Below, piece after piece: positions 1 through 64,000 of a stretch of DNA of 64,000 nucleotides (position 1 is its first letter; each line of letters starts with the position of its first letter). The notes under the pieces were generated by a model. That model worked only from the letters and a program-made list of their open reading frames with translations, made no database searches and had not been told where the DNA came from. Position numbers and translations under genes: made by a program. Origin of the DNA: Acidobacteriota bacterium (GTDB lineage: Bacteria > Acidobacteriota > Terriglobia > Terriglobales > Acidobacteriaceae); NCBI GenBank assembly GCA_003225055.1, contig QIAU01000120.1:62001-126000 (forward strand), given 5' to 3'.

Positions 1-1758
1 AACATAACTTTCCCGGAAGCGGTGCGGCTGGTCGCGCAGAAGATGGGCGTAGCGCTTCCTAAAGTTGCTTACGGCAGCCCGGAGGAAGCTCGGGATGGCA
101 AGCATCGCACGGCGCTGTTGGAAATCCAGGAAGCTGCCTGTGCTTTTTTTCAGGATTACCTGAACCGGCCGGAAGGGGCTAAGGCACGCGAGTATCTCCA
201 AGGACGTGGCTTGGATGGCGAAACCATTGCTCGTTTCCGCATCGGCTTTGCCCCCGACTCGGGATTTGTGTTGCGGGATTACTTCAAGGGGAAGTTTGAC
301 GACAATGTACTGCGGGAAAGCGGCCTGTTTTCCTGGAAGATGCCGGAAGAGAAAAGCAGGTCCCTCGACTCGGTCGGGCCGTCTGCGAGCGGAGAGCGCG
401 CCTCCGCCCGGGACGACAAGGATAGAAGGGGAACAGCCGCGTCGCCCGAGTTTGCTGTGCAGGTCAAAGGACGAAAGACTTCAGACGTGCTCGCGATGTA
501 CTCGAAATTTCGCAATCGGGTGATGTTTCCTATCCGCAACGAGAATGGCCGGGTTATCGCCTTCACCGGCCGGAGGCTGAGCGCGGACGAGAAAGCCGGG
601 CCCAAGTACCTGAACTCTCCGGAGACTCCGATCTACTCCAAATCGCGTGTCTTGTTCAATCTCGACCACGCCAAGGAAGCCATTCGTATGTTGAGCTACG
701 CCATCCTGGTGGAAGGCCAGATGGACTGCATCTCGGTGTTTGCCGCCGGACTTCACAATGTGATCGCCAGCTCCGGCACCGCCTTTACCGATGCCCAGGC
801 TAAGTTGCTGGGCCGGTTCAGCAAGAACATCGTCGTAAATTTCGATCCTGATGCCGCGGGCGCCCATGCGACCGAACGAACAGTGGGCCTGCTCGTGGAA
901 GAGGATTTCAATATCAAGGTGATGAGGCTGGAGCCTGGTTTTGATCCCGACCTGTTCATTCGCCGCAAAGGAAGAGACGCCTATGCCGAGGCTGTAGGCC
1001 ATTCCCAGCGCTACTTTGATTATCTGATCGAGCGGGCCCGCGCCCAGTTCCCGGTGCGAAGTGCAGAGGGCAAGGTAAAGGCGGTGAACTTCCTCTTGCC
1101 GCACATTCAGCGCATCCCGAGCCGGATTGTGCGCGATGAGCTCGCTCACGAGATCGCGCAAAAGCTGGGCATCGACTCGGCGGTGCTGCGGCAGGAACTT
1201 AGGCACCTCGCGGGCACGCGCTCGGCGGCCGCTGTCAAGGCTCCTGCGGAGGCGCAGGTGACCGATGCGGAGCGCATCCTGATTCGCGCCTTGGCTTCAG
1301 CCAGCGAAATGCGGGCAAGTGAAGAGCACCTCTCCGCTCGCGACGGTGCCGAGGAAGAATTCGATCCCGCCCGTCAGGCGCAGTTTGTGCTCCAGAGCGA
1401 GCACCTGCACGCCGGCTTAGCTAGCGAATCCCTGCTGGAAGGTCTTCTCCACTTGGGACCAGAAACAACCGAGGTTATGAAGTTGCCGCTCTCTGACGCT
1501 GACCGGCGCGTCTTGGCCTCCATCCTGATGCGCGAAGAAGAAGAGGAGCTCACTGCCGAGCAGCTGGAAGGCGCGATTCGCGCGCTGCGGCGGATGGGGC
1601 TACGTCGCAGGCTGGAGCAGGTCCAACGCGAGTTGCAGGCCGGCCGCAGCAAAGAGCCGGAGCAGTTGCAAGCCCTTCTGCAGGAGAAGGTCCGGCTCAA
1701 GCGGGCGCTGATGGACCCCGGCCTCTCTAGGGAGAGTCCGGCGGCTCGCCCGGCGTAA
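1..1758 (+). CDS. dnaG: DNA primase DnaG (5' end outside window)
   Basis: Synthesises RNA primers at the replication fork. The reading frame is open from base 1, so the zinc-binding domain and true start lie upstream and 585 codons are visible. The catalytic core is clear: FRNRVMFPIRNENGRVIAFTGRR near nt 505-580 matches the primase N-terminal subdomain, followed by the TOPRIM motifs VEGQMD (nt about 709-726) and NFDPDAAG (about 838-861). The C-terminal part, from about codon 420, is a poorly conserved helicase-interaction region. An oddity is a low-complexity linker (codons about 117-150) just before the FRNR motif whose DNA at 354-422 matches a repeat found between genes and at the end of miaA. 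rpoD follows 229 bp downstream; primase-sigma factor adjacency is the classic macromolecular synthesis arrangement. The identification is very secure. Confidence 0.96.
   Translation, partial: NITFPEAVRLVAQKMGVALPKVAYGSPEEARDGKHRTALLEIQEAACAFFQDYLNRPEGAKAREYLQGRGLDGETIARFRIGFAPDSGFVLRDYFKGKFDDNVLRESGLFSWKMPEEKSRSLDSVGPSASGERASARDDKDRRGTAASPEFAVQVKGRKTSDVLAMYSKFRNRVMFPIRNENGRVIAFTGRRLSADEKAGPKYLNSPETPIYSKSRVLFNLDHAKEAIRMLSYAILVEGQMDCISVFAAGLHNVIASSGTAFTDAQAKLLGRFSKNIVVNFDPDAAGAHATERTVGLLVEEDFNIKVMRLEPGFDPDLFIRRKGRDAYAEAVGHSQRYFDYLIERARAQFPVRSAEGKVKAVNFLLPHIQRIPSRIVRDELAHEIAQKLGIDSAVLRQELRHLAGTRSAAAVKAPAEAQVTDAERILIRALASASEMRASEEHLSARDGAEEEFDPARQAQFVLQSEHLHAGLASESLLEGLLHLGPETTEVMKLPLSDADRRVLASILMREEEEELTAEQLEGAIRALRRMGLRRRLEQVQRELQAGRSKEPEQLQALLQEKVRLKRALMDPGLSRESPAARPA
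354..422. repeat. Intergenic-type repeat embedded in dnaG
   Basis: Positions 354-373 read aagcaggtccctcgactcgg, an exact 20-base match to the reverse strand of 22811-22830. The right end, near 407-422 (cccgggacgacaagga), matches the end of miaA at 22650-22665 (ctcgggatgacaagga) with two transitions. It is in frame and encodes part of a linker in DnaG. Confidence 0.75.
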
Positions 1759-1878
1759 GAGGCTGGAATCATTGAAACTTAAGAGCCAGTCAAGCCATCT
1801 AAAGTCTTTAAGGGGAACCTACATCCCGCCGCTCGGGCAGGGTTAACTGGTTGATGGATGGGCAGAGAGGCACTATCG

Positions 1879-1887
1879 TGCTATACT
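1879..1887 (+). promoter_or_regulatory. Extended -10 promoter element for rpoD
   Basis: TGC-TATACT at 1879-1887 fits an extended -10 box. No good -35 hexamer is visible 16-18 bp upstream, which is tolerated by extended -10 promoters. It would give a leader of roughly 95 nt containing the hairpin at 1949-1970. Confidence 0.45.
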
Positions 1888-1948
1888 CTGAAAGTTTGTG
1901 CCGGCGCACAATCCTGCAATTCCACGTTCCCACCGCTACTAAACGTGT

Positions 1949-1970
1949 CTCCGTCCTGCAAAGGACGGAG
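1949..1970 (+). promoter_or_regulatory. Perfect hairpin in the rpoD leader
   Basis: ctccgtcc (1949-1956), loop tgcaaa, ggacggag (1963-1970): an 8-bp perfect stem ending 17 nt before the TTG start of rpoD. The 3' arm contains the purine-rich GGACGGAG next to the likely ribosome-binding region (gaggg at 1974-1978). No T-tract follows, so it is not an obvious terminator; a role in translation or processing is inference. Confidence 0.5.
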
Positions 1971-1987
1971 CTTGAGGGTAATTCGTC

Positions 1988-3685
1988 TTGGCTCTTGACG
2001 ACAAGTACGATGACATTAAAAAGCTGATCGACGCAGGTAAAGAAAAGGGATATCTCACTTACGATCAGGTCAACGACCTGATACCGCACGATGTGCACTC
2101 TCCCGAAGACCTGGACGATCTGCTGACCACCATCGGTACGCAAGGTATCGATGTTCTGGAGGGACCGGCGAAGTTGCCGTCGTCTGCTCTGGAGAAAAAA
2201 TTCGAAGAAGTCGAGGAAGCCGGCGAAGACGTCGAGCTCGACCTCACTCCCGGTACGCTGGAAAAGACCAACGACCCCGTTCGCATGTACCTGCGGGAGA
2301 TGGGCACGGTTCCGCTGCTCACTCGTGAGGGCGAAGTCGAAATCGCCAAGCGCATCGAACGCGGCCAGAATCGGGTTCTCAAGGCTCTGTCGCGGTCTCC
2401 GATCGTGATCCGCGAGCTGCTGGCGATGGGCGAAGACCTCAAAAAAGGCGTCCGTTCCATCAAGGAAGTAGTCACCTTCGACGAAGAAGAAATCACCGAA
2501 GAAATTCTCGATAACCGCCTGAAGGAGTTCACCGGCAAGATCGACGAGTTGGCGAAGTACTACAAGAAAGCCAACCAGGTGGCGGAGAAGTTCGCGGACG
2601 TGTCCCAGAAGAAGCGTCCCAAGGATTTTCGCCGCTACCGCATGCACCTGGCGCGCGCGATCGTGCAAGTCTCGCTGGCGGTGCGCAATCTGGGCTTTAC
2701 CAACACCGAGCGCAAGCGGCTGATTGAGCGCGTGACCAAGACTGTCGACAGCATGCGCTCGCTCGACCGTCAGGTTCAGAACCTGGAGCGCAAGGCTGAC
2801 GCGACTCGTAGTGACGACCAGAAAAAGGAATACCGCCGCCAGGCTCGCCAGCTCCGCACCGAGCTGGAGAAGATGGAAGCCGATGCCAGCGTCTCGTTCC
2901 AGGAACTCAAGCGCACGCAGCGCGAGATCATCCAGGGCGACATGGACGCCGAGCAGGCAAAGCGCGAGCTGATCGAGGCCAACCTGCGACTGGTAGTTTC
3001 TATCGCCAAGAAGTATACCAATCGCGGTCTGCAGTTCCTGGATCTGATTCAGGAAGGCAACATCGGGTTAATGAAGGCCGTGGACAAGTTCGAATACCGT
3101 CGTGGCTACAAGTTTTCGACATACGCCACGTGGTGGATTCGCCAAGCAATCACCCGCGCTATCGCAGACCAGGCCCGCACCATTCGTATTCCGGTGCACA
3201 TGATCGAAACCATCAACAAGCTGATCCGCACCTCGCGGCAGCTGGTGCAGGAACTGGGACGCGAGCCCACGTCGGAAGAAATCGCCAAACGTATGGATAT
3301 TCCGGTGGCGAAAGTCCGCAAGGTGCTCAAGATCGCACAGGAACCCATCTCTCTTGAAACCCCGATTGGCGAAGAGGAAGATTCGCACCTGGGTGACTTC
3401 ATTGAGGATCGCGGCGTGGTCTCGCCCGCCGAAGCCGTTATCAATGTCAACCTGAAAGACCAGACCTCGCAAGTGCTGCGCACGCTGACGCCGCGCGAAG
3501 AGAAAGTAATCAAGATGCGCTTCGGGCTGGAAGATGGCAGTGAGCATACGCTCGAGGAAGTGGGGCAGTCGTTCGCGGTCACGCGCGAGCGCATCCGGCA
3601 GATCGAGGCCAAGGCACTGCGCAAGTTGCGTCATCCATCGCGTTCGCGCAAGCTGCGCGCATTCATGGACGGCGTGCACGATTAA
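1988..3685 (+). CDS. rpoD: RNA polymerase sigma factor RpoD (primary sigma-70)
   Basis: Housekeeping sigma factor, 565 aa, directing RNA polymerase to -35/-10 promoters. Region 1.1 covers about residues 1-70. Region 1.2 begins at [11 protein letters not shown] (about 96). A charged non-conserved region follows to about 320. Region 2 begins at [20 protein letters not shown] (about 330), with the region 2.4 helix containing [14 protein letters not shown]. Region 4.2 has the helix-turn-helix [19 protein letters not shown] at the C-terminus. The TTG start at 1988 is chosen because the sequence [13 protein letters not shown] fits family N-termini and gaggg lies 9 nt upstream. It follows dnaG, is preceded by its own extended -10 box, and ends in a clear hairpin terminator. 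Confidence 0.97.
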
Positions 3686-3705
3686 TTCATAAACCCCAGA
3701 TCAGA

Positions 3706-3740
3706 AAAGGCACAACTTCGGCTGTGCCTTTCTGCTTTCT
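3706..3740 (+). terminator. Intrinsic terminator after rpoD
   Basis: aaaggcaca (3706-3714), loop acttcggc, tgtgccttt (3723-3731): a 9-bp perfect stem followed by the T-rich ctgctttctt, starting 20 bp after the rpoD stop. Confidence 0.8.
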
Positions 3741-3749
3741 TGAATCCAG

Positions 3750-3763
3750 CTCGGGATGACAAG
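3750..3763. repeat. Fragment of 'ctcgggatgacaag' repeat family
   Basis: ctcgggatgacaag immediately downstream of the rpoD terminator equals the right end of the repeat found at the end of miaA (22651-22664) and, with changes, within dnaG (407-420). Confidence 0.5.
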
Positions 3764-3974
3764 ACGGGTGGGGGGGATAACAGGAAGTTATTGGCGATAA
3801 GAAGTCGTGGGCGACAAGAACCTGTCGCTAACGAGACTCCCTGTTCCGTGCCCCCCGGGGTGGATCTTCTCTTCTGCTTTTCCGGCACTTTCCACAAGAA
3901 ATTCCCATCCTCCACAGCTTCTGCACAATCGTCACCTATTTTTCGCTTGAGCCCATCTTGGTGTTGGGGCACAT

Positions 3975-4338
3975 TGCTCTCACGGCAGCGTGAGTGTCAC
4001 AAGCGTCTTGCGGGGGCATCGTGAAAGCGTCGGCAGTTCCGGGCACTTCTCGAGGGTGAATTGCTGGGAGGATTCCAGAAGCGTGCTTCGGCGCGTGCTG
4101 GTTTGCCCGGGCGTTGCGGCCTCCGCAAGGGTCCGCCGCATAAGACAGACTGAGCGGCCGGTCTTTGCGGTGGCTGCGGACCGTGCGGTTCGCAGAAGCG
4201 CACTGTAACTCGCACTCCCCTGAGTGCGGTCAAAGTAGAAGGTGCGCGCAATCATCGCTCGAGAAGCGATGGGGAGAGCAGGCGGGACATTCATGCTAGT
4301 ACGGCCCGAGTGGCTGGCTCGGGCCGTGTCTGTTTTGC
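3975..4338 (+). ncRNA. Candidate non-coding RNA ending in a strong terminator
   Basis: This part of the 1.1 kb rpoD-dnaB interval has no convincing reading frame on either strand. It ends at an excellent intrinsic terminator (4301-4336), which implies a transcript that needs ending. Local stems are visible: ctcacg-gcag-cgtgag (3977-3992), and ggtccgc near 4128 pairing with gcggacc near 4172-4185. I could not match it to RNase P RNA, tmRNA, SRP RNA or a known riboswitch by eye; 6S RNA, whose primary sequence is poorly conserved, remains possible. The 5' end is a guess. Confidence 0.35.
4301..4336 (+). terminator. Strong intrinsic terminator with no CDS upstream
   Basis: acggcccgag (4301-4310), loop tggctgg, ctcgggccgt (4318-4327), then gtctgtttt. 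The stem is 10 bp and perfect, and the T-rich tail is on the + strand side only. The nearest upstream + strand gene (rpoD) already has its own terminator. Confidence 0.8.
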
Positions 4339-4515
4339 GCGTCGGCCCTTCCCCGGTCCATAGCAGATATGCCTTGCGTCGCCGGTGCCCAAACGGCTCC
4401 GGCAGGAGCCCGCGCCTCCCTGGCGGGTTTCTAAGCTGTTTCGTTTTTTGTTCGCCTATGGCATACTGTCGGTATCTGGTCCGAAGAAATTGTACTTTCT
4501 TGATTGTCACGGGCT

Positions 4516-4622
4516 GAGAGTTTGTGACTTTTTCGTTTTCTCGCACCGAGTGATGCTGAAAAAAAGCAGCTTACATGCCAGGAAAATCGCTTTTGAGTCC
4601 AAAAAAGTCACAAACCTGTGAG
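4516..4622. repeat. 106-bp terminal-inverted-repeat element, copy 1
   Basis: Left end gtttgtgactt (4520-4530) is inverted at the right end aagtcacaaac (4605-4615). Internal short stems ctcg-cac-cgag and gctg-aaaaaaag-cagc are conserved in the second copy at 36428-36533, which is about 80 percent identical over its length. It has no coding capacity. It is MITE-like or a structured RNA/DNA element. Confidence 0.75.
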
Positions 4623-4812
4623 CCAAAGCGATCAACTCCGGGGATTCTTTCCCGATGAGGGGACGACGACAAGCGCTTTCTTGCTTCCGTGCAGTTGTAC
4701 AACCGAATAAATCTTTTTGGTCCCGATTTTTCCGAAGCATTTTTGCATAACGTTGGATGACCCTTATGAGTATTCCGCGTAGAGTCGGACCACCAGCCTA
4801 AAAAATAATCCA
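4623..4812 (+). other. dnaB upstream region
   Basis: No gene is seen. It contains AT-rich sequence and a weak promoter-like pair ttgcat (about 4744) and tatgag (about 4766), too poor to call firmly. No Shine-Dalgarno sequence is visible in front of the GTG of dnaB. Confidence 0.3.
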
Positions 4813-6186
4813 GTGGCCACGACGGATTACAATCTCGCCCGCACTCTTCCTGCCAATGTAGAAGCCGAACGTTCGATTCTTGGCGCCATCCTGCTGGACA
4901 ATCTCTCCTATAACCAGGCGGCGGAACACCTGCGTGCGGAAGACTTCTCGCTCGATTCGCATCGCCGCATTTACTCGCGCATGGTGGATCTGGCGGAATC
5001 TTCGCGCCCCATCGATATGATCACCTTGATCGAGGAGTTGGACCGCCGCAAGGAACTGGAAGCGATCGGCGATGTGGGCTATGTCTCCGGCCTGGTGGAT
5101 GGCGTTCCCGACCGCCCCAGCATCGAGCACTACATCAAGATCGTCCGCGATAAGGCCTTGCTGCGCGGGCTGATTCACGCCGCTAACGCCGCCATCGCCC
5201 GCGCCAGCGAGCAGGCCGATCCCGCCGAAGAGATCCTGAACGACGCCGAAGCCACCATCTTCCAACTCTCCGAAAAGCGCATTGGGCGCGGCTTCATGGG
5301 AGTTCAGGAAATCGTCAAGGAGTCATTCGGCTCTGTCGACGCCCTGCTGCAGCGTGGTCAGCGCATCACCGGACTGGAGACGCACTACGTCGATGTGGAC
5401 GAGATGACCAGCGGGCTGCAGCCTTCGGATCTGGTGATCATCGCCGCTCGTCCTTCCATGGGCAAGACGGCATTCGCCATGAACGTCGCCGAAAATGCCG
5501 CCACGAATGACGGCAAGACCGTCGGCATCTTCTCACTCGAAATGTCGCGCGAAGCCCTGCTGCTGCGCATGTTGTGCTCCTGCGCCAAGGTGGATTCGCA
5601 CAAGATGCGCACCGGCTCACTTTGGCGTGAGGACATGGAGAAAGTCGTGCGAGCAATGGACAAGTTGGCCAATGCTCCGGTATTCATCGATGACACGCCG
5701 GGGATCTCGCTGAGCGAAATGCGCGCCAAGGCACGTCGGCTGCAACAACAAAATCAGGGGAGGCTGGACCTGCTGATCGTCGATTACCTGCAGCTGATGT
5801 CGGCGAGCAGTTCCAAGCGCTACGAAAACCGCACCCAGGAAGTGTCGGCCATCTCCCGCGGCCTGAAGGCACTGGCCAAGGAGCTGCGGGTTCCGCTCAT
5901 CGCGCTTTCGCAGTTGAGCCGCGCGCCGGAGAGTCGCGGCGGCGATCACCGTCCGCAACTGGCCGATCTCCGCGAGTCCGGATCGATCGAGCAGGATGCC
6001 GATGTGGTGATGTTTATCTTTCGCGAAGAAATCTATAAACCTGACGATCCGGAGTTGGACGGGAGAGCTGAAATCATTATTGCCAAGCAACGCAATGGAC
6101 CGACCGGGAAGGTAAATCTGGCCTTCTTCAAACGGTCCACGCGGTTCGAGTCGATGGCCTACCAGGACGAGGAACCACCCGGGTAA
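4813..6186 (+). CDS. dnaB: Replicative DNA helicase DnaB
   Basis: Hexameric 5'-3' helicase that unwinds DNA at the replication fork and recruits primase; 457 aa, usual length, no intein. The N-terminal DnaB domain (about 8-115) starts with LPANVEAERSILGAILLD. The RecA-like ATPase core carries Walker A ARPSMGKTAFA (about 213-223), the H1a/Walker B segment LLIVDYLQLMS (about 321-331) and the downstream arginine/sensor region SQLSRAPESRGGDHRPQLADL. The start is GTG at 4813, giving the expected ATTDYNLARTLPANVEAE N-terminus; no clear ribosome-binding site is present. It lies alone on + after the rpoD interval and converges with lepA. Identification is secure. Confidence 0.97.
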   Translation: MATTDYNLARTLPANVEAERSILGAILLDNLSYNQAAEHLRAEDFSLDSHRRIYSRMVDLAESSRPIDMITLIEELDRRKELEAIGDVGYVSGLVDGVPDRPSIEHYIKIVRDKALLRGLIHAANAAIARASEQADPAEEILNDAEATIFQLSEKRIGRGFMGVQEIVKESFGSVDALLQRGQRITGLETHYVDVDEMTSGLQPSDLVIIAARPSMGKTAFAMNVAENAATNDGKTVGIFSLEMSREALLLRMLCSCAKVDSHKMRTGSLWREDMEKVVRAMDKLANAPVFIDDTPGISLSEMRAKARRLQQQNQGRLDLLIVDYLQLMSASSSKRYENRTQEVSAISRGLKALAKELRVPLIALSQLSRAPESRGGDHRPQLADLRESGSIEQDADVVMFIFREEIYKPDDPELDGRAEIIIAKQRNGPTGKVNLAFFKRSTRFESMAYQDEEPPG

Positions 6187-6500
6187 GTTAAGTTAGCATC
6201 TGTCGCGCCCAGGATAGTTGGAATTGGATTTCTGCCACGCTGCTTTCCACATGCCTGTGGAAAATCTTGTGCATCCGCAGGACCGGCGTTTTGAGGGCGC
6301 CATCAGATTCTTTTCTCCCCCGCGCGACCACACTCCTGTGGCGCGGAATAACTCTATAAAAAACAACATCTTAGCTGCAACCTGGCGGATTCTCACTTGA
6401 GTAACTCGGCCGCCAAATAATTTGTGCAACCTGGGAGATTTGCACATACAGGAAGTGCTGTATGCGATTGCAGTTCTGTAATTTCAGTGGTATGACCGCT
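6187..6500. other. dnaB-lepA convergent interval with hairpin
   Basis: No gene. A perfect inverted repeat tttccaca-tgcc-tgtggaaa (6244-6263) lies between the converging genes and could end transcription from either side, although the T-tract is poor. The arm ttttccaca (reverse strand 6256-6264) fits the loose DnaA-box consensus TTWTNCACA. The rest is unremarkable. Confidence 0.35.
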
Positions 6501-8309
6501 TTATTGACCGTCCTCACCGACCTTAAGGACGGCCAGGAACGCTTCCTGAGGAATGTCGACTCTCCCGATGCGCTTCATCCGTCGCTTGCCTTCTTTTTGT
6601 TTTTCCAACAGTTTGCGCTTTCGGGTGATGTCGCCGCCATAGCATTTGGCTAGGACGTTCTTGCGCATGGCGGGCACGCTCTCACGTGCGATGACTTTAG
6701 CCCCGATCGCCGCCTGGATGGCAACTTCAAACATCTGGCGGGGAATTAATTCCTTCATCTTGGCCGCCAGCGCCCGTCCACGATCGTAGGCGAAGTCTCG
6801 ATGCACGATGACGGACAGAGCATCCACCTCTTCGCCGGCCACGAGGATGTCCAGTTTCGCCACAGGCGATTCCCAGTAGCCTGCGAGGTGGTAGTCCAGC
6901 GAGGCATAACCACGGGAAACGGATTTCAACCGATCGTAGAAGTCGAGCACGATCTCGTTGAGTGGCAGCTCATACTGCAGCATGACGCGGGAAGAGCTCA
7001 CATACTCGAAGCTCTTCTGCTTACCACGCTTGTCTTCCACCAGTTTCAGAATTCCGCCCACGTACTCCTCGCTGGTCAGGATGGTGGCAAGGATGACTGG
7101 CTCTTCGACCTTGGCAATTTCGCTCTGGTTGGGCCATTTGGAGGGATTGTCCACTTCGATGTGCGCGCCGTCGGTCTTGGTGATTTTGTAACGTACGCCG
7201 GGGGCGGTCGTGATCAGGTCCAGATTGAACTCGCGTTCCAGACGCTCCTGGATAATTTCCATGTGCAGAAGACCCAGAAAGCCACAGCGGAAGCCGAACC
7301 CCAAGGCGGCGGAACTTTCCGGCTCGAAGAAGAAGGAGGCATCGTTCAAGCGCAATTTCTCCAGCGCTTCACGCAACTGGATGTGCTCGTGAGCATCCAC
7401 CGTGTAGAGACCGGCGAACACCATGGGCTTGATCTCTTCGAAGCCCGGCAGTGGCTCGATGGCCGGATTTTCGTCGTCGGTAATGGTGTCGCCGATCTTG
7501 GTGTCCGTGACGTTCTTGATGTTGGCGAAAAGAAATCCCACCTCGCCAGCGTCCAAGGTGTCCACTTCCACCGGCTTGGGCGTGAGCACTCCGAGAGTCT
7601 CGACTTCGAAAACCCGGCCATTGGACCACAGGCGAATTTTCTGTCCCTTGCCCAGCCTGCCTTCGAATACGCGCGTAAGCACCACCACGCCGCGGTAGGG
7701 ATCGAACCAGGAATCGAAAATCAATGCCTGCAGCTTGTGCTCGGGGTGTCCTTTGGGAGGGGGTACCCGCTTCCGAATAGCTTCCAGCACTTGGGGAACG
7801 CCTTGCCCGGTTTTTGCACTGATCAGAAGAGCATCGGAGGCATCGAGGCCGACCGCGCCTTCAATCATTTCTTTGGTGCGCGGAATATCGGCGCTCTGCA
7901 GGTCAATCTTGTTAATGACGGGAATAATTTCCAGTCCGTTGTTGATCGCCACATAAGCGTTGGCAAGCGTCTGAGCTTCCACGCCCTGCGATGCGTCCAC
8001 CACCAGCAGTGCGCCTTCGCACGAGGCCAGCGAGCGCGAAACCTCGTAGGAAAAATCCACGTGCCCCGGGGTATCGATCAAGTTGAGCTGGTAAGTCTGT
8101 CCGTCCTTGGCCTGGTACATCATGCGGACGGCGTGGGCTTTGATGGTGATGCCGCGCTCGCGCTCCAGATCCATGGCATCCAGCACTTGGGCCTGCATCT
8201 CGCGCGCCGTCAAAGACCCGGTCAACTCCAGCAGGCGGTCGGCCAGCGTGGATTTCCCATGGTCGATGTGCGCGATGATCGCGAAATTACGAATGAAAGC
8301 GCGGTCCAT
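6501..8309 (-). CDS. lepA: Elongation factor 4 (LepA), ribosome back-translocase GTPase
   Basis: Translational GTPase of 602 aa, the usual length. Motifs in order: G1 [16 protein letters not shown] (about 13-28), switch [16 protein letters not shown]3 [13 protein letters not shown]4 [13 protein letters not shown]5 SAKTGQG. These are followed by the EF-G-like domains and the LepA-specific C-terminal domain ending [31 protein letters not shown]. The known role is to act on stalled or mistranslocated ribosomes and in ribosome assembly, at the cytoplasmic ribosome and membrane. ATG at 8309 gives a standard N-terminus. It stands alone on the minus strand, divergent from the amidohydrolase. Confidence 0.97.
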
Positions 8310-8444
8310 AGCTCAATATCTGATTCTAACAGCCGCCCGCAGTGGCGGGCGTGAGCGCTGGATGACAAGCAAGCGCACCTCGGCGGGCTCGGCGATCTTG
8401 GTGCAGTTTAAGCTTTTGTCTTTGACAGGGTAAGATAGCGGGCC

Positions 8445-9887
8445 ATGCGAAAGAGTCGGATCGCAGTCGTCATCTTCATCTGCCTGCCGCTCTCATCTGC
8501 CCAAACGTCTACCCCCATTCGCCAATTCATCAAGATTGACGCCCCTTTGGTGGCTCTGACCCACGTCCGCGTGCTCGATGGTACCGGCAGCCCCGCACGC
8601 GACGATCAGACTATCGTCCTCTCCAACGGCAAGATTGAATCGCTGGCCGCGGCGTCTTCGGCCAGCATACCGAAGGCAGCTCAGGTGCTTGATCTTCCGG
8701 GCTACACCGTCATTCCTGGCTTGGTCGGCATGCACGATCACCTGTTCTATCCCATGGGTGGCGGGATTTTCGGAGAGATGGGATTCAGTTTTCCCCGCCT
8801 TTATCTCGCCTGCGGAGTAACGACAATCCGCACCACGGGTTCGCTGGAGCCCTACACCGATTTAGAAATCAAGAAGAAGATTGAGCACGGTGAAATACCT
8901 GGCCCGAAAATGCACGTGACTGGGCCCTACCTCGAAGGCGAAGGTTCATGGGCGCTGCAGATGCACCAACTCACGGGTCCGCAGGACGCCACTCGTGTCG
9001 TGAACTATTGGCTGGACGCGGGGGTGGACACTTTCAAAGCCTACATGTTCATTACCGCCGACGAACTCTCTGCCGCGGTTCAGGCCGCGCATAAGCGCCA
9101 TGCCACAGTCACGGGCCACCTCTGCTCGATCGGATTTCGCGAGGCTGCCAGACTAGGAATCGATGACCTTGAGCACGGTCTGGTGGTTGATACCGAGTTC
9201 TTCCCGTGGAAAACCCCTGGCCAGTGTCCCGATCAGCCGAACGCCCTGGATTTTATTTCCAAGCTCGACCTGAACCGTGGTCCGGTGCACGACATGATCG
9301 ATGATCTTGTACAGCACCACGTCTCGGTTACTTCGACGCTGCCGGTGTTCGAGATGTTTGTTCCCGGCAGACCTGCGATTCAGTCCCGGGTTCTCGACGC
9401 CCTTTCGCCCGACGCCCGTAGTGCATTTCTGGCCAATAAGGTTGCCGCTACGTCCGTCGCGAATATCCAGAAGAGGTATAAGACAGACTCATCTCCCTGG
9501 CCGGCTGCTTTCAAGAAAGAAATGGAATTCGAGTACGCTTTCGCGAAGGCAGGAGGCCTGCTTTTAGCCGGCTTGGATCCTACCGGCATGGGAGGCGTGC
9601 TCGCCGGCTTCGGTGACCAGCGCGAAGTGGAGTTGCTGGTCGAAGCGGGATTCACACCGGTCGAAGCGATTCACATCGCGAGCTCGAATGGCGCCCAGTT
9701 TCTGGGAGAACTGGAACGCATTGGCACCATTGCCCCCGGCAAGCAGGCCGATATCACCGTTATCAAAGGCGATCCCTCGAAAAAAATCGAGGATATCGAA
9801 AACGTCGAAATCGTGTTCAAGGATGGCGTTGGCTACGATTCGGCCAAGCTGATCGAGTCCGTGCGCGGGCTAGTCGGGGCACGATAA
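8445..9887 (+). CDS. Secreted amidohydrolase-family metal-dependent hydrolase
   Basis: 480 aa with a signal peptide (MRKSRIAVVIFICLPLSSAQ), so probably periplasmic. The TIM-barrel amidohydrolase fold carries the metal-ligand pattern: HDH in GMHDHLFYP (about 99-101), Lys in DTFKAYMF (about 203), His in VTGHLCSIG (about 224), His in DDLEHGL and Asp in AGLDPTGMGG near residue 378. The C-terminus GTIAPGKQADITVIKGDP is the usual composite-domain strand of imidazolonepropionase/prolidase-like members. The substrate cannot be told from sequence; such secreted members often act on peptides or cyclic amides. It is followed 3 bp later by maf, so co-transcription is likely. Confidence 0.85.
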   Translation: MRKSRIAVVIFICLPLSSAQTSTPIRQFIKIDAPLVALTHVRVLDGTGSPARDDQTIVLSNGKIESLAAASSASIPKAAQVLDLPGYTVIPGLVGMHDHLFYPMGGGIFGEMGFSFPRLYLACGVTTIRTTGSLEPYTDLEIKKKIEHGEIPGPKMHVTGPYLEGEGSWALQMHQLTGPQDATRVVNYWLDAGVDTFKAYMFITADELSAAVQAAHKRHATVTGHLCSIGFREAARLGIDDLEHGLVVDTEFFPWKTPGQCPDQPNALDFISKLDLNRGPVHDMIDDLVQHHVSVTSTLPVFEMFVPGRPAIQSRVLDALSPDARSAFLANKVAATSVANIQKRYKTDSSPWPAAFKKEMEFEYAFAKAGGLLLAGLDPTGMGGVLAGFGDQREVELLVEAGFTPVEAIHIASSNGAQFLGELERIGTIAPGKQADITVIKGDPSKKIEDIENVEIVFKDGVGYDSAKLIESVRGLVGAR

Positions 9888-9890
9888 ATC

Positions 9891-10481
9891 ATGCTGATTC
9901 TCGCCTCTGCCTCCCCGCGTCGCCAGCAACTACTGCGCGCCGCAAGAATCCCATTTGTTGTGCAGCCCACCGACATCCCAGAAAATCCGCAATCCGGTGA
10001 GCATCCCCAAGCCTGCGCCCAACGGCTCGCCTGCGAGAAGGCAGCATTCATCGCGCGCCAGCGCCCGGGCGATCTGGTTCTGGGCGCCGATACCATTGTG
10101 GTCGTAAATAGCGAAATGTTGGGTAAGCCGGTTGACGCAGGCGACGCGGCCCGCATGCTGCGTCTTCTATCCGGCCGCTCCCACCAGGTCATCACGGGCG
10201 TGTGCCTGATCGGACCTGAAGCGAGAACCGAGAACCGGAAACTGAGAACTTTCGAAGATATCCGTTGCGAAACGACCACCGTTTCCATGGATGCCCTGAG
10301 GGATGCAGACATCCGGTCCTACATCGCGACCGGCGAACCCATGGACAAGGCCGGCGCGTACGCTATTCAAGGTATGGCTTCGCGTTGGATTCCAAGAATT
10401 GAGGGCGATTATTCGAATGTGGTGGGACTGCCGGTGGCGCTTGTGTACCGCATGCTGCAGGCGCACGGCGCAGGATTGTAA
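9891..10481 (+). CDS. maf: Maf-family nucleoside triphosphate pyrophosphatase
   Basis: House-cleaning NTP pyrophosphatase (dTTP/UTP or m7GTP type), 196 aa. The N-terminal signature is ILASASPRRQQLL, with EKA, LGADTIVVV and GKP motifs, then the C-terminal DKAGAYAIQGMASRWIPRIEGDYSNVVGLP, matching the YhdE/Maf subfamily. It begins 3 bp after the amidohydrolase stop. Residues about 111-120 (ARTENRKLRT), in the variable loop after VITGVCLIGPE, are encoded by 10222-10250. That run of gagaacc/gagaact words resembles the intergenic repeats near prfA, so the loop looks like an in-frame repeat insertion. Essential motifs are intact and the gene is probably functional. Confidence 0.93.
   Translation: MLILASASPRRQQLLRAARIPFVVQPTDIPENPQSGEHPQACAQRLACEKAAFIARQRPGDLVLGADTIVVVNSEMLGKPVDAGDAARMLRLLSGRSHQVITGVCLIGPEARTENRKLRTFEDIRCETTTVSMDALRDADIRSYIATGEPMDKAGAYAIQGMASRWIPRIEGDYSNVVGLPVALVYRMLQAHGAGL
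10222..10250. repeat. Iterated gagaac-type repeat inside maf
   Basis: The run starting cgagaaccgagaaccggaaa and ending ctgagaact is the same iterated word type as 55804-55836 and 55896-55915 near prfA. Here it lies in a surface loop of Maf. Confidence 0.5.
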
Positions 10482-10495
10482 GTGGTTGCTGGAAA

Positions 10496-10536
10496 CTCTG
10501 GGGTAGAGAGGTGGCTTGCCACGTCTGCGCCAAGGA
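10496..10536. repeat. Degenerate 'ggggtagaga...' palindromic repeat
   Basis: ggggtagaga followed by gtggc-tt-gccac and gtct; a related form occurs at 47822-47850 (ggggtagaga cgctgcctgccgcgtgtc). It sits between the converging maf and tatA and may double as a weak terminator. Confidence 0.45.
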
Positions 10537-10541
10537 AAATC

Positions 10542-10709
10542 CTAGGACTTCTTCTCCGAGCCTTCCTCGCCTTCCTTAACAGCAGACTTAAAATTCTTGA
10601 TGCCCTCGCCTAAGCCTTTGCCCAGGTCCGCCAGCTTGCTCGGGCCGAAGATAAGCAGCGCGATGGCCAGAATAAGCAGAATCTCAGGCAAACCCAATTT
10701 GCCGAACAT
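10542..10709 (-). CDS. tatA: Twin-arginine translocase subunit TatA/TatE family
   Basis: A 55-aa protein, short but complete. It begins [19 protein letters not shown], then [20 protein letters not shown], ending in a charged tail [11 protein letters not shown]. This is the TatA pattern: one N-terminal transmembrane helix, the FGP hinge with conserved Phe-Gly, an amphipathic helix and an acidic/basic tail. TatA oligomers form the pore that exports folded proteins across the inner membrane. A strong Shine-Dalgarno sequence (gaggagg, reverse strand, about 10716-10722) precedes the ATG at 10709. tatB/tatC are not nearby. Confidence 0.92.
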
Positions 10710-10908
10710 ATCGCTACCTCCTCAAGGGTTTCGCCCGGCGCCCGGTTGAGCGCATGCCGACTAGCGCAAAACACCCTGGGGAAATTCTAGGCTTCTGGAC
10801 ACCCATAGTCAAAAGAATGCGTGAAACCGAGTGAAACCGGCAGCCGGGCTTCGTTCGGCCGGGACAGGTCAAAGCCCCGTCTACACACACCGGGCTGTCC
10901 CACACAGT

Positions 10909-12111
10909 TCACACGGACTGGATCAGGCCAGCCAGGAGCGCCGCTCGGCGGGGCAGCTCGGAAATCAGAATTGACTCGTGCACCGCATGCGCTCCTTCGC
11001 CCACTCCTCCCAGGCCGTCCAGAGTAGGAATTCCCAGAGCCGCAGTGAGGTTACCATCCGATCCGCCTCCCACTGCGGCCTCTTCCAGCTTCCAACCCAG
11101 TTCCGTCGCCAATACCGAGGCCAAGCGAAACAGTCCGGCTACGCCCGTTGTGCGTTCCATGGGCGGACGCTCAATCCCGCCGCTGATTTCCAACTTGCAC
11201 TTTCGGTTCACTGGTTTCAGGCTTCGCAGCTTGCGATCGATTCCTGCGGCATCCGTCATGCGCGCGATGCGAACATCAATAGAGGCGCTGGCTTCCGCCG
11301 GAATCACGTTGACCCGGGTTCCTCCGCTAATGATATCCACACTAACTGTCAGACCTGGTTTCGAATCCGTCATCGCCGAGATGCGCTCGATCTGCCGAGC
11401 CAGTTCGAGTACGGCGCTTTGTCCTTCTTCAAAATCCAGTCCCGCGTGCGCAGCCTTGCCAGTCACTTTGAGCGAGTACTCGCCTACGCCCTTACGAGCG
11501 GTCTTTACCGCACCCCGTAATCCGTACGAGGGCTCTAAGACCAGCACGGCCTCCGAATGTTTTGCCAACTCTTCCGTTATCCGGCGCGAGGAGGTGCTGC
11601 CGACCTCCTCATCGGAAACGAGTAGCACCGTGACGGATCGGGGCAGCGTCCCCTCCTGAGTGCGCAAGGCATCAATCGCATACAGCATGAAGGCAATGCC
11701 TGACTTCATATCCAGCGTTCCGGGTCCCCACAGGCGCCCGGCGCCGGTGCGGCACGGCATGGTGGCCAGTGCGCCCAGGGGATACACCGTATCGAAGTGA
11801 CCCAAGAGAAGGACAGGCTTGCGCCGGTCGCGGCCTGGAAAATCCACTTGCAGGTGGTCGCCAAAATCGGCAGTGCGGTGGAACTTACTGTGCCCGCCGA
11901 GTGCCTCGAATTTCGAAGCCAGCCAGTGACCCAGCCGGTCGGCTGCCGGCTTGTTGTCGGTGGGCGACTCGATCTCGACGGCCTGGCGGATGGTCTCAAC
12001 GATTGCTTCCTGCCGCTCCTGAAAATAAGTGACTGGAACATGAGTGAATTGGACCGCAGCGACAGAAGTTTGCTGGCTCGTCGGCTTTTTCTTTTTCATC
12101 AGGTTGCGCAA
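10909..12111 (-). CDS. M20 family metallopeptidase (glutamate carboxypeptidase-like)
   Basis: 400-aa zinc hydrolase of the M20A/carboxypeptidase G2 type. Zinc and catalytic motifs: HFDTVYPLG (His ligand and catalytic Asp), GTLDMKSGIA (bridging Asp), SDEEVGS (catalytic Glu and ligand), VLEPS and the C-terminal GGVGEGAHAVHES (His ligand). The dimerisation domain lies between, with GKAAHAGLDFEEGQSA. There is no signal peptide; the N-terminus is a lysine-rich MRNLMKKKKPTSQ, and Met5 is an alternative start. It probably cleaves C-terminal glutamate or N-acyl amino acids, but substrate is not predictable. It is divergent from fabZ, which has its own TATAAT box in the 93-bp gap. Confidence 0.88.
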   Translation of the reverse strand: MRNLMKKKKPTSQQTSVAAVQFTHVPVTYFQERQEAIVETIRQAVEIESPTDNKPAADRLGHWLASKFEALGGHSKFHRTADFGDHLQVDFPGRDRRKPVLLLGHFDTVYPLGALATMPCRTGAGRLWGPGTLDMKSGIAFMLYAIDALRTQEGTLPRSVTVLLVSDEEVGSTSSRRITEELAKHSEAVLVLEPSYGLRGAVKTARKGVGEYSLKVTGKAAHAGLDFEEGQSAVLELARQIERISAMTDSKPGLTVSVDIISGGTRVNVIPAEASASIDVRIARMTDAAGIDRKLRSLKPVNRKCKLEISGGIERPPMERTTGVAGLFRLASVLATELGWKLEEAAVGGGSDGNLTAALGIPTLDGLGGVGEGAHAVHESILISELPRRAALLAGLIQSV

Positions 12112-12177
12112 TTCCCGCAGGCGGCACGCGGTCTAAAGAGAGGGACCGATGGCAACGGTATTCGTCGCGCAGTACAG

Positions 12178-12183
12178 TATAAT
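12178..12183 (+). promoter_or_regulatory. -10 box TATAAT upstream of fabZ
   Basis: Perfect TATAAT 21 bp before the fabZ ATG. The -35 position (about 12155-12160) is poor. It would drive the fabZ-lpxA(-lpxI) transcript with a very short leader. Confidence 0.5.
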
Positions 12184-12204
12184 CTTCGCCTTACGAGAAG
12201 CAGA

Positions 12205-12732
12205 ATGACTGACAGCGCTCACCCTGTGGCCGAAACTCCTCCTGCGACCCGGACGACGCTGGATATCAACGACATCCTGCGCATTCTGCCGCACCGCCAT
12301 CCCTTCCTGCTGATTGACCGCATCATCGATCTCACTCCTAAGGAGCGCATCGTAGCCGTCAAGAACGTCACGATAAACGAGCCGTTTTTCGCGGGGCACT
12401 TTCCTAACATGCCCATTATGCCGGGCGTGCTTATAGTCGAAGCCATCGCTCAGGCCGGTGGAGCACTGCTGCTGACCGAAGTCGAAGACCGCGACGACAA
12501 GCTGATGGTGCTCACCGGCATCGAAAAAGCCCGCTTCCGCCGTCCCGTGCTGCCGGGAGATCAATTGCGCATTGAGGTCGAGGTCAAAGCCTGGCGCCAA
12601 ACCGCAGTGCGCATGGAGGGCAAGGCATTTGTGGGCGGCAAGCGGGTGGCTGAGGCAACCGTTACCTGCCAGCTTGTGCCCCGCTCCAGCACGCCACGGA
12701 CTGCAGACAACGACTCGGATTCCGGAAGTTAG
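12205..12732 (+). CDS. fabZ: 3-hydroxyacyl-ACP dehydratase FabZ
   Basis: Hot-dog-fold dehydratase of fatty-acid elongation, 175 aa from the ATG at 12205. The start is chosen because the frame upstream runs antisense through the M20 gene and has no family similarity. The signature is DILRILPHRHPFLLIDRI, and the catalytic His of FFAGHFPNMPIMPGV and Glu of LIVEAIAQAGG are both present. The C-terminal tail (about 150-175, RSSTPRTADNDSDSGS) is an extension beyond the usual fold. The stop is 6 bp before lpxA: the standard fabZ-lpxA pair of lipid A synthesis. Confidence 0.95.
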   Translation: MTDSAHPVAETPPATRTTLDINDILRILPHRHPFLLIDRIIDLTPKERIVAVKNVTINEPFFAGHFPNMPIMPGVLIVEAIAQAGGALLLTEVEDRDDKLMVLTGIEKARFRRPVLPGDQLRIEVEVKAWRQTAVRMEGKAFVGGKRVAEATVTCQLVPRSSTPRTADNDSDSGS

Positions 12733-12738
12733 CCCTGC

Positions 12739-13542
12739 GTGAGTGTGATCGCGAAATCTCGGGACAGCTCAGTTGCTGCCACCGCCCTGGTTGACCCCAG
12801 AGCAATCATCGGAGCCGGCTGCAAGATCGGCCCCTATTGCGTGATCGGGCCGGATGTCGAACTGGGCGAGCGATGCGAATTCATCTCCCACGTCACAGTT
12901 GAAGGCCCTAGCAAAATCGGCTCCGATAACCGCTTCTTTCCGTTCTCCTCGATCGGCTTGGCGCCGCAGGACCTTACTTACAAAGGTGAACCCACGCGCC
13001 TGGAAATTGGTGACCACAACACCATGCGCGAGTTCGTCACGATCAACCGCGGAACCGTGAAAGGCGGCGGGCTAACCCGCATTGGCAGTCACACGCTGAT
13101 CATGGCTTATGTGCACGTGGCTCATGATTGCTTCATCGGGGATCATGTGCTGCTGGCCAATGCCGCGACTCTTGGCGGGCACGTGATAGTGGAGGAATGG
13201 GCGCAGGTGGGCGCGCTCTGTCCCGTGCACCATTTCGTAAGAATCGGCGCCTACGCGTTTGTCGGCGGCGGCACCACGGTGACGAAAGATGTTCTCCCGT
13301 TCTCGAAGACCGTCGCAGCTCGCGGCACCCACGCCTATGGTCTGAATGCCGTCGGGCTGGAGCGTCGTGGCTTCAGCAAAGGACGCATCCGCAAAATTCA
13401 CCACGCGTACAAGACCCTGCTCGCCTCAAAGCTCAACACGACGCAAGCCTTGGAGAAGCTCAAGTCGGAGCCCGATCGCGGCGAGGATGCGGACATGCTC
13501 ATTCGTTTCATTGAGCAGTCGGAGAGAGGAGTGATTAAGTGA
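12739..13542 (+). CDS. lpxA: UDP-N-acetylglucosamine O-acyltransferase LpxA
   Basis: First acyltransfer of lipid A synthesis; transfers R-3-hydroxyacyl from ACP to the 3 position of UDP-GlcNAc (or a 3-amino sugar in some lineages). 267 aa with GTG start. Left-handed beta-helix hexapeptide repeats begin at ALVDPRAIIGAGCKIGPYCVIG. The catalytic His lies in YVHVAHDCFIGDHVLLAN (about 125-140). The substrate-contacting VHHFVRIGAYAFVGGGTTVTKDVLP and C-terminal helical domain GLNAVGLERRGFS follow. It is tightly coupled to fabZ. A Gfo/Idh oxidoreductase downstream raises the possibility of a 3-amino variant; the sequence alone does not settle this. Confidence 0.95.
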   Translation: MSVIAKSRDSSVAATALVDPRAIIGAGCKIGPYCVIGPDVELGERCEFISHVTVEGPSKIGSDNRFFPFSSIGLAPQDLTYKGEPTRLEIGDHNTMREFVTINRGTVKGGGLTRIGSHTLIMAYVHVAHDCFIGDHVLLANAATLGGHVIVEEWAQVGALCPVHHFVRIGAYAFVGGGTTVTKDVLPFSKTVAARGTHAYGLNAVGLERRGFSKGRIRKIHHAYKTLLASKLNTTQALEKLKSEPDRGEDADMLIRFIEQSERGVIK

Positions 13543-13548
13543 GTGGTC

Positions 13549-13682
13549 GGTGGCGAGTACCGGGTGGTTGGTGCTAGCTGGGGGGTAGTGGTTAGTTCTT
13601 GACAGCCGGGTGCTTGGGTCGGCCAAAAGCGATGACTACCAATTTCTAGCCGCTGATCACTACCCACTAAGTCCTGGCCACC
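13549..13682. repeat. Inverted-repeat element of iterated words before lpxI
   Basis: ggtggc (13549-13554) is inverted at gccacc (13677-13682), and gggtagtg (13583-13590) at cactaccc (13658-13665). The interior repeats the words ggtggttgg/ggtagtggttag. It ends 3 bp before the lpxI ATG. Confidence 0.5.
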
Positions 13683-13685
13683 TCC

Positions 13686-14528
13686 ATGCAGCCAAAACAA
13701 AGACTCGGTCTGATAGCCGGCAACGGACGCTTCCCGATTCTTGTCCTTGATGCAGCCCGCGCTCAGGGCCTTGACGTAGTCGTCGCTGCCATCAAGGAAG
13801 AGACCTTCCCCGAAATCGAGTCGCATGGCGCCGCCGCTGTGCATTGGCTATCTCTCGGAGAACTTTCCAAACTGATCGATACCTTCAAGCGTGAGGGCGT
13901 GTACCGCGCTGTCATGGCGGGGCAGGTCAAGCACAAGCAGATTTTTTCCAGCATCAAGCCCGACTGGCGGTTGGCAAAATTGCTGCTGGCACTCGGCACG
14001 CGCAACACTGACTCTCTGCTCGGCGGCCTAGCCAGGGTGCTGGCCGACGCAGGCATCACGCTGGAAAATTCGACGTCTCTTCTGGAGCCGCTGCTCGCCA
14101 GGCCAGGTGTTTTGACCAAGCGCCCGCCAACTGATCAGGAAAGGAAAAACATCGAGTACGGACGTGCTGTGGCCCGGCACCTTGCGCAATACGATATTGG
14201 CCAAACCGTGGTAGTCGCTGAATCAGCGTGTGTAGCCGTGGAATCTATGGAGGGGACCGACGCCACCATTGAACGCGCCGGCCAGATCATGGCTTCGCTT
14301 GAGTCCACGCCCTCGACCCTGACCCGTGCTCTGACGGTGGTGAAAATCGCCAAACCGAATCAGGATATGCGCTTCGATGTGCCTGTAATAGGCGTGAAGA
14401 CCATCGAAGTGATGCACCAAGCCGGAGCCACGTGCCTGGCGGTGGACGCCGGGAAGTGCCTGCTTCTGGACGGCGACGCCGTTCTTACGGCAGCGAATTC
14501 TGGAGAGGTCGCAATAGTTGCCGATTAA
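13686..14528 (+). CDS. lpxI: UDP-2,3-diacylglucosamine pyrophosphatase LpxI
   Basis: Hydrolyses UDP-2,3-diacylglucosamine to lipid X in lipid A synthesis, replacing LpxH in many non-gamma lineages. 280 aa. N-terminal LGLIAGNGRFPILVLDAARAQG, then YRAVMAGQVKHKQIF and the C-terminal DUF1009 motifs GQTVVVAESACVAVESMEGTDATIERAG, IAKPNQDMRFDVPVIGVKTIEVMHQAGATCLAVDAGKCLLLDG, are all typical. The order lpxA-lpxI is common. The start ATG at 13686 lies directly against an inverted-repeat element and has no clear Shine-Dalgarno sequence. Confidence 0.94.
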   Translation: MQPKQRLGLIAGNGRFPILVLDAARAQGLDVVVAAIKEETFPEIESHGAAAVHWLSLGELSKLIDTFKREGVYRAVMAGQVKHKQIFSSIKPDWRLAKLLLALGTRNTDSLLGGLARVLADAGITLENSTSLLEPLLARPGVLTKRPPTDQERKNIEYGRAVARHLAQYDIGQTVVVAESACVAVESMEGTDATIERAGQIMASLESTPSTLTRALTVVKIAKPNQDMRFDVPVIGVKTIEVMHQAGATCLAVDAGKCLLLDGDAVLTAANSGEVAIVAD

Positions 14529-14603
14529 TTCTCGGGAGTTCCTGAATCCGTTGCACCTCCTGGAAAATCTATTAGCACGGAATCCGAAATTCCGGGAGGC
14601 ATC

Positions 14604-15071
14604 ATGTCAGAGACAGCGCGCCTTGCCGACCAGATTCGCCGCGCGTTTGAAGGGGAAGCGTGGCACGGGGACTCTGTTCTCGAGATTCTCAAAAACGTCG
14701 ATGCCAAGCAGGCAGCGGCGCGGCCCATCAAGAAGGCACATACGATTTGGGAGCTGGTCTTGCATATTGCCGCTTGGGACGGGGCAGTTCGTCGACGCAC
14801 TGCCGGGCAGCCGGTCAACCTGAGCGACAACGAAAACTTTCCGCCCGTCCAAGACACCAGTGCTGCTGCTTGGAAGAAGGCTGTCGAGTATATGCGCCGG
14901 ACCCATAACGACCTGGTCCAAGCGGTCGCCGGTTTCCCCGATTCCCGCTTGCAGGAGCAGGTTCCGGGCAAGAAGGAATCCTTCTACAACTTCTTCTATA
15001 TGTTCAGCGGGATTGTGCAACACGAGCTGTACCACGCCGGCCAGATTGTTTTGCTCAAGAAAGCGGCTTAA
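14604..15071 (+). CDS. DinB-fold (DUF664-like) putative metal-dependent protein
   Basis: 155 aa, four-helix-bundle DinB/YfiT type. The usual metal-binding histidines are visible: VLHIAAWDGAV (about residue 54) and the C-terminal VQHELYHAGQIVLLKK (about 139 and 143). Known relatives include bacillithiol- or mycothiol-dependent transferases, but most are uncharacterised, so no reaction is assigned. It is preceded by ggaggcatc (about 14595-14603), a good ribosome-binding site for the ATG at 14604. It lies between lpxI and the Gfo/Idh gene but shows no obvious link to lipid A. Confidence 0.85.
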   Translation: MSETARLADQIRRAFEGEAWHGDSVLEILKNVDAKQAAARPIKKAHTIWELVLHIAAWDGAVRRRTAGQPVNLSDNENFPPVQDTSAAAWKKAVEYMRRTHNDLVQAVAGFPDSRLQEQVPGKKESFYNFFYMFSGIVQHELYHAGQIVLLKKAA

Positions 15072-15184
15072 GCGAGTTGAGGTACTGGGCGCCCTATGTT
15101 CATTCCGGTACGCAAGCTTGGCAAAATCTGAACAACAATTCTACAGACGAAACACAACCTACTTTATTGAACCCCTACGCGAAG

Positions 15185-15605
15185 ATGTCCAGCCAAGAAG
15201 TCAGCCAAGGCAGCTCACCACTTCGGAGGTCAGCTGTCCTGAAAATCGATAGGCGCCGGCGAATCGTGGTGTCCACCTTTTATGGCGAAGTTAATAGCGG
15301 TGAGGTCCTGCGCCATGGACGAGAAATCCAGGCTGATCCTGATTTCGAATCCTAACTTCGATGAGATCGTGGACTTCACTTCGGTCACAAAAATCCTGGT
15401 CTCTCACACTGGCCAAATAACAGTATTTTCAGGGCACAGGCACGGCACATCATCGTCGCTGCTGCGGATCGCCCGCTCCAGTTAGCGCAGAAGTATAAGG
15501 CTCTTCGGCGGCAACCCGCCCAAGGCTGGTCGTGGTGCGACGCTCGAGGAAGCCTATCAACTTCTCGGTATTGAGTTTCCGGGGGATGTTCGACACCCTG
15601 CTTGA
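15185..15605 (+). pseudogene. Frameshifted small STAS/SpoIIAA-like protein remnant
   Basis: A once continuous protein can be read only by switching frames. AVLKIDRRRRIVVSTFYGEV...REIQADPDF (to about 15345) is followed by NPNFDEIVDFTSVTKILVSHTGQITVF (about 15346-15430). Then comes AQARHIIVAAADRPLQLAQKYKAL (15434-15510) and TLEEAYQLLGIEFPGD up to a stop at 15603-15605 (15540-15605). Three frame changes disrupt it. The pattern (strand, short linker, DPDFxxxxxxxDFxxVT, final EEAxxxLG) is that of small two-layer alpha/beta proteins common in Acidobacteriota. Function is unknown. It appears recently decayed since residues remain readable. Confidence 0.7.
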
Positions 15606-15678
15606 AGTGCTCAAAGAGGTACCGAACCATGCGACAATCAGGCCTGCGAGCGGCAACCAGCCGACTGGCAACTGAGCA

Positions 15679-16683
15679 CTGACCTCCAAGCCCATCAACG
15701 TCGCCGTAGTCGGCGTAGGCGCTTTCGGACGTAATCACGCCCGTGTTTACCGGCAACTGGAACGGCAAGGCGAACCCGTGCGACTGGCCGCGATCGTGGA
15801 CGCCGACACTAGCCGCGCCGACGCCGTTGGCAAACAATATGGCACTCGTGCCTTTGGTTCGGTTGAGCAACTGATTGCAACCCGAATTGAAGTCCAGGCG
15901 GCATCCGTGGCGGTGCCTACGGTCGCACACCTGAGTGTGGCCAGCAGGCTGATGGAAGCGGGGGTCGACGTGCTCATCGAGAAGCCCCTGGCGCCTTCTC
16001 TGAAGGAAGCGGATGAGCTGGTGCGAGTGGCCAACCGCCACAAGCGCATTGCTCAGGCAGGACATCTGGAGCGCTTTAACCCTGCCGTGCGGGCGACTGC
16101 GCCCCTGATCACTCAGCCGATGTTCTTTGAGGTACACCGGCTTAGCGTGTTTACCCCACGTTCGCTCGACATTGACGTGATTCTTGATCTGATGATCCAC
16201 GATCTGGACATCGTGCTCTCGTTTGTCAATTCACCGGTCAAAGAAATCCGTGCCGTCGGTTTGCCTATCCTATCGGGTCAGGTGGATATCGCCAATGTGC
16301 GTATGGAATTCGACTCGGGCTGTGTGGCCAACTTTACGGCTAGCCGGGTTTCGACCGAGCGGGTTCGCAAGCTGCGCTTCTTTCAACCCGAACAGTACAT
16401 CTCAATCGATTATGCGCGGCAGGACGTGCTGGTTTTTTCGGTGGGACAGGCGGGGGCCCCATCCCCCAACCCGCAGATCACCGTGACCAAGCCGTCCGTC
16501 ACTTCCGAGGAACCTTTGCAGGCAGAATTGAAGTCATTTCTGTCTGCGGTCCGGGCTTGTTCCGAGCCGGTGGTTCCCCTTGGGGATGGCCGGCGCGCCT
16601 TGGCCGTCGCTCTGGATGTTGTCGCCGCGATCCGGGAGCACGGCATCAAGGTGAACCTGGACAAGCTAACCATCGCCCCCTGA
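15679..16683 (+). CDS. Gfo/Idh/MocA family NAD(P)-dependent sugar oxidoreductase
   Basis: 334 aa from an inferred CTG start. The Rossmann nucleotide-binding motif VAVVGVGAFGRNHARVY begins at about 15700, upstream of the first GTG (15778), and an in-frame stop lies at 15673-15675. Translation must therefore start at CTG 15679, giving MTSKPINVAVVG, or a nearby non-standard codon. The family catalytic motif EKPLAPSLKEADEL (about 94-107) and GHLERFNPAV follow, with the C-terminal sheet domain. Position in a fabZ-lpxA-lpxI cluster suggests action on a UDP-amino sugar, as in GnnA, which oxidises UDP-GlcNAc C3 before transamination. No GnnB aminotransferase is in the window, so this is inference. 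Confidence 0.85.
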   Translation: MTSKPINVAVVGVGAFGRNHARVYRQLERQGEPVRLAAIVDADTSRADAVGKQYGTRAFGSVEQLIATRIEVQAASVAVPTVAHLSVASRLMEAGVDVLIEKPLAPSLKEADELVRVANRHKRIAQAGHLERFNPAVRATAPLITQPMFFEVHRLSVFTPRSLDIDVILDLMIHDLDIVLSFVNSPVKEIRAVGLPILSGQVDIANVRMEFDSGCVANFTASRVSTERVRKLRFFQPEQYISIDYARQDVLVFSVGQAGAPSPNPQITVTKPSVTSEEPLQAELKSFLSAVRACSEPVVPLGDGRRALAVALDVVAAIREHGIKVNLDKLTIAP

Positions 16684-16881
16684 GGCAGCAAGACAACCTT
16701 ATTCTTTACAAAAACTTACAATCTTCATCCCGGAACCCTGTTACAACTGAAGTGCTGGTACCTACGCTGCTTCGCAGATTAGGAAAAGGATGCGACAATA
16801 GGGGAAGTCAGCCGCAGTGCGCCCGGGGTCCCCCTTATGGTTTAGCAACCGTCGTTCGCTGCTGGATGTAAGTAGCTCTCG

Positions 16882-17982
16882 ATGTCCATCACGCAAATAC
16901 CGCTCAGGGATCCCGATAAGCCCCAACCTCCGCCACTACGTGTGCCGGAGAGTGACCTCTACGATCGCGAGCGGTGGGAATCTGCCTATCGAGACTTGCA
17001 TGCTTCGCCGACCTTACTGATTCAGTTGCAGGACGACCTCTCTCGCTCCCGGATGCGCGAGGCGTTTTGGATTTCGGTGGTGGTTCACCTGGCCTTGGTG
17101 GTTTTGATCCTCAACTCGCCGCGTTTCGAGCGATGGATGTTCCGCCGGGGAGTGCTGATGGTGTCGCCCAACAACAGCCTGCGCAATAAAGAACTGACCT
17201 ACCTGGAGATGCCGAGCGACACGCAAAAAATAACCAAGCGTCCAAACACCAACATCATCTCTGACAAGGACCGCATCGCCACCTCGAAGAAGCCCCACGT
17301 CGACCCGGAAGAACTGCGCAAGATCTTGGATAGCTCACGTCCTGGCCTACCCGGACCTCCGACACTGAAGCCTGAGCCGGCCGCACCGCAAAAACCGCCT
17401 TCTTCGCCTCAGCGGCAGCAGCCCCAGGGTCAACCTTCGCGACCGTCCACCCCGCCCTCCAACAGCAAGGAAGCGGCCACGCTGCAGGCTCCGCCCAATC
17501 CCTTCGGAAATGCGATATCAGCAGGGTCGGCAGTTGAACAGGCGGCGCGGGCGTCACTGGCTAATCGCAGCGGGCATGGTGGAGCGGAGGGAGACTACGG
17601 CCTAGGCCAGGACCGGCAGCCTACCCAGGTTTTGGGCGAGATGGATGTGCTCAGTGACACCATGGGAGTTGATTTTGGTCCCTACCTGTCGCGCGTCCTG
17701 CATGATGTTCGCGAGAGCTGGTACAACCTGATTCCAGAGGCAGCGCGTCCGCCGATCATGAAGAAGGGCAACGTCGCCATTGAATTTGCCATCCTCAAGG
17801 ATGGCAGCATTCAGGGATTACAAAGAATAGCTAGCTCGGGTGACATCTCCCTGGACCGCGCCGCCTGGGGTGGAATTACAAATTGCAATCCGTTCCCGCC
17901 GCTCCCGCCGCAGTATGGCGGACAATATCTGGCTCTGCGCTTTTATTTCTACTACAACCCCGACAAGAACGAACTGCAGTAG
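16882..17982 (+). CDS. TonB-family energy-transducing protein
   Basis: 366 aa. A cytoplasmic N-terminus of about 60 residues precedes one membrane helix (AFWISVVVHLALVVLILNS, about 61-79). A long Pro/Gln/Ser-rich periplasmic region (about 150-210, KPEPAAPQKPPSSPQRQQ) follows. The C-terminal TonB-like domain (about 270-366) has YLSRVLHDVRESWYNLIPEAAR, KKGNVAIEFAILKDGSIQG and the late strand LALRFYFYY. This is the layout of TonB/TolA proteins that carry proton-motive energy to outer-membrane receptors. The longer N-terminal cytoplasmic part is unusual. No exbB/exbD is adjacent. It converges on the M13 gene with 6 bp between stops. Confidence 0.85.
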   Translation: MSITQIPLRDPDKPQPPPLRVPESDLYDRERWESAYRDLHASPTLLIQLQDDLSRSRMREAFWISVVVHLALVVLILNSPRFERWMFRRGVLMVSPNNSLRNKELTYLEMPSDTQKITKRPNTNIISDKDRIATSKKPHVDPEELRKILDSSRPGLPGPPTLKPEPAAPQKPPSSPQRQQPQGQPSRPSTPPSNSKEAATLQAPPNPFGNAISAGSAVEQAARASLANRSGHGGAEGDYGLGQDRQPTQVLGEMDVLSDTMGVDFGPYLSRVLHDVRESWYNLIPEAARPPIMKKGNVAIEFAILKDGSIQGLQRIASSGDISLDRAAWGGITNCNPFPPLPPQYGGQYLALRFYFYYNPDKNELQ

Positions 17983-17988
17983 CACCCG

Positions 17989-20022
17989 TCACCACACGCG
18001 ACACGCGTTCTGACGCACCAGAGTCGAACTCGGCTTGCAATGAAATGCCTGCTGGAATTCGGGCATATTGGCAACAACTCCGTTGGCGCGGTACTTCTCT
18101 GGCGAATGGGGATCGATCGTGGCGCGCAAACGCTTGGTCTCGTCGCGCTCATTGGTGCACCAGCTCTGCGCGTAGCCGATGAAGAAGCGCTGCTCGGGCG
18201 TGAAGCCGTCAACCGGCTGCAGCTTCTGGCCCTGCGTGTCGCCTTTCCAAGCCCCGTAGGCAAGGATCAAACCACCCAGGTCGGCGACGTCTTCTCCCAG
18301 AGTTAATTTGCTGTTGATCTTGATGTCGTCCACGATCGTGTACTGCGCATACTGATCGGAAATACAGGTGGCGCGCTCGACGAAAGCTTTCTCGTCCTCT
18401 GCCGTCCACCAGTCACGCAGATTTCCTTGAGCATCGAACTGGCGGCCTTCATCGTCAAAACCGTGTGTCAGTTCGTGGCCGATTGTCCCACCGGTGTTGC
18501 CATAGTTGGGAGCGGCATCGGAGTTGGCATCGAACAGAGGCGGCTGAAGCACGCCGGCGGGGAAATTGATCTCGTTCTTCTGGGGGTCGTAGTAAGCATT
18601 GACCGTAGGCGGTGTCATGGCCCACTCACCCCGATCCAGGGGCTTCCCGATCTTGTACAGGTCGCGCTGGAACTCAAAATTGCGGGCGCGGACGGCATTG
18701 CCTGCCTCATCGCCGCGGATGATCTCGAGCCTGCTGTAGTCGCGCCACTTGTCGGGATAGCCGATTTTGTTAACCACCGTGTGCAGTTTTTCGAGGGCTC
18801 GCTGCTTGGTGACGTCGCTCATCCAGGATCGTGATTTGATGTCCTGCTCCATGGCGGAATCGATTTCCCGAACCATCTTCAGCGCGGACTGCTTGGCTTC
18901 CGGGCTGAAGTACTTCTCCACGTAGGCTTGGCCCAGCGCCTCACCCAGGTCGTTGTCCACATAGTTTACGCAGCGCTTCCAGCGCGGCTGGATTTGCTCG
19001 ACACCGCGCAATGTTTTTGAGTAAAAATCGAAGTTTTCATTAACCAAGGGCGACGAAAGATACGGCGCGTTCGCGTGAACCAGGTGCCAGCGCAGATAAG
19101 CTTTCCAGTTGGCCAGATCCTCGCTTTTGAGTTCAGATTCCATGATCTTGAAGAACTCAGGGGTCGCCACGTTGAGTGACGGCACGGGACCTAACCCCAC
19201 CTTGGCGAAATATTGATTCCAGTGAAAGGATGGGCTGAGCGCGGCCAACTGCTCGCTGGTCATCTTGTGATCGAGATTCTTGGGCTCGCGGCGCTCCACG
19301 CGGGTGAGGGAGCCTTTAGCCAGAGCCGTTTCAATGTGCATGACCGTTTGCGCTTCCCAACTCGCGGCTTGCGGCTTCTCGCCCAGCAGTTCGAACATCT
19401 TCTGCACGTGCGTGACGTAGGCCTTGCGTAGGTCCGGGGATTTTGCGTCCTCCTTCAGGTAGTAATCTCGGTCAGGCAGGCCAAGGCCGCCCTGGTCGAG
19501 CCCGGCGATCACCTGGTTCGCATCTCGGAAGTCCGGTTGCGAGCCGAATTCGAACAGCACGCCTTCGTCAGCCATGCGCGAGGCGAGATCCGCCAGTTGG
19601 TCCTTGGAATGCAGGTTTTCGATCTCCTCGAGCGCCCGCCTGAGCGGCGTCGCGCCGGCGGCTTCAACCGCCTTTTCGTCCATGCAACTGGCGTAGTAGT
19701 CGCCGACCTTCTGCTCGACCGACGAGCGCTTCGGGTCGGGTGCCGAAGCGCTCTCCAGCAGCCCGCGCAACTGGAGCAGCGTTTCGTCCTGCAGCTTGGA
19801 ATAGGCTCCCCAGCTCGATTGATCGGGCGGGATGGGATTCTTCTTCATCCAGTTGCCGCATGAATAGGTATAAAAGTCCTCGCAGGGATCAACGCTCTTG
19901 TCCATGGAAGACCCATCCAGCACAGGCTGGCGTTGTATGGTAGTCGCGGCATTCTGGGCCAACGAAGTGGAGAGGAAAAGAATGAGAGAGATGAACGAGC
20001 AGAAGACCCTTATACGAAACAT
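17989..20022 (-). CDS. Secreted M13-family zinc metallopeptidase (PepO/neprilysin-like)
   Basis: 677 aa with signal peptide MFRIRVFCSFISLILFLSTSLAQ. The N-terminal M13 domain begins VDPCEDFYTYSCGNWMKKNPIP. The catalytic domain has NAYYDPQKNEINFPAGVLQPP, the zinc motif GGTIGHELTHGFDDEGRQFD (HELTH), the third ligand in LGEDVADLGGL and the substrate-binding RATIDPHSPEKYRANGVVANMPEF. It ends in the conserved CRVW. All active-site residues are present, so it is an active oligopeptidase of the periplasm or cell surface. Its role is probably peptide scavenging or turnover. Confidence 0.95.
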   Translation of the reverse strand: MFRIRVFCSFISLILFLSTSLAQNAATTIQRQPVLDGSSMDKSVDPCEDFYTYSCGNWMKKNPIPPDQSSWGAYSKLQDETLLQLRGLLESASAPDPKRSSVEQKVGDYYASCMDEKAVEAAGATPLRRALEEIENLHSKDQLADLASRMADEGVLFEFGSQPDFRDANQVIAGLDQGGLGLPDRDYYLKEDAKSPDLRKAYVTHVQKMFELLGEKPQAASWEAQTVMHIETALAKGSLTRVERREPKNLDHKMTSEQLAALSPSFHWNQYFAKVGLGPVPSLNVATPEFFKIMESELKSEDLANWKAYLRWHLVHANAPYLSSPLVNENFDFYSKTLRGVEQIQPRWKRCVNYVDNDLGEALGQAYVEKYFSPEAKQSALKMVREIDSAMEQDIKSRSWMSDVTKQRALEKLHTVVNKIGYPDKWRDYSRLEIIRGDEAGNAVRARNFEFQRDLYKIGKPLDRGEWAMTPPTVNAYYDPQKNEINFPAGVLQPPLFDANSDAAPNYGNTGGTIGHELTHGFDDEGRQFDAQGNLRDWWTAEDEKAFVERATCISDQYAQYTIVDDIKINSKLTLGEDVADLGGLILAYGAWKGDTQGQKLQPVDGFTPEQRFFIGYAQSWCTNERDETKRLRATIDPHSPEKYRANGVVANMPEFQQAFHCKPSSTLVRQNACRVW

Positions 20023-20094
20023 GCGCAGCCCCTTGGAATCGACAACCGTATGAACGCGAAACCGAGTAGCTTAGCCGAACTCACGAAGGCTTGG

Positions 20095-20559
20095 CTAGGA
20101 CTTCTCCAGGTGGACCAGGTGGATGGAGCCGTCCCCGGTGTGAACCGTCAGCAAGTTGCCGCCGCCGTTGAGCTTACCCTGGATGTTCTTGCTGCCCAGC
20201 CGCCCACAAACCGTCACCGGCATGTCAAGCGTGATGTGACCGTCCCCCCTGTGGAGCTCGACATCGGCCGCAAGAGTATCGGGCAGATGCAGGGTTACGC
20301 TGCCGTCTCCGGTATGCAAGATCCAACTCTGCGAGACGAGAGAACCCGGAAGGACAGTCGCTTCCACTCGCCCATCCCCGGTGCTGATGTCAAGGCTATC
20401 GAAACGGCGCCCGTGGCCCTGATATGCCCGTCACCGGCATGTGCCCGCAGCGTTCCCTCCACGGATTGAATTTCTTGATGGCCGTCGCCGGTGGTGACTT
20501 CCATGTCTCCCTTTAAGCCAGTCAGTTGGATCCTGCCGTCGGTGGTTCCTCCTTCTTAA
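20095..20559 (-). pseudogene. Truncated, frameshifted DUF4097-like beta-repeat protein
   Basis: The minus strand encodes a repeat-rich beta protein with the recurring motif TGDGxI/V: EGGTTDGRIQLTGLKGDMEVTTGDGH, then GTLRAHAGDGHIRATG, then after one frame change near 20410 RRFDSLDISTGDGRVEATVL. It continues SQSWILHTGDGSVTLHLP, VELHRGDGHITLDMPV and HTGDGSIHLVHLEKS, with its stop at 20095-20097. A stop codon directly precedes the first readable part (about 20560), so the N-terminal half is gone. DUF4097 proteins are putative secreted/adhesin-like beta-helical proteins. It probably once formed a unit with the regulator at 20569-21429. Confidence 0.75.
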
Positions 20560-20568
20560 CACAATTCC

Positions 20569-21429
20569 CTACGCTGGGCGGTTCGTGCCCGAGTCTGGAT
20601 AAGCCAGACGGATTAAAGTGCGCTCCGAGAACGGAACATACAAAAGGGCCGCCGTAGCGGCAAAGGCACCTCCCAGCCTGATGATTTCAATCAGCAGGAA
20701 GGGAGCCAGGGCCCAAAGGAGATCCCCAGCCAGGACGATAAGAAAAAGGCGCTTAAACTTCTCACCCAATCGACGATGGTCGAAGGCAACTGCCGAGATG
20801 AGATAGCAGCGAAACGGTATACCGCCTGCGGCGGTGATCAGAACCACCACGATCAGCCCAACCGATCCCCAGCCCGGCAGGAAGGAATCGGCGATCCGGT
20901 CAACCTCCTGCAGGCGACTTAACGCTACCACGTAGAAGACCAGGTACATCAACTGGATCAAACCAAACAGGCTGCGAGTCAAAGAGCGATGCGGGATGGG
21001 AACTTCCAATTCCGGGTGAAGTGCAGGTTCGGTGACTACTGGCAGGCTATCGGCTGTCGAATTCGGGATGGACACGGGTCTGTCATCGGTCTCGACCGGC
21101 GCGATGAAGCGATAGCCCCGACGAGCGAGCGTCTCCACGAAGCGCGGACTAACGGCAGAGTCCCCCAGGGCTTCGCGGATCTTGTTAATGGCAGTGTTGA
21201 GGCTGTGGTCGAAGTCAACAAACGTGTCAGCGGGCCAGAGCTTTTCACGCAGGTGCTCGCGGTTCACCACGTCGCCGGGATGCTCGAGCAGTAAGGCAAG
21301 CACTTGGAAAGGCTGCTCCTGGAGCCGAATTCGGAGACCGCTTTTGCGGAGTTCTCCGGCCAGCAGGTCCGCCTCGAACACGCCAAAACGAAGGATGCGC
21401 CGGCCCGCTATGGGTGTGGGCGTGGACAT
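20569..21429 (-). CDS. Winged-helix regulator with C-terminal membrane domain (CadC/ToxR-like)
   Basis: 286 aa. The N-terminal OmpR/PhoB-type winged helix (about 12-110) contains LRFGVFEADLLAGELRKSG, RLQEQPFQVLALLLEHPGDVV, LREKLWPADTFVDFDHSLNTAINKIREALGD and FVETLARRGYRFIAPV, which are typical of Acidobacteriota one-component regulators. After a linker there are four hydrophobic segments (about 158-172, 190-208, 230-250, 255-275). It therefore appears to be a membrane-anchored DNA-binding protein. It directly precedes the broken DUF4097-like gene in the same direction, its likely former target or partner. No receiver domain is present. Confidence 0.88.
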   Translation of the reverse strand: MSTPTPIAGRRILRFGVFEADLLAGELRKSGLRIRLQEQPFQVLALLLEHPGDVVNREHLREKLWPADTFVDFDHSLNTAINKIREALGDSAVSPRFVETLARRGYRFIAPVETDDRPVSIPNSTADSLPVVTEPALHPELEVPIPHRSLTRSLFGLIQLMYLVFYVVALSRLQEVDRIADSFLPGWGSVGLIVVVLITAAGGIPFRCYLISAVAFDHRRLGEKFKRLFLIVLAGDLLWALAPFLLIEIIRLGGAFAATAALLYVPFSERTLIRLAYPDSGTNRPA

Positions 21430-21519
21430 AAAACCGCCGAGAGCCGTAGTCTAGCATCGCGGCACGGGATCGCGCTGAATGGACGCTGCGGAGAATGCAG
21501 GTGGCGCTACAATGAAGGC

Positions 21520-21666
21520 GTGGCCGTCGCACCCAAAGCGGCAAAGCAGGCTCATAAGCCACCGATCTATTCTCTTCAGACAACGGGGCTGCTCATCATA
21601 GCCATTCTCATCCTTTTCCTGATTCTGATCCGCTACTGGCCTGCCATCGACTGGAGCGCCCGCTGA
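21520..21666 (+). CDS. Small single-span membrane protein upstream of miaA
   Basis: A 48-aa frame from GTG 21520: a basic N-terminus (VAPKAAKQAHKPP), one strong hydrophobic helix (TTGLLIIAILILFLILIRYW) and a short tail DWSAR. It ends 2 bp before the GTG of miaA, so the two are probably translationally coupled. I recognise no family. Real rather than chance because of the position, charge distribution and clean helix, but this is not proven. Confidence 0.45.
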   Translation: MAVAPKAAKQAHKPPIYSLQTTGLLIIAILILFLILIRYWPAIDWSAR

Positions 21667-21668
21667 CT

Positions 21669-22670
21669 GTGCCCGATCCGTTGCTGGTGGTCGTGCTGGG
21701 CCCAACCGGAAGCGGCAAGACCGCACTTTCTCTGGTACTGGGTGAACGCTTTGGCGGAGAAATCGTCAATTGCGATTCGGTGGCCATGTACCGGGAATTC
21801 GAAATCGGTACGGCGAAACCTTCCGCCAGGGAGCGGGCACGGGCGCCTCACCATTTGCTCGATTTTGTTCTCCCCCGCGAGTACGTGACCGCGGGGGAGT
21901 ATGCGCGACTGGGAAGGCAGGTGTTGCAGGAGATCAAAGGTCGTGGTGGCCTGCCCATTGTGGTGGCTGGAACGGGATTATACCTGCGCGCGCTCCTGGA
22001 AGGACTTTTCCCGGGTCCGCAGCGGTCGGAAGAATTGCGCCGGCGGCTTAGGGATCGGGCCCGACAAGAGGGCCCGGGATATTTACATAAGCTTCTGGGA
22101 CGATTGGACTCTGCAGCCGGGAAGAAAATTCATGCGAACGACGCGCCCAAGCTGATTCGAGCCATCGAAGTGTGCCTGGGTTCGCGGCAGAAAATGACCG
22201 AGCTGTGGAAACAAGGACGCGAGCCGCTGCAGGGGTTCCGGATTTTACGCCTGGGATTGAACCCTGAACGCGCCGCACTCTATCAACGGATCAACCAACG
22301 CGCGAACAGGATGTTCGAGTCGGGACTGGTCGAGGAGACGGCTGGACTGCTTGAGAAATACGGTGATACGGCGCAGGCTTTGTCTTCTTTGGGTTATCGG
22401 CAGGCAGTTCAACTGGTGCGCGGACAAATCGACCATGCCCGAGGGATTTCGCAGGCACAGCAGGCGCACAGGAATTACGCCAAGCGTCAGATGACGTGGT
22501 TTCGGCGTGAACCTGAGGTCGTTTGGCTGGCAGGATTCGGAGATGATCCGGAGATTCAGCAGGCCGCTGTGGCACAAGTGCAGGATGCGTTGGAAGGTCG
22601 CAGCAGCACAAGCAAAGCTTGTCCCTCGACTCGCGCACAGAACGCCCTCGCTCGGGATGACAAGGAGTAA
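21669..22670 (+). CDS. miaA: tRNA dimethylallyltransferase MiaA
   Basis: Adds dimethylallyl to N6 of A37 in tRNAs reading UNN codons. 333 aa from GTG 21669. Motifs: P-loop VVLGPTGSGKTALSL, IVNCDSVAMYREFEIGTAKP, PHHLLDFV, VVAGTGLYLRALLEGLF, and near the C-terminus ALSSLGYRQAV with AQQAHRNYAKRQMTWFRRE. All catalytic elements are intact. The last about 22 residues (STSKACPSTRAQNALARDDKE) are not a MiaA feature; they are encoded by a copy of the tccctcgactcg...ctcgggatgacaagg repeat that also supplies the stop codon region. Activity is unlikely to be affected. Confidence 0.96.
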   Translation: MPDPLLVVVLGPTGSGKTALSLVLGERFGGEIVNCDSVAMYREFEIGTAKPSARERARAPHHLLDFVLPREYVTAGEYARLGRQVLQEIKGRGGLPIVVAGTGLYLRALLEGLFPGPQRSEELRRRLRDRARQEGPGYLHKLLGRLDSAAGKKIHANDAPKLIRAIEVCLGSRQKMTELWKQGREPLQGFRILRLGLNPERAALYQRINQRANRMFESGLVEETAGLLEKYGDTAQALSSLGYRQAVQLVRGQIDHARGISQAQQAHRNYAKRQMTWFRREPEVVWLAGFGDDPEIQQAAVAQVQDALEGRSSTSKACPSTRAQNALARDDKE

Positions 22671-22672
22671 AA
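22617..22672. repeat. Repeat copy forming the 3' end of miaA
   Basis: gtccctcgactcg (22621-22633) and ctcgggatgacaagga (22651-22666) are the same two end words as in the dnaG insert, 45 bp overall here versus about 62 in dnaG. Confidence 0.7.
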
Positions 22673-22810
22673 GAGAAAATGGCGCGCATGACCACAGATT
22701 CGGCGCGAATAGAAATGATGATCCGTGAAATCCCTGCACATCGGTTGCCGCCGACGCGGGCGGTCTTGCTTTTGCGCCAGTTTGTATAGCGAAATGGTTC
22801 TGACATCCAG

Positions 22811-22830
22811 CCGAGTCGAGGGACCTGCTT
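22811..22830. repeat. Inverted partial copy of the dnaG/miaA repeat
   Basis: ccgagtcgagggacctgctt is the exact reverse complement of 354-373 in dnaG. Together with the miaA copy it forms opposing ends of a roughly 210-bp gene-free segment (22621-22830). Confidence 0.65.
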
Positions 22831-22836
22831 TCGAGA

Positions 22837-24252
22837 TTACGCGGCGTTCACGAATGCCTCACCACTGGCCAGAATCTCCCGCGTCAATTCCGGAGAGGCG
22901 GCTTCCGCATAGAGTCGCAGCAAGGGCTCAGTACCCGAGGCTCGAAACAGGATCCACGGCTCGGCTCCGTTGCCATTGCTCGGCGCTTCGAGGAAGAACT
23001 TCACTCCGTCCATCCCTTCTTTCCTCAGGACCCTGTATTTCCCAAGACTCTTCGTGCCGTCCGCACGGGCGCGGCTGATGGCGCCTTGCTTCACATCTTC
23101 GGAGATATGCAAATCGAGGCGCCCATAAAAATGTGGACCGTACTCCTTTTGCAGATCGGCCACGAGCTGGCCCAGCGGCTTTTTTTCTTCGGCCATGACA
23201 TTGGCCAGCAACAGCGAGTTGAGGATGCCGTCGCGCTCCGGCAGATAGCGGGAGTAACCGATTCCGCCGGATTCCTCTCCGCCAATCAGGATCTCGCGCT
23301 CCATCATGAGATCGGCAATGTGCTTGAATCCAATGCTGCACTCGTTCAGCTTGCGGCCGTACCGCGCGGCGATGCGGTCCAGCATGCGAGTAGTGTTGAA
23401 CGCGCGCACTACTTCGCCCGGCCATTTTTTCCGTTCCAACAGCCAGCGCAGCAGGATAGAAAAAATCTTATGTGCGTCAACAAAGGTCCCGTCTTCTGCG
23501 ACCGCACCAACGCGGTCGGCGTCGCCATCCGTGGCCAGGCCCGCATGGCAGCCGTGTAGGAGCACGGCTTCCTGAAGCATGGCTACATGCGGCTCGATTG
23601 GCTCGGGATTGATTCCGGGAAACAGAGGATTCAGGTCCTGACGAATGGCAATGTGCTCGATGCCGCGGTCGGCGAAGATTTTTGCCAGTAGGCCACGTCC
23701 CGAGCCGTGCATCGAATCGATGGCAAACTTGAACTTAGCTTTCGTAATTAACTCGAGATCGGCAAAACGGCACATTGCTTCGAGGTAAGCCGGCTTAAGG
23801 TCAACTTCCTCAATCTTGGCTGGGTGGCCGTTGGGCATGGCGCCGGCACGAATTTCTTCCTCAATGATTTTCATGATCGCCGGCGTGGCCGACCCGCCAA
23901 ACTTTGCTTTGAACTTCACGCCATTCCAGTTCCAGGGATTATGGCTGGAAGTGATGACCACACCGCCCGCCGTACCTAGCGTCTTTACGGCATAAGAGAT
24001 GGCGGGAGTAGGTGTGTAATCGTTGGCCAGCTTGACCGGAATACCCGCGCCCGTGATCGTCTCGGCCGCCAGCCGGGCCACGGACTGGGAGGCGAACCGC
24101 GTATCGTATCCGACAATGACGCCCTGCTTGCGATCTTCGTTTTTCAGCACATAAGACGCGATGGCGCCGGCCACGCGCCGTACGTTGTCGAAAGTGAAAT
24201 CATCGGCAATGACGCCGCGCCATCCGTCGGTCCCAAACTTGATCTCGGCCAT
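22837..24252 (-). CDS. Phosphohexomutase (phosphoglucomutase/phosphomannomutase)
   Basis: 471-aa alpha-D-phosphohexomutase. N-terminal FGTDGWRGVIADDFT, catalytic phosphoserine loop VVITSSHNPWNWNGVK (Ser about 103), magnesium loop ATDGDADRVGAV, sugar-specificity loop GGEESGGIGY and phosphate-binding loop RASGTEPLLRLY are all present. Sugar choice is not fixed by these motifs; the adjacent manC and manA on the same strand argue for mannose-6-P to mannose-1-P conversion, possibly with glucose activity as well. ATG at 24252 gives a standard MAEIKFGTDGWRG N-terminus. Confidence 0.93.
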   Translation of the reverse strand: MAEIKFGTDGWRGVIADDFTFDNVRRVAGAIASYVLKNEDRKQGVIVGYDTRFASQSVARLAAETITGAGIPVKLANDYTPTPAISYAVKTLGTAGGVVITSSHNPWNWNGVKFKAKFGGSATPAIMKIIEEEIRAGAMPNGHPAKIEEVDLKPAYLEAMCRFADLELITKAKFKFAIDSMHGSGRGLLAKIFADRGIEHIAIRQDLNPLFPGINPEPIEPHVAMLQEAVLLHGCHAGLATDGDADRVGAVAEDGTFVDAHKIFSILLRWLLERKKWPGEVVRAFNTTRMLDRIAARYGRKLNECSIGFKHIADLMMEREILIGGEESGGIGYSRYLPERDGILNSLLLANVMAEEKKPLGQLVADLQKEYGPHFYGRLDLHISEDVKQGAISRARADGTKSLGKYRVLRKEGMDGVKFFLEAPSNGNGAEPWILFRASGTEPLLRLYAEAASPELTREILASGEAFVNAA

Positions 24253-24514
24253 AAATGAATCCTGTAACCTCTCTCAGGAACCCGCCCGGGAAAGGGGCAC
24301 GGTCTCACCTCTCAAGACGCGGTTTGGTATCAGGACACGGCTTCACAGGCTGCTGAAAAAGGCCTGGTCTGGGGCGGCGCCGCGCGTTAGCACTGCCATA
24401 AAAACCCCGTTTTTATGAGCGGCTTTAGCTGCTGCGTTTGCCTCCAGCAACCCCGGTGCCAAGCCATTGCCTGAACTCCGCTTGGAGGCACCGCTCCTGA
24501 CGAACGTTTACGCC
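24253..24514. other. Interval between mutase and manC, with hairpin
   Basis: No gene. A perfect inverted repeat cataaaaac-ccc-gtttttatg lies at 24397-24417 and could act as a terminator or marks a decayed element. The words ctgctgaaaaaggc and gcctcc...ggaggc flank it. No open frame is convincing. Confidence 0.35.
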
Positions 24515-25624
24515 TTAGACTAACTTGGAAAGTTTCTTCTCGTCGAGATACTTCACCACTTTCCCCACATCCTGCGAACCCTCTCGCGTCGTAATCAAAA
24601 GAGCATCGTCGGTTTCGACGACCACCAAATTATCCACGCCTACGGCTGCCACGAATTTGCCCGGCGCATGGATGTAGTTACCCTGAGCATTCAGCGTGTA
24701 GCTGCCGTCACCGGAAATCAAGTTTCCGTCGGCGGACCTGGTTTTGGCGGCATGATGCTCGTGCAGGGCCGTCCAGGAGCCAAGGTCGTTCCAGCCACAA
24801 TCTGCCGGGATGCAGTAGATATGGGAAGCCTGCTCACCTTTGGCCGAGCGCGGCTCCAGCACCGCGTAGTCGATGCTGATGTTCTCGCACTTGGGATAGA
24901 GCCTGCGAAAAGTGTTTTCGAATTTTGCGGTTCCAAACGCGGTTGCAATTTCTTCCAACAGCGGCGCGGTATTGGGAAGATGCTCTCTGAGAGCATCAGC
25001 CAGGGTCCGCGCTCGCCAGAGAAACATCCCACTGTTCCAAAAATAATTTCCTGCTTTGAGAAACTCGGCAGCGCAGCCAGCGTCGGGTTTTTCCGTGAAG
25101 CGGCGGACCCGCAGCACTTCCATCTCGAGCGGAGAGCCGGATTCGACATAGCCGTACCCGGTTTCAGGACGATTGGGCCGAATACCCAGCACCACGATGT
25201 TTTCGCCAGCCGCCGCAATCTGGATCCCGTGCGCAACTACATCATGGTAGCAGTTCTCATTTTCGATTACATGGTCAGAAGGGAACAGGCCAATGACCGC
25301 CTCCGAATCACGGCGCAACAAAAGGAAGGCAGCGAGCCCGATGGCAGGCGCGGTGTTGCGTCCCACCGGCTCTGCGATGATCTGCCCTTTCGAAAGGCGC
25401 GGCACCTGCTTTCGGATGGCCGACTGTAAATCGCGGTTGGTGATGATCCAGAAATTCTTAGGAGCGGCTAAGGGCAGAAGTCGCGCGACCGTTTGCTGAA
25501 TCATGGTCTGCTTGCCGTCCAACGCCAGAAGTTGCTTGGCGCGGCGCTTGCGGCTGAGCGGCCAGAACCGCGTGCCACGGCCACCGGCCAGAACGACGGG
25601 ATAGAACGTAGGTTTTTTCGGCAT
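24515..25624 (-). CDS. manC: Mannose-1-phosphate guanylyltransferase
   Basis: Forms GDP-mannose from mannose-1-P and GTP; 369 aa, the monofunctional type without an isomerase domain. Nucleotidyltransferase signature VVLAGGRGTRFWPLSRKRRAKQLLAL (about 10-35), then EPVGRNTAPAIGLAA, FPSDHVIEN, GIRPNRPETGYGYVE, RFTEKPD and NSGMFLWRARTLADAL. It also has the beta-helical C-terminal part SADGNLISGDGSYTLNAQGNYIHAPGK. It lies between the phosphohexomutase and manA on the same strand, making a complete route to GDP-mannose for surface polysaccharide or glycan synthesis. Confidence 0.93.
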   Translation of the reverse strand: MPKKPTFYPVVLAGGRGTRFWPLSRKRRAKQLLALDGKQTMIQQTVARLLPLAAPKNFWIITNRDLQSAIRKQVPRLSKGQIIAEPVGRNTAPAIGLAAFLLLRRDSEAVIGLFPSDHVIENENCYHDVVAHGIQIAAAGENIVVLGIRPNRPETGYGYVESGSPLEMEVLRVRRFTEKPDAGCAAEFLKAGNYFWNSGMFLWRARTLADALREHLPNTAPLLEEIATAFGTAKFENTFRRLYPKCENISIDYAVLEPRSAKGEQASHIYCIPADCGWNDLGSWTALHEHHAAKTRSADGNLISGDGSYTLNAQGNYIHAPGKFVAAVGVDNLVVVETDDALLITTREGSQDVGKVVKYLDEKKLSKLV

Positions 25625-25640
25625 TCAATCTTTCAGACTG

Positions 25641-25722
25641 TCATCTTGAGCGAAGCGAACGATCTCTGCATTTGCTGGGCGCGTCGAAAACCGGCCTTCC
25701 CCGAATGCTCGCTCAGGATGCC
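25641..25722. repeat. 'tcatcttgagcgaagcgaa' repeat overlapping the manA stop
   Basis: tcatcttgagcgaagcgaac at 25641-25660 with its opposite end gctcaggatg at 25711-25720. The manA stop codon (tca on +, 25713-25715) lies within the right end word, so the element reaches into the gene. Confidence 0.6.
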
Positions 25723-26726
25723 AGTTCCGAAGTCAACGTCGTCACCGGTTCGGGCAGCGGCGTGCCGGGGACATAGGCGCGGATGAACTCCAAATTCCAC
25801 TGCGGTCGCACGTCGAAATTCCGCGTGCTCGCCGGTACTACCACAGCATCACCTCTGGCAAACGCGACGGGCTCGGTTTCGTGGTCTTCTACTACGCCGC
25901 AGCCTTCCAGGGCTACCAATACCTGAACAGAACGGGTTCCCGATTCGTCGGTAGCGGCAAACGATTTCGACTCGCTCAGGTCGAATTTCTCCAGCACAAA
26001 ATAAGGCGCGCCGACCAACTGTTCGCGGCGGCTTCCATTCGGCGACGCAGAAGGAGGACGCACCACCTTGCCCGATCCCGGCTGCTGCTTAACGGCAGCC
26101 AATCCTTCTTTCAAGTGCAGTTCACGATGCCGCCCGTAGTCGTACAAGCGATAAGTGGTATCCGATTGCTGCTGGGTTTCGACGATGACCGATCCTGGAC
26201 CCAACGTGTGCACGGTTCCGCCTGCGACATAAATCAGGTCGCCGCGATGAACAGCAACCCAGTTGAGCAGTTCTTCGGCCCGATTCTCCTGAATCGCCTG
26301 CTCCAATTGAGCGCAGGTGGCGCCATGCCTAAGACCGAGTCCCACCTGGGCGCCGGGTTGGGCATGCGCTACGTACCAGCACTCAGTTTTTCCCCAGGGC
26401 TGGCCCGAGCGCCGGGCGCATTCATCATCTGGGTGCACCTGCACGGAAAGCTTTTCGTGGGGGAAGAGGAATTTCAGCAAGAGAGGGAATCGGTTGCCAT
26501 CGGGGGCGGCCCCGCCCACCAGTTCTCTTCCGTAATGGCGGCTGAGCTCGCCGAGAGACTGTCCCGCCAGCGGACCGTTTGCCACAATGCAATGGTCCCC
26601 CGTCAACCAGGATTCGCCGATTTTCTCTTCGAACTTGTGATTGGGATAAATCGGAGACAAATCCAACGTCCCCCACGGCCGCGGGTCGAAGACGGGCACC
26701 ATCAGAAATGGATACAGTTCGCTCAT
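25713..26726 (-). CDS. manA: Mannose-6-phosphate isomerase, class I
   Basis: Zinc cupin enzyme converting fructose-6-P to mannose-6-P; 337 aa. DPRPWGTLDLSPIY and GESWLTGD at the N-terminus, zinc ligands in KFLFPHEKLSVQVHPDDECA and KTECWYVA, and the catalytic region VHRGDLIYVAGGTVHTLGPGSVIVETQQQSDTTYRLYDYGR are typical of the short bacterial (Bacillus-like) class. The C-terminal cupin holds the GDAVVVPA motif. The last residues (SELAS) and stop are encoded within a dispersed repeat. It is first of the minus-strand manA-manC-mutase run. Confidence 0.93.
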   Translation of the reverse strand: MSELYPFLMVPVFDPRPWGTLDLSPIYPNHKFEEKIGESWLTGDHCIVANGPLAGQSLGELSRHYGRELVGGAAPDGNRFPLLLKFLFPHEKLSVQVHPDDECARRSGQPWGKTECWYVAHAQPGAQVGLGLRHGATCAQLEQAIQENRAEELLNWVAVHRGDLIYVAGGTVHTLGPGSVIVETQQQSDTTYRLYDYGRHRELHLKEGLAAVKQQPGSGKVVRPPSASPNGSRREQLVGAPYFVLEKFDLSESKSFAATDESGTRSVQVLVALEGCGVVEDHETEPVAFARGDAVVVPASTRNFDVRPQWNLEFIRAYVPGTPLPEPVTTLTSELAS

Positions 26727-26820
26727 CGGGCAAGCGTACCAATACTGCCGGGGCGCGCCGGCAGGACCACCGCCGTTAGAAGCTTAACCCAGCACCGAGG
26801 CTGCCTGCGAAAAACCCTGA

Positions 26821-28023
26821 TTACAGGGAGGCAAAAAGCTTACCCATCCGCTCCAATCCTCGGTCAAGTTCGGCCGTCGAGGTGGCATAGGAAACCCGAA
26901 TATGCTGGCGCGTGCCGAATCCTTCGCCGGGCACCGTGGCTAGGTGGGCCTCGCGCAGAAGCTTGCCCGCCACGTCGGCTGCTGACTTCACCTCACCCCG
27001 GCCGAAGAAGGACGCCACGTTAGGGTAGGCGTAGAACGCACCCTGCGGTAGGGTGCAGGTCACGCCAGGTATGGCGCGCAAGCCTTTCACTACGTAATCG
27101 CGCAGGCGGATGTACTCCTTGCGCATCTCCTCGATGCACTCCTGAGGGCCTCTGAGCGCTGCGACCGCGGCCTTCTGCACGATTGAGGTAGGATTAGAGG
27201 TTGATTGGCCCTGCAACTTCTGCATGGCGCTTACGACCGGAGCAGGACCGAGGGCGTAGCCCAGCCGCCAGCCGGTCATAGCATAGGTTTTTGAGAGCGA
27301 CCCGACCACGAGCATGCGGTCGCGGCACTCACGCATTGAGCCGACCGAGAAGCGTTTGCCGCTGTAGTTCAGATATACGTAGCACTCATCAGAGATCACC
27401 CAGATGCCACGCTGCGCTGCCAGCCGGACGACCGCCTTCATATCCTCTGGGCTCATCACCGCCCCCGCGGGATTGGACGGCGAATTGAGGATGATCACCT
27501 TCGTGCGCGGCGTGATGGTGCGCTCGACCATTTCCGCCGTCACCCGGAAGTCTTTGCTTTCATCGGTCTCGACAAGAACCGGGACGCCGCCTGCGTAACG
27601 GATGATGTCCTTGAAGGAAACCCAGTAAGGAACCGGGAGAATGACCTCGTCTCCGTGGTCCACCAGCACCTGGATCGCGTTGAACAGCACGTGCTTACCG
27701 CCAACGGAGGCGATCGCTTCTTCGCGGCGATAGTCGGAGTCGAAGTCTACCGAATGCCGGTGTACGATCGCATCGCGCAGCTCCGCGGTTCCGCCCACCA
27801 CCGTGTATTTGGTGAAGTTGGCTTGGATGGCAGCGATGGCCGCGTCTTTAATGTGCTGCGGGGTGGTGAAGTGCGGCTCGCCCGCGCCAAAGTCCACGAC
27901 ATCGATGCCCTGGCTGCGCAGCTTGTCGGCTTCGGCTACGACCGCCATGGTGGCAGAAGTTTCAATCCGGTTAATCCGTTCCGTGAGTTTCAAGGCGAAG
28001 GAGGTTTCGGTAGCTACAGTCAT
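26821..28023 (-). CDS. Aspartate aminotransferase (class I, PLP-dependent)
   Basis: 400-aa class I aminotransferase of subgroup Ib (Thermus/Rhizobium AspAT type). FGAGEPHFTTPQHIKDAA, then TKYTVVGGTAELRDAI, PVPYWVSFKDII, NSPSNPAGAV, SDECYVYLNYSG and the PLP-lysine motif VGSLSKTYAMTGWRLGYALGP, with the C-terminal substrate arginine in RVSYATS. Transfers amino groups between aspartate/glutamate and their keto acids; prephenate activity occurs in this subgroup and cannot be excluded. The start ATG overlaps the end of coaD by 4 bp, so the two are translationally coupled. Confidence 0.92.
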   Translation of the reverse strand: MTVATETSFALKLTERINRIETSATMAVVAEADKLRSQGIDVVDFGAGEPHFTTPQHIKDAAIAAIQANFTKYTVVGGTAELRDAIVHRHSVDFDSDYRREEAIASVGGKHVLFNAIQVLVDHGDEVILPVPYWVSFKDIIRYAGGVPVLVETDESKDFRVTAEMVERTITPRTKVIILNSPSNPAGAVMSPEDMKAVVRLAAQRGIWVISDECYVYLNYSGKRFSVGSMRECRDRMLVVGSLSKTYAMTGWRLGYALGPAPVVSAMQKLQGQSTSNPTSIVQKAAVAALRGPQECIEEMRKEYIRLRDYVVKGLRAIPGVTCTLPQGAFYAYPNVASFFGRGEVKSAADVAGKLLREAHLATVPGEGFGTRQHIRVSYATSTAELDRGLERMGKLFASL

Positions 28024-28553
28024 TGTTTTTTTCCTGTTCTGGTTTTTCTAACGTCCCGTAATTTTATTGCCGGATCCATCTTCTCGCGCAGCTTCTGCTC
28101 CACAAGTTCAGGAACCAATCTGCTGATATTGCCACCCAGCTGGGCAACTTCGCGCACCAGCCGCGAACTCAAGTAGGAATAGGCCTCGGCGGGCATCATG
28201 AAAACGGTTTCCAGATTGGGCGACAGCTTGCGGTTCATCAAGGCCATTTGAAGTTCGTATTCATAGTCGCTGATAGCCCGAATGCCTCGCAGCACCGCGC
28301 TCGCCCTCACCTTGACCGCATAATCCACCATCAAGCCTTCGAAGGAGTCCACCCGGACATTTTTCCATTGCTCGGTCATGGCCTCCAGCATCTCCCGTCT
28401 CTCGCCGAGACTGAACAGCGGGTCCTTCTCGGGATTCCGCAGGATCCCCACAATCAGCTGGTCGAAAATCTTGCTGCCCCGCTCGATTAAATCGAGATGC
28501 CCATTCGTCAAGGGATCGAACGAGCCAGGATAGATCGCTATGACTTTCTTCAA
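28020..28553 (-). CDS. coaD: Phosphopantetheine adenylyltransferase
   Basis: Fourth step of coenzyme A synthesis, making dephospho-CoA from 4'-phosphopantetheine and ATP. 177 aa. N-terminal AIYPGSFDPLTNGHLDLIERGSKIFD contains the T/HxGH nucleotidyl motif (NGHLD). GERREMLE, VLRGIRAISDYEYELQMALMNRKL and the SSRLVREVAQLGGN motif follow. The C-terminus is about 15 residues longer than usual and basic (RDVRKTRTGKKQ). It overlaps the downstream aminotransferase by 4 bp. Confidence 0.95.
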   Translation of the reverse strand: MKKVIAIYPGSFDPLTNGHLDLIERGSKIFDQLIVGILRNPEKDPLFSLGERREMLEAMTEQWKNVRVDSFEGLMVDYAVKVRASAVLRGIRAISDYEYELQMALMNRKLSPNLETVFMMPAEAYSYLSSRLVREVAQLGGNISRLVPELVEQKLREKMDPAIKLRDVRKTRTGKKQ

Positions 28554-28674
28554 TTGTCCTCGCTGGCAGGTCAGGCTGGGTTAAAGACGATTCTAGTCGG
28601 CAGGAAATGGGATTGGCAATGGTTTAGCCGTGGGTCCCGTTGCCAGCCGGCGAAGCATGACTAAGCCAACGACC

Positions 28675-29769
28675 CTACCGTCTCGCCGCCGGCACCTTTG
28701 CCTCCCCCGCGGCGCTCGGCATGGTGGTTACGCGGCCTCCGGCAGCGGCTTGCGCCTGGGCCTGCGTGTTGGCTGCGGGCGTGAGTCCCAAAGTCTTGCG
28801 GACTTCTTCATCCAGCTTGGCCAGCGTCTGGCTGTTGTCTTTGAGGAACTGGCGGGCATTCTCTCGGCCCTGGCCAATGCGCTCGCCCTGGTAGCTAAAC
28901 CATGACCCCGACTTCTCGATGATGTTGTTGTTCACGGCCAGATCCAGCAGATCGCCTTCCTGGGAAATGCCTTCTCCGTAAAGAATGTCGAACTCGGCCT
29001 CGCGGAAAGGAGCGGCCACCTTGTTCTTTACGACTTTTACTCGCGTGCGCGAACCGGTGACCATGTCCCCCTCTTTGATGGCGGCAATGCGGCGGATATC
29101 AATACGCACCGACGCATAAAACTTCAAGGCTCGCCCGCCGGTCGTCGTCTCCGGGTTGCCGAACATCACGCCGATTTTTTCGCGGATCTGGTTGATAAAA
29201 ATCAGGCAGGTACGGGATTTGGAAACAATGCCGGTCAATTTACGCAACGCCTGCGACATCAGCCGTGCCTGCAGCCCCATGTGGCTGTCGCCCATCTCAC
29301 CGTCGAGTTCAGCCTTGGGTACGAGAGCCGCCACCGAGTCCACGACCAGCACATCTAATGCGCCGGAGCGCACCAATGCCTCAGCGATTTCCAGGGCCTG
29401 CTCGCCGTAGTCAGGCTGCGACACGAGCAGGTTGTCGACGTCTACACCGAGCTTCTTCGCATAGCTGGGATCGAGGGCATGCTCGGCGTCCACGAAAGCT
29501 GCCATGCCGCCGGTTTTCTGCGCCTCGGCGATGACTTGCAGGGCGATGGTAGTCTTGCCCGAAGATTCAGGACCGAAGATCTCGACGACACGCCCGCGCG
29601 GAAAGCCGCCTACGCCAAGCGCCGCGTCAAAGGAAATCGCGCCGGTGGGGATTACCGAGATGGGGACGACCGCCTCCTTCGACCCCAACCGCATGATGGA
29701 ACCTTTGCCAAACTGCTTTTCGATCTGGGAGAAAGCCAGATCCAGTGCCTTTGCACGTTCGTCTGCCAT
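28675..29769 (-). CDS. recA: RecA recombinase
   Basis: ATP-dependent strand-exchange protein and SOS co-protease; 364 aa. [22 protein letters not shown], Walker [41 protein letters not shown], Walker [15 protein letters not shown], loop L1 [21 protein letters not shown], and loop L2 region [30 protein letters not shown] are all intact. The C-terminus is Ala-rich, ending [13 protein letters not shown] promoter with 11-bp-spaced GCGAAT repeats lies upstream at 29881-29920. Confidence 0.98.
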
Positions 29770-29880
29770 AAGTATCCTTTTCCGGGCCTCGGGTAGTGTT
29801 ACAACCTAGCCTACAACCTCGAGCAAGCCAGCAACAGCTCACGAATCACCAGAATTTCCACAGCCTTTCGCTTTTGGGGA

Positions 29881-29920
29881 AGTGTAGCACATAGGCGAAT
29901 AAAAAGCGAATATAAAGCGG
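29881..29920 (-). promoter_or_regulatory. recA promoter with possible SOS operator
   Basis: On the minus strand TGC-TACACT (29881-29889) is an extended -10 box. The words gcgaat at 29895-29900 and 29906-29911, and a partial gcg at 29917, repeat every 11 bp across the -35 region. Direct repeats one turn apart over a recA promoter suggest a repressor site; the LexA motif of this lineage is not known to me. Confidence 0.35.
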
Positions 29921-29990
29921 CTCGCTAATTGCGTGGCGCCCTTGCCGGGCTCACGCCTGGGAGGAAAACCTTACCAGCCGACGATACTCG

Positions 29991-30287
29991 TTGTGGGTGT
30001 GCACGGGCCGGTTCGGGGTGGTCGGCACGATCCTCGGAACCTTCGAGCTGCCTGGCCTCAACCGCCTGACCCGTGTCGAAGAGTTCCTCTACGCTTTCCC
30101 CAGAGCTATCCTCGACGTGCGCAAGCTGCTGCGCGTCGCCCGACCGGCCGCCGCTCTGCGGACCTACTTGGCCGGGATCTTTTCCGAGTTCATCGGCCTG
30201 GGCTTTATTGTCATCGTGGCGCCTAAAGGCTTTTTGGACGAACTCGATGGTGAGAGATTCCGGGGGGGATCGGTTGCACTAGCGTGA
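29991..30287 (+). CDS. Hypothetical protein, possibly an N-terminally truncated remnant
   Basis: Codon use is strongly coding-like (G/C at third positions) across about 95 codons: FGVVGTILGTFELPGLNRL, VEEFLYAFPRAILDVRKLL and a hydrophobic helix TYLAGIFSEFIGLGFIVIVAP, ending GFLDELDGERFRGGSVALA. I do not recognise a family. The only nearby starts are TTG 29991 or GTG 29997, without a ribosome-binding site, so this may be the surviving C-terminal part of a larger membrane protein. Confidence 0.35.
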   Translation: MWVCTGRFGVVGTILGTFELPGLNRLTRVEEFLYAFPRAILDVRKLLRVARPAAALRTYLAGIFSEFIGLGFIVIVAPKGFLDELDGERFRGGSVALA

Positions 30288-30457
30288 GCGCTATGCGAAC
30301 GCTACCAAGTAGAACCATGGCGTCATCCAGGCGGGGCATCAAGCCCGCGAAGGATCTTTTGTGCACCAGCGAAAGCCTTGGTTCTCGCGCGAGATCCCTC
30401 GGCGGCTGGATCGCCGAGTAGCCATGAACATTCACCGACTGTGATTAGCGGTAGTGA

Positions 30458-32035
30458 TCAGCGCTTCAGAACGTCCGCGGGTTCCCGCACATCATGGACT
30501 CGGAAATACCCAGCCAACGATGGGTACTTCCTTGCGACAGCTTCATACATCGCATATGCGACATTGCGATAGGACCTGTGTCCTGCTGGCGTGGTACGCA
30601 ATTCCGAAATATAGACGACTTCGGCGAAATCCATTTTAAAGAGCGAGCGCTTGCGGAAGGCCAGAGGAATGAGGTATTGCGCGTTCTCCGCCGCCTCCGC
30701 CCCGGGTCGGTCGGCTAGCTGTTGGATGGCTGCGACGGCGCGCTTCATCGCTGATTCGTAGCCGGCACGGAAACCCGCGGCTTCGTACTCTTCCGGAACA
30801 TCGTATCCGTGGGCGGTGGTAAAACTCTGGCCGATCTGAACACACCGGCGATGCCGATGCATGTCGCGAAACCCACCGATGTCCATCAGAATGTCGAACC
30901 GGAACTTCTGTCCGGCACAGAAGGCGCGCAGCATCTCGTCATGTTTACCACGGTGTCGCAGGCCAAAGTCGATGATCTCGCGTTGCATCTTGGCACCGAG
31001 TCCATCGAGCTGGTCTCGAATCTGGCGATAGGGATATTGACAGTGCTCGTACAACAGCGTAGCGGCGAGCTCAAGTTCCAGCGGATCGTCGTCGAGCAGA
31101 TCGACCAATCGGGAGCGACTTATGGCCGCCTTTTTCATCAAATCTGAGGCGGCCTGTTTCAATCCACGGCGAGTCTCTATTTCATAGGCATTGGCATCGG
31201 CGTACTTGACCAGAGTCGGCGCCATCCGCACATCCTTCAGAAGTTCTTTCGCCGCTCTCTCGCCCAGTTGCGAATTCGTTGCACGAACTTCCTCCACCAA
31301 GCTCTTGAGCAATTCATGGTTGATGTTGTAAGCCGGTTCGGTCGCAGCCCGTTTCAGCAACTCGCCGAGATGGCGGACCTCCTTGTGCGTATAGGACAGC
31401 AAGCGTGCGACCTGGCTTTCCAAGGTGCGCGCGTTAACGATCTCGCCCAGCGAAGTATTCGTTGCCAGCGGCAGCAGATATCGCGTGATGTCGAAGGCAC
31501 GCGCCCGCATAGTGCGCTCGTAGGGTTCCTGCTTCATGTCCGCTGGCCTGGGGGTGATTTCCGCCAGATAACGAAACATCGCGTCAGAGTGCTTTTCGTA
31601 TTCGGCAAAGAGACTGTCAATCGTCTCCTGGTAGAGAGTGCGTGCCGGCTCGTCACCGCCGAAATCAGGCGTGTAGTAGCCGCTTTTCTTGAAATCCTGG
31701 TAGCGAGTTGAGCGCTCCTGGCCGTCCCAACGTTGTTCATCGGCTACAGCAATGGCGGCCAGGATCGAGAGGCGCTCGATGGCGAGCGCGATATGCGCCA
31801 AATCCGCGATGGAACGGTGGCCATACTGAAAATAAAACGTATTAAGGAACTTTTCCGCCTTCTGCTGGTTGATCTCCTGCAGCGACTCCCTCATAGAGAG
31901 CGCCGAGCGCGAATACCTGGCCATGGCATAGGCTTGAACTTCGGGCTCAACCCCGTAAACTGCATACACGTCTACTGCTGGCGATTGGAAAGATGATCGA
32001 TGGCTAGACGATTCGGTATTTTGGGGCCCGGGCAT
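30458..32035 (-). CDS. thyX: FAD-dependent thymidylate synthase, tandem ThyX-domain form
   Basis: 525 aa, about twice the length of ordinary ThyX (220-250 aa). The N-terminal half (about 20-250) has SMRESLQEINQQKAEKFLN, FQYGHRSIADLAHIALAIER and ERSTRYQDF, matching the GHxS and ExStRY elements. The C-terminal half (about 290-525) has LLYEHCQYPYRQI, MHRHRRCVQIGQSFTTAHGYDVP, the position of the RHRxxSxNxxSxR motif, then AQYLIPLAFRKRSLFKMDFAEVVYISELRTTPAGHRSYR. The flavin/dUMP signature is thus split between the halves and neither half has a full canonical motif. Makes dTMP using methylene-THF and FADH2 if active. No thyA is in the window. Confidence 0.85.
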   Translation of the reverse strand: MPGPQNTESSSHRSSFQSPAVDVYAVYGVEPEVQAYAMARYSRSALSMRESLQEINQQKAEKFLNTFYFQYGHRSIADLAHIALAIERLSILAAIAVADEQRWDGQERSTRYQDFKKSGYYTPDFGGDEPARTLYQETIDSLFAEYEKHSDAMFRYLAEITPRPADMKQEPYERTMRARAFDITRYLLPLATNTSLGEIVNARTLESQVARLLSYTHKEVRHLGELLKRAATEPAYNINHELLKSLVEEVRATNSQLGERAAKELLKDVRMAPTLVKYADANAYEIETRRGLKQAASDLMKKAAISRSRLVDLLDDDPLELELAATLLYEHCQYPYRQIRDQLDGLGAKMQREIIDFGLRHRGKHDEMLRAFCAGQKFRFDILMDIGGFRDMHRHRRCVQIGQSFTTAHGYDVPEEYEAAGFRAGYESAMKRAVAAIQQLADRPGAEAAENAQYLIPLAFRKRSLFKMDFAEVVYISELRTTPAGHRSYRNVAYAMYEAVARKYPSLAGYFRVHDVREPADVLKR

Positions 32036-32260
32036 GGGAGAATTCGAATCTTACTTGCAGGAACGGCGGGGCGCAATTGGCACGAATAGCGACCCTAAGC
32101 CACTGCCATCCTGATAGTTATCGCCTGCAAGCGCCCTATGTCGGCAAGGGCATTGCTTGCCTTCATTCGCGCGGGACTAACTTTTGTCACTTTCCAGTAC
32201 GTACCTGAATCGTATATAAAGATGCATTCCCCCGCTGGTAAGCTTAGGCGTCGTTTATTC

Positions 32261-33103
32261 ATGCGCAGTCTTTTTTTATCTTACGTCGTTGGAGTAGCCT
32301 GTTTATCCGGGCTCGCCCTGGGGCAAGGCTTCGCGCCGCCAGCTTTCGGCGTAATTGAGGCAGCCAATTCAGCTGGCGGAACGATCGCGGCCGCGGCTCA
32401 TGTTCCGGATCTCGCCGCTCCTGTTCCGCTGCCTCGCATGGCTCCCGAGTTGGCGTTACAGGCTTACCAAGGGCGATCCGTCATTCAGAACCAACAGCTG
32501 GCCTCTTATTCGGCAACTACCGTCGTTCGTGCCGAACTGCCCGATACAGCTCAGCACGGCGAATTCGAGTTGCAACGCCACTTCGAGGCTCCGCGCACTC
32601 TGCAGTTCATCGCACTCCATTATTCCGGAGATGGATTCGTCAAGAGCAACATCATCATACGGCTGCTGCAGTCGGAAGTGGACCATGTCAAGCAAGACGA
32701 CGGCTCGCTGACGGCCGTCAATGACAAGAACTACAAGTTTTCCTACAAGGGCACCGCAGAAGTAAACGGACGCCTGGTGCACACGTTCCAGGTGAAGCCC
32801 CGAAAAAAGCGCGCTGGTCTGTTCAAGGGCCGGATTTATATCGACGCTTATCACGGAAGCCTGGTCCGGGCGGAAGGGGGCGTCGTCAAATCGCCTTCGT
32901 TCTTCATCAAGAAGATTGAATTCGTGCAGGATTATGCGAACTTCGGCAATTTTACCTTCCCGGTTCACATCCATTCGGACGCCCGTGCGAGGGTCATTGG
33001 ACGCGCCGTAGTGGACATCTACCATCGGGACTACCAGCCGGTGGCTGCCGATATCCAGGCTGCCCAGCAGACACCTCCGCTTTCGCCCCTGCCCTCGGAA
33101 TAA
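32261..33103 (+). CDS. Secreted LolA-like hypothetical protein
   Basis: About 280 aa from ATG 32261, which starts a clean signal peptide (MRSLFLSYVVGVACLSGLALGQ); ATG 32222 and an upstream frame to 32138 are alternatives. The mature part reads as an elongated beta-rich fold: YSATTVVRAELPDTAQHGEFEL, LHYSGDGFVKSNIIIRLLQSE, YKFSYKGTAEVNGRLVHTFQV, GRIYIDAYHGSLVRAEGGVVK and KIEFVQDYANFGNFTFPVHIHSDARARVIG. This resembles outer-membrane lipoprotein-sorting (LolA/MucB-like) proteins widespread in Acidobacteriota. Function unknown. It is divergent from thyX and followed 9 bp later by the DUF2071 gene. Confidence 0.75.
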   Translation: MRSLFLSYVVGVACLSGLALGQGFAPPAFGVIEAANSAGGTIAAAAHVPDLAAPVPLPRMAPELALQAYQGRSVIQNQQLASYSATTVVRAELPDTAQHGEFELQRHFEAPRTLQFIALHYSGDGFVKSNIIIRLLQSEVDHVKQDDGSLTAVNDKNYKFSYKGTAEVNGRLVHTFQVKPRKKRAGLFKGRIYIDAYHGSLVRAEGGVVKSPSFFIKKIEFVQDYANFGNFTFPVHIHSDARARVIGRAVVDIYHRDYQPVAADIQAAQQTPPLSPLPSE

Positions 33104-33112
33104 GCTCTACGG

Positions 33113-33889
33113 GTGAGGACGCCCATAGCTCGCTTGCAGCCGAAGCAGATTCTCGCAGAATCAGCGCATCGGCCGTGGCCTGTTCCCGAGACACCCTGGG
33201 TCATGTTTCAAACCTGGCATGATCTGCTGTTTGCGCACTGGCCGATTTCGCCTGATGCCCTGCGGCCGCTGGTTCCGTCGGAGCTCGAGCTTGACATCAG
33301 GGATGGCCAGGGCTGGGTGGCGGTGACTCCTTTCCACATGAGCGGTGTGCGCCACCGCGGATTCCCGGCCCTGCCCGGCCTTTCGCGTTTCGCCGAGCTC
33401 AATGTCCGAACCTATGTGACCCTGGAAAGCAAGCCGGGAGTGTACTTTTTCAGTCTCGACGCGGCTAATCTGCCGGCCGTGTGGGCCGCGCGCACCTTCT
33501 ATCACTTGCCATATTTCTATGCCCGGATGAAAGTCGACGTGGCTGATAACGACGTGGCTGATCACGAGGTCTCCTATTCCTCGCGACGAACTCGCGGAGA
33601 TGCTCGGCTAGACGCCCGCTACCGCCCGGTCCAAGCCGTCCAGCTGCGTCCAAAAGGCAGCCTGGAAAACTGGCTGACCGAGCGTTACTGCCTGTATACG
33701 GTGGTCGACCGGCGAGTCTACCGCGCAGAAATCCATCACCTTCCTTGGCCCCTGCAAGATGCGCATGCGGAAATCGAAAAGAACACCATGGCAGCGGCCG
33801 CTGGAATTGAGTTGCCGAAGGTAACTTCGCTGCTGCACTTTGCCAAACGGCTGGATGTGCTTATCTGGCGCGTTAAGCGCATTTGTTAA
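33113..33889 (+). CDS. DUF2071 (YqjF-like) family protein
   Basis: 258 aa with GTG start. PWVMFQTWHDLLFAHWPIS, LRPLVPSELELDIRDGQGWVAVTPFHMSGVR, LSRFAELNVRTYVTLESKPGVYFFSLDAANLPAVWAAR and TERYCLYTVVDRRVYRAEIHHLPWPLQDA are the diagnostic blocks of the DUF2071/YqjF family. The biochemical function of the family is not established. Its 3' end is next to, or overlaps, the start of the antiporter gene, so the two are likely in one transcript. Confidence 0.88.
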   Translation: MRTPIARLQPKQILAESAHRPWPVPETPWVMFQTWHDLLFAHWPISPDALRPLVPSELELDIRDGQGWVAVTPFHMSGVRHRGFPALPGLSRFAELNVRTYVTLESKPGVYFFSLDAANLPAVWAARTFYHLPYFYARMKVDVADNDVADHEVSYSSRRTRGDARLDARYRPVQAVQLRPKGSLENWLTERYCLYTVVDRRVYRAEIHHLPWPLQDAHAEIEKNTMAAAAGIELPKVTSLLHFAKRLDVLIWRVKRIC

Positions 33890-33935
33890 GGCGCAGCAAC
33901 TTGCGGCAGAGCTGATTTATCCCTATGCTTCCTTG

Positions 33936-35126
33936 GTGCCGGCAGGCCCCGAAAAATTACTCTTCCAGTTGTTCGTGATTTTCGTCGCCGCGAAGATTGT
34001 CGGGGAGATCTTCGAGCGGTTGAGAATGCCCGCGGTGCTCGGCGAGATCGTCGCTGGCGTGGTTCTTGGGCCATACGCGTTCGGAATTATCCATCCTACC
34101 GACACCATTTATTCCATCGCCGAAATCGGCGCTATTTTCGTGCTGTTCCAAGCCGGCCTTGGCACGCGACCGCAGGACCTCATCCGAATTAGCCACAAAG
34201 CGCTCCTGGTAGCAGTGGTTGGCATTCTTGTTCCCTTCATTCTGGGATTTCTGTTCATGTGGTTGCGTGGAGACGGAACCACGGAAGCCACGTTCGTCGG
34301 GGCGGCCATGGTTGCCACCAGCGTCGGCATCACGGCACGCCTGCTGGGGGATCTGGGAGTGCTGGACAGCAGAGCCGCCAAAATCATTCTCGGTGCAGCC
34401 GTCTTCGACGACATTTTGGGAATGGTTCTTTTGGCGGTAGTAGCAGGACTGGCTTCGGCGGCTGGAATCCGATGGCTGCATTTGGGGGTCCTGACTGCAG
34501 AAGCGATCGTATTCGCCGCCCTTATGATCTTTCTGGGATCAAGGATGGTGCGGCCTCTCCGCGCCCGGGTGGAGACCCTTTCCACTCACAACGCTCCCCT
34601 CATCATCGCGCTGGCCATTTGTCTGCTACTGTCCTGGATGGCGGCTAAAATCGGCATGGCTGCCATCATCGGCGCATTCTTCGCCGGACTGATTTTTGCC
34701 GACTACTCGCCCGAATGGGAATTGCTGCCGCGAGTAACTTCCATCAGCGACTTTCTCGCTCCTTATTTCTTCTTCTCGATTGGCGCCCGTTTTGACGTGG
34801 GATTGTTCACCGGCAAGGTTCTGATTGCGGCCATTGTGATTTCAGTATTAGCAATTGTTTCCAAGTTGCTGGGCTGCGGCCTGCCTTTGCTGGGGGAAGG
34901 ATGGCACACTGCGATGACGGTGGGCATAGGCATGATGCCGCGCGGCGAGGTGGCTTTGATCGTCGCCCTGGTGGGGCTGAACTCGCATATCGTCACGCAA
35001 CCCAGCTATGCCATCGTAGTCTTCATGACTGCCGTCACCACCGTGCTCGCGCCGCCCATTCTGCGCTATGTTTTCCGAAACGAGGTCAGAGAAGTGGCGG
35101 ACGCGTTGCATGCTCATCCCTTCTAG
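33936..35126 (+). CDS. CPA2-type monovalent cation/proton antiporter (Kef/NapA-like)
   Basis: About 396 aa from GTG 33936; the frame is open further upstream (ATG 33855 and 33840 overlap the DUF2071 gene), so the start is uncertain. About 12 hydrophobic segments. Family blocks: LFVIFVAAKIVGEIFERLRMPAVLGEIVAGVVLGPYAFG, then EIGAIFVLFQAGLGTRP, LGDLGVLDSRAAKIILGAAVFDDILGMVLLAVV (the transport-site Asp pair DD), AFFAGLIFADYS and MMPRGEVALIVALVGL. There is no C-terminal TrkA-N or TrkA-C domain, so it is probably a Na+ or K+/H+ exchanger not gated by NAD. Confidence 0.9.
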   Translation: MPAGPEKLLFQLFVIFVAAKIVGEIFERLRMPAVLGEIVAGVVLGPYAFGIIHPTDTIYSIAEIGAIFVLFQAGLGTRPQDLIRISHKALLVAVVGILVPFILGFLFMWLRGDGTTEATFVGAAMVATSVGITARLLGDLGVLDSRAAKIILGAAVFDDILGMVLLAVVAGLASAAGIRWLHLGVLTAEAIVFAALMIFLGSRMVRPLRARVETLSTHNAPLIIALAICLLLSWMAAKIGMAAIIGAFFAGLIFADYSPEWELLPRVTSISDFLAPYFFFSIGARFDVGLFTGKVLIAAIVISVLAIVSKLLGCGLPLLGEGWHTAMTVGIGMMPRGEVALIVALVGLNSHIVTQPSYAIVVFMTAVTTVLAPPILRYVFRNEVREVADALHAHPF

Positions 35127-35131
35127 CTAGG

Positions 35132-35137
35132 TATAAT
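35132..35137 (+). promoter_or_regulatory. -10 box TATAAT upstream of fabG
   Basis: Perfect TATAAT 32 bp before the fabG ATG, just after the antiporter stop. ttgcat at 35106-35111 is too far (20 bp) to be an ideal -35. gggagaagaaattt before the ATG is a good ribosome-binding site. Confidence 0.45.
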
Positions 35138-35168
35138 TCGCGCTGCCCATCAACGGGAGAAGAAATTT

Positions 35169-35912
35169 ATGACCCTTTCGGGACGTGTGGCGCTGGTCAC
35201 CGGCGCATCCCAGGGTATAGGTCGCGCCTGCGCCTTGCATCTTGCGCAAGCCCGCGCATCGGTCGCCCTGGCCGCACGCAATCAGGAAAAACTCAGTGCG
35301 GTGGCGCAGCAGATCAGCAACGCCGGTGGCAAGGCTGCAGCGTTTGCAATGGACGTCGCCGACGAAGAACAGATCAAAAACGCCATCAAGTCAGTTCTGG
35401 GACAGTTTGGAAAGATCGATATCCTGGTGAATAGCGCCGGCATCACCCATGACCAGCTCATCCTGCGCATGAAGCGCGCTGATTGGGACGCGGTCCTCAA
35501 TACGAATCTGACCTCGGCTTACCTTTGCACCCAGCAGGTGATCGGGTCGATGCTCAAGCAGCGCTGGGGGCGAATCATTAACATCACCAGCGTCTTTGGC
35601 CAGATGGGCCAGGCGGGGCAGGCGAATTATGCTTCCTCCAAAGCCGGATTGATCGGCTTGACCATGGCGATCGCGCGTGAAGTGGCCTCGCGAAATATTA
35701 CCTGCAACGCGGTCGCGCCCGGTTTCATCGAAACTGCCATGACGTCGTCACTCTCCGACGAATTTAAGCAGAACGCGGTCAAGATGATTCCATTGGGGCG
35801 AGTAGGTAGCGCCGAGGATGTGGCGCAAGCGGTGCGCTTTCTGGCTTCCGAGGAGGCCTCGTACATCACCGGCCACGTGCTCAATGTCAACGGGGGCATG
35901 CTCATGGGGTAG
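35169..35912 (+). CDS. fabG: 3-oxoacyl-ACP reductase FabG
   Basis: NADPH-dependent short-chain dehydrogenase of fatty-acid elongation, 247 aa. Cofactor motif VTGASQGIGRACALHLAQA, NSAGITHDQLILRMKRADWDAVLNTNL, then catalytic Ser/Tyr/Lys in NITSVFGQMGQAGQANYASSKAGL, and the C-terminal ITGHVLNVNGGMLMG. These are exact FabG features (NAG motif variant NSAG, LxRM). Has a strong -10 box and ribosome-binding site upstream. The GNAT gene begins just after its stop. Confidence 0.95.
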   Translation: MTLSGRVALVTGASQGIGRACALHLAQARASVALAARNQEKLSAVAQQISNAGGKAAAFAMDVADEEQIKNAIKSVLGQFGKIDILVNSAGITHDQLILRMKRADWDAVLNTNLTSAYLCTQQVIGSMLKQRWGRIINITSVFGQMGQAGQANYASSKAGLIGLTMAIAREVASRNITCNAVAPGFIETAMTSSLSDEFKQNAVKMIPLGRVGSAEDVAQAVRFLASEEASYITGHVLNVNGGMLMG

Positions 35913-35920
35913 CGCGCGCC

Positions 35921-36394
35921 ATCCCGGAATTCGCCATCGTTAATGCCGATTCGGCGGCACGAATCGCGCAAGCGCGTGAACTGTTTGTTGAGTACGCCGA
36001 GTCCCTGGGATTCAGCCTTTGTTTCCAAAGCTTCGACCAGGAACTTGCGGAATTGCCCGGAGATTATGCTCCGCCCGACGGCCGTTTGCTGCTGGGCGAG
36101 TATCATGGCGAACTCGCGGGATGTATAGCTTTACACCGCCTGGAATCTGACATCTGTGAGATGAAGCGATTGTATTTGCGTCCCAAATTTCGCGGTAAAG
36201 GACTGGGGCGGGCCTTGGCGATGGCCGTCGTTGCGGAAGCTCGCGGCATCGGATACCGACTCATGCGGCTCGATACGGTCGAGCCGGTCATGAAAGATGC
36301 TGTCGCGATGTACCGAAAGTTAGGCTTTTGCGAAATTGCGCCCTATCGGGCAAATCCCATAACCGGCGCAATGTACATGGAACTCGGACTGTAG
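35921..36394 (+). CDS. GNAT-family N-acetyltransferase with unusual start
   Basis: About 157 aa. The acetyl-CoA loop is LYLRPKFRGKGLGRALAMAVVAEARG, followed by GYRLMRLDTVEPVMKDAVAMYRKLGFCEIAPYRANPI. The N-terminal family sequence (PEFAIVNADSAARIAQARELFVEYAESLGFSLCFQSF, then LPGDYAPPDGRLLLGEY) reads in frame back to ATC 35921, but no ATG, GTG or TTG occurs between an in-frame stop near 35801 and TTG 36053. ATC, 9 bp after the fabG stop, would give MPEFAIV. TTG 36053 would remove a third of the fold. Substrate unknown; close relatives are putative amino-acid or small-molecule acetyltransferases. Confidence 0.75.
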   Translation: MPEFAIVNADSAARIAQARELFVEYAESLGFSLCFQSFDQELAELPGDYAPPDGRLLLGEYHGELAGCIALHRLESDICEMKRLYLRPKFRGKGLGRALAMAVVAEARGIGYRLMRLDTVEPVMKDAVAMYRKLGFCEIAPYRANPITGAMYMELGL

Positions 36395-36427
36395 ACGACG
36401 AGCACCAACATACAATGTCGTCCTGCG

Positions 36428-36533
36428 GAGAGTTTGTGACTTTTTCGTTTTTCTCGCAGCGAGTGATGCTGAAAACAAGCAGTCTACGTGCCGGAAAAAT
36501 CGCTTTAGATCAAACAAGTCACAAACTCTGAGC
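36428..36533. repeat. 106-bp terminal-inverted-repeat element, copy 2
   Basis: Left end agagtttgtgactt (36429-36442) is a perfect 14-bp inversion of aagtcacaaactct (36516-36529). The interior has the same stems as copy 1 (ctcg-cag-cgag; gctg-aaaacaag-cagt). It lies between the GNAT and dienelactone hydrolase genes. Confidence 0.75.
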
Positions 36534-36612
36534 GAGCAAGGCGCCAAGGATCTGGCGTGGCACTATCTAAGAACTCGACTCGGGTCGTGAACGCTTTGGA
36601 GGACGAAATCCC

Positions 36613-37356
36613 ATGAGGAAACTGGCACTCATTCTGCTGATGCTGGCTTGCGCATACTCCTGTTTCGCCGCCCGAGGTAACTCTGCCTCTTACAAGAGCG
36701 GCAACGAAACCGTGCAGGGAATGCTCTACACCCCGACGGGCCAAGGACCGTTTCCCGCGATCATTGTTATCCACGAATGGTGGGGTCTGAACGACTGGGT
36801 CAAGGAGCAAGCCTCAAAACTATCTGACCAGGGCTACGTGGCGCTGGCAGTGGATCTTTACCGCGGCAAGGTGGCCAGTACGCCCGATGAAGCCCATGAA
36901 CTGATGCGCGGAGTTCCTCAAGACCGCGCTATCGGCGACCTCCGGGCTGCCTTTGATTTCCTTAAATCGCAAAAGAACGTAAAGGGCGACCGCATTGGCG
37001 CAATCGGCTGGTGTATGGGCGGCGGCTACTCGCTGGATGTCTCGCTGGAGGAGTCGGCTCTGGCGGGGGACGTGATCCATTACGGCCACCTCGCAGTGGA
37101 TGCGAGCAGATTGAAAAAGATCAATGCACCGATATTGGGTATTTTCGGTGGAAAAGACCGCGGCATTCCGGTTGAGGATGTAAAGAAATTCGAACAGACC
37201 ATGAAACAATTGGGGAAACAGATCGAAATTATGGTTTACCCTGACGCCGGGCACGCCTTCGAGAACCCCAATAACAAGGACGGTTATCGCCCGGAAGACG
37301 CGGCGGATGCGTGGAAGCGCACGGTAAGTTTTCTCGAGAGAACCCTCAAGCAATGA
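36613..37356 (+). CDS. Secreted dienelactone hydrolase family protein
   Basis: 247 aa with a signal peptide (MRKLALILLMLACAYSCFAA). An alpha/beta hydrolase of the DLH type: GPFPAIIVIHEWWGLNDWVKEQA, LAVDLYRGKVA, nucleophile elbow IGAIGWCMGGGYSL (Cys), then Asp in FGGKDRGIPV and His in YPDAGHAFENPNN. The Cys-Asp-His triad is complete. Export is unusual for classical chlorocatechol DLH but common among uncharacterised relatives; substrate unknown. ggaggacgaaatccc precedes the ATG and is a good ribosome-binding site. Confidence 0.9.
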   Translation: MRKLALILLMLACAYSCFAARGNSASYKSGNETVQGMLYTPTGQGPFPAIIVIHEWWGLNDWVKEQASKLSDQGYVALAVDLYRGKVASTPDEAHELMRGVPQDRAIGDLRAAFDFLKSQKNVKGDRIGAIGWCMGGGYSLDVSLEESALAGDVIHYGHLAVDASRLKKINAPILGIFGGKDRGIPVEDVKKFEQTMKQLGKQIEIMVYPDAGHAFENPNNKDGYRPEDAADAWKRTVSFLERTLKQ

Positions 37357-37464
37357 CGAAAAGGGTTTCCAATTCGGAATTCGTGTCCGTCGGGAAATGA
37401 AATTCTGCTTGCCAGAAGATACTACTCTGGTTACTATTCAGCCATCCTTGGAAAGCCCTGATGG

Positions 37465-37827
37465 ATGTCTTCCCCTATGAACATCGGCGAGACCATTAGA
37501 AGCTACCGCCTGCAGAAGGGCATGTCGCAGGGGGACATCGAAAAGCGTACGGGATTACTTCGTTGTTACCTCTCGCGGGTGGAGAACGGGCACACCGTTC
37601 CCTCGCTGGACACGCTCGCCAAGATCGCCAGCGCGATGGAACTTCCGCTCTCGCAATTTTTTGCCGACTCCGGTCACACCAACGGTTCCCGCGGACTGCC
37701 CCAACTGAGCGACGATGAGGTCCGCTTCCTGAGCCAGATTCGCCGTTACTCCGCCAGTCTCAATGACAGTGATCGCAGGCTGGTGTTGGCCATGGTAAAG
37801 AAAATGGCCGCCAGCGCGGGAAGGTAG
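37465..37827 (+). CDS. XRE-family helix-turn-helix regulator
   Basis: 120 aa. The Cro/CI-type HTH (about 6-65) reads IGETIRSYRLQKGMSQGDIEKRTGLLRCYLSRVENGHTVPSLDTLAKIASAMELPLSQFF. A short C-terminal helix pair follows (LSDDEVRFLSQIRRYSASLNDSDRRLVLAMVKKMA). Met5 (ATG 37477) is an equally good start. No sensor domain is present. It stands alone with about 100 bp upstream, and target genes are not apparent. Confidence 0.9.
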   Translation: MSSPMNIGETIRSYRLQKGMSQGDIEKRTGLLRCYLSRVENGHTVPSLDTLAKIASAMELPLSQFFADSGHTNGSRGLPQLSDDEVRFLSQIRRYSASLNDSDRRLVLAMVKKMAASAGR

Positions 37828-37904
37828 CTTTCAGCTGACTCGCAGGTACTCCATTCCGGGGCTTCGGAACCGGAGACACGCCAATTTCGGCGCTCGAACA
37901 CGCG

Positions 37905-37950
37905 CAATCCTTCGGGACCTAACGGTGCCCTCAGTCCCTCAGGATGACGA
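37905..37950. repeat. 'atccttcggg...ctcaggatgacga' dispersed repeat
   Basis: caatccttcggg and ctcaggatgacga are the opposed end words of the family also seen at 25641, 52758 and 62158. The surrounding 37828-38078 interval holds no gene. Confidence 0.5.
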
Positions 37951-38078
37951 AATCACAAGGGCAGGAGCCAAGCGCTGACGGCCGTTTGAGTACTTTCGTA
38001 CCATAGCCCCCCTGCCCCGCCGACACCTCGTCACCCAATCCAGCCTGCGGCTAAGCTGCTGACAGGAGAAGTCTGCCT

Positions 38079-38699
38079 GTGACGATCGACGAAGAACTCA
38101 CTCTTCTGGATTCCAACCTGCGCCGCCTGAAGATTGAGTACGAGATTTTTTTCAACAATCCGACCAAAAGACCGCCCACCGATATTGAATGGAAGGTGCT
38201 GAGCCTGCTGCGCAAGTTTAGTGACGGCGGCAAGATGAACTTCTCCCAGCGCTATCGCTACAACGAAATGGCGCAGCGCTACGCCATCTATAGCGATCTT
38301 TGGCGCAAGAAAAGCCGCATCCGCGAAGAAGGCTACCGCCGTCCCCAGGACGCATTGCTTTCGGTGCAGGGGGTGCGAGGAGGTGACGAGGCCAAGGCGC
38401 AAGCGCATCCAGTTTACGGTGTCGGCCATGCTGCCTCAGCAGGCACGAACGAAGCTGCCTTCGCTGTGCAGTGCTCCGATACCACCTCGGAGCGCAACAA
38501 AGTCGAAAATCTGTTCCGCGCCCTGACCGATGCAAAAAAGAGAGCGGGCGAAGCGGTTTCTGGCAATCTCGATTCCTTCGCTTCCTTCGTACAGAAGAAA
38601 ACCGAGCAAATTCGCAAACAATACGGCTGCCACACCGTCGAGTACACCGTCGAAACCCAGGACGGCCAAGTCAAACTTAAAGCGAGAGCAAAAGTGTAG
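38079..38699 (+). CDS. MXAN_5187 C-terminal-domain-like protein
   Basis: 206 aa with GTG start. The N-terminal block DEELTLLDSNLRRLKIEYEIFFNNPTKRPPTDIEWKVLSLLRKFSDGGKMNFSQRYRYNEMAQRYAIYSDLWRKK fits the MXAN_5187_C family, described from myxobacteria and frequent in Acidobacteriota. A variable middle and a C-terminal helical segment follow (VENLFRALTDAKKRAGEAVSGNLDSFASFVQKKTEQIRKQYG), ending in a basic strand. It is predicted cytoplasmic and helical; function unknown. Residues about 95-130 (VRGGDEAKAQAHPVYGVGH) look like a low-complexity insertion. Confidence 0.75.
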   Translation: MTIDEELTLLDSNLRRLKIEYEIFFNNPTKRPPTDIEWKVLSLLRKFSDGGKMNFSQRYRYNEMAQRYAIYSDLWRKKSRIREEGYRRPQDALLSVQGVRGGDEAKAQAHPVYGVGHAASAGTNEAAFAVQCSDTTSERNKVENLFRALTDAKKRAGEAVSGNLDSFASFVQKKTEQIRKQYGCHTVEYTVETQDGQVKLKARAKV

Positions 38700-38702
38700 T
38701 CG

Positions 38703-39120
38703 TTGGTCGTTGGTTTTGGTCGGTACCCGGAGCGCCGGACGCCAACGACTCGGGAAGAACGCAGCACGCCGGTGGTTCAGCTCGAGCTAACCCCGGCCCG
38801 ATCTCGCTGAGCCTTTCAAAATCGGCCGTTCCAGAGCCAATAATAATTATCTCCCCACCAAGCACCCAAGACCTGACCGGTCTTTTTGTTAGCTTGCTGG
38901 AAGTTGCGGTACGCGCGCGCCCCGATGCCGGGATTCCGGGCTAGGCGTTTCGCTTCCGCAGAGGGTTGGGAAATCCCAACCAGGACTTCCATCCGGCTTG
39001 AAGTGGGGTGGGTACATCGTGTAGTCGATACGGATTCGGAATGGCCATTGCCGATGAGACGCCCTCTGCGCAATGACCTCGCCGCCTGCTTCGGCACGCC
39101 AACGACCAAAGACCAACAAC
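38703..39120. repeat. Inverted iterated gttggtcgttgg / ccaacgacc repeats
   Basis: gttggtcgttggt (38703-38715) is opposed by cgccaacgaccaaagaccaa (39097-39116) about 380 bp later, just before purH. acgccaacgac also occurs at 38740-38750. Confidence 0.45.
38816..39063 (-). pseudogene. Remnant of an unidentified protein
   Basis: On the minus strand a protein-like run can be read with one frame change near 38970: PFRIRIDYTMYPPHFKPDG, SPGWDFPTL, then AEAKRLARNPGIGARAYRNF, QQANKKTGQVLGAWWGDNYY, WLWNGRF and a stop at 38816. No family is recognised. The composition and clean stop suggest the tail of a decayed gene. Nothing else coding is seen between 38700 and 39147. Confidence 0.4.
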
Positions 39121-39147
39121 CCTTTCCTGATAGAATTTCTCCTTGCC

Positions 39148-40704
39148 ATGCCCCGGATTCAGCGCGCCATCGTTAGCGTCACTGACAAGACCGGCTTGGT
39201 GGAGTTCGCCTGCAAGCTCGCTGGCATGGGAGTGGAACTGGTTTCCACGGGGGGAACAGCCAAGCTGCTGCGCGATTCCGGGATTAAGGTGAAGGACGTC
39301 TCGGAACTAACCGGATTTCCCGAGATGCTTGATGGTCGGGTGAAAACGCTTCATCCCAGGGTGCACGGGGGTATCCTGCACCGCCGCGAAAATCCATCGC
39401 ATCGCACGGCCGTTGCCGAGCATGGTATTCAACCCATCGACATGGTGGTCGTCAACCTGTACGCCTTTGAGAAAACCGCGGCCAAGCCTGGCGTGCACTT
39501 CGAAGAATTAATCGAGAACATCGACATCGGCGGGCCCTCAATGATCCGCTCGGCCGCCAAGAATTTTCAGGACGTGGCGGTGGTCACGTCGCCCGCCGAC
39601 TACCCCGCGATTGCACAAGAAATGGGGTCACTTGGGGGCGAACTATCGCAGCAAACCAGATGGCGGCTGGCCCAGAAAGCCTTTGCCGCTACTGCCGCCT
39701 ACGATGCCGCTATTGCCTCCACTTTGGAAAGAGTCAGCGCCAATGGGCGCTTCGAGCTCCACGCCGACACGGGTTTCCCCCCTACCCTACGGCTGCAATT
39801 TCAGAAAATTATCAATCTCCGGTACGGCGAAAACCCGCACCAGAAGGCTGCAATGTACTCCGACGGGTCGGGCACTGGCATCGCCAACGGCCGCCAGCTC
39901 CAAGGTAAGGAGCTTTCCTACAACAACATCGTGGACTTGCAGGCTGCCTGGGATCTGGCGCAGGACTTTTCCGAGCCGGTCTGCACCATCATCAAGCACA
40001 GCAACCCTTGCGGTACCGCGACCGGGAAAACGCTCGTAGAAGCCTACAAGAAGGCATTGGAGTGCGATCCGGTCTCAGCCTTCGGCGGGGTAATAGGGGT
40101 CAACCGGCTCGTTGATGGCGAAACTGCGGAGGAGATGGCAAAACTTTTTGTGGAAGCGATTGCAGCGCCGTCCTTCAGCGGTGCGGCCAAGGCCAAGTTT
40201 GCCAGCAAGAAGCACCTGCGGCTGCTGGAAATTGATTATGCTCCGCAAAAATGGGTGCTGAAGAACGTTTCCGGTGGGATTCTGGTCCAGGACAACGATC
40301 TGCACCAGCTGCAAGAAACTCAGTTGAAGGTGGTTACGAAACGTCCGCCCACCCAGGAAGAAGTCCGCGCCCTATTGTTCGCCTGGAAGATCTGCAAGCA
40401 CGTCAAGTCCAACGCTATCGTCTATGTTCGGGAAGGACAAAGCGTGGGCATCGGCGCCGGTCAAATGAGCCGTGTCGATTCCTGCAAAATTGGCGCTATG
40501 AAAGCAGTCTTGTCGCTGCAAGGAACTGTGGCGGCCTCGGACGCGTTCTTTCCCTTTCCTGATGGGGTAGAGGAGATCGCAAGGGCAGGCGCTACAGCGA
40601 TCATTCAGCCTGGAGGGTCAGTCCGCGACCAGGAAGTAATCGATACCGCCGACCGGCTGGAATTGGCCATGGTCTTCACTGGAATTCGGCACTTTCGGCA
40701 TTGA
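39148..40704 (+). CDS. purH: Bifunctional AICAR transformylase/IMP cyclohydrolase PurH
   Basis: Last two steps of IMP synthesis. 518 aa from ATG 39148; the open frame further upstream is repeat sequence. N-terminal MGS-like cyclohydrolase domain: [41 protein letters not shown], then [20 protein letters not shown]. The C-terminal transformylase has [46 protein letters not shown] (catalytic Lys-His), [46 protein letters not shown] and ends [11 protein letters not shown]. All motifs are complete. It is separated from the other pur genes in the window (60.7-64 kb). Confidence 0.96.
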
Positions 40705-40720
40705 AACTCTTGATTTCGTG

Positions 40721-40800
40721 ATGGTTGATTGTTGATTGAAACCAAGCCAGGCCTGATTGTCCGATTTCAATCAACCATGAAGAAATCGGGCAATCAACAA
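40721..40800. repeat. Inverted atggttgattg / caatcaacca element
   Basis: atggttgattg with a repeated ttgattg (40721-40740) is opposed by tttcaatcaaccat (40765-40778), followed by caatcaacaa (40791-40800). It lies between purH and the TPR gene. Confidence 0.5.
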
Positions 40801-40951
40801 TACTTCCGTCCCTGTCCTTTTGGCAGCCTTCTTAGTAATTTCCCCGGCTGTCTTTTTCGCCGTTAAAATGTTGCAGAGGTTACAATACAAGCACCCGCCC
40901 GCCGCGGTTCGGCATCCAATCGCTATGGCTTTGGCAGGTCAAGGTTTATCC

Positions 40952-43036
40952 ATGAAAAGAGTGCTTCACTTCACTTGCGTGCTGCTGATGGCAGTTACGC
41001 CCGCTTTTTCCCAGCAGAAGCCGGGACTTACACCGCAGACGCAGCAGTCTCCCCAAACTTCCAGCCGCAAGGTGGACCGGGCCGCCGCCTACTACCACTA
41101 CTCCATGGCGCATATTTACGAGGAGTTGGTGGCCGTATATGGGCGCAGCGACTTGGCCAACAAGGCGATTGAAGAGTACCGCCAAGCCATTGATGCCGAC
41201 CCTAGTTCGTCGTACCTGACTTCCGGCTTGGCTGAGTTGTATGCCAAGACCGGACGCATTCGGGATGCCGTGCTGGAAGCTCAGGACATCATTAAGCGCG
41301 ACCCGAATAACCTCGAAGCTCACAAGCTCCTCGGGCGTATCTACCTGCGCTCGATGGGCGACATCCAGGCGGGCAGCCAGGGCGGGGGACAGAACGTGCT
41401 CAAGCTCGCGATCGAACAATACGAGCAAATCATCAAGCTGGATACCGATCCGGCCAACCTCGTCGACGACCACTTGTTACTCGGTCGCCTCTATCGGCTG
41501 AATAACGATCTGCAGAAGGCTGAGAATGAGTTCAAGACGGCGGTGAAGTTGCAGCCGGATTCCGAGGAAGCGGTCACGACCCTCGCGTATCTCTACAACG
41601 AAGAGGGCGATTCGGCTCGCGCCATTCAGGCGTTGAACTCGATTCCCGACGCTGAACGCTCCGCCAAGCTGTATTCGGCGCTGGGCTACACCTACGAACA
41701 GCAGAAGCAATACAAGAACGCCATTGCCGCCTACCGCCACGCCATTGAACTGGACCGCGACAATCTGGACGCCATTCGCGGGTTGGCTCAGAACCTGATG
41801 AACGACGGCCAGAGCGATGCTGCCCTCGAACAATACAAGATCATTGCGGACGCTAATCCCGACGACGCCCAGACCTATGTTCACATGGCGGAAATTTACC
41901 GCAAGGACGGCCGGTTCGATCAAGCCCTGGATAGTCTGAAGAAGGCCGAATCCATGGTGCAGGACTCGATCGAGATTCCGTACCAGATAGCTGCTGTCTA
42001 CCAGGCGCAAGGTCGTTATGATGATGCAGCGCAAACCTTGAAAGCACTCCTCGACAAAACTGAAAAGCCCGACACCAACTACAGCCAGAGCGAACGCAAT
42101 AACCGCGCGGTTTTTTTGGAGCGTCTCGGCAGCGTGTACCGCGATACGGGCAACAATCAGCTCGCGCTCGACACGTTCCGCAAGATGTTGACCCTGGGAG
42201 ACGAGAACGCAGTCCGCGGGTACCAGCAGATCATCGACACTTATCGCGAGTCCAAGCAGTGGTCGCAGGCCACGGCCGCCGCCAAAGAAGCGGTCGAGAA
42301 GCTGCCCAACGACCGCGGTCTGAAGATGGTGCTGGCTTCCCAGCTGGCCGATAGCGGTCAACCGGAAGTTGGACTGCAGCAGGTGAAGTCGCTGCTTACC
42401 GGCAAACCTGAGGATCGGGAGGTATACATCGCGCTGGCGCAGATGCACAGCCGCCTCAAGCGCTGGAGTGAGGCCGAAGAAGCCATCAGCAAAGCGGACC
42501 AGCTCTCCACCAAGCCGGATGACAAGCAATACACGAACTTTGTGAAGGGCTCCATTTATGAGCGGCAAAAAAAGTACGACCAGGCGGAGACCCAGTTCAA
42601 GCAGATCCTGGCGGCCGACCCGCAAAATGCCATGACCCTGAACTATTTTGGCTACATGCTGGCGGATCGCGGCGTCCGTTTGGACGAAGCGTTGGGTTAT
42701 ATCAAGAAGGCGGTGGAGCTTGAGCCCGCCAACGGGGCCTACCTCGATTCGCTGGGCTGGGCCTATTTCAAGCTCGGCAAGTACGACTTGGCAGAGGAGA
42801 ACCTGAACAAAGCCATCCAGCACACGCCCAATGATCCAACAGTCCAGGACCACCTTGGCGACGTCTACCAGAAAACCGGACGTCTCCGCCTGGCGGCTGC
42901 GCACTGGGAGCGCGCACTGCAAGAATGGAATAGAACCATCCCGGCGGAAATGGAAGCCTCCGAAATGGGCAAGGTCCAGAAGAAGCTTGAGTCGGCAAGA
43001 ATCAAGCTAGCCAAGGAAGAGCCCCAGCAGAAATAG
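40952..43036 (+). CDS. Exported TPR-repeat protein
   Basis: 694 aa from ATG 40952, chosen because it begins a signal peptide (MKRVLHFTCVLLMAVTPAFSQ); the frame is open to 40820. Some 14-16 tetratricopeptide repeats fill the protein, for example AYYHYSMAHIYEELVAVYG, AYLYNEEGDSARAIQALNSI, ALGYTYEQQKQYKNAIAAYRHAIELDRDN, IPYQIAAVYQAQGRYDDAAQTL, YFGYMLADRGVRLDEALGYIKKAVELEP, DSLGWAYFKLGKYDLAEENLNKAI and DHLGDVYQKTGRLRLAAAHW. It is probably a periplasmic scaffold; BamD/PilF/NrfG-like roles cannot be told apart. Alone between purH and dgt. Confidence 0.88.
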   Translation: MKRVLHFTCVLLMAVTPAFSQQKPGLTPQTQQSPQTSSRKVDRAAAYYHYSMAHIYEELVAVYGRSDLANKAIEEYRQAIDADPSSSYLTSGLAELYAKTGRIRDAVLEAQDIIKRDPNNLEAHKLLGRIYLRSMGDIQAGSQGGGQNVLKLAIEQYEQIIKLDTDPANLVDDHLLLGRLYRLNNDLQKAENEFKTAVKLQPDSEEAVTTLAYLYNEEGDSARAIQALNSIPDAERSAKLYSALGYTYEQQKQYKNAIAAYRHAIELDRDNLDAIRGLAQNLMNDGQSDAALEQYKIIADANPDDAQTYVHMAEIYRKDGRFDQALDSLKKAESMVQDSIEIPYQIAAVYQAQGRYDDAAQTLKALLDKTEKPDTNYSQSERNNRAVFLERLGSVYRDTGNNQLALDTFRKMLTLGDENAVRGYQQIIDTYRESKQWSQATAAAKEAVEKLPNDRGLKMVLASQLADSGQPEVGLQQVKSLLTGKPEDREVYIALAQMHSRLKRWSEAEEAISKADQLSTKPDDKQYTNFVKGSIYERQKKYDQAETQFKQILAADPQNAMTLNYFGYMLADRGVRLDEALGYIKKAVELEPANGAYLDSLGWAYFKLGKYDLAEENLNKAIQHTPNDPTVQDHLGDVYQKTGRLRLAAAHWERALQEWNRTIPAEMEASEMGKVQKKLESARIKLAKEEPQQK

Positions 43037-43105
43037 TACCGGGTACGCACTGCCGGCTAGTAGAGTCCCCGCTCTTTTCTGGGGTACTGAGTCCTGGGTA
43101 CTGCT
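43034..43105. repeat. Iterated gggtact/agtaccc repeats before dgt
   Basis: tagtaccgggtac (43034-43046) is opposed by ggggtactgag (43081-43091) and cctgggtactg (43093-43103). It fills the 80-bp gap between the TPR gene and dgt. Confidence 0.45.
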
Positions 43106-43116
43106 AGACTTCCCCC

Positions 43117-44244
43117 ATGCTCGCTGAGTACGCTGTGCGCGCAGAAGATTCGCGCGGACGCCGTTATCCCGAGCCCAAACATCCCTACCGGAATGATTTC
43201 GAACGGGATCGGGACCGCGTAGTCCACGCCCGCGCTTTTCGCCGCCTGAAAGATAAGACCCAGGTATTTACCCGCCGCTACTCCGATCACTTCCGCAATC
43301 GCCTTACCCACACGATTGAAGTGGCGCAGATTGCTCGCACCATTGCCGGCCAGCTGGGGTTGAATATCGACCTGGTGGAAGCGCTGGCGCTGGTCCACGA
43401 CATCGGTCACCCGCCCTTTGGTCATGCCGGCGAAAAAGCGTTGGACGCCCTCATGCACGAGCATGGCTATTTTTTTGACCACAACCTGCATGCCCTGCGG
43501 ATCGTGGAGGACTTCGAGCTTCGCTACGCCGCCTTTCGAGGATTGAATCTGACGTTTGAAATACGGGAGGGAATTATCAAACATTCGCGCGACTACCTGG
43601 CAGCCAGTTTTCCCGAGTTGCGCGAGTATTACCTCGATCAGCGCCCGCCACTGGAGGCCCAGCTCATTGACCTGGCCGACGAGATCGCCTACAACACCGC
43701 CGACCTGGATGACGGTCTCGAAGCCCACCTGCTCAGCCTGGACGAAATTCGCTGGGGAGTTTCCCTGTTCAGCGGCTATTACCAGGAAGTGGAGGCGAAA
43801 TTCCCAGACGCGATTGAAAAGCTCAAGTTCAACGAAGCTCTCAAACGGATGCTTAACCGGTTAGCCGACGACCTGATAGAAAACACACGCCAAAACTTAC
43901 AGCAAGCTGGTATCCGTAGTCTCCAGGATGTTCGCTCTCATCCCAAGCGGCTGGTTGCGTTCAGCCAAGCGGTGGAATCGGAACGCCGCGAAGCGAAGAA
44001 TTTTCTGTACGCCAGCCTTTATTTCAGCCCGGCTCTCGAACCGGAAAAGCAGGATGCCGAGCGCGTCATCACCGAGCTGTTTGGATACTGGATGAAGAAA
44101 CCGGAGGCCCTGCCCAATCCTTACCAGGAAAAGGCGAGGCAGGAGCCTTTGCCACGCGTGGTGTGCGACTACATCGCCGGCATGACAGATAACTTTATTT
44201 ACGAGCAATACGACAAGTGCCTGGGTAGCAGAACCGCCTGTTAG
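43117..44244 (+). CDS. dgt: Deoxyguanosinetriphosphate triphosphohydrolase-like HD protein
   Basis: 375-aa HD-domain dNTPase of the short (type 2) class. RNDFERDRDRVVHARAFRRLKDKTQVF, then HFRNRLTHTIEVAQIARTIA, ALALVHDIGHPPFGHAGEKALD (HD motif) and LEAQLIDLADEIAYNTADLDDGLE (distal Asp) give the full His-Asp metal site. Cleaves dNTPs to deoxynucleosides and triphosphate, limiting the dNTP pool. The stop codon overlaps the end of the convergent M20 gene by 4 bp, an unusually tight convergence. Confidence 0.93.
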   Translation: MLAEYAVRAEDSRGRRYPEPKHPYRNDFERDRDRVVHARAFRRLKDKTQVFTRRYSDHFRNRLTHTIEVAQIARTIAGQLGLNIDLVEALALVHDIGHPPFGHAGEKALDALMHEHGYFFDHNLHALRIVEDFELRYAAFRGLNLTFEIREGIIKHSRDYLAASFPELREYYLDQRPPLEAQLIDLADEIAYNTADLDDGLEAHLLSLDEIRWGVSLFSGYYQEVEAKFPDAIEKLKFNEALKRMLNRLADDLIENTRQNLQQAGIRSLQDVRSHPKRLVAFSQAVESERREAKNFLYASLYFSPALEPEKQDAERVITELFGYWMKKPEALPNPYQEKARQEPLPRVVCDYIAGMTDNFIYEQYDKCLGSRTAC

Positions 44245-45776
44245 TTGTTTGCCGGGGGTCTCCGACCCCTGTTGACGAACCTATTGCTAAGCTCTCTCCT
44301 ATCTGGGTACCTCCGTGCCCCCAGGTTAGATTGTGCCGCGACTGCAGCCACCACGTCATACAGGACCCTTGGCCCGCGCCGAGCTTCTTCCACCCGAATG
44401 CGCTCGTCGTTCCCATGCTCGGTGCTGCCTTCTTCCGCCGTCGCCGTATAGGGACTAAACCCATAGCAGTTGATGCCCAGCGGCCGATACCGCTGATTCT
44501 CCGTATACCCGCTGGTAATCCGCGGTACGACCGGTGTACCCGGGAAGTATTGCTTGGTCACCTGGCGAATGGCATCGAACAATGCCGTATTCGTGGGTGA
44601 ATAGTTCGCGATGCGGAACTCCGGATTCTCCGGCCGGACCGTCACATTCGGATCATCCACAACTTTCCGGATGGTCTCGAGGAACTGTTTCGGATCCTCT
44701 CCCGGCAGCAGTCGCACGTCCAGGTTCGCCCAGGCGTCCGGAGGAATGACATTCGTCTGCCCTGAACCGCCTAGCATGGTCAAAGAAATTGTGTCCCGCA
44801 GCAGATAGTTCAGCGACGCATCGCGCTCCATGTCCTCTTGGAACTTTTTGTTGTGAAGCGCCTGCCGGATATTCCGGAATTTGCGGGCCCGGGCTGGAGG
44901 TTCGTAGGGGGCCATTTCGTGGAGAAACTCCTCCACCACCGGCAACACCTTCAGCGGAGTCCTGTAGCTGGTGATCCGGTCCAGAGCTCGAACCAGACGG
45001 TTGGGCGCCGAGTCCGCAATCGGCCGCGAGCCGTGTCCCGGGCGGCCATGCGCCACGACGTGCAGCCAGAATGGAGACTTCTCCCCTACATCCACGCCGA
45101 CATACTTAACCTTCCCGTTCTCCAGCAAGTTCTCGCCGCCTTCATTGATCAGGAACTCGGCGCGGCCCAGCAGGTCGCGGCGGTGGGCGATCATCCAATC
45201 TGTGCCCGTCCCGGCAGCCTCTTCATCGCTCACCGCCAGGAAGATGACATCTCGACCGAGCGCCACCTTCTCGCGCTTCAGCATGACCATGACCATCAGC
45301 TGCGCTAGGCCTTCATCCTTCATGTCCTGGGCGCCTCTGCCATAAATCGAGCCGTCGACGATTGCACCGCTAAAAGGCGACACTTTCCAGTGCGCCGGGT
45401 CACTAGTCACCACGTCCATGTGGTTCAGCAGAACGATTGGGCGATGCGGCTGAGCAGCGATGTGAGGAAGGCGAGCCCACAAATCGGCCCGGCCGGGAAA
45501 GTATTCGAAGACTTGGTTCTCAATCCCTTCTTGATCGAGGATCTTTTTAAAGAATGCAGCTGCGTGCATTTCATTGCCCGGGGGGTTTGTCGTATCAATG
45601 CGGAGGTACTCCTGTGTCCAATCGACCGCCAGATCGGAGTATTGCTGCAAACGTTCAGTGGGAATGGCCTCCGAAGCCCGCTTTGGCGAATCCGCCGCCC
45701 TCATTGGTAAGAAAGCGAGCGACGGAAAAACCAGAAAAACAGGAATCCGGCAGATCCAAATCCCCGGTTTGAACAT
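44241..45776 (-). CDS. Exported M20-family dipeptidase
   Basis: 511 aa from ATG 45776, where a hydrophobic signal begins (MFKPGIWICRIPVFLVFPSLAFLPMRA); the frame is open to 45842. M20 motifs: VLLNHMDVVTSDPAHW (His ligand, Asp), GRGAQDMKDEGLAQL (bridging Asp), VSDEEAAGTGTDWM (catalytic Glu), NEGGENL, and the lid/dimerisation part VVAHGRPGHGSRP. The C-terminal ligand is in EEGSTEHGNDERI. Closest in style to CPS1/carboxypeptidase-like members that release amino acids from dipeptides. The C-terminal tail (RELSNRFVNRGRRPPANN) is atypical and overlaps the dgt 3' end by 4 bp. Confidence 0.88.
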   Translation of the reverse strand: MFKPGIWICRIPVFLVFPSLAFLPMRAADSPKRASEAIPTERLQQYSDLAVDWTQEYLRIDTTNPPGNEMHAAAFFKKILDQEGIENQVFEYFPGRADLWARLPHIAAQPHRPIVLLNHMDVVTSDPAHWKVSPFSGAIVDGSIYGRGAQDMKDEGLAQLMVMVMLKREKVALGRDVIFLAVSDEEAAGTGTDWMIAHRRDLLGRAEFLINEGGENLLENGKVKYVGVDVGEKSPFWLHVVAHGRPGHGSRPIADSAPNRLVRALDRITSYRTPLKVLPVVEEFLHEMAPYEPPARARKFRNIRQALHNKKFQEDMERDASLNYLLRDTISLTMLGGSGQTNVIPPDAWANLDVRLLPGEDPKQFLETIRKVVDDPNVTVRPENPEFRIANYSPTNTALFDAIRQVTKQYFPGTPVVPRITSGYTENQRYRPLGINCYGFSPYTATAEEGSTEHGNDERIRVEEARRGPRVLYDVVAAVAAQSNLGARRYPDRRELSNRFVNRGRRPPANN

Positions 45777-45842
45777 TGCGCCTCCCGACTCAGAAGCCAA
45801 CTTGACCTCGCAGTTTTTATACCGGGTTTTCTGCCGCGACAC

Positions 45843-46575
45843 CAGCGAGGGCGCGAACCGGGGGCTACCTGGTCAGGCGGAGATGCTGCCTCAGGCTGCG
45901 AGTGGAATAGTCCCATCAGTCTTTCACTGATTTTGTGCCGCTTTGCTCCCCTGCGCGCTGCCCCATCCCTGAAGAGGGCAGGGCTAGTCGCAACCAACGC
46001 ACGTCCAGACGTAGGTGAGAAACCCAAATGCGGCTGGCTAAGGTCTCAGCCCGGTCCGAGGAGATGAGCCTTTGCCTCGGCGAAGGTCAAACGCTGTTCC
46101 TTGTTGAGGACCTAGCGGCAGGAGATCAGACCTGCTCTCTTTTTTCGGAGTGGCACGCACCTCGGTCCTCCGACGGGCCCTTTCTATCTCTATCTAAATC
46201 ACGTTAAGCCTTGCAACACCGGCTTTCATTGCTCCCGTCGCGCTGCTAGGTGCCCCCCTCGCATAAGGCAAAACCGTCGGGCAGCCGGAGGGTATTTCAC
46301 TCGGAACGGTGTGAGGCGGACAGGGGAAGCAGGCGGGTGTGGTTTCTTGGGGCGGAGGAGAGCAGCAAATCGCTTCGTGCTGGATGACTTCGATAAAAGG
46401 CATGGGAAGCCGCTGCATCCGACCCCACATACATTACCCAAAGGCACGCTAGGTGACCCCGCAGTTTTTATATCGGCTGCGGGCAAATTTACCCTCAAAG
46501 GACATGTCCTTTCGCTTGCCGCCCGCCCTCGCCCTGGAATATGCTTATAAAAGAAGGGGTTAGTAGCTGCTCGTG
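45843..46575. other. Gene-free interval between the M20 gene and ompA leader
   Basis: No convincing frame on either strand. A hairpin gcagg-agatcaga-cctgc followed by tctctttttt (about 46113-46140) looks like a terminator on +, with ccgagg...cctcgg paired upstream (about 46057-46081), so a short transcript is possible. The rest is unremarkable, possibly decayed sequence. Confidence 0.3.
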
Positions 46576-46586
46576 TACCAGCAGTT

Positions 46587-46603
46587 TGGCACGAGAACTG
46601 TTC
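46587..46603 (+). promoter_or_regulatory. Weak sigma-54-like promoter upstream of ompA-family gene
   Basis: tggcacg-agaa-ctgttc: the -24 half matches TGGCACG perfectly, but the -12 half lacks the GC of TTGC. It is about 200 bp before the start codon. Low confidence. Confidence 0.25.
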
Positions 46604-46761
46604 TAGAGTTGGCAGGCGCCGTCTCCGGACTGCGCCGATGGTTCCAAGTTTCGGGCATGCGTCGCGTCAGCGCATGCCGGCCAAGCCGACAGGCTGCAGC
46701 CATTCCAGCGTTACGACGCAATCAAATCAGAACGTTACACGCACGTCAGGCGTGCTGGAGT

Positions 46762-46790
46762 GGAGCCCAATGCTCCCTCCTCTTTGGAGG
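46762..46790 (+). promoter_or_regulatory. Two adjacent hairpins sequestering the ribosome-binding site
   Basis: ggagc-ccaat-gctcc (46762-46776) is directly followed by cctcc-tcttt-ggagg (46776-46790). The 3' arm of the second is the Shine-Dalgarno sequence GGAGG, 9 nt before the ATG at 46800. The two stems share a base and may be mutually exclusive. Confidence 0.5.
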
Positions 46791-46799
46791 AAGTTCACC

Positions 46800-47726
46800 A
46801 TGAAGAACCGCACAATCCTTGCTCTGCTTCTGACCGGCGCACTCGCCGTTCCGGTCGTGGCTCAGCAGAACAGCGCCAACCCTCAGGATCAGTCAGGAAC
46901 GCAAGCTGCACCGGCTTCCCAGACCTCCCAACCCACTACGGGGGCCAGCGGGAAGGAACCCTTGCAGCCGCAGACTCACGAAGGCTTTTGGGGCCATCTG
47001 AACCCGTTCGCCCGCAAGAAGTATGTGCAGCGGCAGACCCAGCCCGTGCGCGATCGCGTGAACGAACTGGACGAGCTCACCGCCTCGAATAGCAAGATGA
47101 TCAAGGACGTCGACAGCCGCGCAACGCAGGGCATCCAGCTGGCGTCGTCCAAGGCGAACGAAGCCGACCAGCACGCCACCGATGCCGGCAACCGTGCCCA
47201 GCAGGCGCAGCAGACCGCGCAGCAGGCTACGACCCGCCTCACGACGGTCGAGCAGGTGGTTGGCAACATCGACCAGTACAAGGCTGCCACCCAAACCGAA
47301 ATCCGTTTCCGTCCCGGCCAGAGCGTTCTGAGCAAGAAAGCCAAAGAGGCTCTTGACGATATGGCGACCCCGCTCAGGAATCAGCGTGGCTACATCGTCG
47401 AAGTGCAGGGCTTCTCTTCCGGTAAGGGCCAGGCAGCTATCCAGAATTCGCAAAAGATGGCCGACTCGGTGGTCCGTTACCTGGTGCTGAACCATGAGAT
47501 TCCGGTGTACCGGATCTATGTTGTGGGCATGGGCAACGCCCCGTTGGCTTCGGACGACGGCAAGGCGAAGCGCATCAGCGGTGGCCGCGTGGAAGTCAGC
47601 CTCCTGAAGAACGACCTGGAGCAGCTTGCTTCTTCGTCAACCGCTGCTCCTCCGCAGAGCCAGCAGCAGCAACCACCTCAACAGGAGCAGCAACCGCCGC
47701 CGCAACAGACCGAGCAGCCTAAATAA
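46800..47726 (+). CDS. OmpA-family peptidoglycan-binding outer-membrane protein
   Basis: 308 aa from ATG 46800 with signal peptide MKNRTILALLLTGALAVPVVAQQ. A Gln/Ser/Thr-rich linker, then an Ala/Gln-rich coiled-coil stretch (about 95-160, including ANEADQHATDAGNRAQQAQQ, lipoprotein-like) precede the OmpA C-terminal domain (about 165-275). That domain has EIRFRPGQSVLSKKAKEALDDMA, YIVEVQGFSSGKGQAAIQNSQKMADSVVRYLV and GMGNAPLASDDGKAKRISGGRVEVSLL. A Pro/Gln tail ends it. It likely ties the outer membrane to peptidoglycan. Long structured leader and strong terminator indicate a stand-alone, well expressed unit. Confidence 0.88.
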   Translation: MKNRTILALLLTGALAVPVVAQQNSANPQDQSGTQAAPASQTSQPTTGASGKEPLQPQTHEGFWGHLNPFARKKYVQRQTQPVRDRVNELDELTASNSKMIKDVDSRATQGIQLASSKANEADQHATDAGNRAQQAQQTAQQATTRLTTVEQVVGNIDQYKAATQTEIRFRPGQSVLSKKAKEALDDMATPLRNQRGYIVEVQGFSSGKGQAAIQNSQKMADSVVRYLVLNHEIPVYRIYVVGMGNAPLASDDGKAKRISGGRVEVSLLKNDLEQLASSSTAAPPQSQQQQPPQQEQQPPPQQTEQPK

Positions 47727-47767
47727 GTTAGGACTGCGGGTCCGCAAGGGCCTCGGCCCTCCCCCGG

Positions 47768-47801
47768 AACCTCTTGCGCAAGCAGGAGGTTTCTATTTTT
47801 T
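47768..47801 (+). terminator. Terminator after the ompA-family gene
   Basis: aacctc (47768-47773) pairs with gaggtt (47786-47791), with inner ttgc/gcaa pairing, followed by tctatttttt. Confidence 0.75.
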
Positions 47802-47821
47802 GCGCGAAAGAAATTTAATTT

Positions 47822-47896
47822 GGGGTAGAGACGCTGCCTGCCGCGTGTCCCGGCGCTCCAGGTAGGGGCATCCGCCCTCGATTGCCCAGCCGAGCG
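47822..47896. repeat. Two dispersed palindromic repeats side by side
   Basis: ggggtagagacgctgcctgc (from 47822) is related to 10498-10528, and gccctcgattgcccagccga (47874-47893, then gcg) matches 57031-57053 in 21 of 23 bases. Both are preceded by a gtagg word in the second pair. Confidence 0.55.
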
Positions 47897-48098
47897 CCAA
47901 TTTCACTCGACTTCGTGCTGAGATCGCACCCAGCGTCCGAGCTAATCCAGAGGGGCGCAAACTCCGAAGCCAGCGCCAGAAGGCACTTACTACTCTGAAG
48001 GCTGTGCGTCTGGCGTGCCGAATTTGAAATCGCTGACTAGGCGCTGAGACCGGCCGAACCCGACGACGGTCAAGGGGCTCAGGTTCGACGTAAAGCTA

Positions 48099-48320
48099 CT
48101 AACTGTACCGTCCGATTTCGCAGTTGCCGACGATCTTCCCGTCGCTAACCCGGATTGTCCCGCGATTCCAGCCCGGGTGCTCGACGACATCAAGCGTCGC
48201 AAGCGATTCGAGTCCGGGTTGGATAGTGAAATAGCAGGCTACGCATCGGTGGCCGACGACCTCACGTCCAGGACACCCCGCGAGCGCGAAAGTTCCGACA
48301 TCTTGCTCAGTTAACGACAT
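48099..48320 (-). CDS. Small hypothetical protein (uncertain)
   Basis: 73 codons with coding-like third positions: LTEQDVGTFALAGCPGREV, VGHRCVACYFTIQPGLESLA, TLDVVEHPGWNRGTIRVSDG and KIVGNCEIGRYS. Four cysteines. In the neighbouring frame the sequence continues DGTVSSFTSNLSPLTVVGFG to about 47993, so it may be a frameshifted remnant. No family recognised. The remaining part of 47900-48441 holds nothing else I can support. Confidence 0.3.
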   Translation of the reverse strand: MSLTEQDVGTFALAGCPGREVVGHRCVACYFTIQPGLESLATLDVVEHPGWNRGTIRVSDGKIVGNCEIGRYS

Positions 48321-48441
48321 CAGGCGTCAAGGGCTCAGAACCCTTCAAAGAACGCCAATGCAAGAACACACGTAAACGTCAGGTACACGAAGCATGCATG
48401 TGGGGCCCTCCCTCCCCCTGCTATCCTTGTGCTGTCTACAC

Positions 48442-48945
48442 ATGCAGACTCTCTACTACTACTCCAACCTCGACTCGCCCATCGGCCCGCTAATAATCGG
48501 CGTCTCGGACCGCGGCCTGACCCTGCTCGAATTTGACCGCGGCAATTTCCCGCCGAAATCGAACCAGGTCCTTTGGACCGAGTCCCGGCAGGCCACGCAA
48601 GTTTATGTGCGCCAGTTGAATGAATACTTCGCGAGCCGTCGTCGGGAATTCACCTTCCCAATCGACCTTCGTGGCACGCCCTTCCAACTCCAGTGCTGGC
48701 GTGCCCTGCTGGAGATTCCTTACGGCGAAACTCGCACCTATGCCGATCTGGCGCGTGTGGTTGGTCGCCCCAAGGCGTATCGGGCTGTCGGTATGGCGAA
48801 TAATCGCAATCCGATTGCGATTGTGGTGCCTTGTCACCGCGTGATCGCGTCTGATGGAACTCTGTGCGGTTACGGCGGCGGCCTTGACGTAAAACGCAGG
48901 CTCCTCGAGCTGGAAGGCGCGCTGCTCGCCGATCGCGTCGCCTGA
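48442..48945 (+). CDS. ogt: Methylated-DNA--protein-cysteine methyltransferase
   Basis: Suicide repair protein removing O6-alkyl from guanine. 167 aa from ATG 48442, which gives MQTLYYYSNLDSPIGPLIIGVSDRGLTLLEF; the frame extends to 48394. LRGTPFQLQCWRALLEIPYGETRTYADLARVVGRPKAYRAVGMANNRNPIAIVVPCHRVIASDGTLCGYGGGLDVKRRLLELEG contains the helix-turn-helix, the acceptor cysteine in PCHRV and the conserved YGGG. The N-terminal domain lacks the Ada zinc cysteines, so it is a stand-alone Ogt/MGMT. Confidence 0.95.
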   Translation: MQTLYYYSNLDSPIGPLIIGVSDRGLTLLEFDRGNFPPKSNQVLWTESRQATQVYVRQLNEYFASRRREFTFPIDLRGTPFQLQCWRALLEIPYGETRTYADLARVVGRPKAYRAVGMANNRNPIAIVVPCHRVIASDGTLCGYGGGLDVKRRLLELEGALLADRVA

Positions 48946-49014
48946 TCGCACAGCGCGCACAGCGCAGCTCGAATTTCCTTCGCTTCGATTTTCTGATACC
49001 TTCTCTCGACTTCC

Positions 49015-50358
49015 TTGAACCGAGGAGGCATCACGGGATCCGCCCTCCGCAAAGCTGGTTTGTTCTATTTCGTGTGGGTGATGTTTTCCTACTGCACAGG
49101 GGGACCCTTCGGTCTCGAGGACATGGTCACCACCGCGGGCCCGGGAATGACGCTTCTCTACCTGCTGTTCCTGCCGCTGTTCTGGTGTATTCCGGTTTCG
49201 CTGGTCGCCGCCGAACTCACCACCGCCATGCCGGTCGAAGGCGGCTTCTATCGCTGGGTACGCGCCGCTTTTGGCGACTTCTGGGGATTCCTCGCCGGCT
49301 GGTGGAACTGGTCAGCGTCGTTTCTGCTGGGCGGCGTCTACGCCGTCCTCTTCACCGACTATCTGAAGTTCTGGTTCCCCGGAATCATCGGCTGGAAGCA
49401 CTACTTGGTGTCGGTAGGGTTGATTGCCCTGATCACCTACGTGAACGTGCGGGGCATTCAACTGGTAGGCAAGTTCGCCACTGCGCTGGAAATTTTCATC
49501 CTGCTGCCGATTCTGGGGCTAGTCATCATTGGGCTAGCCAAGTGGCACCACAATCCATTTCTGCCTGTGGTGCCGCCGCACAAGCCTGTGTTCCAGGTAT
49601 TCGGTGTAGGTCTGGCGCTGGGTTTATGGCTTTACTCCGGCTACGAGCAATTGTCCACGGTCGCAGAAGAGGTCGAAAATCCGCAGCGGAGTTACCCCTT
49701 TGCGCTGGCGATCGTTGTCCCGCTATCGATCGCCACGTACTTCCTGCCCACGCTGACGTCTCTTGCCGCCCTGGGAAACTGGCAGGATTGGCACACTGGC
49801 TTCTTCTCCAACGCCGCGCAGTTGCTCGGCGGCTCGTGGATGGGCTTGTGGATGACCATTTCGGCCATGCTCACCAACGTGGCCCTGCTGAACAGCACCG
49901 TCCTGACCTCTACGCGCATGCCCTTCGCGATGGCCGAGGACGGCTACCTTCCAGCCACCCTGATCGCGCGCCATCCGCGTTTCGGAACGCCCTGGATTGC
50001 CATTCTGGTTTCAGCGGCAATTTACGCGATGCTTGCCTTTCAGACTCTGACCAGGCTCATCACCATCTACAACTGGTTGCGGGCTGCCACTACGATTCTG
50101 ACCGTGCTGGCCGTGTGGGGATTGAGGCGCAAGAAACCAGAAATGCATCGCCCGCTTGTAGTTCCGGGGCGGCGACTCGGGCTGTACTACGTCGTCCTCG
50201 CACCCATCGCAATGAGCCTCCTCGCTCTTCTGGGAAGCGACTCATTTACCTGGCACTGGGCCCCATTCGCAATTGTGCTGGGCCCGGCGGCGTACGGCAT
50301 CGATCACGTTTTCCGCCGTCGCAGGCCTCTGGTCTCAAGCTCTACAGCATCGTCCTAA
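49015..50358 (+). CDS. APC-superfamily amino acid/polyamine permease
   Basis: 447 aa with about 12 transmembrane helices. The first helix motif FSYCTGGPFGLEDMVTTAGPGMT is the unwound substrate-binding TM1 of the APC fold; VAAELTTAMPVEGGFYRWVRAAFGDFWGFLAGWWNWSASF, YSGYEQLSTVAEEVENPQRSYP, TSTRMPFAMAEDGYLPATLIARHPRFGTPWIAI and RPLVVPG are family blocks. The TTG at 49015 is the only start in frame before TM1; gaggagg lies after it, so the start is uncertain. It converges with an FAD-dependent amine oxidase-like gene, hinting at amine or amino acid use. Confidence 0.88.
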   Translation: MNRGGITGSALRKAGLFYFVWVMFSYCTGGPFGLEDMVTTAGPGMTLLYLLFLPLFWCIPVSLVAAELTTAMPVEGGFYRWVRAAFGDFWGFLAGWWNWSASFLLGGVYAVLFTDYLKFWFPGIIGWKHYLVSVGLIALITYVNVRGIQLVGKFATALEIFILLPILGLVIIGLAKWHHNPFLPVVPPHKPVFQVFGVGLALGLWLYSGYEQLSTVAEEVENPQRSYPFALAIVVPLSIATYFLPTLTSLAALGNWQDWHTGFFSNAAQLLGGSWMGLWMTISAMLTNVALLNSTVLTSTRMPFAMAEDGYLPATLIARHPRFGTPWIAILVSAAIYAMLAFQTLTRLITIYNWLRAATTILTVLAVWGLRRKKPEMHRPLVVPGRRLGLYYVVLAPIAMSLLALLGSDSFTWHWAPFAIVLGPAAYGIDHVFRRRRPLVSSSTASS

Positions 50359-50419
50359 CCAAACTGCGAGCGTAGCGAGGAATCCGCAGTTCTACTCACC
50401 GTCGTGACGCGCCTGGGCG

Positions 50420-51718
50420 TTAACTCACCCAATCCAGAAATTTGTACCACGCCCCCGCCAGTGGCAAGAACCACGGATTGCCGTTGTACAAGCCTAGCGG
50501 CGCACCGGGGAAAGGTATCCCAGCGTAAGGGTTCTCATCTTTGCCCGTCGCAATAAATTCCGCGACTCTTTGGCCAAGATACGTAGCCATCGCCACGCCG
50601 TGACCCGCATAACCCAGCGCGAAATACATGCCTTCCATCCGCCCTGCATGCGGCATGATGTCAAAAGCAAAATCAAGCGTGCCTCCCCAGGCATACTCGA
50701 CCTTGGTCTCGCGTAACTGCGGATAAACTTCGACCACCCCCCGCCGCAGAATCTCCGCGCTCTTCCGGATCGTGTGCTCGGTCTCGGGGAAGAACGCTGC
50801 CCGCCCGCCAAACAGCATTCGCCGGTCGGGCGTAAGCCGATAGTAGTAGAGGTAATTCTTGGAATCGTAAATCATGCGATTGTGCGGACTGAGTTCCTGA
50901 GCCAACGCTTCCGGCAAGACCCCGGTCACGATGATGTAGGAGCCAATGGGTATGATCTTCTTCTGCAAGGCCGGTGTGGCCCCGCTGGTATAGCCGCTGG
51001 TAGCGACCATGACATCACGCGCCCAGACTGGCCCGCGAGACGTGCTCACCTGCCATCCCGAGCATCCGTTGCGGGAGCCGCGCTCGAGTTTCTCCACTCG
51101 GGTACCTTCGTAAATCGCCGTTCCCGCGCGCTGAGCCGCACAGGCCAGTCCCGCCACGTAGCGTGCCGGGTTCACGCCAGCGCTGGTTTCGTCTACCATG
51201 CCGCCGGAGTAGATCTCCGAGCCAATTTCGGACCGCAAGTCGCTACGCGGCACGACCCGCAGTTGATGGTTGAACTCACGCGCAATCAACTCAGCTTGTC
51301 GGGCGTAATCGTCGAAGTGCTTTTGTTTACAGGCAACCTCGAGATGCCCGCAGCGAGAGAAGTTGCAGTCGATTTTTTCTTCGCGAACAATCTGTTCGAC
51401 GCATTCTATCGACTCTAACGACGCCGCATACATCTGCTGTGCCTTTTCCCTGCCATACATGGAAATCAACTTGTTGACCCCGAGCTTCATCCCGGTCAGC
51501 ACCATGCCGCCATTGCGGGAACTTGCGCCCCAGCCGATTGTCTCCGCCTCGCAGATCGCGACCTTCGCTCCCCGCTTGGCGAGAGTCCGACCCGCGGAAA
51601 GTCCGGTGAAGCCCGCGCCAATTACCGCAACATCCACCCTCTCAGGTGGCCAAAGAGACGGATCCGTCTCCGGCATTTGTACCGTATCTAGCCAGTAATT
51701 TTTTTCTTTGGGCGTCAT
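50420..51718 (-). CDS. FAD-dependent amine/amino-acid oxidoreductase (DAO family)
   Basis: 432 aa from ATG 51718. Rossmann motif VDVAVIGAGFTGLSAGRTLAKRGAKVAICEAETIGWGASSRNGGMVLTG, substrate domain KNYLYYYRLTPDRRMLFGGRAAFFPET, and C-terminal FAD contact YFALGYAGHGVAMATYLGQRVAEFI match the gamma-glutamylputrescine oxidase (PuuB)/glycine oxidase-like DAO family. Substrate is not fixed by sequence. The frame continues 130 codons upstream without family similarity, so the internal ATG is chosen. It converges with the APC permease (61 bp between stops). Confidence 0.9.
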   Translation of the reverse strand: MTPKEKNYWLDTVQMPETDPSLWPPERVDVAVIGAGFTGLSAGRTLAKRGAKVAICEAETIGWGASSRNGGMVLTGMKLGVNKLISMYGREKAQQMYAASLESIECVEQIVREEKIDCNFSRCGHLEVACKQKHFDDYARQAELIAREFNHQLRVVPRSDLRSEIGSEIYSGGMVDETSAGVNPARYVAGLACAAQRAGTAIYEGTRVEKLERGSRNGCSGWQVSTSRGPVWARDVMVATSGYTSGATPALQKKIIPIGSYIIVTGVLPEALAQELSPHNRMIYDSKNYLYYYRLTPDRRMLFGGRAAFFPETEHTIRKSAEILRRGVVEVYPQLRETKVEYAWGGTLDFAFDIMPHAGRMEGMYFALGYAGHGVAMATYLGQRVAEFIATGKDENPYAGIPFPGAPLGLYNGNPWFLPLAGAWYKFLDWVS

Positions 51719-51813
51719 CTCTAGTGCCGCAGAAGCAGCTTTCCCCGCGCAGCATTGTAGTGCAGGCACTTGAGTGCCTTGAAGCCACTTTGTGCCCAAA
51801 TTAAACTTGATTG

Positions 51814-52740
51814 ATGCACGTGCATTCTGGCCCTCGAGCGAGCACCAACCCTTCCGGGGTACTGAAGATCTCCTCGCTGGTGACTCTGGCCTATATCGTG
51901 CTGCTGGTAATCGCCGGCTTCCGGGCGCACTCGCTGGCGCTGCTGGCTGAGGCGGGCCACAACCTGTCGGACTTCCTTGCCCTGCTGCTCTCGTTGACCG
52001 CGGTTTATTTGCAAGCTCGTCCGCCCAGCGCGACCAAGACTTATGGCTATCATCGCGCGGGCGTACTTGCCGCTCTGGTGAACTCAGTTTCGCTCGTAGC
52101 CGTCTCATTCCTGATTTTCTACGAAGCCTTCCGGCGTCTGGAAATCCCGCAGCAGGTTCATGCGGGGGTGATGATCGGTGTTGCGGCCGGCGGCGTGGTG
52201 ATGAACGGCGTCATCGCCGTGCTTCTTTACCGCACCAGCCGCGACGTTAACATCCGCAGCGCCCTGCTGCACGAAGTGGGGGACACGCTTTCCACCGCGG
52301 CCGTCATCGGCGGCGGCTGGGCGATCGCGCTGACCGGCCAGTACTGGATCGACTCGGCGCTCTCTTTCGGCATCGGCGCGCTGATCCTGTGGTCATCCTT
52401 CGGCATCGCACGCGAGACGCTGAATATCCTGCTGGAAGGCACCCCCCGCGGCATGAAGCTGGACCGGGTAGAGGAAGCTATTCGCTCGATTGACGGCGTA
52501 AACGACGTGCATGACCTGCACGTCTGGAGCATCGGCTCGGAGACTCACGCCCTCTCCTGCCACATCGCCATCGCCGACATTCCACCCTCGGCGAGCGAGC
52601 GCATCCTGCGAGACGTGAAAGACCGACTGCTGCATGATTTCCGCATCGATCACACAACGATCCAGTTCGAACACGTGGAGTGCGAAGTAGCGCACGGCTG
52701 CGTGATTCCTGTCAACGACGCCGAAGAGCATCACCCCTAA
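51814..52740 (+). CDS. Cation diffusion facilitator (zinc/divalent metal efflux)
   Basis: 308 aa from ATG 51814. Six transmembrane helices and a cytoplasmic C-terminal domain. Metal-site motifs AEAGHNLSDFLAL (TM2, HxxxD) and LLHEVGDTLSTAAVIGG (TM5, HxxxD) indicate the zinc-type CDF (CzcD/ZitB). TKTYGYHRAGVLAALVN and the C-terminal GVNDVHDLHVWSIGSETHALSCHIAI complete it. Exports Zn2+ and perhaps Co2+/Cd2+ in exchange for protons. The N-terminus has a short His motif (MHVHSG); the long His loop of some members is absent. Confidence 0.94.
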   Translation: MHVHSGPRASTNPSGVLKISSLVTLAYIVLLVIAGFRAHSLALLAEAGHNLSDFLALLLSLTAVYLQARPPSATKTYGYHRAGVLAALVNSVSLVAVSFLIFYEAFRRLEIPQQVHAGVMIGVAAGGVVMNGVIAVLLYRTSRDVNIRSALLHEVGDTLSTAAVIGGGWAIALTGQYWIDSALSFGIGALILWSSFGIARETLNILLEGTPRGMKLDRVEEAIRSIDGVNDVHDLHVWSIGSETHALSCHIAIADIPPSASERILRDVKDRLLHDFRIDHTTIQFEHVECEVAHGCVIPVNDAEEHHP

Positions 52741-52757
52741 ACTGTCATTGTGAAATT

Positions 52758-52901
52758 GTCATCCTGAGCGAACAAGCGGTTTGCAATTCGCGAACGGACT
52801 TGCGGAGTCGAAGGATCCCTACGACACGGAGCGACGGCTGCCGCCTCGAGGAATTGGGAGCCTGGCCGAAACCGAGATCCTTCCCAGCGCAGGATGACAA
52901 G
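52758..52901. repeat. 'tcatcctgagcgaa ... gaaggatcc ... aggatgacaag' repeats
   Basis: gtcatcctgagcgaa at 52758-52772, gtcgaaggatccct at about 52807-52820, and gagatccttcccagcgcagg at 52879-52898, then atgacaag. The opposed end words bracket the 180-bp gap between the CDF gene and the ligase. Confidence 0.6.
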
Positions 52902-52920
52902 CCCTGCCCGGACCACCGGC

Positions 52921-54711
52921 CTAGAGTAATGGCGAGGTTTTTCCCGCGTGCTGTCGCTCGTAAATTTCCCTCACCCGTTCGATCGTGTCTGCCCCTTCCG
53001 GCAATTTATCTGGCCGCAGCCGCACGATCCTGGGAAATCGCAAGGCATACCCGCTATTGTGCCGATCGGAACGCATCATGTTGTTAAATGCGACTTCCAC
53101 CACGATCTTCGGCTCCACTTCGAGCAGCAATCCATGGTCGGTGACCGTGTGTTCGAGAAACCAGTTGGTCATCTCGGCGATTTCGGAATCGGTCAACCCC
53201 GAGTAGGCTTTCCCGATATTCACCAGCCGGTCTCCGTCCCGGACGGCAAACGTGTAGTCGCTGAGCACGCCAATCCTCTTTCCATGTCCGTACTCAACCG
53301 CTGTGACCACGACATCCAAGGTGGCCAGCTCGCGTTTCATCTTCAGCCACGATTTGCCACGCCGGCCAGGTGTATAGGCGGAATCAAGATCTTTGATCAT
53401 CAGCCCCTCGTTGCCCCGAGCCCGTGCGGCAACAAACAATTCCTCCAACTGCTCCGGGGCCGACGCCCGGAATACAAGAGCCCGAATCACGTGCGCAGCA
53501 GCCGGCAATTGGTCAGGCTCGAACAAAAGTTGCCCCTGGGCCGGTCCCCTGCTCTCGACTCCCTGCGCCCTGGGTGCGGACAACAGCCGGTTGAGAATCT
53601 CCCCCCGCTCACGCCAAGGCCGATCAATCGCCAGCTCGCCTCCCGCGTACAGAACATCAAACGCAAGATAGGCGACAGGCACCTGCCGCATTAATTCTTC
53701 GCTGACCTTCTTACGCCCCAGCCGCTGCTGCAGCGCGCTGAACGGCAAGGCTCGTCCCTGCTCGGGAGGATCTTGGGGCGGATAACTCCACGCCACGATC
53801 TCGCCATCGAGAATCGCCTCTTCTGCCAATCCCGAAAGCGCGTCTCGCAACTCGGGGAATGACTCGGTGATTTCATCTCGCGTCCGAGAAAAAATCTTCA
53901 CCTCTCGGCCGGAACAGTGCGCCTGGGCTCGAATGCCATCGTATTTGTCCTCAACGGCGGCGTTTGAGAAGTAGCTCAACCCTTCCTCGGGAGACTCGAC
54001 CGGACTGGCCAGCATGAAGCCGAGCGGATGGAACAATCGCATTCTCGCCTCGGCGAGATGGCCCTGGGCAGCTAGCTTCAACGTCTCGCCAACATCTCCC
54101 AGCAGCATGTTGGCACGCTGCACCTCGGGCAAGGTCGATCCATATGCTCTGGCGATTGCCTCTTCTACCAGGCTCTCCTTCAGACCGATACGCAGGTCGC
54201 CAGTCATGATCTTGATCAGATATTTGGCCTCTAAAGGCGTGGCCCGCGCCAGCAGTTCCCGCAACAGAGCGCCCTTGGCAGAAGCTCCGCGAGCCTTGGC
54301 GATCCCGCGGAAGAGCTTCTGCACCTCGATCGCATTCAGCGGATCTGTGCCCGGTTTCTTGGGGGGCAGCACCGCGGCGGCAACGGCTCCGAGGTCGCCG
54401 TGCTTTCGATAGCCAGCGGTGAGCGCGGCCTGGTTCTTACCTGATAGGTCCTGGACCGACTGCCAGAGCAGCCCTCCCCCGACCTGCAGCGGGCTGTCGT
54501 CCCACATGGGAAACGGCCGTCCCGAGAGGAACACGGCCGAGACAGCCGCTTCCTCTGCCCGCCGCGACTTCAGGTAGTCGGCGACAATCGCGATCTTCTC
54601 CAGCTTCTTGGTGGTGGCCGCGATGCGCTCACAAGCTTCCGCCAGCAGCAGCATGGCAGTTTCGATGCTCGGTCCCTCCCGCCAGACTCTAACCATCTCG
54701 CAGATTGGCAC
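52921..54711 (-). CDS. ATP-dependent DNA ligase
   Basis: 596 aa with three domains. The N-terminal DNA-binding domain (about 20-190) includes ACERIAATTKKLEKIAIVADYL and KYLIKIMTGDLRIGLKESLVEEAIARAYG. The adenylation core has catalytic Lys in motif I VEDKYDGIRAQAH (about residue 257), motif III LAFDVLYAGG, IIIa/IV GNEGLMIKDLDSAYTPGRRGKSWLKMKRE, and the C-terminal OB domain EVAFNNMMRSDRHNSGYALRFPRIVRLR. This is the archaeal/LigB-like type, additional to the NAD-dependent LigA bacteria use for replication. No Ku or LigD partner is adjacent. Start uncertain: GTG 54711, or ATG 54657 at MLLLAEACERI. Confidence 0.92.
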   Translation of the reverse strand: MPICEMVRVWREGPSIETAMLLLAEACERIAATTKKLEKIAIVADYLKSRRAEEAAVSAVFLSGRPFPMWDDSPLQVGGGLLWQSVQDLSGKNQAALTAGYRKHGDLGAVAAAVLPPKKPGTDPLNAIEVQKLFRGIAKARGASAKGALLRELLARATPLEAKYLIKIMTGDLRIGLKESLVEEAIARAYGSTLPEVQRANMLLGDVGETLKLAAQGHLAEARMRLFHPLGFMLASPVESPEEGLSYFSNAAVEDKYDGIRAQAHCSGREVKIFSRTRDEITESFPELRDALSGLAEEAILDGEIVAWSYPPQDPPEQGRALPFSALQQRLGRKKVSEELMRQVPVAYLAFDVLYAGGELAIDRPWRERGEILNRLLSAPRAQGVESRGPAQGQLLFEPDQLPAAAHVIRALVFRASAPEQLEELFVAARARGNEGLMIKDLDSAYTPGRRGKSWLKMKRELATLDVVVTAVEYGHGKRIGVLSDYTFAVRDGDRLVNIGKAYSGLTDSEIAEMTNWFLEHTVTDHGLLLEVEPKIVVEVAFNNMMRSDRHNSGYALRFPRIVRLRPDKLPEGADTIERVREIYERQHAGKTSPLL

Positions 54712-54802
54712 TTAGATCACAGATGTGGATATCGGAATCAACCCCGAGCTGTGATAGTCTTAGGGTTTGCGGCGTCTGCCCGGAAGGAATCATCTAACTT
54801 AT

Positions 54803-55789
54803 ATGAATCGGTTACGCACCCTCTGGCGTTTTCTCGTCGCTGTTCAACTTCTGCCTGCGCTCGAAGGCGGCGAAGAGACCCTCGTTGGCGGCCAAGCCGT
54901 GCTGGAAGGCGTGATGATGCGTTCCCCGCACGCCTGGGGAATTGCGGTCCGCAAACCCTCCGGCGAAATGGCTATCCATAGCGAACCTTTGGCGCGCCTC
55001 TCGGAAAAGCATAAGTGGATGGGATGGCCGGTTGTTCGTGGCGTAATGACTCTCGGCCACGCCATGACTCTGGGCTTCCGGGCCCTGCGCTATTCGGCCA
55101 ATGTTGTATTGGACCAGGTGCCTGCCGACGAAAACGGCAAGAAGCTCAAAATTAGCGGCTGGCTGGCGGCCGTCAACATCGTCATTTCGGTGGGCTTCTT
55201 CATTTTAATGTACAAGTTCCTGCCGCTGGTGGCGGCCACGGAGTTGAAGCGTCTCAATCCCGCTCTTGGTGAGCGGATTACCTTCAACCTGATCGACGGC
55301 GCGATCCGCATAGTTCTATTCCTGCTATTCATCTGGGGAACGTCGTTGTTGCGCGACATACGCCGCGTGTATCAGTATCATGGCGCCGAGCACAAGACCG
55401 TTTTCGCCTTCGAGGCGGGCGATCCGCTAAACACCGGAGAAGTGCAGAAGTACTCGACCTATCACCCGCGCTGCGGAACCAGCTTTCTGATGACCGTGAT
55501 GATCATCTCGATCCTGGTCTATACCCTAGTTCCGGCGGTGACGTTCTGGGGACGCTTTGCCGCTCGCATCGCTCTGCTGCCGCTTATCGCTGGCCTGTCA
55601 TACGAGATCATCCGCTTCGCCGCCAAGCATCGTGGCTCGCTGTTCGCGCTCATGACTGCTCCTGGCCTGTGGTTGCAACGCATCACTACGCAGCCGCCTT
55701 CGAATGACCAGGTCGAGTGCGCCATCAAGGCGCTCGACGGAGCCATGGAACTGGAAAAGCAACATGGCGGAGAGTTAGTGATCGCCTAG
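54803..55789 (+). CDS. DUF1385 integral membrane protein
   Basis: 328 aa from ATG 54803 (frame open from 54767). ETLVGGQAVLEGVMMRSPHAWGIAVRKPSGEM, then the hydrophobic WLAAVNIVISVGFFILMYKFLPL, GAIRIVLFLLFIWGTSLLRDIRRVYQYHGAEHKTVFAFEAGD, STYHPRCGTSFLMTVMIISILVYTL and KHRGSLFALMTAPGLWLQRITTQPP are characteristic of the DUF1385 family (B. subtilis YqhQ). Function unknown. Its place upstream of prfA-prmC is conserved in many bacteria, suggesting a link to translation termination or just an old operon. Confidence 0.9.
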   Translation: MNRLRTLWRFLVAVQLLPALEGGEETLVGGQAVLEGVMMRSPHAWGIAVRKPSGEMAIHSEPLARLSEKHKWMGWPVVRGVMTLGHAMTLGFRALRYSANVVLDQVPADENGKKLKISGWLAAVNIVISVGFFILMYKFLPLVAATELKRLNPALGERITFNLIDGAIRIVLFLLFIWGTSLLRDIRRVYQYHGAEHKTVFAFEAGDPLNTGEVQKYSTYHPRCGTSFLMTVMIISILVYTLVPAVTFWGRFAARIALLPLIAGLSYEIIRFAAKHRGSLFALMTAPGLWLQRITTQPPSNDQVECAIKALDGAMELEKQHGGELVIA

Positions 55790-55805
55790 CGGCCCCCATC
55801 CCGCA

Positions 55806-55916
55806 GTTCTCGGTTGCCGGTTCTCAGTTCTCAGTTAAAACCGCTTACAATGAAACCGACAGCTGTAACTGCTGAGCATCTCGTCACTCTATCGTGCAAC
55901 CGAGAACTAAGAACCA
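55806..55916. repeat. Inverted-repeat element abutting the prfA start
   Basis: gttctcggttgc (55806-55817) is perfectly inverted at gcaaccgagaac (55896-55907). Iterated gagaac/ttctca words flank both arms. The right end finishes 1 bp before the prfA ATG. Confidence 0.65.
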
Positions 55917-56996
55917 ATGTTTGAGCGTCTGGACCAAATTGAAGCCCGCTACGAGGAACTCACCCACGCCCTCGCATCGCCGGAGATCATGAACGATTCG
56001 GCGAAATACCAGAAGACTGCCAAGGCGCACAGCGAAATCGCTCCCGTAGTCGAAGGCTATCGCGAGTACAAGGATCTGAAGAAGGGTATCGCCGAAAGCA
56101 AGGCCGTGCTGGCCGACGAAAAAGATCCCGAGATGCGCGCCTACGCCCAGGAAGAGCTGGACAAACTCGAAGCCCGCCTCGCCGAAACCGAGCAGGAACT
56201 GAAGGTCCTTCTCCTTCCCAAAGATCCCAATGACGAAAAAAACGTCGTCTTGGAAATCCGCGCCGGTACTGGGGGCGATGAGGCCACCTTGTTCGCTGCC
56301 GAGATGTTCCGCATGTACACCCGTTACGCCGAGAGTCAGGGCTGGAAGGTCGAGGTGCTGAATACTTCCGAGTCAGGGGTTGGCGGGTTGAAGGAAGTGA
56401 TTGCCATGATTTCTGGCGACCGGGTCTACTCCCACCTGAAATATGAGAGCGGCGTGCACCGGGTGCAGCGGGTGCCCCAAACTGAGCAGCAGGGTCGCGT
56501 GCACACTTCTGCGGTTACCATCGCCGTGCTGGCTGAAGCCGAGGACGTTGATGTCAAGATCGAACCGAAAGACCTGCGTATCGATACCTTCTGCTCCTCG
56601 GGTCCCGGCGGTCAGTCTGTGAATACGACCTATTCGGCGGTGCGCATCACACACCTTCCCACCAATACCGTGGTCAGCTGTCAGGACGAAAAGTCGCAAA
56701 TCAAGAACCGCGACAAGGCCATGCGGGTGCTGCGCTCCCGTCTTTATGAGATGGAAATGCAGAGGCAGCAGGAGGCTTTGGCGAGAGAACGCAAGACCAT
56801 GGTGGGCAGCGGAGACCGCAGCGAAAAAATCCGCACCTACAATTTCCCGCAGAACCGCGTAACCGACCACCGCATCGGGCTCACCATTCACCAGCTAGAA
56901 GCCGTGATGGACGGCAAGCTCCAGCCGCTGGTGGAAGCGCTGGTGACCCATTACCAGGCGGAAAAGCTCAAGCATGAAACCGCATCGGTGGTCTAA
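55917..56996 (+). CDS. prfA: Peptide chain release factor 1
   Basis: Recognises UAA/UAG and triggers peptide release. 359 aa. Coiled-coil domain 1 (about 1-100), [23 protein letters not shown], the stop-codon-reading PxT region [20 protein letters not shown], and the catalytic GGQ loop [25 protein letters not shown], then [18 protein letters not shown] and RIRTYNFPQ-type [21 protein letters not shown]. No RF2-type SPF motif is present, so it is RF1. The ATG directly follows an inverted repeat and no Shine-Dalgarno sequence is visible. Confidence 0.97.
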
Positions 56997-57030
56997 GTAG
57001 CCGTCCCGGCCGAGCCCACGTAGGACAAAC

Positions 57031-57053
57031 GCCCTCGGCTGCCCAGCCGAGCG
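57031..57053. repeat. 'gccctcggctgcccagccgagcg' palindromic repeat
   Basis: 21 of 23 bases match 47874-47896. The core ggctgcccagcc is a near palindrome. It sits in the 80-bp gap between prfA and prmC. Confidence 0.55.
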
Positions 57054-57076
57054 AAGCTCGGCAGTTTTTCTCCGCC

Positions 57077-57934
57077 GTGTTCAAATTTCCCATGCGCCTG
57101 AAAGACGCTCTCACTTCCGCCCTTGACCGTCTCACCACTGCTGATGTCGGCTCGCCGCGCATGAACGCGGAAGTGCTTCTAATGTTCGCTCTGAACTGCG
57201 ATCGCGCCTACCTCTACGCCCATCCCGAGCGCACACTGACGAAGGAGGAAACCAACCGCTATGACGAAGCACTTGCCCAGCGCTCCCGCGGAATCCCCTC
57301 ACAATACATCACCGGCCACCAGGAATTCTGGGGAATGGACCTGATCGTTTCACCGGCCGTGCTGATCCCCAGGCCCGAAACGGAGCACGCGACCGAAACC
57401 GCGCTACCCCTTGCGCGCACCATCGCAAAACCAAAGATCATTGACGTTGGAACCGGTTCCGGCTGTATTGCGCTTGCCTTAGCCAAGGAACTGCCCGAAG
57501 CCGAAATCCACGCCACCGAGATTTCTCCAGCCGCCCTGGAGATTGCCAGAGCCAACGCCGTTCGACATCAACTAGAATCCCGGATCCAGTTTCATCAGAC
57601 CCATTTGCTCAAGGGTCTTGAAGCGGACTCGTTTGACCTTGTCATTTCCAATCCCCCTTACGTCGGCGAATCCGAACAGGACCAGGTTCAACTCGAAGTC
57701 CGCAAGTTCGAACCGCGCAGCGCTGTGTTTGCCGGTCCGACGGGCTTGGAAATTATCGCCGAGCTTATCCCGGCAGCTCAAGAGGCCCTCAAACCCGGCG
57801 GCTGGCTGATTATGGAAATCAGCGGCTCTATCGCCGAGGGAGTACGTCAGTTGCTGGGAACTTGGCAGGACGTCCGAATCACGAACGATCTGCAGGGAAT
57901 CCCCCGGGTCGCCTCCGCGCGCAAGCCCCAATAG
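57077..57934 (+). CDS. prmC: Release factor glutamine methyltransferase PrmC (HemK)
   Basis: Methylates the GGQ glutamine of release factors. 285 aa from GTG 57077, or 280 from ATG 57092 (MRLKDALTSAL), which fits the family slightly better. N-terminal helical domain with RSRGIPSQYITGHQEFWGMDLIVSPAVLIPRPETEHATE, SAM-binding IIDVGTGSGCIALALAKELP, and the catalytic NPPY in FDLVISNPPYVGESEQ. C-terminal PGGWLIMEISG closes it. Paired with prfA, its substrate. Confidence 0.95.
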   Translation: MFKFPMRLKDALTSALDRLTTADVGSPRMNAEVLLMFALNCDRAYLYAHPERTLTKEETNRYDEALAQRSRGIPSQYITGHQEFWGMDLIVSPAVLIPRPETEHATETALPLARTIAKPKIIDVGTGSGCIALALAKELPEAEIHATEISPAALEIARANAVRHQLESRIQFHQTHLLKGLEADSFDLVISNPPYVGESEQDQVQLEVRKFEPRSAVFAGPTGLEIIAELIPAAQEALKPGGWLIMEISGSIAEGVRQLLGTWQDVRITNDLQGIPRVASARKPQ

Positions 57935-57965
57935 TTTTGCAGTGGTTTTGCCGCCCCGCTCTAGC

Positions 57966-58209
57966 CGTCTTCCATCTACTTCGGCTACACTAGGCGGGCT
58001 GCGCCGTACTAGGGTACGCATTCAGAGCCTGCCCTGGCGAAGTCGAAAGGTGTGTCGGTCATTCAGAATTATGGGCGGCCGCGCGGGGGATGAGCCATGC
58101 GCTGAAGCAGGTTGGCGCAGGGCCTTGGGCCCTGCATAATTCATTCCTCATAAGGAACGAGCTCTTAGCCACTGAGCAGCAAACAGTCCTCTCCGGCTTG
58201 GGAAACACG
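57966..58209 (+). other. Leader region of the TonB-dependent receptor gene
   Basis: No CDS. gcagggcc-ttg-ggccctgc (58117-58135) is a perfect 8-bp hairpin without a T-tract. The receptor frame is open from 58090 but its signal peptide starts at 58210. I find no cobalamin or other known riboswitch core. Confidence 0.35.
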
Positions 58210-60438
58210 ATGGTGCGTCTGCCGATTCTTGCATTGTCAATTCTTGTCTCAAGCGCCTTGGCCACCGCTCAAACCGTGATGGAAGGCGCCGTCCAGGACC
58301 TTTCCGGTAATCCCATCCACGATGCCAAGGTCGTTCTGCAACACACAAACGGCGTACCCGCGCAGATCAGCAACACCAACAGCAACGGCCGATTCCAGTT
58401 CGCCGCCGTGGACGCTGGCGCGTACCAGATAAAGACCGATGCCTCCGGTTTTTATCCGGCGCTGTATGAACTCACCGTCCGTCCTCGACAGGCGATTTCG
58501 CTCACGATCGAGTTACAGCCCGCCCAAGCCGTACAGCAGACGGTTGAAGTGAAGGAACTCTACCGCACCGTCGATCCGGAGAAAACAGGCAGCTCACAAA
58601 CGTTCACCCGTGAGGATCTGGAGGCCCTGCCCGATCCCTTGGTCGAGAATACGAACAACCTGGTCGCCAACCTCATGCCCGGGGCCAGCCAGAGCCACGA
58701 CAACTTCATCAACGTGCGCGGCAACGAGTTCTCCCTGCACGAATTCATCAACGGAACCTCTTTTCTCGACAACACGCAACCGCAGTTCGGCCCGGGAGTA
58801 AGCCCCCAGATCTTCGAAACAGTGGACCTGATGACCGGAGGCTTCGCTCCCGAATACGGCAATCGTTTCGGAGGCGTGCTGGATATCACGACCCGCTCCG
58901 GCGCTACCATGCAAGGCCACGGCGACGTGAATTTTCGCGGCGCAACCGTGAGCAACTACGATTTGAATGCCGATTACGGTGGCCAGATCGGCAAGATTGG
59001 CTACTACTTGTTTGCCGACGGTTTTACTTCCGGCCGCTATCTCGATCCGCCCCAACCGCTGGAATTGCACGATTTCGGTCAAGGCTCCCGCGCCACCGCC
59101 CAGTTGGACTGGCATTCGACCAAGGACATACTGAAGCTTCTGCTGATGGGCGGCGGCACGAATTTCCAGCAGCCGAATCTGGCGGAAGATCAAGCTGTAG
59201 GCCGAAACCCCGACCGGCATCTGCGGCAGCACACCGCCATCCTGAACTGGCTGCACAATTTCTCATCGAACACGCTGATCTCCAGCTCGCTCTACCAGCG
59301 TCTGGGCTCGGATCGGGTACTGCCGACCACCGATCCAATCACGCCGCTGTCGATTGCATCGCGCAGCACGCTAACCGTTGGCGTTAAGAGCGACATCTCC
59401 CATCTCTGGCGTAGCCACGCGATTAAAGGCGGCATTGACCTGCTTCGCCTCCGCGAATCGGAGAGTTTTTTCTTCGATAGCCGTGGCGATCCGGACATCT
59501 TTCCCGCCTTCAGCGGCGGCCAGCACGGTGGTCAGGCCAGCGTCTACCTGCAGGATCACTTTTCGCCCGTTCGGAATCTATGGCTGGATGCGGGGGCCCG
59601 CTATGATCGTTTCGCACTGGTGCGGACCGGTGTCCAGCTCAGTCCCCGTGTCGGGCTCGCGTACCATGCCGGCCGCACCAATACAGTCGTTCACGCCGCC
59701 TACAACCGTTTCTTCTCGCCCCCGCCCATCGAGTACTCGCTCCTGGCCAGCTTCATCGGCCACCATGCCGTCGACCCGGACCAGCGTGTGGGCGATGTGC
59801 AGGCGTATACGCAGAATTATTTCGAGGCTGGGCTAGCGCAGGAGCTGCACCCGAGGATCAGCCTGGAGCTGAACGCGTATCTTCACACCGGACACAACAG
59901 CTTCGAAAATCACGAGATCAGCATCTCGCGCATTTTCCTGCCGATTAACTTCCACACTGCCCGTTCGACCGGTGCCGAGTTGATCGTCAACATGCGGCAG
60001 CTCGAGCGGCTCGGAATCAGCGGGCGCTTCCAATACGCCCTGGCTCGGACATTTTTCTACGGCCCAGTCACCGGTGGCTTCACCGGCGACGAAGTTCTTG
60101 CCCCCGGCGAGCGCATCACGCCTGCCTTCGACCAGACCCATACCGGTACAGCTCAGCTCTTCTACCACAACCGTTGGCGCAGCTTCTGGTCCGGTAGTGC
60201 TCTTCGGTACGGCAGCGGGACGGTGGTCGAAAGAGGGCCTCGTCTGCCGCAACACCTGACCGCTGATCTAGCCGGCGGGTTTAATTTGTGGAGAGCCGAG
60301 CCGCGCCGCCTGGACCTTGAGTTCGACGCCACCAATATCTCGGATAGCCGCTACCAGATCGCCAAGGAAAGCGAAGAAATTCCCATCCAGTACGCGCCCT
60401 CACGAACGATAGGCGGCAGCTTGAAATTTCACTTCTAA
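58210..60438 (+). CDS. TonB-dependent outer-membrane receptor with carboxypeptidase-like N-domain
   Basis: 742 aa from ATG 58210, which begins a signal peptide (MVRLPILALSILVSSALATAQ). An N-terminal CarboxypepD_reg-like domain (about 25-105: MEGAVQDLSGNPIHDAKVVL, SNGRFQFAAVDAGAYQIKTDASGFYP) precedes the plug (TREDLEALPDPLVENTNN, FINVRGNEFSLHEFINGTSFLD, VDLMTGGFAPEYGNRFGGVLDITTRSG). A 22-strand-type barrel ends in ...GGSLKFHF with a terminal Phe. This extended domain layout is typical of Acidobacteriota and Bacteroidota SusC-like or oligosaccharide/siderophore receptors. No SusD partner is adjacent. Ligand unknown. It would depend on a TonB such as the one at 16.9 kb. Confidence 0.92.
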   Translation: MVRLPILALSILVSSALATAQTVMEGAVQDLSGNPIHDAKVVLQHTNGVPAQISNTNSNGRFQFAAVDAGAYQIKTDASGFYPALYELTVRPRQAISLTIELQPAQAVQQTVEVKELYRTVDPEKTGSSQTFTREDLEALPDPLVENTNNLVANLMPGASQSHDNFINVRGNEFSLHEFINGTSFLDNTQPQFGPGVSPQIFETVDLMTGGFAPEYGNRFGGVLDITTRSGATMQGHGDVNFRGATVSNYDLNADYGGQIGKIGYYLFADGFTSGRYLDPPQPLELHDFGQGSRATAQLDWHSTKDILKLLLMGGGTNFQQPNLAEDQAVGRNPDRHLRQHTAILNWLHNFSSNTLISSSLYQRLGSDRVLPTTDPITPLSIASRSTLTVGVKSDISHLWRSHAIKGGIDLLRLRESESFFFDSRGDPDIFPAFSGGQHGGQASVYLQDHFSPVRNLWLDAGARYDRFALVRTGVQLSPRVGLAYHAGRTNTVVHAAYNRFFSPPPIEYSLLASFIGHHAVDPDQRVGDVQAYTQNYFEAGLAQELHPRISLELNAYLHTGHNSFENHEISISRIFLPINFHTARSTGAELIVNMRQLERLGISGRFQYALARTFFYGPVTGGFTGDEVLAPGERITPAFDQTHTGTAQLFYHNRWRSFWSGSALRYGSGTVVERGPRLPQHLTADLAGGFNLWRAEPRRLDLEFDATNISDSRYQIAKESEEIPIQYAPSRTIGGSLKFHF

Positions 60439-60479
60439 GGAATCGCTCCGAGGTCCTTTTCCTTGTCCTTCCAAACGGA

Positions 60480-60507
60480 GTGAGGAATCTGCTTTCCTGT
60501 TCCTCAC
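60480..60507. repeat. Inverted repeat after the receptor gene
   Basis: gtgaggaa (60480-60487) inverted at ttcctcac (60500-60507), in the 232-bp gap between the converging receptor and purF; it may be a weak terminator. No gene is seen in 60439-60670. Confidence 0.4.
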
Positions 60508-60670
60508 GGCCAAGCAGAGTCCGCACGGCCGAAGCCGCTTGGGAAGGACCAGAAATTAGATAGGGTACCCGGGGCGACGAGTGGCGACAGTGTGGAGGCT
60601 GGTCTTTGAGCCACCCCGCCCGGGTCCAAGAGCCGGGGCCATCTCTTTCTCTTGAGGTTCTTGAGGAAAA

Positions 60671-62089
60671 TCAGCGCCTGGTAATGACTGGCTGGATTTC
60701 TTCCACGTCAACCCGATCGGTGGGATATTTGCCCGTGTAGCAAGCCGAGCAGTAAGTAGTCTTCTCGCCATCGCCGCAGGCCTCCTTCAGACCCTCGAGA
60801 GACAGATAAGCCAGAGAATCGGCTCCAATGTAGTCGCGGATCTCCGCAACCGACTTATTAGCCGCTATCAGTTGCTTCTTAGACGGCGTATCAACTCCAT
60901 AGAAACACGGCGAAACGGTCGGTGGACAGGAAATGCGCATGTGCACTTCCCTCGCGCCAGCCCCCCGAATCATTCGCACGATCTTGCGGCTCGTAGTGCC
61001 GCGCACGATCGAATCGTCAATGAGCACCACCCGCTTGCCTTCCAGCACGGAGCGCACGGGATTCAGCTTCAACTTGACTCCAAAGTCGCGCACCGACTGC
61101 GAAGGCTCGATGAATGTACGTCCCACATAGTGGTTTCGGATCAGGCCAAAGCGGAACGGAATTCCGCTTTCGGCGGCGAAGCCCATAGCGGCGCTTACGC
61201 CCGAGTCCGGTACGGGAACGACGATATCAGCCTGCGCCGGCGACTCTCGCGCCAATTGACGGCCCAGGGCGTCGCGGCTCATGTCCACCGAGCGTCCGAA
61301 CACCAGGCTGTCCGGCCGGGAAAAGTAAACGTGCTCGAAAATGCAGCTCGATTGCGGACCGGCAGGCGAATAAAAATGCGACAATACGCCTTCCGATCCC
61401 ACGACGACCAGTTCTCCCGGCTTCACATCCCGCTCATACGTCGCGCCAATCAGATCGAACGCGCAGGTTTCGGAGGCAAAGACGATCGTTTCTCGCTTCT
61501 CTCCCGACTGCGCCGGAATTCGTCCCATGGCCAAGGGCCGGAACCCACGAGGATCGCGCGCCGCGAAGATCCGGTCCGAGCTGATCATCACCAGCGAAAA
61601 TGCGCCTTCTACCCGGCGCAAGGCATCGGCCATGGCTTCGGGAAGAGTATGCTCCTTCGAGAGCGCAATAAGATGAACGATAACCTCGGTATCGCTGTTG
61701 GTCTGAAAGATCGAGCCCTGGCTCTCCAACCGACTGCGGATTTCGAGCGCGTTGACCAGATTCCCATTGTGCGCCAGGGCCACCTGTCCCTTGTTCGACT
61801 GCACCATGATGGGTTGGGCATTGAGGAGAGCCGAATCGCCGGCCGTGGAGTAACGCGTGTGTCCGATAGCTAAGGTTCCGCGCAGCTTGGTTAGAACCTC
61901 TTCAGTGAAGATGTCGGCCACGAGTCCCATTGCCTTATGGGCGTGCAGTCCCATGCCGTCGGAGGTCACAATGCCAGCCGACTCCTGCCCCCGGTGTTGC
62001 AGCCCGTGCAGCCCCAGATAAGTGAGCTTCTCCGCCTCCGGGTGCGCGTAGATCGCGACCACCCCGCACTCTTCACGGAATTTATCCAT
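60671..62089 (-). CDS. purF: Amidophosphoribosyltransferase PurF (Fe-S type)
   Basis: First step of purine synthesis, PRPP plus glutamine to phosphoribosylamine. 472 aa from ATG 62089 (MDKFREECGVVAIYAH); ATG 62098 and an upstream frame to 62128 are alternatives. The Ntn glutaminase nucleophile is Cys8 after a short propeptide. GLHGLQHRGQESAGIVTSDG, NGNLVNALEIRSRLESQGSIFQTNSDTEVIVHL and the PRPP loop VVLIDDSIVRGTTSRKIVRMI are present. Cysteines in ASETCAF, RISCPPTVSPC and YCSACYTGKYP match the [4Fe-4S] ligands of the B. subtilis enzyme. Follows purL, 112 bp downstream on the minus strand. Confidence 0.96.
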   Translation of the reverse strand: MDKFREECGVVAIYAHPEAEKLTYLGLHGLQHRGQESAGIVTSDGMGLHAHKAMGLVADIFTEEVLTKLRGTLAIGHTRYSTAGDSALLNAQPIMVQSNKGQVALAHNGNLVNALEIRSRLESQGSIFQTNSDTEVIVHLIALSKEHTLPEAMADALRRVEGAFSLVMISSDRIFAARDPRGFRPLAMGRIPAQSGEKRETIVFASETCAFDLIGATYERDVKPGELVVVGSEGVLSHFYSPAGPQSSCIFEHVYFSRPDSLVFGRSVDMSRDALGRQLARESPAQADIVVPVPDSGVSAAMGFAAESGIPFRFGLIRNHYVGRTFIEPSQSVRDFGVKLKLNPVRSVLEGKRVVLIDDSIVRGTTSRKIVRMIRGAGAREVHMRISCPPTVSPCFYGVDTPSKKQLIAANKSVAEIRDYIGADSLAYLSLEGLKEACGDGEKTTYCSACYTGKYPTDRVDVEEIQPVITRR

Positions 62090-62157
62090 ATTTCTCATCA
62101 AACGCCGCGCGGAGCGAAGAATCGACACAGTTCGGCTCGGCAGAGAAACAATGCATA

Positions 62158-62192
62158 GATCCTTCGCGGATAAATCCGCTCAGGATGACAAG
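62158..62192. repeat. 'gatccttcgcgg...ctcaggatgacaag' repeat
   Basis: gatccttcgcgg (62158-62169) and gctcaggatgacaag (62178-62192) are the two end words in a compact form, lying between purL and purF. Confidence 0.6.
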
Positions 62193-62201
62193 CCAATCTT
62201 C

Positions 62202-64000
62202 CTAATTTGCCGCTGCCACAGGCTCCGTACGCAGAGCCCGCTCTAGCGCACCTTCGTAAACATCCAGCAGCTCGCCTACCCCTGCCGACACCACCACCCG
62301 GCCGTCGAGCTGAATTTCCATCTTTTCCGGAACCGTCTCCCCGATATGCTCTGCCGAGAGGCAGTATTTTACCGCTACTTGTTGGATTCGCAGCAGATTA
62401 CTGAGGTCGCAGGAAAGCACCGCCCGGCTCGCATCTTCGCCGAACAACACAAACACGGTCGGCAAGCCGCGAGAAAGCAAATTGACCTTCGCTCCCACCT
62501 CAGTCGGGAACGCCGACTCGGCTAGCGCCACAGCAATTCCGCCTTCTGAGCAATGGTGCGCCGAATCCACCAGCCCACCAGCAATGATTTCCACCAAAGC
62601 TTTTTGTAAGCCAGCTTCTTTCTCCAGCTCCAACTCCGGCGGATAGCCCCAAACCGACCCCAGTATCTCCTTGGCGTATTCCGACGAACCAAACTCTGAT
62701 TCCACGTCCGTGATGTCGGCCGGCTCTCCGCCCCGGAGCAGCACGATAGCTCGGCCCGGCTCACGGAACCCCATCTGTCCCGCCTTACGCACGTTTTCCA
62801 GGATGCCAACCACCCCCAGGACCGGTGTGGGGTAAATGCCCTCGCCCAAAGTCTCGTTATAGAAACTGACATTCCCGCCCGTGATGGGCACTTCCAGTTC
62901 CTCGCAAGCCTTGGTCATGCCATCGATCACTTGCGAAAATTGCCACATGATGTTCGGTTTCTCGGGATTTCCGAAGTTCAGGCAGTTAGTAGCGGCTACG
63001 GGAGTCGCCCCACTGCAAGCGACCTTGCGCGCCGCCTCGGCCACCGCGTGCATCGCGCCTAACCGCGGATCGAGATAGCACCAGCGCCCATTCCCATCCA
63101 ACGCCATGGCCAGCCCTCGCTGCGAGCCCTTGATGCGGATCACGCCTGCATCCCCAGCGCCTGGACCTTCGACGGTGTTGGTTTGCACCATGGAGTCATA
63201 CTGCTGCCAGATCCAGCGCTTGCCGCAGATATTGGCCGAACCCAGCAGCCGCTTGAGGTCCGCGGTTAAGTCCCCCGCCCCGGCCAACCCTATGTTCTCC
63301 GGCATCTCCCGTGGAACTGGGGGCTCCCAGCGCTGCACAGGCCGCTTGTAGACAGGGGCATCATCGGTGAGGGCTTGATTGGGAATCTCGGCGACCACTT
63401 TGCCGTGTTCGAGGACGCGCATCTTGCCGTCGAGCGTCACCCGCCCAACTTCGACTGCATCGAGTCCCCACTTCTGAAAGACTCTTAGCACTTCCTGCTC
63501 CCTGCCCTTTTGTGCCACCAGCAGCATGCGCTCCTGCGACTCGCTTAGCATGATCTCGTAAGGCGTCATAGCAGTTTCACGCTGTGGAACTCGGTCGAGC
63601 TCGATCTCAATGCCGACGTGTCCGCGCGCCCCCATCTCGCAGGACGAGCAGGTCAGCCCGGCTGCGCCCATGTCTTGAATACCGACGACAGCTCCGGTTT
63701 GCATGGCCTCGAGACAGGCTTCGAGGAGGAGTTTTTCCAGAAACGGATCGCCTACCTGCACATTGGGACGCTTGCCCTCGGAAGCCTCGCTGAACTCCTC
63801 ACTGGCCATAGTCGCGCCATGAATTCCGTCGCGCCCGGTCTTCGAGCCCACGTAGATGACCGGATTTGCTTCGCCGGCAGCCTTCGCGTAAAAGATCTGA
63901 TCGCGCCGAACCAGGCCCAGGGCAAACGCATTGACCAAAGGATTATTGGAGTAGCAGGGCTCGAACTTGGTCTCGCCGCCAAGGTTCGGTACTCCAAAAC
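62202..64000 (-). CDS. purL: Phosphoribosylformylglycinamidine synthase II PurL (N-terminus outside window)
   Basis: ATP-dependent FGAM synthase subunit; open to the window edge, about 599 codons visible. [28 protein letters not shown] at the edge, then [61 protein letters not shown], and in the second half [65 protein letters not shown] and the C-terminal [20 protein letters not shown]. This is the small PurL (PurL-PurQ-PurS system). The first about 150-170 residues are missing. Upstream of purF on the same strand: a purine operon. Confidence 0.96.

Follow-up and report, generated by a model that had tools for sequence, protein, structure and literature searches.

The window analysed here, a stretch of 64,000 nucleotides from a 7.41-Mb genome of the Acidobacteriaceae (G000), carries a short repeated stretch at two intergenic places. 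Copy 1 lies between the genes for RpoD (1988-3685) and DnaB (from 4813), and copy 2 between an ORF that we read as GNAT-like (36053-36394) and a gene for a dienelactone-hydrolase-family protein (from 36613). These neighbours are those named in the original prediction, which had been made from the letters of the window. The two copies share 84% identity across a 68-nt ungapped core, and BLASTN aligned copy 1 with copy 2 at 87% identity (query positions 1-100, E 2.4e-27), a likeness well above what chance would give, which bears out the claim that one element is present twice. The limits of the element were taken from a covariance model built from 37 distinct copies (R2); the 106 bp assigned earlier comprise the element and its flanking 5-mers. 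Either end reads AGTTTGTGACTTTTT or close to it, with AGnnTGTGACTTT as the general end pattern, and the terminal inverted repeats, predicted to be 11-14 bp long, reach up to 14 bp at copy 1. The features of both copies are collected in Table 1.

Table 1. Features of the two copies of the element (positions are those of the window)
Feature	Position	Strand	Basis
Copy 1 left flanking 5-mer CTGAG, target duplication	4514..4518	+	sequence
MITE copy 1, 98 bp, rpoD-dnaB interval	4519..4616	+	R2 99.4 bits, E 2.7e-18 (copy itself part of model); BLASTN family in genome
Copy 1 left terminal inverted repeat AGTTTGTGACTTTTT	4519..4533	+	
Copy 1 right terminal inverted repeat GGTTTGTGACTTTTT	4602..4616	-	contig coordinates G000:C292:66602-66616:-
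Copy 1 right flanking 5-mer TGTGA, differs from left; read as decayed duplication	4617..4621	+	
Copy 2, left arm of interrupted REP GTCGTCCTGCGGAG	36417..36430	+	pattern GTCATCCTGAG, 2 mismatches; a reading
Copy 2 left flanking 5-mer CGGAG, 1 change from CTGAG	36426..36430	+	
MITE copy 2, 97 bp, between GNAT-like ORF and hydrolase	36431..36527	+	R2 100.9 bits, E 1.3e-18 (copy itself part of model)
Copy 2 right flanking 5-mer CTGAG	36528..36532	+	
Copy 2, right arm of interrupted REP CTGAGCGAGCAAGGCGCCAAGGATC	36528..36552	+	sequence; a reading

A family of short elements in the Acidobacteriaceae

A BLASTN search of G000 with copy 1 returned 30 matches; two of these are opposite strands of each other, which leaves 29 separate places. 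A first covariance model (R1) added weak matches, among them those on contigs C145 and C244, which were read as copies, and brought the total to about 31 places, some of them partial. Both 11-bp ends were matched exactly at four places. Apart from a 23-base match that was left out, the places in G000 are 74-87% identical to copy 1. The typical length of the element, 93-98 bp, is nearly constant across genera, and most copies in G000 measure 94-97 bp. The family was found with R1 in 4 of 61 genomes and with R2 in 14 of 398 genomes of Acidobacteriaceae, belonging to 11 of 79 genera, the own genome being included in both counts; the copy numbers per genome obtained with R2 are lower bounds, the best 10 candidates per genome having been scored. 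The genome-wide covariance-model search, which had been proposed as a check on the original prediction, yielded both further copies and relatives in other genomes. The supposed absence of coding capacity is plausible, since the lengths of the copies differ by single bases, although some open frame runs through 18 of the 31 copies. The repeated stretch is a MITE, that is, a short multicopy element with terminal inverted repeats and without a transposase gene of its own.

A pattern scan for strict ends was also run on a named genome collection, which may leave out the window's own genome. Four of the five matching stretches came from one acidobacterial MAG, palsa_286, which by coordinates is G061 and G338. 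A single match in Sideroxydans was taken as chance, its longer arms being different. That Sideroxydans MAG (DYJI01000003.1, L078, 3672-3759) holds a different element of 88 bp, which has GTTTGTGACTG ends and longer outer arms and probably represents a further repeat of a palindromic or MITE-like kind. In G000, short repeats were seen beside one copy, in the left flank of L019 (C205, about 58,920, element orientation), where TTATTCC and GACTTGTC each occur twice.

Flanking direct repeats and the REP target site

Immediately outside the ends of the element lies a direct repeat, mostly CTSAG, with CTGAG or CTCAG present in 31 of 48 copies on each side. These 48 usable copies, from five genomes, are what remains of 55 after exclusion of seven with unreliable ends (L014, L016, L018, L025, L028, L029 and L202). 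The two flanking 5-mers were identical in 23 of the 48 and agreed at four or more of the five positions in 35, agreement at each single position being found in 35 to 41 copies. Among the copies with G or C as middle base on both sides, agreement was direct in 37 and inverted in 4, so that the repeat is direct and not inverted. Retention of all 55 rows gave 23 identical pairs, 35 pairs agreeing at four or more positions, and middle bases that were direct in 40 and inverted in 7. Target duplications, for which the flanks were to be inspected, are thus present as direct repeats, and the same was found at 15 loci from nine further genomes, which lay outside model building and were detected by a model that did not contain the flanks: 12 had identical 5-mers and 14 agreed at four or more positions, compared with 109 of 60,000 pairs drawn at random with equal spacing. 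The 15 loci are those available among 21 matches (L229, which repeats a G061 copy, was excluded); 13 of their elements are distinct, and two of the 15 share the left flank. The variants CCGAG, CTCGG and CTCCG were each duplicated as such once, CTCCG in the nine further genomes.

The flanks of G000 alone gave no gain over partner shuffling, with 6 of 24 pairs identical and a mean of 5.0 in the shuffles, because most sites in this genome are the same CTGAG, and neither window copy has a perfect pair. The duplication is most simply read as 5 bp long; 3 or 4 bp would also fit, since C and G bound site and element alike. In G001, the other genome of the genus, the searches with R1 and R2 found no element, and the rpoD-dnaB intergenic alignment was too poor to give a clean orthologous empty site.

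As a rule the copies interrupt REP palindromes at one and the same position (GTCATnCTGAG^CGnAGCGAAGnATC), and joining the flanks across the insert gives a REP of the form GTCATnCTGAGCGnAGCGAAGnATC. The left arm of the REP, at up to two mismatches, was found at 36 of 47 junctions compared with 736 of 20,000 random window positions; for this count L203 was additionally left out. By genome, the arm was present in 17 of 23 copies in G000, 13 of 13 in G006, 3 of 3 in G011, 2 of 4 in G061 and 0 of 3 in G010, the remaining junction being that of the G006 IS described below. The three G010 copies, which do not have this REP arm, lie in another type of repeat that we read as CCCTGAGCGCAGTCGAAGGG. In the window, the REP is well visible around copy 2 (GTCGTCCTG...CTGAGCGAGC...AAGGATC) and weakly around copy 1.

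Unoccupied REPs were counted with a 25-bp pattern at up to three mismatches, which gave 30 in G000, 91 in G006 and 57 in G061 and none with the reversed control; with this single pattern the copy number stayed below 100. Among the matches listed for G006 and G061, many REPs stand in REPIN-like inverted pairs at a spacing of about 50-60 bp, as do G006:C37:59470+ and 59526-. The host repeats are therefore short, palindromic, dispersed and often arranged in inverted pairs, the features by which REPs are recognised. At one G006 locus (L204, contig C109, element 329-422) the flanks are two inverted REP left arms, GTCATGCTGAG and CTCGGAATGAC, an arrangement that is perhaps a recombination product.

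IS1182-family elements with the same ends

The end pattern GAGnnTGTGACTT revealed two convergent ends 1537 bp apart in G006. They delimit an IS of 1535 bp (L142) with a 462-aa transposase that scored 310.6 bits against the IS1182 model (cut-off, 270) and contains the Pfam domains DUF772 and DDE_Tnp_1. At its right end this IS matches the leftmost 17 bp of the MITE in G006 base for base (17 of 17), and the IS, too, lies inside a REP, with CTCAG and CTCGG as flanks. Several G006 contigs terminate in pieces of it. In 12 of the 13 G006 MITE copies the shared end, AGCCTGTGACTTTATTG, is turned toward the GTCAT side of the REP (one of the 12, L204, has GTCAT arms on both sides), and the IS ends that were read are oriented in agreement with these copies.

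Relatives of the transposase were detected at E 1e-25 in at least 25 of the 398 genomes, the best four candidates of each having been scored. Of 28 relative loci checked for the ends, nine from seven genomes have them (G179, G182, G225, G208 twice, G161, G087 and G312 twice), with protein identities of 39-73%; 16 do not (26-42% identity), and three show one two-mismatch match that was taken as chance. Complete ISs with closely similar ends were found in G179 (1555 bp), G182 (1484 bp, with one stop in its gene) and G225 (1503 bp). In all three, CTCAG or CTGAG is duplicated exactly in a REP context, and the transposases of G179 and G225 share their Pfam domains with that of G006. The ends mark a subgroup of IS1182, given that G001 has two IS1182-model matches above the cut-off and none of these ends. 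MITE and IS relatives occur together in G006, G179 and G161. In G179 the ends of the two are similar, and the end AGCTTGTGACTTTTTCG or a near variant points toward the GTCAT side, both for the IS and for the three of nine MITE matches whose loci were read; in G161 the sharing concerns one IS end.

The interior of the MITE contains GCTGAAAACAAnnnnCTTA at about position 36-38 (about 36-55) with 0-4 mismatches in nearly all copies read, L203 being again left out, and with 6 in two copies, where shuffles of one copy gave a mean of 6.2. When the interior was compared with the four ISs, three did no better than shuffles, and the G182 IS had one 3-mismatch match that was better than all 100 shuffles. 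These comparisons do not show the MITE to be a product of simple internal deletion from an IS.

Given these agreements, it seems very probable that the MITE is moved by the transposase of a larger IS1182-family element. On this view, ISs of about 1.5 kb with similar ends (AGnnTGTGACTTT) encode the DDE transposase of the IS1182 subgroup, which would bind the terminal inverted repeats and excise or copy the MITE, and insertion at CTNAG inside a REP (GTCATnCTGAG...) would then produce the short direct duplication, most simply of 5 bp. We hold this whole explanation, a MITE family of about 93-98 bp mobilised by an IS1182-subgroup transposase into REPs, with high confidence. What we infer is that the IS transposase acts on the MITE in trans, how long the duplication exactly is, and that the G000 copies are relics of earlier activity; the copies, their ends and duplications, the location in REPs, the matching ends of the G006 IS and the co-occurrence of IS and MITE in G006, G179 and G161 are legible in the DNA itself. 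The original suggestion, that an unseen transposase moves a MITE, finds support to this extent in the many copies, the inverted repeats, the duplications and, in a relative, an autonomous IS whose ends are the same.

The search for a transposase with matching terminal repeats was successful in the relative G006 and not in G000 itself. No intact partner IS was found in G000, G010 or G011, and a transposase search of G000 gave none at E 1e-10; in G061, 14 matches to the IS1182 model were obtained, and at 0-1 mismatch none of the 8 for which loci were available has such an end. A degenerate IS1182 region of G000 with a stop was considered as partner and rejected, its loci showing one two-mismatch end that was taken as chance. 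That these searches showed no intact matching IS in the four MITE genomes speaks for a different transposase that moves the MITE and shares its ends with the IS1182 subgroup by chance. We consider this improbable, since MITE and IS of G006 agree in their 17-bp end, their REP site and their orientation, the agreement recurs in G179 with an end sequence of its own, and most of the distant IS1182 members examined do not have these ends. The diverged copies of G000 look like orphans, remnants of past activity.

Over their 94 bp, nine of the 13 copies in G006 do not differ by a single letter, and they occupy three REP stem variants, each with matching arms (TTC/GAA, TGC/GCA and TTCC/GGAA). The REP is consequently the older component, into which the element has moved at least once independently for each variant. 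This bears on a reading of slightly lower probability still, in which REP and 94-bp insert are a single composite unit spread by a RAYT and DDE insertion took place once per lineage. The occurrence of REPs as inverted doublets, 42 Y1_Tnp matches in G000, the mostly constant orientation in G006 and a common left flank at two G179 copies are in line with such a unit, but co-movement would have kept the REP identical too in G006, one copy has CCGAG duplicated as CCGAG, and the ISs themselves occupy the same insertion site; for G006 the composite reading was rejected. Y1 (IS200-like) transposases as movers were rejected because direct duplications and DDE-type ends speak against them. The 42 Y1_Tnp matches comprise IS200-like or RAYT-like genes and fragments, several of them at contig ends.

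Folding of the element and comparison with known systems

The original prediction had also held that the element could be a structured RNA and that the preserved pairing of two internal stems favours selection on structure. The stems can be drawn, and for single strands the fold is better than in shuffled sequences (z -2.7 to -3.6), but the preservation fails when more copies of the same genome are aligned. Among 26 aligned G000 copies (26 of the 29 places; L014, L028 and L029 were left out), none of 13 predicted pairs showed compensatory change. A consensus fold applied to 20 G000 copies gave all five measures at the level of shuffles, with 3 of 36 pairs changed on both sides (3.4 in shuffles) and a covariation score of 0.101 in both; these copies are 20 of the 23 G000 rows of the cross-genus alignment, L021, L024 and L026 being out for long indels.

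The cross-genus alignment itself, 37 distinct of 46 rows, gave a mixed signal, with three of five measures above shuffles. Paired cells amounted to 78.7% versus 77.2% (3 of 500 shuffles), cells changed on both sides to 38 versus 26.8 (26 of 500), and the covariation score to 0.135 versus 0.120 (11 of 500), whereas pairs changed on both sides (10 versus 12.5) and further pair types (40 versus 41.7) were below shuffles. The internal helices were 68-70% paired versus 90% for the terminal repeats, in a comparison whose shuffles ignore kinship. Terminal repeats read by the transposase, together with kinship, can account for this signal. Rfam gave no match in the window at gathering scores, and at E 10 copy 1 had three matches, far below the cut-off, to microRNA and lncRNA families. 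In addition, the fixed place of the copies in the REP and their duplicated flanks are what transposition produces. There is no support for selection on RNA structure, and a small or cis-acting RNA kept for its fold is the least probable of the explanations weighed here.

The proposed mobilisation by an IS1182-subgroup transposase can be set beside several known systems. The MITEs of ISMac2, an IS1182-family element of Methanosarcina acetivorans, measure 160 and 169 bp and number 14 and 7 copies (PMC3852290). They resemble the present MITE in being short, multicopy and paired with a putative IS1182-family partner, and, as excerpted from that report, differ from it in their inverted repeats of 25-26 bp, a direct repeat of 4 bp or none, and an archaeal host, REPs not being mentioned in the excerpt (PMC3852290). 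Members of IS1182 are reported to target palindromic sequences, and IS1272 of Staphylococcus, which belongs to this family, inverted-repeat (stem-loop) sequences (PMC5678879). According to the same excerpted source, IS1272 replaces the stem-loop and makes no duplication, whereas the insertions described here leave the REP in place and duplicate CTSAG (PMC5678879). ISPse1 has 4-bp repeats (PMC3281130); the members of IS1182 described in these extracts have 4-bp repeats or none, a point against the present explanation. The CTSAG found here lies in a palindrome-like repeat and may be a duplication of 5 bp, the simplest reading, or of 3 or 4 bp.

Full ISs that target REPs, such as ISPsy8, ISPpu9, ISPpu10, ISRm22 and others, belong to the families IS3, IS110, IS4, IS256 and IS5 (PMC1525189). 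Like the present element they insert at REP palindromes; in the extracts of that article, IS1182 is not among the families named and the elements are full ISs and not MITEs (PMC1525189). The partly consulted texts on REPINs and RAYT-linked REPs offer a parallel to the host repeats, which are REP-like with many inverted doublets, but the element of 93-98 bp has inserted into the REP, has ends of the DDE type and is flanked by duplications (PMC3116915, PMC3733652). Searches of the open-licence literature turned up no report of an IS1182 element or MITE targeting REPs. As far as that literature shows, an IS1182 subgroup with REP-targeting MITEs, perhaps in a preferred orientation, is new.

The preferred orientation suggests, from few genomes, a polar integration complex; in G000 the ratio was 15 to 7 at a looser cut-off. 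A bolder proposal, which we regard as tentative and rather doubtful, is that the IS1182 subgroup is a dedicated parasite of REPs that reads them in a polar manner, one end to the GTCAT side, and that the MITE keeps its conserved interior and near-constant length because this interior serves transposition or the use of REPs. If this were true, miniature elements would be nested at two levels, with REPs, probably mobile themselves, as a safe harbour.

On the reading of a MITE mobilised into REPs by an IS1182-subgroup transposase, IS1182 would join the families reported to target REPs, and MITEs would be seen to do likewise. The complete acidobacterial ISs offer a narrow and directly testable target, and small transposons that are restricted in site and mostly avoid genes are of practical interest. 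For readers of genomes, the finding explains a conserved palindrome family that could pass for RNAs.
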